NCBI GenBank assembly: GCA_030617815.1
Contig: JAUWUS010000017.1
Coordinates: forward strand, 1 to 33,691
Source: Gammaproteobacteria bacterium
GTDB lineage: Bacteria; Pseudomonadota; Gammaproteobacteria; UBA6429; Thiohalophilaceae
Direction of reading: 5' to 3'
DNA length: 33,691 nucleotides
Shown here: positions 1 through 33,691 of the stretch, piece after piece
Layout of the letters: every line of letters starts with the position of its first letter
How positions within the stretch are numbered: the stretch's first letter is position 1
Made by a program: the position numbers and the translations under genes
The notes under the pieces: model-generated
Databases searched by the model: none
Seen by the model: only the letters and a program-made list of their open reading frames with translations
Told to the model about the DNA's origin: nothing

Positions 1-72
1 ATCTAACTTATATAACATTAGCACTGTCTGCGAAATTTGCACTGTTCCAGATCAAGAAAATAAAGAACCGGC

Positions 73-110
73 AAAAAAATACGCCTCTCGCAAATAAATG
101 CAAGAGGCGT
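73..110 (-). terminator. Rho-independent terminator of the DUF2914 gene
   Basis: The arms ACGCCTCT (81-88) and AGAGGCGT (103-110) are perfectly complementary. After one C/A mismatch two more pairs extend the stem. On the minus strand the hairpin is followed by a run of seven T (positions 79-73). It lies about 30 bases past the stop of the minus-strand gene at 143-712. Confidence 0.85.
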
Positions 111-142
111 AGTTAAAACATTTAAAAATCAATAACTTATGA

Positions 143-712
143 TTATTGAGTTGATTCAGTTGCAGCAGCAGGGGTATTCGTTGCTTCTGTATCTGACGGT
201 GCCATCGCAGGTGCAGCGGCAATATCATAACTCAGGTTTTTTTCAGAAATCACTTCACCCGCAGCATTAATAACCGATACTTTCCATTCACCGGTCCATT
301 CAGGGCTTAAATTCTTACTTGACCATACACGCCAGCGTGGGCCTTTAACATCAAATTTTACTTCTGCAACAACCTTACCATCATATTCCCAACGATGAAC
401 CGCAGTCTGACCACTCATATCCCGTAGCTCAGTAAAAAATTTCACCTCACCATTTTCATTGGTCAAATTTTGCAGGTTCTCAGTTGGCTCACGATCAGCA
501 ATTTCAGTAGTAAAAGATGAACGCACTACACTGCCACGCGAAAAACCACTTTGTTCTTTCATTTCCATTGCGGCTGGTTCAGCTGCCGTAGTATTTGATG
601 CTGGCATTTCAGTTTCAGTCATGTTCGTTTCAATTTTCTTTGTTTCCATCTCTTCAGCAAAAAGTGATTGCGAGATAAATACTAACGCAATAATTCCAAT
701 TGTATTTTTCAT
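143..712 (-). CDS. Secreted DUF2914-domain protein
   Basis: This 189-residue protein of unknown function has an N-terminal signal peptide (hydrophobic stretch IGIIALVFISQSLFA, cleavage likely before EEMET). A Thr/Glu/Ala-rich linker follows to about residue 60. The C-terminal half has the tryptophan-rich pattern typical of DUF2914: HRWEYDGKVVAEV, then RWRVWSSKNL, then GEWKVSVINAAGEV. The C-terminus is again low-complexity, rich in Ala, Thr and Glu. The family usually sits in the periplasm or cell envelope and has no assigned reaction. The ATG at 712 has a strong ribosome binding site (AAGGAG) 6-7 bases upstream. It is monocistronic, divergent from hemH, and closes with its own terminator. No cysteine or catalytic motif is visible, so a binding or envelope role is only inference. 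Confidence 0.8.
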   Translation of the reverse strand: MKNTIGIIALVFISQSLFAEEMETKKIETNMTETEMPASNTTAAEPAAMEMKEQSGFSRGSVVRSSFTTEIADREPTENLQNLTNENGEVKFFTELRDMSGQTAVHRWEYDGKVVAEVKFDVKGPRWRVWSSKNLSPEWTGEWKVSVINAAGEVISEKNLSYDIAAAPAMAPSDTEATNTPAAATESTQ

Positions 713-944
713 GTTCTTCTCCTTAATTACCCCATAATATAATTAGGGTATTTATTTTTTATTTTCATTAAATCTGTACCGCGACTATAAAACCTCATTC
801 TTGCCTTTTGTTCTGTGCGCTTTTTCACAGAGTCAAAGAGATCTTTTAATCCATAAGTTCACCTACACCACTTTTTCTTTGCCCCAAACTCAGTGATAAT
901 AACACCCACCACCATAACAATTTTAACGCTGTGACTCACTTTTT

Positions 945-2003
945 ATGACAAAATATATCGGTACTGACCACTTTAGCCATGATGAAGATACATCATGCAC
1001 TGGGATTTTGATTACAAACCTGGGAACGCCTGACGAAGCAACACCCGCTGCTGTTCGTCGCTATTTAGCTGAATTTTTGAGTGATCCACGCATTGTTGAA
1101 GCGCCACGCTGGTTATGGTGGTTTGCCCTACATGGTGTTATTTTGCGCATTCGCCCCGGACCGGTGGCAAAAAACTACCAAAAAATCTGGACAAGTGAAG
1201 GCTCACCGCTATTAACCATAAGTAAAAAGCAACAAATGCTGTTACAACAAGCCATCACGCCACACTTTAAGGGAAAAGTAAAAGTTGAACTGGCCATGCG
1301 TTATGGCAACCCATCCGTTAAAGACGCTTTACTTAATTTAAAAGAAGCCGGTGCCCAACGTATTTTAGTGTTACCGCTTTACCCTCAATATTCAGCAACC
1401 ACTACCGCTTCAACTTTTGATGCCATTGCGGATGAATTAAAAACATGGCGCTGGATACCCGAATTCAGAATGGTGCAGCATTACCATGAACATGAATCTT
1501 ATATCAACGCTCTAGTTAGCAGCATTACTTCTTTTCAGGAAAAAAACGGTGTCGCTGAAAAGTTATTATTTTCATTTCATGGCTTACCACAACGTTATCT
1601 TGATCAAGGTGACCCCTATTTTTGTGAATGCCATAAAACAGCGCGTCTTATTGCACAAAAGATGGGACTCAAAGAAGAACAATGGACACTCGCTTTTCAA
1701 TCTCGCTTTGGTCGCGAAGAATGGCTTAAACCTTATGCTGATAAAACCTTAATCAACTGGGCAAAAGAAGGCATCAAAAGTGTTCAAGTCTGTTGTCCGG
1801 GCTTTTCAGCAGACTGCCTTGAGACACTGGAAGAAATTAAAGTTGAAAACCGGGATTATTTCTTAAATGCGGGTGGTGAAAAATACGAATATATTCCTGC
1901 ACTCAATGAGGACGTTGAACACATCGGCATGATGGGGCAACTCATAAAACAACATGCTGCAGATTGGCTAGACATAAAACAAAAAGAAATATCAAAAAAT
2001 TAA
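945..2003 (+). CDS. hemH: Ferrochelatase
   Basis: Inserts Fe2+ into protoporphyrin IX, the last step of protoheme synthesis, in the cytoplasm or at the inner membrane face. The 352-residue length is normal for the family. Recognisable blocks are the N-terminal GILITNLGTPDEATPAAVRRYL, ILVLPLYPQYSATTTAS, the active-site segment FSFHGLPQRYLDQGDPY with the metal-handling His at about residue 212, FQSRFGREEWLKPY, and the C-terminal CPGFSADCLETLEEI with the conserved Glu residues. The ATG at 945 has no clear ribosome binding site, but the protein start fits the family with a short N-terminal extension. It stands alone, and an inverted-repeat element begins at its stop codon. Heme made here would also serve MsrQ, encoded nearby, but no operon link exists. 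Confidence 0.97.
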   Translation: MTKYIGTDHFSHDEDTSCTGILITNLGTPDEATPAAVRRYLAEFLSDPRIVEAPRWLWWFALHGVILRIRPGPVAKNYQKIWTSEGSPLLTISKKQQMLLQQAITPHFKGKVKVELAMRYGNPSVKDALLNLKEAGAQRILVLPLYPQYSATTTASTFDAIADELKTWRWIPEFRMVQHYHEHESYINALVSSITSFQEKNGVAEKLLFSFHGLPQRYLDQGDPYFCECHKTARLIAQKMGLKEEQWTLAFQSRFGREEWLKPYADKTLINWAKEGIKSVQVCCPGFSADCLETLEEIKVENRDYFLNAGGEKYEYIPALNEDVEHIGMMGQLIKQHAADWLDIKQKEISKN

Positions 2004-2075
2004 ACCACGGAGGTCACGGAGGTTCGCAGAGTTTTATTTATTATTTCCTCTGTGAACCTCCGTGACCTCTGTGGT
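2004..2075. repeat. Nested inverted repeat built from 9-bp units
   Basis: The left arm (2004-2031) and right arm (2048-2075) are 28 bases each and complementary at 26 positions, around a 16-base AT-rich loop. Each arm is itself made of about three 9-base units. On the left, CACGGAGGT occurs twice in tandem (2006-2014, 2015-2023), followed by a degenerate third copy. The element starts directly after the hemH stop codon. Palindromes with this CACGGAGG/CACAGAGG flavour are, from memory, dispersed in many environmental proteobacterial genomes, but their role is not settled. Confidence 0.85.
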
Positions 2076-2097
2076 AAAGCTTTCATTATTAGCAATA

Positions 2098-2125
2098 AAA
2101 AAAGGAAGCCGAAGCTTCCTTTTTT
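2098..2125. terminator. Bidirectional terminator between hemH and soxB
   Basis: GGAAGC (2104-2109), a four-base loop CGAA, and GCTTCC (2114-2119) form a tight hairpin. It is preceded by at least six A and followed by six T, so it reads as an intrinsic terminator on both strands. It sits between two convergent genes. Confidence 0.9.
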
Positions 2126-2145
2126 ATGAGTAAACCAAAGTATGA

Positions 2146-3939
2146 TTAAGCGATACCCGGGTTACCTTCCATACCAATAATTTTTGGTGTATTGAGTTTC
2201 TTCACTTTCGCAACTTTTTCAGAACGCAAGTATTCAGCAACTACATCCCAAATTGGAGCGCCTGGTGCTTTAGAACCCACTGTTGCCCAACCAGCAACCG
2301 TATAAGTTTTATTGGCTTCAATTTTTGTACCATCATCAAGAACCATATCAGTAACACGTTTGCCGAAACCAGCTTTTGGTTCCATAGTGTAATCAAGACC
2401 ACCTAAACGTACCATGTCACCACCTTGTTGGTAGTATGGATCATTATTAAATAAATTATCCGCGACATCTTCCAGAATTTCTTTAATGACTTTACCTGTC
2501 ATTTCACGAACATAAGTTTCTGGATAGGTAATAGCGGTTTGATCCATCACATGATCCATTGTAATTGTTTGACCTGGTAATACAGTCGTACCCCAACGGA
2601 AACCTGGTGAAAGTGAAATTTGTGCTCCACCGACTTCACGTAATGCATCACAAATAATTTGATCAAATGTACCATTGAAATTACCACGACGATAAAGAAC
2701 CTGGTCGGCAACTGCTAACTCTTCAGTTAAAGCACTCAAATAAGGACGACGCACTTCTTCAATATAATTCGCCATTTCCTGATCGGGTTCTAATAAATTA
2801 GAAAAGACCGGTAATAGTTTATAACGGAAATCCTGTACTTTGCCGTTACGCACATCTAGCTGCATGGTACCAAGGAATTTACCGTTTGACCCTGCGTTAG
2901 TTACCAGCGTTTGACCGCCTTTATTTTTAATCACTGAGGGCTGTGGTACACCGTCATGAGTATGACCACCAAAAATAACATCAATGCCAGAAACAACAGA
3001 TGCCATTTTCAAATCTACGTCCATACCATTATGAGAAATCACAACAACCACATCAGGTTTTTCCGTTGCACGAACATTATCAACAGTTGATTGCATTTCT
3101 GTATCACGAATACCAAACGTCCAGTCAGGAATAAAACGACCCGGGTTTGCAATCGGTGTATACGGGAAAGCCTGACCAATGACTGCAACACGGATGCCAC
3201 CTTCCATTTCTTTAATGGTATAAGGTTTAAAAGCACGTTGTGTTTCTTCATTATAACCTTCGTATTCAGCAAACTGGTAATCAAATGAAGCATCATCTTT
3301 TACAAAAACGTTTTGGCAAACAAAATCACCTTTGAAATCTCTAACGTTTGAGATAACTTCTTCGTCAAGGTAAGTGAATTCCCAGTGACCGGTCATAACA
3401 TCTACACCGAGCAAGTTACACGCACCCACCATGTCTTTACCGCGCGTCCAGTAAGCAGTACCTGAACCTTGCCAGGTATCGCCACCATCTAATAATAATG
3501 TTTTATTCGCACCATGATCAGCACGTATTTTTTTAACCAGCGTCCGTAAATGGGCAAAACCACCTACTTTGCCATACACTTTTGCTGCTTCAGCAAAATC
3601 AAGGTAAGTAAAAGCATGCGCTTCTAATGAATCAGCTTTGATATTGAAATGTTCTAATAATTTGTTACCAACCAAATGTGGTGGCTGACCATGTGCACCA
3701 CCTACGCCCATGTTTACATTCGGCTCACGGAAATAAATCGGTAATAACTGAGCATGACAATCAGTAAAATGCATCAAAGTAACATTACCGAATTTTGGAA
3801 TATTATAAACATCACCCGGTGCTCCGGCACCAACAGTGGCATTTCCTGAACCGGGGGTTTTACTATCACAACCCGGTAACATACCTGCAGCAGCGGCCAT
3901 ACCCATGATTTGCATAAATTCGCGGCGATTGAGTGACAT
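2146..3939 (-). CDS. soxB: Thiosulfohydrolase SoxB
   Basis: Periplasmic dimanganese enzyme that hydrolyses the sulfane-linked sulfonate of SoxYZ-bound thiosulfate, releasing sulfate. It belongs to the 5'-nucleotidase/metallophosphatase superfamily. At 597 residues it has a twin-arginine signal (NRREFMQIMG, residues 4-13). Metal-site motifs are DCHAQ (60-64), GGDTWQGS (152-159), GHWEFTY (184-190; SoxB-type, where 5'-nucleotidases have GNHEFDY), SHNGMD (302-307) and GGHTHDG (324-330). The C-terminal 5'-nucleotidase domain follows. A Cys at residue 24 (MLPGC) ends the signal region and might be a lipidation site, although Pro at -2 is not canonical. The ATG at 3939 has a good ribosome binding site (AGGAGA). 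No soxA, X, Y, Z, C or D lies in the window, which fits gammaproteobacteria with scattered sox genes. Confidence 0.96.
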   Translation of the reverse strand: MSLNRREFMQIMGMAAAAGMLPGCDSKTPGSGNATVGAGAPGDVYNIPKFGNVTLMHFTDCHAQLLPIYFREPNVNMGVGGAHGQPPHLVGNKLLEHFNIKADSLEAHAFTYLDFAEAAKVYGKVGGFAHLRTLVKKIRADHGANKTLLLDGGDTWQGSGTAYWTRGKDMVGACNLLGVDVMTGHWEFTYLDEEVISNVRDFKGDFVCQNVFVKDDASFDYQFAEYEGYNEETQRAFKPYTIKEMEGGIRVAVIGQAFPYTPIANPGRFIPDWTFGIRDTEMQSTVDNVRATEKPDVVVVISHNGMDVDLKMASVVSGIDVIFGGHTHDGVPQPSVIKNKGGQTLVTNAGSNGKFLGTMQLDVRNGKVQDFRYKLLPVFSNLLEPDQEMANYIEEVRRPYLSALTEELAVADQVLYRRGNFNGTFDQIICDALREVGGAQISLSPGFRWGTTVLPGQTITMDHVMDQTAITYPETYVREMTGKVIKEILEDVADNLFNNDPYYQQGGDMVRLGGLDYTMEPKAGFGKRVTDMVLDDGTKIEANKTYTVAGWATVGSKAPGAPIWDVVAEYLRSEKVAKVKKLNTPKIIGMEGNPGIA

Positions 3940-4283
3940 TGATGTTCTCCTGAAAAATTTTTTTAATTTAAATGCTATGGAAAAACCTGAAATTTTTATT
4001 CCAGATGTTCCTTGTAATTATTATGGCTTCTAACTAAAAACTTGCTTAGCCTTTTTTTATCGCAATGATTATGCCATGACCAGACAATGACATAAAGATA
4101 ATAAAAAGCAGCTAATTTCATCTCTAAATATACCATGAGACAAAAATAAATTGCTATTAATCAAAAACTTATAATGACACAGGAGATTAAGTATTATCGG
4201 GCAAGAGCCGAATTAGACGAAATAAAGACGAAAAAGTCGTATTTAATGCATTTCTGGCAAACGGGGTTGCATTTTGCACGGTA
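3940..4283. other. Intergenic region between soxB and msrQ
   Basis: This 344-base AT-rich stretch holds the upstream region of soxB (minus strand), but I cannot point to a convincing promoter. The only coding hint is a 37-codon plus-strand frame from ATG 4174 to TAA 4287, beginning MTQEIKYYRARAELDEIKTK. It overlaps the last bases of msrQ and lacks a ribosome binding site, so I do not call it a gene. No terminator hairpin is evident behind msrQ. Confidence 0.5.
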
Positions 4284-4892
4284 TTAAAGGGGCTTAAAAC
4301 TAAACTTGTGCAGCAGTGCAGGTTTAAACCTCACCAGAAATAATGTGAATAAAATAAAAGCATAAATAATAGGCTCTCTTAAATCTGCCTTCACTAACAG
4401 TAAAAAATGCAGTACACCCAATACAGCGATTAAATAAATTAACTTATGTAATGACTTCCAGCGCTTGCCTAAACGTTTCATCATTTTTTTAGTTGAGGTG
4501 AAGGCAAGCGGCAGTAACAAGGTAAACGCCAGCATACCAATCGTAATATAAGGACGTTTCACTATGTCCGTCCATATCTCATCCCAATCGAAAAAATGAT
4601 CCAGCCAAATATAAGTCAATAAATGTACACAGACATAAAAAAAAGTAAACAAACCCAACATACGGCGCAAACGTAATGGCCATGCAGATCCTGTTAATTG
4701 GCGTAAAGGTGTCATTGCCAGAGTGAGCAGTAAAAATCGCAGCGTCCACTCTCCGGTACTGCGTGTAAAAACCTCAAATGGGTTTGCGCCTAATTCATCC
4801 AGATAAAAATTTCTGGATAACAAAACGACAGGCAACAAAGCTAAAATAAAAACAATGGGTTTAATTACTTTAGTCATCACTATAAATCTCAT
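4284..4892 (-). CDS. msrQ: MsrQ, heme-binding membrane subunit of the periplasmic methionine sulfoxide reductase
   Basis: Inner-membrane b-type heme protein that passes electrons from the quinone pool or a flavin reductase to MsrP. At 202 residues it has about six hydrophobic helices, the expected size. Family landmarks are GEWTLRFLLLTLAMTPLRQLTG near residues 47-68, RRMLGLFTFFYVCVHLLTY with a heme-ligand-type His, KRPYITIGM, and KSLHKLIYLIAVLGVLHFLLLVKAD with two more conserved His. It lies 15 bases downstream of msrP in the same direction, so the two form an msrPQ operon. The ATG at 4892 has no obvious ribosome binding site. A second ATG five codons in (4877) is an equally plausible start, and translation may be coupled to msrP. 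Confidence 0.95.
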   Translation of the reverse strand: MRFIVMTKVIKPIVFILALLPVVLLSRNFYLDELGANPFEVFTRSTGEWTLRFLLLTLAMTPLRQLTGSAWPLRLRRMLGLFTFFYVCVHLLTYIWLDHFFDWDEIWTDIVKRPYITIGMLAFTLLLPLAFTSTKKMMKRLGKRWKSLHKLIYLIAVLGVLHFLLLVKADLREPIIYAFILFTLFLVRFKPALLHKFSFKPL

Positions 4893-4907
4893 AAAAAGCT
4901 AAAGCTT

Positions 4908-5855
4908 CTAGAAATATTTTTTCAGATCCATACCTGTATATAAAGATGCAACCTGCTCCGCGTAACCATTAAAAGGTAAGGTCTTTCGTTTCAGGAAATC
5001 ACCAATACGTCTTTCTTTTCGCTGACTCCAACGTGGGTGATCAACGGCCGGATTTACATTTGAGTAAAAACCATATTCATCAGGTGCCACTTTAGTCCAG
5101 CTGCTTACCGGCTCATGTTCAGTAAAAGTAATTTTAACGATAGATTTAATGCTTTTAAAACCGTATTTCCATGGCACCACTAAACGTAATGGCGCGCCAT
5201 TTTGTTTCGGCAGCACTTCACCATAAAGCCCAACTGCCAATAACGTTAACGGATTCATGGCTTCGTCCATGCGTAAACCTTCAATATAGGGCCAGGGTAA
5301 TACACCGCGTCTTTGTCCCGCCATTTCGCCGGGACGTTGTAATGTTTCAAATTGTACATACTTCGCTTTTGAGGTTGGCTTTGCCTGTTTTATTAATTTA
5401 GCCAAAGGAAAGCCAATCCAGGGAATCACCATCGACCAGCGCTCAACACAACGCATACGATAAATACGTTCTTCTAATGCATGCTGTTTAAGAATATCTT
5501 CCAGATGCAAAATTTTTGATTTTTCAACTTCACCGTCAATTTGTACCGACCAGGGATCAGTCGTTAAAGCCTGGGCATTTTTTGCGGGCGAGTACTTATC
5601 CGTACCGAACTCATAAAAATTATTGTAATTACTAATTTTATCAAAAGAAGTCTTCTCTTCTGTAGTATTGAATTGTGTATTTTCACCAAATTTCAAAGAT
5701 TGTCCACCATAGCCAGCAACAGAAGCTTGTAACGGCAAAAGTGTCGCTGCTGCAGTCAAACCAATAGATGAGGTCATAAACTTTCGTCTTTCTCGATAAA
5801 TAGCCTGATCAGTAATTTCTGAAGAAAGAATATCTTGCGATTTTTTTATTAACAT
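4908..5855 (-). CDS. msrP: MsrP, molybdopterin catalytic subunit of the periplasmic methionine sulfoxide reductase
   Basis: Exported molybdoenzyme that reduces methionine sulfoxide in oxidised periplasmic proteins. The frame stays open to a TTG at 5873. I prefer the ATG at 5855 (315 residues) because it gives the family-typical start MLIKKSQDI...SSEIT and has AAGGA ten bases upstream. A twin-arginine signal follows (RERRKFMTSSIGLTAAATLLP). The molybdenum-ligand Cys lies in MRCVERWSMVIPWIGFPL (about residue 136). GQRRGVLPWPYIEGLRMDEA, NGAPLRLVVPWKYGFKSIKSI and the C-terminal NPAVDHPRWSQ...ERRIG are characteristic of YedY/MsrP. It precedes msrQ in one operon. Together with soxB it indicates investment in periplasmic redox chemistry. 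Confidence 0.95.
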   Translation of the reverse strand: MLIKKSQDILSSEITDQAIYRERRKFMTSSIGLTAAATLLPLQASVAGYGGQSLKFGENTQFNTTEEKTSFDKISNYNNFYEFGTDKYSPAKNAQALTTDPWSVQIDGEVEKSKILHLEDILKQHALEERIYRMRCVERWSMVIPWIGFPLAKLIKQAKPTSKAKYVQFETLQRPGEMAGQRRGVLPWPYIEGLRMDEAMNPLTLLAVGLYGEVLPKQNGAPLRLVVPWKYGFKSIKSIVKITFTEHEPVSSWTKVAPDEYGFYSNVNPAVDHPRWSQRKERRIGDFLKRKTLPFNGYAEQVASLYTGMDLKKYF

Positions 5856-6015
5856 TTGGAAAGAGTCCTTCAATATCTATAATTATTAATAATCGTGTTC
5901 AAAATCAGACTATAAAGCAAGAAAATAGTTCATTACGAATTAATTAAGGACAAAAATATCTATTTATATCCATAATCAACTCATATTCCCCTCATAATTG
6001 AGGTATATTATTCAG

Positions 6016-6630
6016 ATGAATGAAAAAACACCTAACTCAATCTTACATCAGGAATCCCATGCACGCGGGGAGAAACGCGTATTTGAAATTTATAATCATA
6101 AATTTATTAAAGTTAACACCAATAACATCATAAACGAGCAAAGTTATCACCTGAACCTGAGCATGCTTGCACCCTGGCCAGTACGGCATAGAAAAATTTC
6201 ATGGCAATGGTTGTTAGCTGTATTATATTTTTCTATAGCAACCATAGCATACACAGGCTATCTTTTTTATTTTCAGGAAAGTGACAAACTGGAAAGGTTA
6301 TTACCTTTTATTATTATTTTTTTATTATTAGGCCTTAGCGCATTTTTAATGTTTTTATACCAATCTCCAAATGTTATAGAATTTAAAAGTCGCTATGGAA
6401 ATTGTGTAGTATTGAGCCTGTTGTACAATAAGCCTGACGAAAAAACATTTAACGAATTCATAGAAGAAATAAAACTGCGCAGTTTATCAGCCAGTCAGGC
6501 AGTAAAAATAGACAAAACACAGATGCTGGATATTGAAATGAGCGAACTTAGGCGTCTGAGAAATGAAGGTATGATAGCTCAGCATGATTATGCTGATGCT
6601 AAAGCACGTATTATAAAAATTAATTTATAA
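6016..6630 (+). CDS. Unnamed two-helix membrane protein with a C-terminal SHOCT-like motif
   Basis: I do not recognise a named gene. The 204-residue product has a soluble N-terminal part (1-60), two transmembrane helices at about 64-86 and 95-115, a segment IEFKSRYGNCVVLSLLYNKP...FNEFIEEI (121-152) resembling half of a PH-like fold, and a C-terminal helix pair (172-202). That pair, MLDIEMSELRRLRNEGMIAQHDY and onward, matches the SHOCT pattern of short oligomerisation motifs. Splitting of a PH-like domain by two helices is inference. The frame is open upstream to a TTG at 5998, but the ATG at 6016 with GAGG upstream is the likelier start. It is divergent from msrP and convergent with clpB. A role at the membrane in assembly or sensing is a guess. 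Confidence 0.75.
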   Translation: MNEKTPNSILHQESHARGEKRVFEIYNHKFIKVNTNNIINEQSYHLNLSMLAPWPVRHRKISWQWLLAVLYFSIATIAYTGYLFYFQESDKLERLLPFIIIFLLLGLSAFLMFLYQSPNVIEFKSRYGNCVVLSLLYNKPDEKTFNEFIEEIKLRSLSASQAVKIDKTQMLDIEMSELRRLRNEGMIAQHDYADAKARIIKINL

Positions 6631-6642
6631 AATATAATTTAA

Positions 6643-6670
6643 CGCAGGTACGAATGAATTCGCACCTGCG
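6643..6670. terminator. Hairpin between the SHOCT-like gene and clpB
   Basis: CGCAGGT (6643-6649) pairs with ACCTGCG (6664-6670). After one A/C mismatch CGAA pairs with TTCG, leaving a TGAA loop. The stem is strong, but only AT-rich sequence and no clean T run follows on either strand. It is a probable shared transcription end for two convergent genes. Confidence 0.6.
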
Positions 6671-6699
6671 CATATATTCAATACATTATCTGAACAATT

Positions 6700-9312
6700 T
6701 TAAGCAACAGAAGATTTTTTCTGTAGTTTAGTAAAGGTTAAACCATCACTTCCCGCATCGACATGAATAACATCCCCAGCAACAAATTTACCGGATAAAA
6801 TATCTTGCGCCAGTGGGTTTTCAATCTGCTGTTGAATCGCTCTTTTGAGAGGTCTTGCTCCATAAACCGGATCAAAACCTGCTTCGCCTAACTGATCCAA
6901 TGCGGATTCTGTTAATTCAATATCAATTTGTCTTTCTGCTAAACGATCATGCAGATACTGGAATTGAATATTTGCAATCGAACGTATTTCTTCCTTGGCT
7001 AAAGGATGGAAAACAACAACCTCATCTATACGATTAATAAACTCAGGTCTAAAATGTTCACTCACAGTTTCCATTACAACTTTTTTCATTTCATCATAAT
7101 GGTCATCTGAACCCGTGCTTCTAGAAGATATTTCCTGTATTTGTTGAGAACCAAGATTTGAGGTCATTACAATAACGCAGTTACGAAAATCAACGGTGCG
7201 ACCTTTACCATCCGTTAAACGACCATCATCTAAAACTTGCAGTAAAATATTAAAGACATCAGGATGTGCTTTTTCAACTTCATCCAATAAAATAATTGAA
7301 TAAGGTTTGCGCCTGATCGCCTCGGTTAAATAGCCACCCTCTTCATAACCAACATAACCAGGAGGTGCACCAATCAATCTGGCAACAGAATGTTTTTCCA
7401 TAAAGTCTGACATATCAATGCGCACCATTGCGTCTTCCGTGTCATATAAAAATTCTGCTAAAGCTTTAGTTAATTCTGTTTTACCAACACCGGTTGGCCC
7501 GAGGAATAAAAATGAGCCGTTAGGACGTTGAGGATCAGAAAGGCCAGCACGTGAACGACGGATAGCATCAGACACAGCCTTCACGGCTTCATTTTGTCCA
7601 ACCATACGTTTATGTAAAACGTCTTCCATTTTTAAAAGTTTGTCGCGTTCGCCTTCCAGCATTTTTGTAACAGGAATACCTGTCCATTTGGAAACGACTT
7701 CTGCAATTTCTTCTTCAGTCACTGAATTGCGTAACAAGGTTGTTTCTTGTATTTCAACTTGAGAAGCCATGTCTAATTGCTTCTCTAAGTCTGGAATTTT
7801 TCCGTATTGCAACTCTGACATACGCGCAAGATCACTTGCACGTCGTGCGGTTTCCAGTTCCTGGCGCGCACGCTCAAGTTCTTCTTTAATATGTTGAGTA
7901 CCCTGAACAGCCGCTTTTTCAGACTTCCATATTTCATCAAGCTCGCTAAACTCTCTATCCAGGACATCAATTTCATCCTGAAGATTTTTTAGGCGTGCTT
8001 TAGATGCTGCATCTGTTTCTTTCTTTAATGCTTCTCGTTCAATTTTAAGCTGTATCAACTTACGTTCCATTTTATCCATTGATTCCGGTTTAGAATCAAT
8101 TTCCATACGAATACGACTGGCTGCTTCATCGATGAGATCAATGGCTTTATCAGGTAATTGTCGATCAGTAATATAACGGTGCGATAAGGTTGCTGCTGCA
8201 ACAATCGCAGGATCACTAATATCCACACCATGATGCACTTCATACTTTTCTTTTAAACCACGTAAAATCGCAATGGTATCTTCGACTGTCGGCTCATCCA
8301 CTAATACTTTTTGGAAACGACGTTCTAAAGCAGCATCTTTTTCAATGTACTGACGATATTCATCTAATGTAGTCGCACCGACACAATGCAATTCACCTCG
8401 CGCTAAAGCAGGCTTTAACATGTTACCGGCATCCATAGCACCTTCGCCTTTACCTGCTCCAACCATGGTATGTAATTCATCAATGAATAAGATAATTTGC
8501 CCTTCCTGTTTCGACAAATCACTTAATACCGCTTTTAAACGTTCTTCAAATTCACCACGGAATTTTGCACCGGCAATCAATGCACCCATATCAAGTGATA
8601 AAACCCGTTTACCTTTTAGGCCTTCAGGAACTTCACCATTAATAATACGTTGTGCCAGACCTTCAACAATGGCTGTTTTACCGACGCCCGGCTCACCAAT
8701 AATCACAGGGTTATTTTTTGTGCGACGTTGTAATACCTGAATGATACGCCGAATTTCATCATCACGACCAATAACAGGATCAAGTTTTCCTTGCTCAGCG
8801 CGCTCAGTTAAATCAATGGTATATTTTTCAAGTGCCTGACGTTGTTCTTCAGCATTAGGATCGTTAACCGACTGCCCACCACGCACATTTTCAATTGTTT
8901 TTTCCAGTGCCGCTTTATTTGAACCTGCTTTACGTAACAGGTCACCTAAAGTGCCTTTATCATCAATCCCAGCCAGTATAAATAACTCGCTCGAGATAAA
9001 TTGATCCTTACGTTGCTGTGCGAGTTTATCGGTAAGATTTAATAATCGGGAAAGATCATTTGAAAGATGAACATCACCGGTTGCATCTCCAATTGTTGGC
9101 AGGCGATCCAGTGCTTCACCTAATTGCGAACGTAATACGTTAATGTTAACACCTGACTGCATCAATAAATGATTAACAGTGCCACCTTCCTGATCAAGTA
9201 AGGCACTCATCAAATGAACAGGTTCAATAAATTGGTGATCACGCCCTACTGCAAGGCTTTGTGCATCAGCAATAGCAAGTTGAAATTTACTGGTCAGTTT
9301 ATCCATGCGCAT
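6700..9312 (-). CDS. clpB: ClpB protein disaggregase
   Basis: Hexameric AAA+ chaperone that threads aggregated proteins through its pore together with DnaK. The 870-residue product has an N-terminal Clp repeat domain ([12 protein letters not shown] and a second repeat to about 145), a first AAA module with Walker A GEPGVGKT (about 206-213) and Walker [16 protein letters not shown], the long coiled-coil middle domain (about 405-525), and a second AAA module with [17 protein letters not shown] (about 605) and the pore and sensor motifs ([18 protein letters not shown]). The frame allows a start at 9321. I chose the ATG at 9312 because [11 protein letters not shown] matches the family start and AGGT lies nine bases upstream. 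A sigma-32-type promoter lies just upstream. All catalytic motifs are intact. Confidence 0.97.
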
Positions 9313-9353
9313 AATTAACATACCTATTTGAGGTTTTAAAATAACTACATCAT

Positions 9354-9381
9354 ATATAAGGACATTGTTTAGTTTTTCAAG
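9354..9381 (-). promoter_or_regulatory. Sigma-32 (heat-shock) promoter of clpB
   Basis: Read on the minus strand, CTTGAAA (9381-9375) is the complete -35 consensus. A 13-base spacer leads to CCTTATAT (9361-9354), which matches CCCCATNT at all but two positions. Transcription would start around 9346, about 34 bases before the clpB ATG. The -35 overlaps the last codons and stop of the upstream flavoprotein gene. clpB is a classical RpoH target in proteobacteria. Confidence 0.8.
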
Positions 9382-10864
9382 GCGCTTTTACCCGATCAGG
9401 ATGAATGACATCAAGAGGAAAACTAACACCCGGAGACTGTACAATGCGAATGTGCTCCCGTTTAAACTCACGTGCATTACCTAATCCGCAAGAATGAGCC
9501 AGAGCATTAACTTCAAAATTCATCCAATGTGCATATGCTTTAACACGTTCTGCTTTGTCCGCAACAACCAGGCCTCGTTGACGGTATTTACTATGTGTTG
9601 TTATGCCGGTTGGGCAAGTATCTTTGTGGCATTGCATGGATTGCACACAACCTAAAGAAAACATAAAACCACGCGCACTCACAATGAAATCTGCACCTGC
9701 GCACAATGCCCATGCAACTTTTGCCGAATGAACTAATTTTCCGGAGGCAACTATTCTGATCCGTTCACGTAATCCATACAAAGTTAAAACATCAACTAAT
9801 AACGGTAAAGATTCGGTTATAGGCAAGCCCACGTGATCAGACAAAATTTGTGGTGCCGCTCCTGTACCACCTTCACCGCCATCAACAGTAATAAAATCAG
9901 GAGCATATTGAATGCCTCGACGATTAATCGCTTCACATAAGTCTTTAGGAAATTTATCTGAACCCAACACAGATTTAAAGCCAACCGGTTTTCCGGTGAC
10001 ATCACGTATCCGATTAATCATATCCAGCAAATTATCTGCACTACGAATTTCCTTGTGTCGATTTGGACTACTGGAGACTTTTCCTTCGGCAATACCACGA
10101 ATTTCTGCAATTTCCGCAGTTACCTTAGCTTTAGGTAAGACACCTCCACGCCCAGGTTTTGCGCCTTGTGATAATTTTATTTCAAATGCTTTAACATGTT
10201 TCGCTATTGCGCGGAGTTTGTCATCACTAAGATTACCGGCTTCATCGCGCACACCATATTTTGCAGTACCAATCTGAAAAATCAGATCACAATGACCTTG
10301 CAGATGGTAAGACGTAATCCCACCTTCTCCTGTGTTCATCCAGATACCGGCAAATCCGGCACCTTTAGATAAGGCGCGCACCGCTGCCGCTGAAATTGCG
10401 CCATAACTCATACCTGAAATATTAAATATCGATTTTGCTTCAAAAGGATGTTTGCAATCAGGCCCAATAATAAGGGGGTCGACAGTGGTGTATTCTTCTT
10501 CTAAAAGCGGGTATGCAGTATTTACAAAAACGATTGAACCAGGTTGTCTGAGATCATTAGTTGAACCAAAACCTAACATTCCTCCCAGACCTTTTGATGT
10601 TCTATAAATCCATGCCCTGGTTGCTCGATTAAAAGGAAGTTCTTCTCGATCACTGGCAAACCAATACTGCCGAAAATACTCACCCATATTTTCAAACATA
10701 TATCGGAAGTGGCCAATGACAGGATAGTTTCGTTGAATAGCATGCCCTTTTTGCAGCACGTCATGCAAGAACAACCAAACTAAACCAATTATGACTATGT
10801 ACAAAAAGTAAAAAGCCCCATCAGACCATGTTAGATTGATGGAAAAATTCAGGTTTTCAAACAT
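9377..10864 (-). CDS. Membrane-anchored FMN-binding glutamate-synthase-domain protein
   Basis: This 495-residue protein resembles the central FMN / Fe-S domain of glutamate synthase (GltB), without the glutamine amidotransferase domain. It has an N-terminal transmembrane helix (about 16-38). The catalytic-domain landmarks are [69 protein letters not shown] and [22 protein letters not shown]. The 3Fe-4S cysteine pattern C-x5-C-x4-C is intact at residues 406, 412 and 417. Proteins of this type are usually annotated only as FMN-binding glutamate synthase family. Without a glutaminase part the ammonia source and electron donor are unknown, and true glutamate formation is not shown. The ATG at 10864 has a clear AGGAG. 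It lies between def and clpB on the same strand. Confidence 0.88.
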
Positions 10865-10963
10865 GAATACAATCTCCTTTTCTTAATTTTAAAACGATTA
10901 GCGGCACATTAAACATTTTTACCCGTTTTATTATGCTGACTCAATCATTGATTTTAAATTTCC

Positions 10964-11473
10964 TTAGTCTTTGTACTTTCTCTTAAATAAATCATTCCGT
11001 CGGCTGACTAATCGATCCAGAAACAGTAAACCATCTAAATGATCTATTTCATGTTGTACCGCACGAGCTTCAAAACCTTCCATTTCATATTCTTGTTGTT
11101 TCCCATTTTCATCTAAAGCATTTAAAATAATATTTTCTGCTCGAATAACGTTGCCGGTAAAGTCCGGCACAGACATACAACCTTCCCGTCCTTTTTTCAT
11201 TCCTTGCCAATCAACAATTTCCGGATTAATCAGGATGAGATGACCATGATGTTTCGCTTTTTTAATTTTAGGATAGTTTGAAACATCAACAATCGCAATG
11301 CGTTGCATAACGCCCACTTGCGTTGCCGCAATACCAACACCACCTGGGCCGGCAGCCATGGTTTCTTCAAGGTTTTGAATAAACTCCAGGAGTCCAGAGT
11401 CAAACATTTTCACCTCGTCTGCAACTTGCTTAAGACGAGCATCAGGATAAGTAATAATATCCAATACGGTCAT
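10964..11473 (-). CDS. def: Peptide deformylase
   Basis: Fe2+/Zn2+ hydrolase that removes the formyl group from nascent N-terminal formylmethionine. The 169-residue product has the three family motifs: GVGIAATQ (45-52; Ile where Leu is usual), EGCMS with the metal-ligand Cys99, and HEIDH (141-145) with two His ligands and the catalytic Glu. The length is normal. It is not next to fmt, unlike the common def-fmt pair, so it may be a second deformylase or a relocated single copy. It starts five bases after the ACT-domain gene, so the two are almost certainly co-transcribed. No terminator is visible between it and the downstream flavoprotein gene 99 bases away. Confidence 0.95.
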   Translation of the reverse strand: MTVLDIITYPDARLKQVADEVKMFDSGLLEFIQNLEETMAAGPGGVGIAATQVGVMQRIAIVDVSNYPKIKKAKHHGHLILINPEIVDWQGMKKGREGCMSVPDFTGNVIRAENIILNALDENGKQQEYEMEGFEARAVQHEIDHLDGLLFLDRLVSRRNDLFKRKYKD

Positions 11474-11478
11474 TATCT

Positions 11479-12015
11479 TTAACCGATTAAGGTATCAATT
11501 TCGACTAACTGCGCATCAACACCGTGTTCTTCTTTAACAATTTGTAATGCAGACTCCAGCGCCTTAACCCCTTCAGAAGCTTCGCCTTCGATGTGCATAA
11601 TATAAAGCGGTTTATCTTTATCTCCTGCAACATCCGATTCCAGATCAAGAATGTTTAAACCTGCTTCAGCTAGCACTGCAGTTACTTTACTGACAATACC
11701 GGCTCGATCTGCACCATAAACAGAAATGCGTACATCAGGAATTCTATGTTCATGTAACTTTGCATCAATCTGATCAATATGAAGATGCAAGTCCAGAGAA
11801 TCTGTCACCGTGCTTAAAACATCGTGTAATTCTTTAGTCCGTCCAGAAAATTCAACCATCATCATAATGCTGAAGTTGCCACCAAGACGCATCATGCTGG
11901 TTTCACCTAAATTACCACCACCATCATAAAGTGCTGCAGTAACATGAGAAACAATACCCGGCTGATCCTTGCCGATTAACGTTACCATGAACCATTTGTT
12001 TTTTGTTTCTGTCAA
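11479..12015 (-). CDS. Two-ACT-domain regulatory protein (GcvR-like)
   Basis: The 178-residue protein consists of two ACT domains. The first begins KWFMVTLIGKDQPGIVSHVTAALYDGGGNL (about 7-36), the second VRISVYGADRAGIVSKVTAVLAEAGLNILDLES (about 95-127). Both carry the Gly-x-Asp-x-x-Gly-Ile-Val turn that binds amino acids in this fold. The closest known role is GcvR of E. coli, which binds glycine and antagonises GcvA in control of the glycine cleavage system. No gcv gene is visible here, so the ligand and target are uncertain and I give no symbol. A good ribosome binding site (AAGGAG) precedes the ATG at 12015. It lies between the ZIP transporter and def. Confidence 0.85.
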   Translation of the reverse strand: MTETKNKWFMVTLIGKDQPGIVSHVTAALYDGGGNLGETSMMRLGGNFSIMMMVEFSGRTKELHDVLSTVTDSLDLHLHIDQIDAKLHEHRIPDVRISVYGADRAGIVSKVTAVLAEAGLNILDLESDVAGDKDKPLYIMHIEGEASEGVKALESALQIVKEEHGVDAQLVEIDTLIG

Positions 12016-12056
12016 GGTGGTTTCTCCTTAAATATTCTTAATGAATAAATATAATC

Positions 12057-12860
12057 TTAATGAAGAGTTGAATGTGCCCAGTAGATAACAGCTACACCTA
12101 ATGCAATTAACGTTATTTGCTGAAGAGTTTCTCGTAATTCTGTTCGTTTATGCAGACCAGGAATCAAATCAGCTACCGCAATGTAAATAAAACTTGAGGC
12201 AGCGATAGCCAAAATATAAGGCAAGGCTTGCTGCATGCTTTGCAAACTATAATAAGCAATGACGGCACCAACTAAGGTGGCCATACTCGCAAGGACATTA
12301 AAAAATAATGCCCGGCCACGTTTGTATCCACTATTTAATAAAATAGCAAAATCACCGATCTCTTGTGGGATCTCATGGGCAGCAACGGCCAGGGCAGTCA
12401 CAATACCCAGATCGATATCGGTCATGAATGCTGCAGCAATTAAAACACCATCAACAAGATTATGAACAGCATCACCAATAATAATTAGAGTACCACTGGC
12501 ATCTTTACCATGTTGATGGGCATGCCCTGATGTATGAACTTCGCTTGGTGAGTGCACCTCGCAATGACTCGAATGACAATGCCGCCATAAGACCATTTTT
12601 TCGAGTAGAAAAAAACCTAACAAACCAATCAGTATGGTTAAGCCTAAATCATGCATATCCACATTTTCATTCACGGTTATCGCATGCGGTAATAATGCTA
12701 ATAATGCCGCACCCAACAAGGCACCAATTGCAAAACTGACTGTATGAGGCAATAACTTTCTTTGATATTTGTCGTTAATCAACAGGAAGACGGATGCAGC
12801 TAAAACGCTGAGCACGCCACCTAATAAACTAAAAACAATAATCCAACTCAGTAATGACAT
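12057..12860 (-). CDS. ZIP-family divalent metal transporter
   Basis: The 267-residue inner-membrane protein has about eight predicted helices and likely imports or redistributes Zn2+ or another divalent ion. Family signatures are GDAVHNLVDGVLIAAAF in helix IV (His133, Asn134, Asp137) and AVAAHEIPQEIGDFAIL in helix V (His162, Glu163, Glu167), which form the binuclear transport site. A cytosolic loop at about 94-117 is rich in His and contains two Cys, typical of metal-sensing loops in ZIP proteins. The sequence is closer to the LIV-1-like branch than to ZupT, judged by the HEIPQE motif. It lies 32 bases after pgeF and 41 before the ACT protein, so it is probably in the rluD operon. Specificity cannot be read from sequence. 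Confidence 0.92.
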   Translation of the reverse strand: MSLLSWIIVFSLLGGVLSVLAASVFLLINDKYQRKLLPHTVSFAIGALLGAALLALLPHAITVNENVDMHDLGLTILIGLLGFFLLEKMVLWRHCHSSHCEVHSPSEVHTSGHAHQHGKDASGTLIIIGDAVHNLVDGVLIAAAFMTDIDLGIVTALAVAAHEIPQEIGDFAILLNSGYKRGRALFFNVLASMATLVGAVIAYYSLQSMQQALPYILAIAASSFIYIAVADLIPGLHKRTELRETLQQITLIALGVAVIYWAHSTLH

Positions 12861-12892
12861 AAAATATTTTCTCTTAATGCTTTGTTATTTAG

Positions 12893-13633
12893 TTACTCAA
12901 TCCAAATCAAGCTTGCCATGCGTCCTGTTACACCATCGCTCCGATAAGAAAAAAATTGCTCTTCTTCACTTAAGGTACAACGATCACCGCCATAAATTTG
13001 TTTAACACCGATTTTGTTCAACCTTAATTTTGCCATGTGGTAAATATCAAATAACCAATGCTCTTCTGATACAGAAGTAAATGCCCGTTTAGCTTCATCT
13101 GCATCTTCACTCAACGTAAAAGCATCATATACTTCTTTACCTACCTCATAAACACTGGCGCCAATGGCGGGGCCTAACCAAATTAATAATGACTCAGGCG
13201 CCACAGGTAATTTTTTTATCGTAGCTTCAATAATACCATCATATAAACCACGCCAACCGGCATGAACTGCAGCAATACAACTCCCTTGTCTATCGGTTAT
13301 CAATAAAGGCAAACAATCAGCGGTCATTACTGCACAAACAATCTTTTTTTCTGTTGTGTATGCTGCATCTGCTTTTGGAATAATTTCTTCACTCGGTAAT
13401 AAAATAACTTGAGTGCTATGAGTTTGTTCCAGCCATTGCGGCGCATTGGGGACATTTAGGCTTTGTTGTAAGATGGCTCGATTTTTTTTAACCACAGCAA
13501 GCTCATCGCCAACATGTGTTGCCAGGTTAAAGCTATCATAGGGCGATAAACTCATGCCGCCCTTGCGTAAGGTCGTGCCGGCCTTAATAAAATCTGGCGC
13601 AGGCCAGTCCGCTTGTAACCAGTTCATTGTCAT
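12893..13633 (-). CDS. pgeF: Peptidoglycan editing factor / multicopper-like purine-nucleoside protein PgeF (YfiH)
   Basis: The 246-residue product belongs to the DUF152/laccase-domain family. In E. coli, PgeF keeps L-Ala at the first position of the peptidoglycan stem; relatives have purine nucleoside phosphorylase/deaminase activity. The metal-binding residues are in place: His72 in LEQTHSTQV, Cys107 in MTADCLPLL and His124 in AAVHAGWRGLYDG. The C-terminal block LGPAIGASVYEVGKEVYDAF is also typical. The ATG at 13633 overlaps the rluD stop by four bases (ATGA), which indicates translational coupling. An in-frame ATG two codons further is an alternative start. The rluD-pgeF pair is conserved across gammaproteobacteria, often followed by clpB as it is, at a distance, here. 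Confidence 0.94.
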   Translation of the reverse strand: MTMNWLQADWPAPDFIKAGTTLRKGGMSLSPYDSFNLATHVGDELAVVKKNRAILQQSLNVPNAPQWLEQTHSTQVILLPSEEIIPKADAAYTTEKKIVCAVMTADCLPLLITDRQGSCIAAVHAGWRGLYDGIIEATIKKLPVAPESLLIWLGPAIGASVYEVGKEVYDAFTLSEDADEAKRAFTSVSEEHWLFDIYHMAKLRLNKIGVKQIYGGDRCTLSEEEQFFSYRSDGVTGRMASLIWIE

Positions 13634-14610
13634 TTTTTTCTTCGAATATCATCTTTATGATTTTCTAAATCAAGGCGCAGCGCATCCTGTAACGTAATCA
13701 TATCCTGCGGCATCTCAACATCCCATTCAATAAACTCATTCGTTGCCGGATGAATTAAACCAAGGTGTCGTGCATGCAACGCCTGACGTTTGAATTTTCT
13801 AAGAACCTGCTCAAAAGCGTCATCACATCCGGCTGGCAGTTGAAAACGACCACCATAAACCGGATCACCCAACAGTGGATGGCCAATATGTGCCATGTGT
13901 ACCCGTATCTGATGTGTTCTTCCTGTTTCCAATTTTACAACTAATTTTGTAAATGAACGAAAACGCTCGCTTACACGATAATGTGTAATAGCAGGTTTAC
14001 CTTTTTCATTAACCGCCATTTTTTTACGGTTAACCGGATGTCGCCCAATGGGCTCATTAATGGTACTGCCCGCAATGATTAAACCCGTAACAATAGCATC
14101 GTACTCACGCAGAAAGCTTCGCGCCTGAAGCTGTTCAACCAACAATTTCTGCGCGATTAAAGTACGGGCGACAACCAGTAAACCACTTGTTTCCTTATCT
14201 AAACGATGCACTATACCTGCCCGAGGGATGGCTTCCAGCTCCGGGGCATGATGAAGCAAGGCATTTAACATGGTTCCACTAAAATTGCCTGCCGCTGGAT
14301 GCACCACCATATTGGCCGGCTTATTAATTATCAGTAATTGCTCGTCTTCGTAAATAATATTTAAGGGTATAGCTTCTGCTTCCCAGACATTCTCGGAGCT
14401 CAATATGACCTGTAATTTAACCTGTTCACCACCCAAAACCTTGTCTTTTGCCCGTTTAACCTGACCATTAACTAAAATTTGGCCTTCTTTTAACCATGTT
14501 TGCAAACGAGAGCGTGAATAATCCGGGAATAACTTGGCTAAAGCCTGATCCACCCTTTCTCCAGCCCATTCATCCGGAACCACAGCTTCAAAAATTTCTG
14601 TTTCAGACAT
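13630..14610 (-). CDS. rluD: 23S rRNA pseudouridine(1911/1915/1917) synthase
   Basis: Isomerises uridines in helix 69 of 23S rRNA. The 326-residue product has an N-terminal S4 RNA-binding domain (about 17-75, GERVDQALAKLFPDYSRSRLQTWL) and a RluA-type catalytic domain. The active-site motif HRLDKETSGLLVV has catalytic Asp138, followed by GRTHQIRVHMAHIGHPLLGDPVYGG. Length and domain order match RluD rather than RluA or RluC. Placement beside bamD and pgeF, as in E. coli, supports the assignment. It is the first gene of a minus-strand operon (rluD-pgeF-ZIP-ACT-def) and is divergent from bamD across 106 bases. Confidence 0.95.
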   Translation of the reverse strand: MSETEIFEAVVPDEWAGERVDQALAKLFPDYSRSRLQTWLKEGQILVNGQVKRAKDKVLGGEQVKLQVILSSENVWEAEAIPLNIIYEDEQLLIINKPANMVVHPAAGNFSGTMLNALLHHAPELEAIPRAGIVHRLDKETSGLLVVARTLIAQKLLVEQLQARSFLREYDAIVTGLIIAGSTINEPIGRHPVNRKKMAVNEKGKPAITHYRVSERFRSFTKLVVKLETGRTHQIRVHMAHIGHPLLGDPVYGGRFQLPAGCDDAFEQVLRKFKRQALHARHLGLIHPATNEFIEWDVEMPQDMITLQDALRLDLENHKDDIRRKK

Positions 14611-14660
14611 TCTAAAATCTCATTATTCAATCGATAGTGCTCTACCCTGATAATCTAAGG

Positions 14661-14666
14661 TATAAT
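14661..14666 (+). promoter_or_regulatory. Possible -10 element of bamD
   Basis: A perfect TATAAT sits 50 bases before the bamD ATG, in the divergent rluD/bamD region. No good TTGACA-like -35 is found at 16-18 bases upstream, so the promoter is either weak or activator-assisted, or the match is chance in AT-rich DNA. Confidence 0.35.
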
Positions 14667-14716
14667 ACAAAAACACTATAAAAAATTATTTATTAAATAC
14701 CAATAGGTTAGCACGC

Positions 14717-15499
14717 ATGCGTTTTCCCAGTTTATTAAATTTGTCCGCTCTCTTTTTTGCTGCTTTTTTAACCGGCTGTGCCTCATCAGGCAATGTTGAT
14801 GATGACACCTACGGCATGACCGTTGCTGAGCTCTATCAGGAAGCAAAAGCGCTGTTAAACAACGGTGAATATGAGAATGCAATTCAACACTATGAAAAGT
14901 TAGAATCCCGTTTTCCTTACGGCACTTATGCTGAACGAGCACGCATTGAAATGGCTTATGCCTATTATAAGGATCTGCAACCAGAAACAGCGATAATTGC
15001 AGCAGATCGTTTTATCAAATTGCATCCCAATCATGCTAATGTCGATTATGCTTACTATTTACGTGGCTTAGCCAGTTTTGACAATTCTGTTTCATTTATG
15101 AACAAACTATTTGACCAGGAACCTTCTCAGCGCGATCCAAAATCGATACGTAAAGCCTTTAAATATTTTTCTGAACTTGTTCAGCGTTTTCCTAAAAGTC
15201 GTTATGCAGCCGATTCAATTCAACGCATGAAAGAGCTACGCGAAACCCTTGCTCGCTATGAAGTCCATGTTGCCAATTTTTACCAACGCCGTGGAGCACA
15301 TTTAGCAGCAGCAAACAGAGCTAAATATGTTATTGAGAATTATCAGGGTACGCTCGCCATTCCGGATGCACTGGCCTTAATGACCCAGTCTTATCGTAAA
15401 CTTGGCATGCATGATCTGGCCAGCGATGCCTATCGTGTATTAGAACTTAATCACCCGGAACATGAAAAAACAAAAGAGCTTAAAAAAGCGATAAAATAA
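14717..15499 (+). CDS. bamD: Outer membrane assembly lipoprotein BamD
   Basis: Essential lipoprotein of the BAM complex, which folds beta-barrel proteins into the outer membrane. The 260-residue product has a lipoprotein signal ending in the lipobox LTGC (Cys21) followed by ASS, so there is no Asp retention signal and the protein should go to the outer membrane. Five TPR-like repeats follow, with landmarks LYQEAKALLNNGEYENAIQHYEKLESRFPYG, LHPNHANVDYAYYLRGLASF and RFPKSRYAADS. Length and start agree with the family. AGG lies nine bases before the ATG at 14717. It is monocistronic, with an intrinsic terminator after its stop. Confidence 0.96.
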   Translation: MRFPSLLNLSALFFAAFLTGCASSGNVDDDTYGMTVAELYQEAKALLNNGEYENAIQHYEKLESRFPYGTYAERARIEMAYAYYKDLQPETAIIAADRFIKLHPNHANVDYAYYLRGLASFDNSVSFMNKLFDQEPSQRDPKSIRKAFKYFSELVQRFPKSRYAADSIQRMKELRETLARYEVHVANFYQRRGAHLAAANRAKYVIENYQGTLAIPDALALMTQSYRKLGMHDLASDAYRVLELNHPEHEKTKELKKAIK

Positions 15500-15525
15500 A
15501 AATATCAACCAGTAAATATAAAAAC

Positions 15526-15568
15526 AAAAAAAACCGCTCTTGCTCTAATCAGCTGCAGCGGTTTTTTT
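15526..15568. terminator. Bidirectional terminator between bamD and glnB
   Basis: CCGCT (15534-15538) pairs with AGCGG (15557-15561), with GCT/AGC pairing possible inside the loop. Eight A precede the stem and seven T follow. It separates two convergent genes and can serve both. Confidence 0.85.
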
Positions 15569-15588
15569 AGCATTAAATCTTCTGCTAA

Positions 15589-15936
<348 letters not shown>

Positions 15937-16027
15937 TCATGCAATAATTCTTGCAACCATGCTTACTTTAACAGGAAAAAGTGAGTGGCAATACATTAAC
16001 AGCCACCAATCTACACACCTTTCAGCA

Positions 16028-17710
16028 TTATTTTCGACTTCGACCATACCCCGAGGTAATGGGATAACGCCGATCCCGGCCAAATGCGCGCTTAGTAATG
16101 CGCACACCAGGGGCAGCCTGACGCCGCTTATACTCATTCATATCAATCAAACGTAACACACGGCGAACCGTTTCACGCTCAAATCCCACAGCAACAATAT
16201 CTTCAAGCCCCATATCCAGCTCAACATAATTTTCAAGAATTTCATCTAAAATTTCATACTCTGGTAAAGAATCGGTATCTTTTTGATCCAGTGCTAATTC
16301 TGCTGATGGTGGGCGATCAATCACACGCTGCGGGATATTAGGTGAAATAGAATTTCGGTATTCCGCCAAACGAAAAACCAGCGTCTTTTTAACATCTTTG
16401 AGGACGTCATAACCGCCCGCCATATCGCCATATAATGTGGCATAACCCACTGCCATCTCACTTTTATTGCCAGTGGTTAACACCATTTTGCCTTTTTTAT
16501 TTGAAATCGCCATGAGTAACAAACCACGACAACGTGCCTGAATATTTTCTTCAGTAACACCAACCTCTTTACCGGCAAATTCATCTGCCAGCAATTCAAG
16601 AAAGATATTAAAGGGTTTTTCAATAGGAATAACTTTAAAATTAACCTCTAAAAGTTTAGCTTGTGCTTTAGCATCTTCAATACTCATATCCAGGGTGTAA
16701 CAGGAAGGCATCATCACTGCTTCAACTTTATCGGCACCTAGTGCATCGACCGCAATACTCAAAGTTAAAGCAGAATCAATACCGCCAGATAAACCAATGA
16801 CCACACCGGATAAGAAGCCATTTTTAGTGACATAATCCCTCACTCCCGTCACTAACGCCTGATAAATACTGGCTTCATCAGAAAGAGCAGGAACAACCGA
16901 AGGTGAAAGTGGCTTTAAGCTTTGACCATCAAACTCAACCACGGCAAGTACTTCTTCAAAAGCAGCAAAACGATGCGAGAGTTTCCCATCCGCATCAACA
17001 ACAAAAGATTGTCCATCAAAAACCAGTTCATCCTGACCACCAACCATATTTGTGTAAACAACAGGCACATTAACTTCACTCACTCGCTGACGAATAACAT
17101 CTTCACGCTCGTGCGTTTTTTGGCCATGAAATGGAGAGGCATTTAAATTGAGAATGAGCTCAGCCCCGCAATCAACCGCTTTTTTAACCGGCTCGGCATA
17201 CCAAATATCTTCACAAATACATATACCTAGTTGCACATTATTAACTGAAAAGACACAAGCTTCATTTGCAGAAATGAAATAACGTTTTTCATCAAAAACG
17301 CTATAATTTGGCAAATAATTTTTTCGTGCAATAGTGGTACAAACGCCATTTTCAAGAACCGCAACTGCGTTATAAGCACCTTTATCTGTTTTCTCAGGGT
17401 AACCAAGTAATACTGTAATACCATTAATTTCTTGTGTAAGCTGCTGTAGTGCGCCACTAACACGTTCAAACATTCCCGGACGAAGCAATAAATCTTCGGG
17501 AGGATACCCCGTTAATGCAAGCTCAGGGAAAACAATAACATCAGCTTGCATTTCATCGCGAGCACGCTGAATCCATTCAAAAATGCGCCCGGCATTCCCT
17601 TCTATATCGCCAACCAATAAATTAATCTGCGCAATCGCAATGCGCAAAGTCGTTCTGGAGTCTGAGGGTTTATTTAATGTATTCAAACTTGATGTGCTCA
17701 AAACAGTCAA
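16028..17710 (-). CDS. nadE: Glutamine-dependent NAD+ synthetase
   Basis: Converts deamido-NAD+ to NAD+ using ammonia channelled from glutamine. The 560-residue two-domain form has an N-terminal nitrilase-type glutaminase with catalytic triad Glu63 (FPELALTGYPPEDLL), Lys130 (RKNYLPNYSVFDE) and Cys166 (ICEDIW), and a C-terminal ATP-pyrophosphatase domain with GLSGGIDS (306-313) and TGNKSEMAVGYATLYGDM. No ATG exists near the start: the frame opens with TTG at 17710, and further TTG codons lie downstream (17701, 17689, and one just before RIAIAQINLLVGD). No convincing ribosome binding site marks any of them, so the N-terminus is uncertain by up to about 21 residues. It is followed by glnB, a pairing that fits known PII control of this NadE type. 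Confidence 0.94.
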   Translation of the reverse strand: MTVLSTSSLNTLNKPSDSRTTLRIAIAQINLLVGDIEGNAGRIFEWIQRARDEMQADVIVFPELALTGYPPEDLLLRPGMFERVSGALQQLTQEINGITVLLGYPEKTDKGAYNAVAVLENGVCTTIARKNYLPNYSVFDEKRYFISANEACVFSVNNVQLGICICEDIWYAEPVKKAVDCGAELILNLNASPFHGQKTHEREDVIRQRVSEVNVPVVYTNMVGGQDELVFDGQSFVVDADGKLSHRFAAFEEVLAVVEFDGQSLKPLSPSVVPALSDEASIYQALVTGVRDYVTKNGFLSGVVIGLSGGIDSALTLSIAVDALGADKVEAVMMPSCYTLDMSIEDAKAQAKLLEVNFKVIPIEKPFNIFLELLADEFAGKEVGVTEENIQARCRGLLLMAISNKKGKMVLTTGNKSEMAVGYATLYGDMAGGYDVLKDVKKTLVFRLAEYRNSISPNIPQRVIDRPPSAELALDQKDTDSLPEYEILDEILENYVELDMGLEDIVAVGFERETVRRVLRLIDMNEYKRRQAAPGVRITKRAFGRDRRYPITSGYGRSRK

Positions 17711-17893
17711 CTGCGTTAAAAATTAAAGCGAAATATAAGCTACTACCGGTATTAGAACAACTTTTAGCAAAAAACACCCCTATTTTATATTATCAAACAA
17801 AATTGTAGTGAAATTATTGGTAAAAAATATCGCCAGCAGCAAAATCTATCGTTACTATAAAGATATCACTAACTATATAAAGATGAATTAACT

Positions 17894-18121
17894 ATGAACC
17901 TTATTCGCCTGATTGTCATTGCTTTGATTATCTATTTAGTATTCCAGATATTTAAGCGCTGGGCTGCCAATAAAAATCAACTCACATCCCAACAACAAGA
18001 CAAACAAAAGAAAATGGTTCAGTGCGAAATCTGTCAATTACATGTACCTGAAGATGAAGCATTGCAACGGGATGGAAAATTTTACTGCAGCCAAAATCAT
18101 CTTGATAGAAAATCAGACTAA
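17894..18121 (+). CDS. PP0621-family small membrane-anchored zinc-ribbon-like protein
   Basis: The 75-residue protein has an N-terminal helix (LIRLIVIALIIYLVFQIF), a short basic linker, and a compact C-terminal module with the pattern C-x2-C-x21-C-x3-H: MVQCEICQLHVPEDEALQRD then FYCSQNH. The module looks like a small zinc finger. The family is often annotated as PP0621 and, from memory, is commonly found directly upstream of pilS, as here: the pilS ATG comes four bases after its stop. Function is unknown. The context suggests a link with type IV pilus regulation at the membrane, but that is inference. Confidence 0.85.
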   Translation: MNLIRLIVIALIIYLVFQIFKRWAANKNQLTSQQQDKQKKMVQCEICQLHVPEDEALQRDGKFYCSQNHLDRKSD

Positions 18122-18125
18122 CTAA

Positions 18126-19769
18126 ATGTTTAATTTTTTTGCGAAACAATCTGGATTTAACCCGCCATTTCTTGATGACGCAGCTTATACATGGGGGCCG
18201 CTTAACTTTCTTAACCTGTTCCGTTTACTCATTTCAGGTTTATTTGTCATTCTCTACTTTGTCGGAAATCCATTTCCACAATTAGCATCACATAACAGTT
18301 CTCTGTTTTATGGCGCCAGTGGTAGTTACCTTATTTCCGCCTTAATTTTCAGCATAATGATTCGCTTGCGGTCACCTGACTTTAATCTACAAATCCATAT
18401 TCAAATTTTTAGTGATATCATTTTCATTATCTTAATTATGCACGCGAGTGGTGGCGTACAAAGTGGCTTAGGTACACTCATTATTATTTCCATAGCGGGT
18501 GGCACTATTGTTATTCGCGGCCGCCATTCGCTTTTATTTGCCTCAATCGCTAGCCTTGCTATGTTGTTTGAAGCGTTTTATAACACGCTCGAAGGCTCCA
18601 GTTTAGCTAGTAACATGTTACAAGCAGGCATTTTAGGCGTAACATTTTTCACCACCGCCATCATTACTCATTTTGTTGCCCGATATATCCGTGAAAGTGA
18701 AGCACTTGCACTTAAGCGCGGTGTTGATCTGGCAAACATGTCGCAATTAACAGAACATATAATCCAGCGTATGCAAACCGGCATTATGGTCATCGATCAA
18801 TATAATCAATTACGACTCATTAATGAATCTGCCTGGCATATGTTGGGCATGCCCTCTGTCGTGAACAATCCGTATTTGTCTGCATTAAATACAGAATTAA
18901 ATACGAGTTACAGAAACTGGCAAAATGCCAATGAAGTCGTATCATCACCATTACAGCTGTCACCGGAATACCCCAGTTTATTGCCACGTTTTGCTCAACT
19001 CAGTCAGGAAGAAAATCCCGCTACGCTAATTTTTCTTGAAGATGCTTCTGCAATGTCTCGTGAAGCACAGCAATTACAACTTGCTGCTTTAGGTCGATTA
19101 ACGGCCAGTATCGCACATGAAATCCGTAATCCACTTGGCGCAATCAGCCATGCCGGGCAGTTACTTGCAGAATCACCTAATATGGATGATGCTGATTTTC
19201 GACTCACGCAGATTATTGCTGATCATTCCAAACGTGTGAACACTATTGTGGAAAATGTGATGCAACTTGGCCGGGGCAATCAAAGTTATCCAAAATTAGT
19301 AGAGCTTAATAACTACCTTGAAAATTTCCTTAAAGATTTTATGACCGGCAATCAAACACAACGAAATAATTTTCTTATTAAAGTACAACAGGATAATATA
19401 CAAGTACGTTTTGACCCCAGCCATTTACAACAAATATTAACGAATTTATGTGAAAATGGTTTACGCCATACCGTGGATGATCCGAAAAATAACGAAAAAT
19501 TTAAAATTGAATTTCATGCTGGTATCTCAAAAAATAACAACCGTCCCTATCTCGACATTATTGATCATGGCACTGGCATAGATGAAGAAACCGCCGCACA
19601 TATTTTTGAACCTTTTTATACAACTTCTGAAACTGGAACCGGATTAGGCTTGTATATTTCACGCGAGTTGGCAGAATGTAATCAGGCACATTTAACTCTT
19701 TTACACAGTGGGGCTAAGGGAAGTTGTTTCCGGTTAACCTTCTCTGACCCACGCAGACAAATGCATTAA
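18126..19769 (+). CDS. pilS: Two-component sensor histidine kinase PilS
   Basis: Membrane kinase that controls pilin transcription through PilR; in Pseudomonas it senses pilin levels within the membrane. The 547-residue protein has six predicted helices in the first 190 residues, a PAS-like segment (about 205-315, MQTGIMVIDQYNQLRLINESAWHMLG), a HisKA domain with phospho-acceptor His331 in SIAHEIRNPLGAISHAGQLL, and an ATPase domain with N-box NGLRHT, DHGTGID and GTGLGLYISRELAE. Order and size match PilS. It is followed four bases later by pilR, and both are probably co-transcribed with the small gene upstream. The likely target promoter is in this window at 32345-32361. Confidence 0.93.
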   Translation: MFNFFAKQSGFNPPFLDDAAYTWGPLNFLNLFRLLISGLFVILYFVGNPFPQLASHNSSLFYGASGSYLISALIFSIMIRLRSPDFNLQIHIQIFSDIIFIILIMHASGGVQSGLGTLIIISIAGGTIVIRGRHSLLFASIASLAMLFEAFYNTLEGSSLASNMLQAGILGVTFFTTAIITHFVARYIRESEALALKRGVDLANMSQLTEHIIQRMQTGIMVIDQYNQLRLINESAWHMLGMPSVVNNPYLSALNTELNTSYRNWQNANEVVSSPLQLSPEYPSLLPRFAQLSQEENPATLIFLEDASAMSREAQQLQLAALGRLTASIAHEIRNPLGAISHAGQLLAESPNMDDADFRLTQIIADHSKRVNTIVENVMQLGRGNQSYPKLVELNNYLENFLKDFMTGNQTQRNNFLIKVQQDNIQVRFDPSHLQQILTNLCENGLRHTVDDPKNNEKFKIEFHAGISKNNNRPYLDIIDHGTGIDEETAAHIFEPFYTTSETGTGLGLYISRELAECNQAHLTLLHSGAKGSCFRLTFSDPRRQMH

Positions 19770-19773
19770 AATA

Positions 19774-21132
19774 ATGAATCAAAAAAAGCATATTGCCCTA
19801 ATTGTTGATGATGAACCTGATATTCGTGAATTACTCGATATCACCCTTTCACGCATGAATATTAAAACCTATAGCGCAGAAAATATAACTCAGGCTAAAG
19901 ATTTGTTAAACCAGCATCACTTTGACCTATGCTTAACCGATATGCGCTTGCCCGATGGCAACGGAATTGAGTTAATCAAATACATTCAGGAAAATATTTC
20001 CAGCTTACCAGTAGCAATGATCACCGCGCATGGCAACATGGAATATGCGATTGAAGCATTAAAATCGGGTGCTTTTGATTTTATTTCCAAACCAGTTGAT
20101 CTTAATGTTCTGCGCAACCTGGTAAAAACAGCACTTAAACTCTCAGATACAAAAACTGAAGAAACCATTGAAGATCAAAACGAACAATACGGATTATTGG
20201 GTAAATCAGCAGCGATAAAAGAAACCCGGAAAAAAATACAAAAACTCGCTCGAAGCCAGGCTCCGGTTTATATTCATGGCGAGTCCGGAGTGGGTAAGGA
20301 ACTTGTTGCTAAACTTATTCACGAACAAGGCCCCCGCGCAGATAAAAACTTTGTACCCGTTAACTGCGGTGCTATCCCTTCTGAATTAATGGAAAGTGAA
20401 TTTTTTGGCCATAAAAAAGGCAGCTTTACCGGCGCAACCACAGATAAACAAGGCTTGTTTCAAGCAGCTGATGGCGGGACTTTATTTTTAGATGAAGTTG
20501 CTGATTTGCCACTTGCTATGCAAGTAAAACTTTTACGCGCAATACAGGAAAAAGCCATTCGGCCAATCGGTAGTCAGCAGGAAATTTCCGTAAATGTTCG
20601 TATTTTAAGCGCAACCCATAAAAACCTGGCTGAACTTACTGACAAAGCAGAATTTCGTCAGGATCTTTATTATCGAATTAATGTTATTGAACTCGAAGTG
20701 CCGAATTTACGAGAGCATACGGAAGATATTCCGATTTTAGCTAAACACTTATTACAAAAAATTGCAGATGAATGGCAAACAGAAACACCCAAACTTGATA
20801 AAGACAGTTTAAAAGCACTAAATGAATATTCATTCCCGGGTAATGTACGAGAGTTAGAAAATATTCTCGAACGCGCAATGACCTTACATGAAAACCAGGT
20901 AATAACCCAAAATGATCTTCAGCTACCCGATGCCAGTAGCAAAGAAAACTCAATTGATGATGAGCTTTCTTTAAATACAACGTTGCTTGATCCAATGTTA
21001 ATACAAAAAGAAAAAGAAGTTATTCAGCAAGCTTTAGAAAAAACAAAATACAATAAAACAGCTGCTGCAAAGTTACTCGGAATTTCATTTCGTGCTTTGC
21101 GTTACAGAATTAAGAAATTAGGAATGGAATAA
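19774..21132 (+). CDS. pilR: Sigma-54-dependent response regulator PilR
   Basis: NtrC-family activator of pilin transcription. The 452-residue product has a receiver domain with phospho-acceptor Asp56 (CLTDMRLPDGNG), a AAA+ domain with Walker A GESGVGKE (169-176) and the sigma-54 contact loop GSFTGA (216-221), and a C-terminal Fis-type helix-turn-helix (NKTAAAKLLGISFRALRYRIKKLGM). All residues needed for sigma-54 activation are present. Coupled to pilS by a four-base gap, it is assigned as PilR rather than NtrC by partner and by the sigma-54 pilin promoter elsewhere in the window. It converges on gspN with only 13 bases between the stops and no visible terminator. Confidence 0.93.
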   Translation: MNQKKHIALIVDDEPDIRELLDITLSRMNIKTYSAENITQAKDLLNQHHFDLCLTDMRLPDGNGIELIKYIQENISSLPVAMITAHGNMEYAIEALKSGAFDFISKPVDLNVLRNLVKTALKLSDTKTEETIEDQNEQYGLLGKSAAIKETRKKIQKLARSQAPVYIHGESGVGKELVAKLIHEQGPRADKNFVPVNCGAIPSELMESEFFGHKKGSFTGATTDKQGLFQAADGGTLFLDEVADLPLAMQVKLLRAIQEKAIRPIGSQQEISVNVRILSATHKNLAELTDKAEFRQDLYYRINVIELEVPNLREHTEDIPILAKHLLQKIADEWQTETPKLDKDSLKALNEYSFPGNVRELENILERAMTLHENQVITQNDLQLPDASSKENSIDDELSLNTTLLDPMLIQKEKEVIQQALEKTKYNKTAAAKLLGISFRALRYRIKKLGME

Positions 21133-21145
21133 TAAAAAAACATTC

Positions 21146-21931
21146 TTACCAGATTTTAAAGTTACTGTTAAAAGTAACACGACCACCAACATCTTTTTTG
21201 CCTAAAAATGAAAGCATTTTTTCCAGTGAACCGCCTGTTTTACGTGCAGCTAACTTCATGGAAAGATTAAGCTGGCCATCTTTATTTAAGGTTAGTTGCC
21301 CAGTGGCATTTAATAGTCCGCCACTGTCTTTTATTTTACCCGATGTGGCGCCCTCTTTTTCAGCTCGAAAATCAATAACAAAATCACCAAAGGATTGACG
21401 TTGTGGTGAAATCATTAGTATATCGTTTAAAGATAATTTCCCATTTATGCCAACATAGTTATTTTTTTGGAAAAATGAAACTGGAAAATAACCAGAAACT
21501 TTTCCAGCGTACGAAAAAGGCATACCATAAGTTAATGGTTGTAATGAAGATAGATCAATCAAAAAACGTGTTTCTTCCAGTTCTATTCTACCCGAAGAAG
21601 AAAGATTAAGTTGTGTATTAATATATTGTTCATCATTAATAATAGACACATCCGCTGATAGCTCACCTATTATTAAATTTAACGGATGTAATTCCCAGTT
21701 TACTGAACCAAGCGCAACACCTGAAACATGAAGTTGTCTTGCATTACCCGACCAGATTGTGCCAGAGATTGATGATAACGTTATATTTTTTGGCAAATTA
21801 ATAGCCGCTAAAGCAACAGTTGCAGGTAAGGTGGTTATTAAAAAAAATAAATATAAAGCAATAACGATTAAAATAATTTTCATATTTTTCTTGTTATAAG
21901 AAAAATCAGGCAAAGAATAATTAATTTTCAT
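21146..21931 (-). CDS. gspN: Type II secretion system protein N
   Basis: The 261-residue product has an N-terminal helix (IILIVIALYLFFLITTLPATVALA) and then a mainly beta periplasmic part with LSSISGTIWSGNARQLHVSGVALGSVNWELHP, the hallmark opening of GspN. The last strand ends at the very C-terminus. GspN is an accessory inner-membrane component of type II secretion systems, of poorly defined role and missing in some systems. It is the last gene of the operon. Its ATG shares one base with the gspM stop (TAATG). A second ATG 16 codons in (NMKIILIV) is a possible alternative start, which would remove the unusual hydrophilic leader. Confidence 0.88.
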   Translation of the reverse strand: MKINYSLPDFSYNKKNMKIILIVIALYLFFLITTLPATVALAAINLPKNITLSSISGTIWSGNARQLHVSGVALGSVNWELHPLNLIIGELSADVSIINDEQYINTQLNLSSSGRIELEETRFLIDLSSLQPLTYGMPFSYAGKVSGYFPVSFFQKNNYVGINGKLSLNDILMISPQRQSFGDFVIDFRAEKEGATSGKIKDSGGLLNATGQLTLNKDGQLNLSMKLAARKTGGSLEKMLSFLGKKDVGGRVTFNSNFKIW

Positions 21932-22413
21932 TATGAATCTAAAAACACCCGCACATTAACCAAACCTGTTGATTCTGTTTTTTCAATATTAATCTCATTA
22001 ACTAGCAAACCATGTTTAGATTCTATCGTTGCCAGCCACTTAATTAATTCATCAAAGGCCGCATCCTCAAACCAGACTCTAACACCAGAATCACCTTCCG
22101 GTTGCACTCGTTTCATGACCCCGGCCAGGCCCGCTTTTCGTACGCTGCTATCGACCATACTCAGAATAAATTGTTTCCCTTGTGGTTGTTCCGGTAACAA
22201 ACGTCCACCACGTAATTGTTTAACTTCGCGTGCAGCAGCATGCATCCACTCAAGTGTTTGTGTTGCTTCTGCAACATTTTTTTTATTTTTTTTGTAATTA
22301 GTGCTTACGGGTTGTACAACGAACAAATAAAATACAAATATAACAACGACAGAAGCTGCTACTTGAACCATAGTACGTTCACGCTGAGTTAAGCTTAAAA
22401 ACCAGTCTTTCAT
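21931..22413 (-). CDS. gspM: Type II secretion system protein M
   Basis: The 160-residue bitopic inner-membrane protein has a short cytosolic start (MKDWFLSLTQRERTMVQVAA), one helix (VVVIFVFYLFVVQPV), a coiled segment, and a periplasmic ferredoxin-like domain ending in VNVRVFLDS. Size and pattern match GspM, which binds GspL in the assembly platform. Its ATG overlaps the gspL stop by four bases, consistent with coupled synthesis of the two partners. Confidence 0.9.
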   Translation of the reverse strand: MKDWFLSLTQRERTMVQVAASVVVIFVFYLFVVQPVSTNYKKNKKNVAEATQTLEWMHAAAREVKQLRGGRLLPEQPQGKQFILSMVDSSVRKAGLAGVMKRVQPEGDSGVRVWFEDAAFDELIKWLATIESKHGLLVNEINIEKTESTGLVNVRVFLDS

Positions 22414-23654
22414 AACTCGGCTCCAATAATTTGTATCCGCGCAGTCACTGTTTCTTTTCCTGATGATGCATTCTGAATTTCAACCTGATAACCTTTTTCT
22501 TTGTTTAATTGACCTTTCAATTTATCCAGTGCCTGCAAACTTGCAATATGTAATTCAATATTAATGCGACCATCATAATAGCGTAACGATTTAATTTTTA
22601 AGCCTTTCGTTCGGGAAAAAATACTCGCGCTGCCTGATAACATTTCAGTAAAGCTCCGACCGCTTTGCCCTCTACGTTTTTTTAAACTCTCTAATTCAGA
22701 TTGCATTTGCGTTCTGGCATTAATGATACGCCGTGATTTAGGAAATGTACTTTTATATATTTTTGTTATTTCAGCATTTAATATCTTATTTTGTTTGCTC
22801 AAGCTAAAATAATCTACAATAAACAAACCACCCTGCACGCTTAGCCAGATTAAAAACAGAATCGCAACGGGCAACCATGTTTTAGTTGCTTGTGACCAGT
22901 TTTTCTTTTTCTTATATAAACCTTGCAAAAGATTTACAGCATTTTCTTTTGAGCTATTTTTAATTAGACATAAAAGTGGCTGGACAGAACAAAATTCTTT
23001 ATCCAAATTAACATTTTTTGTTAATTTATCCAGCGTACTATTTTCATCAGTTTCTTTACCGCAGTAAATTAACTTAATTGTTTCGTTTTCAGCTAAACCA
23101 TCATCCAGATTAACTTTAGCCTCAATAACGGTCTCTGTAGAAGCTGCAAACTTTATATTTTCGCCATTAAAAAACACCCTTTTCCCAATAGAAAATAAAG
23201 TGTGTTTTTCTGCCAGTAATAAGTAATCAGCAACCATCGCATCCGCATAAATACCTGCATTTTCAAGTTGCTGAATAACAGATTCAAAATAGCGTTTGTT
23301 AATCACTGCAACATTATATTGATTATCAGATTGAGCATCGTTAGATTTACTTACTGCAAAATAAAGTTCATCAACATCATCAACAACACTATCTTCAAGC
23401 GCATAAGGCACGGCTTGCCGGACATGTTGAATATTTTTCCCGGGAATTTCTGCTTTTAAAAATAAAACATCTTCACCCGGTAACACAACCGTAATATGAT
23501 ATTGTGCTGATGCCACAGCAGCATCACCAAGCAAACCTTGTGCTAACTTTAATTCACCGTTTTCACTTTCATAAACCCAGCTTAATTCAACAGAATTAAG
23601 CTCTGTTGATTCATCACCTCGCCCAGGTAAAAAAAGATAAAAACTGGAGTTCAT
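22410..23654 (-). CDS. gspL: Type II secretion system protein L
   Basis: The 414-residue inner-membrane platform protein recruits the GspE ATPase. It has an actin-like cytosolic domain (residues 1 to about 245; VVLPGEDVLFLKAEIPGKNIQHVRQAVPYALED is characteristic), one helix at about 260-280 (LPVAILFLIWLSVQGGLFIV), a coiled coil, and a periplasmic ferredoxin-like domain (SLRYYDGRINIELHIASLQALDKLK). The C-terminal domain order fits the family. It overlaps gspK and gspM by four bases each. Confidence 0.93.
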   Translation of the reverse strand: MNSSFYLFLPGRGDESTELNSVELSWVYESENGELKLAQGLLGDAAVASAQYHITVVLPGEDVLFLKAEIPGKNIQHVRQAVPYALEDSVVDDVDELYFAVSKSNDAQSDNQYNVAVINKRYFESVIQQLENAGIYADAMVADYLLLAEKHTLFSIGKRVFFNGENIKFAASTETVIEAKVNLDDGLAENETIKLIYCGKETDENSTLDKLTKNVNLDKEFCSVQPLLCLIKNSSKENAVNLLQGLYKKKKNWSQATKTWLPVAILFLIWLSVQGGLFIVDYFSLSKQNKILNAEITKIYKSTFPKSRRIINARTQMQSELESLKKRRGQSGRSFTEMLSGSASIFSRTKGLKIKSLRYYDGRINIELHIASLQALDKLKGQLNKEKGYQVEIQNASSGKETVTARIQIIGAEL

Positions 23655-24583
23655 AAAATACCTCGGCTACGCTTTAAAACTCTAACGCTTCCGCTACTTT
23701 CACGATTAAGAACCGTTGTATATTCGACAGATATTCTTTCTATTTGCACTGTTGAATTTAATTTAAAATAATTACTGCTCACACTTAAACCTTCATTGTT
23801 TACTTTTTTTTGTTTTAATAACGGATGTTGAAGAAAATTTTCTAATTTTTTATATATTTCTTTATTTCGGTCTTCAACCAGACTCTGCGCATCTTCAAGT
23901 GTAATATCTTTTACTATGCTGCTTAATACCTCAGCTGATGCGGTATTAACATTAATCGCCGTATTTGATTTTAACACACAAACAAACGGTCGTAATTTCT
24001 CATAACTCTCAAAATCAACATCTTTTATTAATAATAACTCACTTACATCACTCATCGCCTGATTTGCAGCGCGATATGCAGGAGATAAATTCAAATATTC
24101 ACTATCTTCTGCACCCGAAAATCCGATTTGTTCATTAGAATCTATCCAGTCAACAATAACTGCTGACATATCTTCGTTCAAATCCAGATTACGTAATAAA
24201 CGTTTAAAACGATCAATATAAAGTTTCTGTGGTTTACCATCCTGAACAAGATTATTAATATTAAAGCGAGACTGTAAATCTTCTATCTGACCACTCATTT
24301 GACCACCTTCAATCGGTAAAAGTGGTAACACCGTCGCCCAGTCATCCTCAAAACTGTCTATTTCGTTATCTTTTTGATCACGAATAAGAATTTGTTTCGC
24401 CCATGACTCAGCACCTAACTCATACTGATAGGCTTGTTCAAAATTAAACACATTAGCACTGCGATGAATATCCAGTTGTTGTCTGGAGGACATCGATACG
24501 GCAAGAATAGTGGCTAATGCAAGAATCAACATAACCGTGATTAATGCCACACCTTTTTCCTGATGTTTTATATTCAGCTTCAT
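23651..24583 (-). CDS. gspK: Type II secretion minor pseudopilin K
   Basis: The 310-residue, largest minor pseudopilin caps the pseudopilus tip with GspI and GspJ. The class III leader ends at KG, followed by VALITVMLILALATILAVSMSSRQQ. The fifth residue is Thr rather than Glu, which is normal for GspK. An alpha-helical domain follows, with DLQSRFNINNLVQDGK, VDWIDSN and INVNTASAEVLSSIV, matching the family. It overlaps gspL and gspJ by four bases. Confidence 0.94.
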   Translation of the reverse strand: MKLNIKHQEKGVALITVMLILALATILAVSMSSRQQLDIHRSANVFNFEQAYQYELGAESWAKQILIRDQKDNEIDSFEDDWATVLPLLPIEGGQMSGQIEDLQSRFNINNLVQDGKPQKLYIDRFKRLLRNLDLNEDMSAVIVDWIDSNEQIGFSGAEDSEYLNLSPAYRAANQAMSDVSELLLIKDVDFESYEKLRPFVCVLKSNTAINVNTASAEVLSSIVKDITLEDAQSLVEDRNKEIYKKLENFLQHPLLKQKKVNNEGLSVSSNYFKLNSTVQIERISVEYTTVLNRESSGSVRVLKRSRGIL

Positions 24584-25215
24584 GTGTTATTTGCCAATAA
24601 AATTAAACGTCGGATTTTTCCCCAGTCCTGAAGTTCTAAGCTAAACTCAACCGCTTTGGGTAAAGGAAATAGTCCGGTGTTTGTTCCTGCTTCTGGCCAG
24701 TCTGAAACCCACTCATCCTCACCATTTAAAAAACGCCATTCAATTGATTCAATATTTACTAAAACTTCAGTTTCCATTGCTTCGGTATCCTGAGCCCGAT
24801 CAAGAACCGGCCAGGTAATGCGAATCAGTTTCTGTTGTTCTAATTTATAAGCAACACGTTGCACATGGCTACGCTTTAAATGCGCCGGGTTGCGATACCC
24901 TGCCCGCGTCCACGCCATAGTTGCATCACCATCCTGGCTTGATTGCATGGCGGGTAATAAATCACCATATTCATCTCTTATTTTTCGATCTATCGTTTGA
25001 CGTAAATCGGTGCTTATACGCATCATCGCTAACTGTAATTCAGCAATTCGATCTGCTGCTTGTTCAGTTGAATTTTTTTTTGTTATGACCGATTGCAAAC
25101 CACCATATGCCATAACCGACAACACACTAAATATCGACAAGGCAACGAGTAACTCCAATAAAGTAAAGCCTCGTTTTAAATGAACATATTTATTGTTTTT
25201 AACTATTTTAATCAT
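24580..25215 (-). CDS. gspJ: Type II secretion minor pseudopilin J
   Basis: The 211-residue minor pseudopilin has a leader ending in KRG and the class III core FTLLELLVALSIFSVLSVMAYGGL. Conserved downstream segments are LQLAMMRISTDLRQ and RAGYRNPAHLKRSHVQRVAYKLEQQKLIR, typical of GspJ. The 13-residue basic leader before the cleavage site is longer than average. It starts three bases after gspI and overlaps gspK by four. Confidence 0.94.
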   Translation of the reverse strand: MIKIVKNNKYVHLKRGFTLLELLVALSIFSVLSVMAYGGLQSVITKKNSTEQAADRIAELQLAMMRISTDLRQTIDRKIRDEYGDLLPAMQSSQDGDATMAWTRAGYRNPAHLKRSHVQRVAYKLEQQKLIRITWPVLDRAQDTEAMETEVLVNIESIEWRFLNGEDEWVSDWPEAGTNTGLFPLPKAVEFSLELQDWGKIRRLILLANNT

Positions 25216-25218
25216 ACG

Positions 25219-25626
25219 TCACGGCGCTGTATTTTTTTTAGTTCTTTTCCCGGTAAAAGCAATAAATCGTACCACCGGCTCACCTTTTTCGTTTACCCGA
25301 TTTACTTCAACTTCCAGTCGACGAAGATCCTTATCTGCTGTATTTGACACCTTTAATTTCCAGCGCCACTCCTCATCAGCCATAAATTCATGTCCGCTTG
25401 AAGTTCCGGTGCCCGGCCAATCCGCTAACTGAATTTCATTCACTTTATTATTTGCCACCCATAAAGCAATGGTTTTATCTTTCAGGTATGCCAGTTGTAA
25501 TGCCTGACTTCCTGCAACTTTAATAATAGTGGCTAGTCCCATAGTAAGAACAGCAAATGCAACCAGCACTTCTAACAAAGTAAATGCTTTTTGTTTATAA
25601 CTATATTTACCTGGGTGTGATTTCAT
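25219..25626 (-). CDS. gspI: Type II secretion minor pseudopilin I
   Basis: The 135-residue minor pseudopilin nucleates the tip complex with GspJ and GspK. The core AFTLLEVLVAFAVLTMGLATI has Ala rather than Gly before the cleavage point, with Glu5 intact. WVANNKVNEIQLADWPGTGTSSG is a diagnostic GspI block. It lies nine bases from gspH and three from gspJ. Confidence 0.94.
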   Translation of the reverse strand: MKSHPGKYSYKQKAFTLLEVLVAFAVLTMGLATIIKVAGSQALQLAYLKDKTIALWVANNKVNEIQLADWPGTGTSSGHEFMADEEWRWKLKVSNTADKDLRRLEVEVNRVNEKGEPVVRFIAFTGKRTKKNTAP

Positions 25627-25635
25627 CAGCTTTTA

Positions 25636-26154
25636 TTATTCGTTAATATATTCAAGTTTTAATTTGCCATTAAAAGAACCGGTCAACTGATAATACGGAT
25701 GAGGGTTATTCTTTACACTCATTCTCATTTGAAAGGGTGTTTGTTCCCCGCTTGATAAAAAATACAATCGTAATGAATCTGATTCTTTATCTGTAAATAA
25801 TTTTTCCTTCGTTTCAGTCTCCACTCTGAATTCCAATGCATCTTTTATTGAGCGAGCATGAAATATTTTACTTGTTAACGGAATCCACTTTTTATCTTTA
25901 TATTCAAGAAATAAATATTCCTGTTTATTTATTTCCATTGCGATTTCTTTCGCTTGAATAATGGCTTCTTCTCGCACCAGCTTGATTAATGCGTGCAAAC
26001 GTTTAGCTTCTTCTTGCATTTCCCGCTCAATGCCTGATGATCCCATCGACAAAACAGCCAAACTGGTAACGATACCTGATAAAACAACAACAACTAACAG
26101 TTCAATTAAGGTAAAACCTTTTTTTTTATTGTATTGAGTTAAATTATGCTGCAT
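25636..26154 (-). CDS. gspH: Type II secretion minor pseudopilin H
   Basis: The 172-residue minor pseudopilin has leader KKKG then FTLIELLVVVVLSGIVTSLAVLSMG, followed by EAKRLHALIKLVREEAIIQAKEIAMEI, the GspH/FimT-type helix. Its sequence rules it out as the major pseudopilin GspG: there is no proline-based IVP-type kink, no calcium-loop region, and the tail is GspH-like. It follows gspF directly, after 30 bases, where gspG would be expected. Confidence 0.9.
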   Translation of the reverse strand: MQHNLTQYNKKKGFTLIELLVVVVLSGIVTSLAVLSMGSSGIEREMQEEAKRLHALIKLVREEAIIQAKEIAMEINKQEYLFLEYKDKKWIPLTSKIFHARSIKDALEFRVETETKEKLFTDKESDSLRLYFLSSGEQTPFQMRMSVKNNPHPYYQLTGSFNGKLKLEYINE

Positions 26155-26168
26155 TTATTTAATCCGTA

Positions 26169-26196
26169 GTTATTTAACCAGTCGTTACTTAACCAG
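26169..26196. repeat. 15-bp-period imperfect tandem repeat at the gspF stop
   Basis: GTTATTTAACCAG (26169-26181) and GTTACTTAACCAG (26184-26196) differ at one base of 13. The second copy contains the gspF stop codon and the first repeats it 15 bases further, in the same frame, giving two consecutive in-frame stops. It lies exactly at the gspF-gspH junction. Confidence 0.75.
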
Positions 26197-27402
26197 CTGA
26201 TTAAGATCAAGCACCGGTAATAAAATGGCCAGTACAATAATCAAGACTACAACGCCCATCACAACAATCACTAAAGGCTCTAACACTCCCATTAATAATC
26301 CTCTGGTTGTTTCCAGCTCTCTTTCCTGATTCGTTGCCGCGCGATCAAGCATTTGTTCAAGCTGCCCGGTGGCTTCACCACTGGCAATTAAATTTATTAA
26401 CATAGGATTAAAATAACCACTTTGCTCAAGTGTTAAGGATAAACTGCTGCCTTCACTCACCTTTTGTGCCGCCACATCCACTGCCTCACGCATTGGTAGA
26501 TTATCCATAACCTGTATGGATATGCGCATTGCATCAAGCACAGGAATACCACTTGCGGCAAGAATACTTAACGTTCGTGAAAATTGAGCTGAGTTTGCGC
26601 CCAAAACCAGTTTGCCCAGTATTGGCAATTTTAATAAAAACTGGTGATAACGTTTTTTAAAAACAGGTTGTCGTACTAACTTTTTAAAAATACCAAAGCC
26701 TATGATCATGGCCAGGAGTATATAAATAAACCACGCCTGCATAAATTCACTTGTTGCGATAAGTGCAATAGTCAAAAAGGGAAGTTGCTGCCCTGTATCT
26801 GAAAAGACCTTAACCACCTCAGGCACAACATAAGCTAATAAACCGCTAACAACAAGAATAGACATCACGGTTAATATCACAGGATAAACAAGCGCCAGCT
26901 TTAAACGTTGTTGCAATTGCTGGCGCTGTTCGGTGTAATCAGCTAAACGTTCCAACACCACATCTAAATGTCCTGACTGCTCACCTGCTGCAACGGTGGC
27001 ACAATACATTTCAGAGAAAATATGCGGGTAATCTCGTAAACCATCAGCAAGTGTGTGACCTTCGAGTATTTTTGCTCGAACACCTAGTAAAAGTTTTTTT
27101 ACTTTAGGTTTTATACTTTGACGCGCGACCGTTGCCGTTGCTTCATCCAGCGGTATACCTGATCGGGATAAAGTGGCAAGTTGTCGGGTCATTAATGCCA
27201 GTTCGGTGGTATTAATACGTTGTTCGAAAATCAGGACTTTATTTTTTTCGTTATTTATTTGTTTTTTAATTTCAGTGACTGTCAGCGGTACAAGCTTTTG
27301 TTCGCGTAACTGTTGTCTAATCAAGCGTGCAGAATCACCATCGACAACACCTTTTTTTTCACGGCCGTTTTGATCAAGAGCGGTATATTCAAAAGCACTC
27401 AT
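26185..27402 (-). CDS. gspF: Type II secretion inner-membrane platform protein F
   Basis: The 405-residue polytopic protein of the assembly platform has two copies of the T2SF domain. Copy one has LALMTRQLATLSRSGIPLDEA and YCATVAAGEQSGHLDVVLERLADY. Copy two has FSRTLSILAASGIPVLDAM and LINLIASGEATGQLEQMLDRAA. Three or four helices include VILTVMSILVVSGLLAYVVPEVV and the C-terminal VVVLIIVLAILLPVLDLNQL. Length is normal. It starts 11 bases after gspE. Confidence 0.96.
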   Translation of the reverse strand: MSAFEYTALDQNGREKKGVVDGDSARLIRQQLREQKLVPLTVTEIKKQINNEKNKVLIFEQRINTTELALMTRQLATLSRSGIPLDEATATVARQSIKPKVKKLLLGVRAKILEGHTLADGLRDYPHIFSEMYCATVAAGEQSGHLDVVLERLADYTEQRQQLQQRLKLALVYPVILTVMSILVVSGLLAYVVPEVVKVFSDTGQQLPFLTIALIATSEFMQAWFIYILLAMIIGFGIFKKLVRQPVFKKRYHQFLLKLPILGKLVLGANSAQFSRTLSILAASGIPVLDAMRISIQVMDNLPMREAVDVAAQKVSEGSSLSLTLEQSGYFNPMLINLIASGEATGQLEQMLDRAATNQERELETTRGLLMGVLEPLVIVVMGVVVLIIVLAILLPVLDLNQLVK

Positions 27403-27413
27403 TGTTAATCACC

Positions 27414-28940
27414 TTAATCTTCACGAGTAACGCGCAACACTTCTTCCAGCGACGTTTCACCCACAAGAATTCGACGAATACCATCAGCTCGAATACTGGG
27501 AGAATGTTTTCGAACATACTGTTCCAGCTCATGTTCAGCACTACCATCATGAATCAATGCTTTTAATTCATCGTCCACTTCAATTAACTCATAAATACCG
27601 GTACGCCCTTCATAACCTGTTTGATTACATTTATCACAACCATTCGGTAAATATAAAGTCAGGGGATTGCTTTCAGATATACCCAATAATTTACACTCAC
27701 TGGCATCCGGTTGATAAGGCGTTCGACATTCAGTACATAACAAACGCACTAGACGTTGTGCTAATACACCAATCAGACTGGATGAAAGTAAAAAAGGTTC
27801 AACACCCATATCACGTAAACGTGTGATCGCACCCACCGCGGTATTCGTATGCAAAGTAGAGAAAACCATATGACCGGTTAAACTCGCTTGCACTGCAATT
27901 TGTACTGTCTCCAGGTCGCGAATTTCACCCACCATCACCACATCAGGATCCTGACGTAAAATAGCACGTAAACCACGGGCAAACGTCATATCAACTTTGG
28001 TATTAACCTGAGTCTGGCCAATGCCGTCTATATAATATTCAATCGGATCTTCTATGGTCACAATATTTTTATCCGTATTATTTACCCGGCCAAGAGCTGC
28101 ATACAACGTCGTCGTTTTACCTGATCCTGTTGGTCCGGTTACCAAAACAATACCATGAGGCCGCCGCACTAATTGATCCATGCGCTTTAAGGTCTTCTCA
28201 TCCATACCCAGATTTTGTAAATCCAGGCGACCCGCTTGTTTATCTAAAATACGCATAACCACACGTTCACCATGACCAGAAGGCATCGTTGAAACACGCA
28301 CATCCACTGCACGTCCGGCAATGCGCAATGAAATACGACCATCCTGTGGCAAGCGTTTTTCTGCAATATCAAGTTTAGCCATGACTTTAATACGAGAAGC
28401 AATGAGTGGTGCCAGGGCTCTGGGTGGTTGCATCACCTCCTGTAAAATACCATCAACCCGTAAACGTATTAATAAACGATTTTCAAACGGTTCAATGTGA
28501 ATATCAGAGGCATTTTGTTTTACTGCGCGCGCAAGTAGTGCGTTGATCAAACGAATAATAGGAGCATCATCTTCCGCTTCAAGTAAATCTTCTGGTTCAG
28601 GCAGCGCTTCGGCAACACCGGATAAATCAAGCTCATCATCGAATGATTCCATGCCTGTTTGTTGCGACTGCATTTCATAACTTTGCTGCAACAAAGTATC
28701 AAAGGTCCCATCTTCAGCAATCTGTATCTTAGGTATTTTTTGAAAATGACGCTGAATTTCCAGAAGAACAGCAGGCGTGAGTGTTTTGCGGCAAATAAGC
28801 GAAAGGGTATTAGCATCACTTTCCTTAACCATAACACCATGACGGCGCGCAAAGGCAAAAGGTAAATTACCCACCTCAGAGGAACTGGTGATTTCTAAAT
28901 TACTGGATGCCACCATCGGTTGATTTTGACTGCTTGTCAT
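27414..28940 (-). CDS. gspE: Type II secretion ATPase E
   Basis: The 508-residue hexameric cytosolic ATPase drives pseudopilus assembly. It has an N-terminal domain that docks on GspL, then the catalytic domain with SDIHIEPFENRLLIRLRVDG, Walker A GPTGSGKT (269-276), the Asp box IVTIEDPIEYYIDGIGQTQVN, Walker B DPDVVMVGEIRDLET, and the His box LTGHMVFSTLHTN. The zinc-binding tetracysteine CTEC...CDKC is intact. The ATG at 28940 has GGAG upstream and overlaps the gspD end by 41 bases. A second in-frame ATG at 28916 would reduce the overlap to 17. Confidence 0.96.
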   Translation of the reverse strand: MTSSQNQPMVASSNLEITSSSEVGNLPFAFARRHGVMVKESDANTLSLICRKTLTPAVLLEIQRHFQKIPKIQIAEDGTFDTLLQQSYEMQSQQTGMESFDDELDLSGVAEALPEPEDLLEAEDDAPIIRLINALLARAVKQNASDIHIEPFENRLLIRLRVDGILQEVMQPPRALAPLIASRIKVMAKLDIAEKRLPQDGRISLRIAGRAVDVRVSTMPSGHGERVVMRILDKQAGRLDLQNLGMDEKTLKRMDQLVRRPHGIVLVTGPTGSGKTTTLYAALGRVNNTDKNIVTIEDPIEYYIDGIGQTQVNTKVDMTFARGLRAILRQDPDVVMVGEIRDLETVQIAVQASLTGHMVFSTLHTNTAVGAITRLRDMGVEPFLLSSSLIGVLAQRLVRLLCTECRTPYQPDASECKLLGISESNPLTLYLPNGCDKCNQTGYEGRTGIYELIEVDDELKALIHDGSAEHELEQYVRKHSPSIRADGIRRILVGETSLEEVLRVTRED

Positions 28941-30960
28941 TAACCTGCTCCATCATAGTCGGGGGTACTGCTGTCACGGATGATTTATTGTTTCCGCCTT
29001 CTAATTGCACTGTTTCGTCATAAGGCCGAGGCAAAGTCATAAATTGTTTATTCTCCGCCAATAAGGGGGATTCCTCTTCATCTGCCAGACGAAAACCATC
29101 TTCACGCAATTTTAATTGTTTAGCACGAATGAAATTATATTTGCCACCGGTATGTATTGCAGTAATGGCCGCATCTTTCAAAATTGTCGGTTGTATAAAT
29201 ACCATTAAGTTCTTTTTAACCGTTTCTGCTTTGCTATAACGAAAAAACCAGCCTAATAAAGGAATATCACCTAAAACCGGAACACTCTGTTCAATTTCAC
29301 TGAGTTGTTCCTCAATCAATCCACCCAGGACAATCATTTGCCCGTCATCCACCACAACATTCGTTCTAATGGAACGTTTATTAGTGATGATATCTACAGC
29401 ATCAGCTTTGGGTGCAACAGTAGAAACTTCCTGTTCAACTTTAAGTTTAATTGCATTACCTTCATTTATCTGTGGTGTGATTCTTAACGTCAGACCGACA
29501 TCTTCACGCTGAACGGTTTGAAATGGGTTCGTTGCTGAACTACCATCACCCGTACTTGAAAAAGAACCGGTAACAAAAGGCACATTTTGCCCGACAACAA
29601 TCTCAGCTTCTTCGTTATCCAGGGTCAATAACGACGGGGTTGAAAGAATATTTGATTTGTCGTCAGAATTTAATGCGCGTACCAAAGCGCCAATCGGGTT
29701 GTTTGGATCATTTGGATCTCCCGCAATAAAACTTAAACCATTTAGTATAGTAGGTGGTGAACTCAACAAACCGGTAATAGCGCCGCCTACACTGAAATTC
29801 ACCACAGCCCCAACACCATGTTTCCTTGAACCCGCTGCCCACTGAATACCAAATTCTTCAGCTGAATTTGTTGACACTTCTGCAATCACCGCTTCAACCA
29901 ATACTTGTGCCCTGCGCACATCAAGACGACGAATCACTGAACGCAGCGATCGAAAAACATCGGGAGGCGCAGTAATGACTAATGAATTCGTGTTTTCATC
30001 GGCCTGAATACTAATAGTCGCGGCTCTTGCTGCCCCACCCTTTTTACCTTTTGCAACACCGATGCTTTTACTTACACCCGTTAGTACCGATACCAGATCT
30101 TTTGCTACCGCGTTACGTAAATACACCACTTGAGTTGCACCACCCTCATCAACCGGGGTATCTAAATGTGCAATCAATGCTTTAGTTCTTAATCGTGATG
30201 CTTTGTTGCCACCCAATAAAATGCTATTGGTTCTGTCGTCTGCAATCACGTTACTTTTCTTTTTCTTCGGATCTTTAGACTCAAGTTGCTGGATAATTCT
30301 CACAATTTCACTTGCTGAGGCATGTTGTAATGCAAGCACTTCAATCTCATCACCGGTTGCCTGATCAATGCTTCTAATAATTTTCTTTAAACGTCTAATG
30401 TTTGCCCCTGAGTCTGAAATAACCAAAACATTTGATCCGGGGTAAGCAGCTAAATGCCCGCGCTGAGGAACTAGCGGTCGCAAAATAGGAACCAGCTGTG
30501 CCGCATCAACGTTTTTAATTTCCAGAACCTGGGTAATAAATTCATCGCTCAATGGAATGGAACCTCTGCCGGTACTAATCGCATCTTGCTTAGCATTCAC
30601 CTCGGGCACAATCTTAATAACATTTTTACCGGGAATAGCCGCAAAACCATGTACTTTTAATACAGAAAGAAAAACCTGGTAAATCTCTGATGAATTTAAT
30701 GCCCGATGTGAAATAACAGTGACTTTACCTTTAACACGTGGATCAACAATAAAATTACGTCCGGTCATCTCAGAAACAGCGGATATAACCGCATTAATAT
30801 CTGTTGCATTAAAATTAAGCGTGACTTTAGTTGTTGCAGAAGGCTTTTTTAAGTTATTAGCCGCACTCGCAGGCAATGAAAGAAAAACAAAGACAAGCAA
30901 AAAACAGGCAATAAAAAACAGCCATGGTTGTTTAAAATTTAGTTTCACATCCTGTTCCAT
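28900..30960 (-). CDS. gspD: Type II secretion secretin D
   Basis: The 686-residue outer-membrane channel has a signal peptide (hydrophobic stretch to about residue 33, ASA-ANN), an N0 domain (VTLNFNATDINAVISAVSEMTGRNFIVDP), three N domains with repeated ILRPLVPQRGHLAAYPGSNVLVISD-type motifs, and the secretin domain from about 350 (VLVEAVIAEVSTNSAEEFGIQW). It ends with VPVLGDIPLLGWFFRYS and KKNLMVFIQPTIL. A C-terminal tail of about 90 residues may bind a pilotin, but no pilotin gene is seen here. It lies 102 bases after gspC. Confidence 0.96.
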   Translation of the reverse strand: MEQDVKLNFKQPWLFFIACFLLVFVFLSLPASAANNLKKPSATTKVTLNFNATDINAVISAVSEMTGRNFIVDPRVKGKVTVISHRALNSSEIYQVFLSVLKVHGFAAIPGKNVIKIVPEVNAKQDAISTGRGSIPLSDEFITQVLEIKNVDAAQLVPILRPLVPQRGHLAAYPGSNVLVISDSGANIRRLKKIIRSIDQATGDEIEVLALQHASASEIVRIIQQLESKDPKKKKSNVIADDRTNSILLGGNKASRLRTKALIAHLDTPVDEGGATQVVYLRNAVAKDLVSVLTGVSKSIGVAKGKKGGAARAATISIQADENTNSLVITAPPDVFRSLRSVIRRLDVRRAQVLVEAVIAEVSTNSAEEFGIQWAAGSRKHGVGAVVNFSVGGAITGLLSSPPTILNGLSFIAGDPNDPNNPIGALVRALNSDDKSNILSTPSLLTLDNEEAEIVVGQNVPFVTGSFSSTGDGSSATNPFQTVQREDVGLTLRITPQINEGNAIKLKVEQEVSTVAPKADAVDIITNKRSIRTNVVVDDGQMIVLGGLIEEQLSEIEQSVPVLGDIPLLGWFFRYSKAETVKKNLMVFIQPTILKDAAITAIHTGGKYNFIRAKQLKLREDGFRLADEEESPLLAENKQFMTLPRPYDETVQLEGGNNKSSVTAVPPTMMEQVNDKQSKSTDGGIQ

Positions 30961-31062
30961 ATTTTCCTACACCTGCATTAGTAATACACTTACTTTCAAT
31001 TATGTTAAAACAGTCAATAATCTTACACTAAAATTATGCTAAAGCCCCTCACTACAACCTAA

Positions 31063-31983
31063 TTAAAAATTAAGCTGGATAGTCTGCTGCTGACCACTTC
31101 GTTCAATGGTCAATTCCAGAGATTGTTGATCCGATAAACTACTCATCAAACCATACAATGTCGCCGGATCACTTAAAGGCTGACCATTTATCCCCGTTAT
31201 AATATCCGTATTTCTGATATTCAACATTTTCATTAACCCCTGGTCATTATGCGCCAGGGTGTAACCCTTAATCTTACCGTTTTTCATTACTGGGTTAATC
31301 CGCACCTGCTGCCAGATTTTTGCAGGATCCTTTAATAAGGTATCCCGCATTTTTCGTAGCTGCTGAGCCTGCATTTGACCAGATTGTATAATCGCTGGTT
31401 TGCCCATGTTTAACGGTTTAACTTTAGTCGAACTGGAACGATAAAAAGCTTTACTATCCACTTTAGCCTTAGGCAAACGCAACGTCTCTAACTTACCGTT
31501 TCGTTTTAAAATGACACGATCCGCATAAACCGCATGTAATGCTGCCCCACCCGTCACTTTGTCACCAATATGGTACGTTTTATCCTTTCCTTTACTAGTC
31601 GAAATAATGGCTAACGCTTCACGCGCATTTGTAGAAGCAAATACACCTTTCAAATCCAGGCGTAAACGTGTTTCAGGCGCATCAATTATTTTTTGTTGTA
31701 CTACGGTTTGATTCTTCGCATTGCCAAATAGATGGTATGAAGCCACCTCTTTCAATGAAGCGCCTGCTGCTACCGTTTTAACACGCGCAACCTGATTTTT
31801 ACTCTTTTTTGATACCGTCTCCTGTGCTGAAGCAAAAAATGACCAGGTCAACTCAGCAAACGTTTGTGCTATTAATAAAACAAGCACAATAAAAACAAAC
31901 TTTGGTAAATGCTTATTTACTTTAAGTTTAATCTCACCCCAGGGCATTGCCTGCCAATATGTTGTTATTTGTGTTTTATTCAT
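31063..31983 (-). CDS. gspC: Type II secretion protein C
   Basis: The 306-residue inner-membrane protein links the platform to the secretin. It has one N-terminal helix (about 29-50, FVFIVLVLLIAQTFAELTW), a homology region with YHLFGNA and LRLDLKGVFASTNAREALAIISTSKGKDKTYHIGDKV, and a C-terminal PDZ-type domain (LNIRNTDIITGINGQPLSDPATLYGLMSSL). It is the first gene of the gsp operon. The ATG at 31983 lacks a clear ribosome binding site. A 16-base perfect AT palindrome lies just upstream. Confidence 0.94.
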   Translation of the reverse strand: MNKTQITTYWQAMPWGEIKLKVNKHLPKFVFIVLVLLIAQTFAELTWSFFASAQETVSKKSKNQVARVKTVAAGASLKEVASYHLFGNAKNQTVVQQKIIDAPETRLRLDLKGVFASTNAREALAIISTSKGKDKTYHIGDKVTGGAALHAVYADRVILKRNGKLETLRLPKAKVDSKAFYRSSSTKVKPLNMGKPAIIQSGQMQAQQLRKMRDTLLKDPAKIWQQVRINPVMKNGKIKGYTLAHNDQGLMKMLNIRNTDIITGINGQPLSDPATLYGLMSSLSDQQSLELTIERSGQQQTIQLNF

Positions 31984-32154
31984 ACAAAATATTAATATAT
32001 ATTAATGTTCTTAATTACCAGACGAAGTAAATTGACTTCTAATTTTAGCGTTATTTTAAAGACTTACAACATATAACTCGAAACATTATACCTTAAGCCA
32101 TGTTACAAAATGAATGCGGAATTCACGGTATATGAATAAAGATTTTGTCATATA

Positions 32155-32171
32155 GTGACCATTTTGGTCAC
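32155..32171. promoter_or_regulatory. Inverted repeat, possible activator site upstream of the pilin promoter
   Basis: GTGACC (32155-32160) and GGTCAC (32166-32171) are perfectly complementary around ATTTT. TGTCA occurs just before it (32146-32150). The element lies roughly 200 bases before the predicted pilin transcription start, a distance typical of sigma-54 enhancer sites. Assignment to PilR is inference. Confidence 0.45.
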
Positions 32172-32344
32172 ATTTAACCGGCCTTCATTTCATGATACAA
32201 ACTGAATTTTAGTCTATTAAGCGATATTCCAAAACAAAAAATGTGCACTGATTCACACTAAGGCCATGATTTTAAATAAAATTTAAGCCATTATTGAAAA
32301 TAATTAAAGATTATATGGGGTTAACCGATAACTTTTACTGTGAC

Positions 32345-32361
32345 TTGGCACACAAGCTGCA
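32345..32361 (+). promoter_or_regulatory. Sigma-54 promoter of the pilin gene
   Basis: TTGGCACACAAGCTGCA matches the RpoN consensus TTGGCACG-N4-TTGCA at all but two positions. The GG (32347-32348) and GC (32359-32360) have the exact required spacing. The start would be near 32372, leaving a leader of about 60 bases before the ATG at 32432. PilA promoters in Pseudomonas and relatives are of this type and need PilR, which is encoded in this window. Confidence 0.88.
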
Positions 32362-32431
32362 TTAAAAACAAGCAGAACGAATAAACAGAACAGGCTACTA
32401 CAATAAATTAACTTTTCGACCGGAGAACATC

Positions 32432-32899
32432 ATGAAAAAAATCCAACAAGGTTTTACCCTTATCGAACTGATGATCGTTATCGCGATTATCGGTATTCTG
32501 GCAGCTATCGCGATTCCTGCTTACAACGGCTATATTACATCCGCTAAAATCAATGCTGCTCACACTAACGCGGATGCAGCATTCCGTTTAGCTAAAAATG
32601 AAGTGGCCAAACTTGCAGCAGGCGGTGCAGCGTCTGGCTCATTAGTTGTTCAATTAAATGCAGGTGGGAAATTAAGCCCCTTCAATAATGCTGCGGCGTA
32701 TGTTGCTGCTGCTACGACAGCTACTGAAGGACAAGTTGCAATTAACACCACAAGTGGTGATGCCACAATTACCCCGGGTACCGATACTGAAGTTACGATC
32801 TCTGTTGGTACAGGTGTAACACTTGTAACTGGTGGTACAGGCAACCTTGCTTGGGTTACAGTTTATGAGAATTCAGGCGTAAGGGTTGACGTTGAATAA
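32432..32899 (+). CDS. Type IV pilin (PilA-like, major pilin candidate)
   Basis: The 155-residue prepilin has a seven-residue leader MKKIQQG, cleavage before [24 protein letters not shown], with Glu5 of the mature protein intact, then the helix [21 protein letters not shown]. The C-terminal half is rich in Thr, Gly, Ala and Val and contains no cysteine, so it lacks the disulfide-bounded D-region of classical type IVa pilins. The sigma-54 promoter and a good ribosome binding site (GGAGA) point to high, PilR-controlled expression. It is not a GspG: the Pro-containing kink and the pilin-type core are PilA-like and the GspG body motifs are missing. A strong hairpin follows the gene. No prepilin peptidase or pilus motor gene is visible. 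Confidence 0.88.
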
Positions 32900-32920
32900 T
32901 TAGATATTAATTTAGTATTT

Positions 32921-32956
32921 TTCAGGGAGCGTTTTTAAACGTTCCCTGAATTTATT
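32921..32956 (+). terminator. Strong hairpin between the two pilin genes
   Basis: TTCAGGGAGCGTTT (32921-32934) pairs with 32937-32950 over 14 positions, with one G-T wobble and a two-base loop, followed by the T-rich TTTATTGTTA. It probably terminates most pilin transcripts, with partial read-through to the second pilin gene. Confidence 0.8.
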
Positions 32957-33009
32957 GTTATACTGAATTATAAATAAATTACCAACTTGTAACATATCAG
33001 GGAATAATT

Positions 33010-33396
33010 ATGATTAGCCCAAACTTAAAGAATGGCTTCACCCTTATTGAAATGTTGATTACCTTAGCTATTCTTAGTGTAGTCGCTTCTATCGCCATTC
33101 CAGCCTATAACGGCTACATCTTGACCGCTAAAATGACCGAAGCCAGGAACAACCTTGCCGCCCTCCGTTTGGCACAAGAAGAGAACTTCCTGGAAAATAA
33201 TAGCTATTTTTTTGGTGCTAACACCGCACTAGTAGCATCAACGAGCCAAGGCTTGTGGAATGCAACAAACGGGGATAATGGACAGGTTAATTTTAATTAT
33301 GTGGTAACGAATGTAGATGGGTGGACAGCGACAGCGACAGGTAATCAAGCAGGCACCAGTACTTTTAATGAAACGGTTACTATTAAGGCACAATAG
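33010..33396 (+). CDS. Second type IV pilin-like protein (PilE/ComP type)
   Basis: The 128-residue prepilin has a nine-residue leader ending NG, then [58 protein letters not shown], the pattern of the PilE/ComP pilin family. It has no cysteine. It shares [10 protein letters not shown] and the following TAK segment with the pilin 110 bases upstream, so the two may be old tandem duplicates, but their C-terminal parts are unlike each other. The ribosome binding site AGGGAA lies seven bases before the ATG at 33010. It could be a minor pilin or an alternative major subunit. The downstream membrane-protein frame begins 18 bases after its stop, so the two are probably co-transcribed. Confidence 0.85.
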   Translation: MISPNLKNGFTLIEMLITLAILSVVASIAIPAYNGYILTAKMTEARNNLAALRLAQEENFLENNSYFFGANTALVASTSQGLWNATNGDNGQVNFNYVVTNVDGWTATATGNQAGTSTFNETVTIKAQ

Positions 33397-33414
33397 CCAC
33401 TATAATTTCTAAAT

Positions 33415-33691
33415 TTGAATAAGCAAAATAACGACTCCATTATAAATATAAACCGCTACCTCACTTCTGCACATACCGCTATTTTTGCTGTATTTTTTCT
33501 ACTGCTTCCTGTTATTTATACTCGCCAAATATTCGAGACGGCTTCAACCCCACGCCATATATTAATCGCAATAGTTACTTGCTTATTATTACTGACTTAT
33601 TCAATCCGGTTTTTTTCAGGAAAAACAGAGTTAAAACTCTCTTCTCTGCATATTGGCTTTTTAATGTTTTTTTGCTGGGCTTTACTTTCAC
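33415..33691 (+). CDS. Start of a polytopic membrane protein, possibly O-antigen ligase / pilin O-glycosylase type (partial)
   Basis: An open frame runs from a TTG at 33415 (stop in frame at 33403-33405) to the window end, giving about 92 residues. It has a short polar start (NKQNNDSIININRYLTSAHT) and three hydrophobic segments: AIFAVFFLLLPVIY, ILIAIVTCLLLLTYSI and IGFLMFFCWALLS. The first loop, with FETASTPRHI, resembles the opening of O-antigen-ligase family proteins (PF04932), some of which transfer glycans to pilins and are encoded beside them (PilO/TfpO, PglL). No ribosome binding site is visible and the catalytic loop lies beyond the window, so the assignment is tentative. The gene is truncated only by the window edge. 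Confidence 0.6.
   Translation, partial: MNKQNNDSIININRYLTSAHTAIFAVFFLLLPVIYTRQIFETASTPRHILIAIVTCLLLLTYSIRFFSGKTELKLSSLHIGFLMFFCWALLS

What the first reader, a model, noticed from the sequence alone, without database searches (positions are those of the whole stretch)
26155..26184. gspG, the major pseudopilin gene, is missing between gspF and gspH
The operon is otherwise complete and in canonical order (C-D-E-F-H-I-J-K-L-M-N), yet only 30 bases separate gspF from gspH. The major pseudopilin GspG is essential in studied systems and nearly always sits here. gspH itself is clearly GspH. Either gspG moved elsewhere, or another pilin-like protein forms the pseudopilus shaft, or the system is not functional. 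The other genes show no decay.
Basis: partly seen in the sequence, partly recalled or inferred. Interest (0 to 1): 0.62.

Follow-up and report, generated by a model that had tools for sequence, protein, structure and literature searches.

The report
Relocated gspG of an ordinary T2SS
The gene for the main filament subunit of this bacterium's protein-export machine is not lost: it sits intact elsewhere in the same genome, having moved once in the ancestor of the genus, so the gap in the operon is a real but modest gene-order change.

Summary
In detail: gspF ends and gspH begins 30 bp apart, with no gspG in the window. But gspG is not missing. A full-length, typical gspG lies on another contig of the same genome (C11:30126-30551, 142 aa; TIGR01710 181.7 bits, cut-off 88.85), with a conserved upstream promoter-like motif. 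Comparative genomics shows a relocation. Sister genera carry the same pilR-gspNMLKJIHGFEDC locus with gspG between F and H, and have the asmA-acyl-CoA-ligase site without gspG. In this genus F abuts H in all five genomes where the junction is assembled, and gspG sits beside asmA and/or the ligase gene in six of eight. The relocated GspG branches among the operon-borne GspGs of its family and is under strong purifying selection. In four congeners gspG follows an outer-membrane beta-barrel gene; in the window's genome only that gene's last 17 codons remain. One congener lacks barrel and gspG at the site, and no T2SS genes were found in it. Among 86 gammaproteobacterial genomes with gspF and gspH, only this one shows F-H adjacency without gspG. 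Most likely an ordinary, probably functional T2SS with a displaced major-pseudopilin gene. Alternative-pilin, decay and misassembly readings are not supported.

The parts
26155..26184 (-). 30-bp gspF-gspH intergenic gap, the ancestral site of gspG
   Evidence: Sister genera have gspG here; congeners G003, G005, G006, G007 share the gspG-less junction
26185..27402 (-). gspF, inner-membrane platform
   Evidence: TIGR02120 491 bits, cut-off 424
25636..26154 (-). gspH, minor pseudopilin
   Evidence: TIGR01708 93 bits, cut-off 80
25219..25626 (-). gspI, minor pseudopilin
   Evidence: TIGR01707 89.2 bits
24580..25215 (-). gspJ, minor pseudopilin
   Evidence: TIGR01711 163.3 bits
23651..24583 (-). 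gspK, minor pseudopilin
   Evidence: NF037980 313.3 bits
22410..23654 (-). gspL
   Evidence: TIGR01709 215.7 bits
21931..22413 (-). gspM (weak model match; supported by position)
   Evidence: NF007274 44 bits, below cut-off; same position in relatives
21146..21931 (-). gspN (by position and similarity to relatives only)
   Evidence: no NCBIfam hit
27414..28940 (-). gspE, ATPase
   Evidence: TIGR02533 707 bits
28900..30960 (-). gspD, secretin
   Evidence: TIGR02517 561 bits
31063..31983 (-). gspC
   Evidence: TIGR01713 154.6 bits
32432..32899 (+). type IV pilin; considered and rejected as a GspG substitute
   Evidence: 34.9 bits to TIGR01710, residues 6-48 only; no T2SSG domain
33010..33396 (+). 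type IV pilin with ComP_DUS match; considered and rejected as a GspG substitute
   Evidence: 29.9 bits to TIGR01710; PF16732

Best explanation
The locus is a canonical gammaproteobacterial type II secretion operon whose major pseudopilin gene, gspG, was moved once, in or before the common ancestor of the genus. It went from between gspF and gspH to an intergenic site between an asmA-family gene and a long-chain acyl-CoA ligase gene, downstream of an outer-membrane beta-barrel gene. Shown: the gspG is intact, typical and conserved, and the donor and acceptor sites are polarised by sister genera. Supported, moderately: it was inherited within the family. Inferred: GspG is made from its own transcription unit, processed by a prepilin peptidase, and assembles with GspH-I-J-K on the GspE-F-L-M platform as in any T2SS, acting in trans. 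The system is therefore probably functional.
For: Own genome: TIGR01710 181.7 bits over all 134 model positions at C11:30153-30545, no stop; PF08334 T2SSG and N_methyl domains; best solved match is GspG chain 5wda_A, E 3.5e-46. Acceptor site: gspG lies between asmA and the acyl-CoA ligase (or at a contig end beside one of them) in G000, G001, G003, G004, G005 and G007; in sister genera G014 and G034 asmA and ligase are neighbours without gspG. Donor site: G013, G015, G020, G022, G026, G031 and G032 carry the same gsp operon with G between F and H. Tree: the genus's GspG is one clade (99) inside the family, next to operon GspG of G020/G031/G035 (SH-aLRT 86); GspF also lies inside the family. 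Selection: between the more distant congeners 7-17 first-, 5-11 second- and 48-66 third-position differences; dN/dS 0.024-0.029 for the three pairs that could be computed. Promoter-like TTGAGT-N17-[GA]ATACT upstream of the barrel-gspG unit in all five species where the region is assembled; per-region shuffle chance 8e-5. Co-loss: G002 lacks gspG at the site and no gspD or T2SS-type gspF was found in it.
Against: No expression or secretion data. G006 has the operon but no gspG was found; its contig ends just past asmA, so this is inconclusive. In G002 the operon region is at a contig end, so absence of the operon is not proven. Single-gene trees of 140 columns give only moderate support for exact placement. 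The promoter motif was noticed after the fact.
Confidence: 0.95

Rival explanations
1. Another pilin-like protein, for example the type IV pilins at 32432 or 33010, forms the pseudopilus shaft and GspG is truly absent.
For: Two pilins flank gspC and share the N-terminal methylation motif.
Against: A full-length GspG exists. The pilins match GspG only over the common N-terminal helix and lack the T2SSG domain. Similar pilins sit at the same place in sister genera that also have gspG in the operon.
Confidence: 0.02
2. The system is decaying and non-functional after loss of gspG.
For: Only the absence at the junction.
Against: All other genes are open and gspG is intact and under strong purifying selection across the genus.
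Confidence: 0.02
3. The gap is an assembly artefact, or contig C11 is mis-binned from another organism.
For: The genome is a 130-contig draft, and gspG and the operon are on different contigs.
Against: The same junction occurs in G003, G005, G006 and G007. The same gspG neighbourhood occurs in five other congeners. GC is alike (0.39 and 0.40).
Confidence: 0.01
4. The operon gspG was lost and replaced by a gspG acquired from another bacterium (xenologous replacement) at the new site.
For: The barrel gene next to gspG was not found in the sister-genus stretches fetched, so the pair could have arrived together.
Against: GspG of the genus branches within its own family, near operon GspG of sister genera; its identity to three of those is 62-67%. 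Transfer from another member of the family is not excluded.
Confidence: 0.08

Closest known systems
Canonical gammaproteobacterial T2SS operon, gspC-D-E-F-G-H-I-J-K-L-M-N
   Same: Same genes and order apart from gspG; the same locus with gspG in place is found in sister genera.
   Different: gspG is removed from between F and H and encoded elsewhere.
Dispersed T2SS of Acinetobacter and Psychrobacter (PMC4713064)
   Same: A T2SS whose genes lie in several distant loci, conserved across a genus.
   Different: There the whole system is split into five loci, and the authors cloned gspG as part of a gspFG locus; here only gspG has moved and the rest stays one operon.
T4aP gene organisation, pilins apart from the machinery (PMC6668835)
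   Same: The major pilin gene is apart from the assembly genes.
   Different: In T2SS the pilins usually lie in the middle of the locus according to that survey; here the major one has left while the minor ones stay.

Membership tests
Type II secretion system | Secretin GspD, ATPase GspE, platform GspF, GspC and GspL above curated cut-offs | tested here: met
Type II secretion system | Minor pseudopilins GspH, I, J and K | tested here: met
Type II secretion system | Major pseudopilin GspG encoded in the genome | tested here: met
   C11:30126-30551, TIGR01710 181.7 bits
Type II secretion system | gspG inside the operon between gspF and gspH (usual, not defining) | tested here: not met
   30-bp gap
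Type II secretion system | Exports folded proteins from the periplasm | not testable with these tools
   needs an experiment
GspG major pseudopilin (TIGR01710) | Score above the equivalog cut-off over the full model | tested here: met
   181.7 bits, cut-off 88.85, positions 1-134
GspG major pseudopilin (TIGR01710) | Prepilin signal GFTLIE with the conserved Glu, and the C-terminal T2SSG domain | tested here: met
   GFTLIE invariant; PF08334 and PF07963
GspG major pseudopilin (TIGR01710) | C-terminal acidic segment of the kind that binds calcium in solved GspG (from general knowledge) | tested here: inconclusive
   D121, D134, D135 and DDIGNW invariant in the alignment; coordination residues not checked one by one on a structure

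The most novel reading that the evidence does not exclude
Detaching gspG is adaptive: placing the major pseudopilin in a separate unit behind an outer-membrane barrel gene decouples its dosage from the platform and lets one gspG serve more than one T2SS. Congener G003 carries a second, divergent T2SS that also lacks its own gspG, and only one gspG was found in that genome.
Probability: 0.1. Interest if true: 0.4.

Novelty: new member of a known kind. Interest (0 to 1): 0.18.

Why it matters
It resolves an apparent paradox, a complete T2SS without its essential shaft subunit, as a cleanly polarised single-gene relocation. It also warns that locus-based annotation will call such systems incomplete. 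The genus gives a natural case for studying separate control of major-pseudopilin dosage, but the machine itself appears standard.

Tried and rejected
Flanking type IV pilins as GspG substitutes (rejected: no T2SSG domain). Misjoin at the junction (rejected: same junction in four congeners). Mis-binning of C11 (rejected: conserved neighbourhood). A deletion scar at the junction: only a near-duplicate of the gspF stop region (CTGGTTAAGTAA / CTGGTTAAATAA) is visible by eye in this genome, and the repeat finder reports no direct repeat, so no mechanism of excision can be read. dN/dS for pairs with G000 could not be computed, so codon-position counts were used instead. The sigma-70 consensus scan was uninformative (5 found, 3.4 expected); the cross-species motif came from comparing the upstream regions. 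Literature searches found no report of an isolated gspG relocation, but the library is partial.

Full report
What is at the junction. On the minus strand gspF ends at 26185 and gspH starts at 26154, leaving 30 bp. GspC, D, E, F, H, I, J, K and L all exceed their curated NCBIfam cut-offs. GspM is weak and GspN has no model hit, so these two are named from position and from the same locus in relatives. Nothing in the window is a GspG: the nearest matches are the shared N-terminal helices of pilins and minor pseudopilins.

Where gspG is. A search of the window's own genome (2.34 Mb, 130 contigs, 93% complete) found one match above the TIGR01710 cut-off, at C11:30153-30545, 181.7 bits over the full model. 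It encodes 142 aa with GFTLIE and a T2SSG domain and aligns over the mature length to a solved GspG, 5wda_A. Its neighbours are mutY and an asmA-family gene on one side and a long-chain acyl-CoA ligase, thiG and trmB on the other (these neighbour names other than AsmA and AMP-binding are from recognition of the sequences).

How old and how general. The genus has eight held genomes. gspF and gspH are adjacent without gspG in all five where that junction is assembled (G000, G003, G005, G006, G007). gspG lies at the asmA-ligase site in G000, G003, G005 and G007, and beside the surviving neighbour at a contig end in G001 and G004. In G004 the middle of the operon falls in an assembly gap between gspL and gspC, so the operon is present there too. 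G006 is undecided because its contig ends just past asmA. G002 has asmA and the ligase 160 bp apart with neither barrel nor gspG, and no gspD, T2SS-type gspF or gspG was found in its 88% complete assembly. A four-gene tree puts G002 beside G007 (97/100), which has gspG at the site, so absence in G002 is best read as loss.

Direction of the change. In seven genomes of sister genera the same locus (gspN-M-L-K-J-I-H-G-F-E-D-C, mostly with pilR on one side and pilA on the other) has gspG between F and H. In sister genera G014 and G034 asmA and the ligase are neighbours without gspG. The ancestral state at both sites is therefore clear. GspG of the genus forms one clade inside the family's operon-borne GspGs, and GspF behaves the same way, which favours an internal move over replacement from outside, with moderate support.

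The new home. In G003, G004, G005 and G007 gspG is the second gene of an apparent two-gene unit behind a 277-298 aa protein. That protein is predicted to be an outer-membrane-type beta-barrel (pLDDT 78, from four sequences), with OmpT and OpcA among the best structural matches. It has no Pfam match. In the window's genome the barrel gene is gone except for its last 17 codons and stop (EPRSETRNVGIEITWLW*, L010:8036-8089). A motif TTGAGT-17-[GA]ATACT is kept upstream in all five species where the region is assembled, with a per-region shuffle chance of 8e-5; this was noticed after inspection and is not proof of a promoter.

Is it functional. The gene is open in all six genomes and differs mostly at third codon positions (for example 13, 8 and 54 between G000 and G004), with dN/dS of 0.024-0.029 in the three pairs that could be computed. 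Function itself was not tested.

How unusual. In 140 gammaproteobacterial genomes, 86 have both gspF and gspH. F-G-H order was found in 44, G beside H with F elsewhere or further off in 36, G beside F with H elsewhere in 1, G away from both in 3, no G hit in 1, and F-H adjacency without G in 1, this genome. Some 'elsewhere' cases may reflect contig breaks. Scattered T2SS genes are known in Acinetobacter and Psychrobacter (PMC4713064), so T2SS parts acting from separate loci are not a new principle. A large survey places T2SS pilins usually in the middle of the locus (PMC6668835).

Taxonomy. The congeners with public titles are metagenome-assembled Gammaproteobacteria, one labelled uncultured Ectothiorhodospiraceae; the genus was not named further.

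Verdict. Real observation, ordinary explanation: one relocated gene, with a polarised history.

Noticed in passing
G003 contigs C65 and C12 (L109:15-8939 and L107:6855-9857): Congener G003 carries a second, divergent T2SS (H-I-J-K-L-M-N-D-E-F, with gspC nearby) that also lacks its own gspG; only one gspG was found in that genome. The two contigs overlap by 519 bp at 95% identity, so strain mixture or contamination is possible.
   Followed up: partly
L011:6938-7603 (G000:C118): A 221-aa pseudopilin-like protein with a weak T2SSG match and an internal run of acidic GRSDDDDYEH-type repeats.
   Followed up: no
L010:8036-8089 and L103:5364-6197: An outer-membrane barrel gene upstream of gspG in four congeners is reduced to its last 17 codons in the window's genome.
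   Followed up: yes
L010:8600-8700: A palindromic repeat (TTCGTGCTGAGCTTGTCGAAG...) lies just downstream of the relocated gspG; it might be a mobile or REP-like element.
   Followed up: no
L010 about 11940-12060: A short intergenic stretch matches at many places in congener G004, as if a dispersed repeat.
   Followed up: no
window 33010-33396: The second pilin next to gspC matches ComP_DUS (PF16732), the DNA-uptake-sequence receptor family.
   Followed up: no
genome G120 (same class): A 99% complete genome with gspF and gspH hits on different contigs but no GspG match at E 1e-25; a possible real case of absent or very divergent gspG.
   Followed up: no
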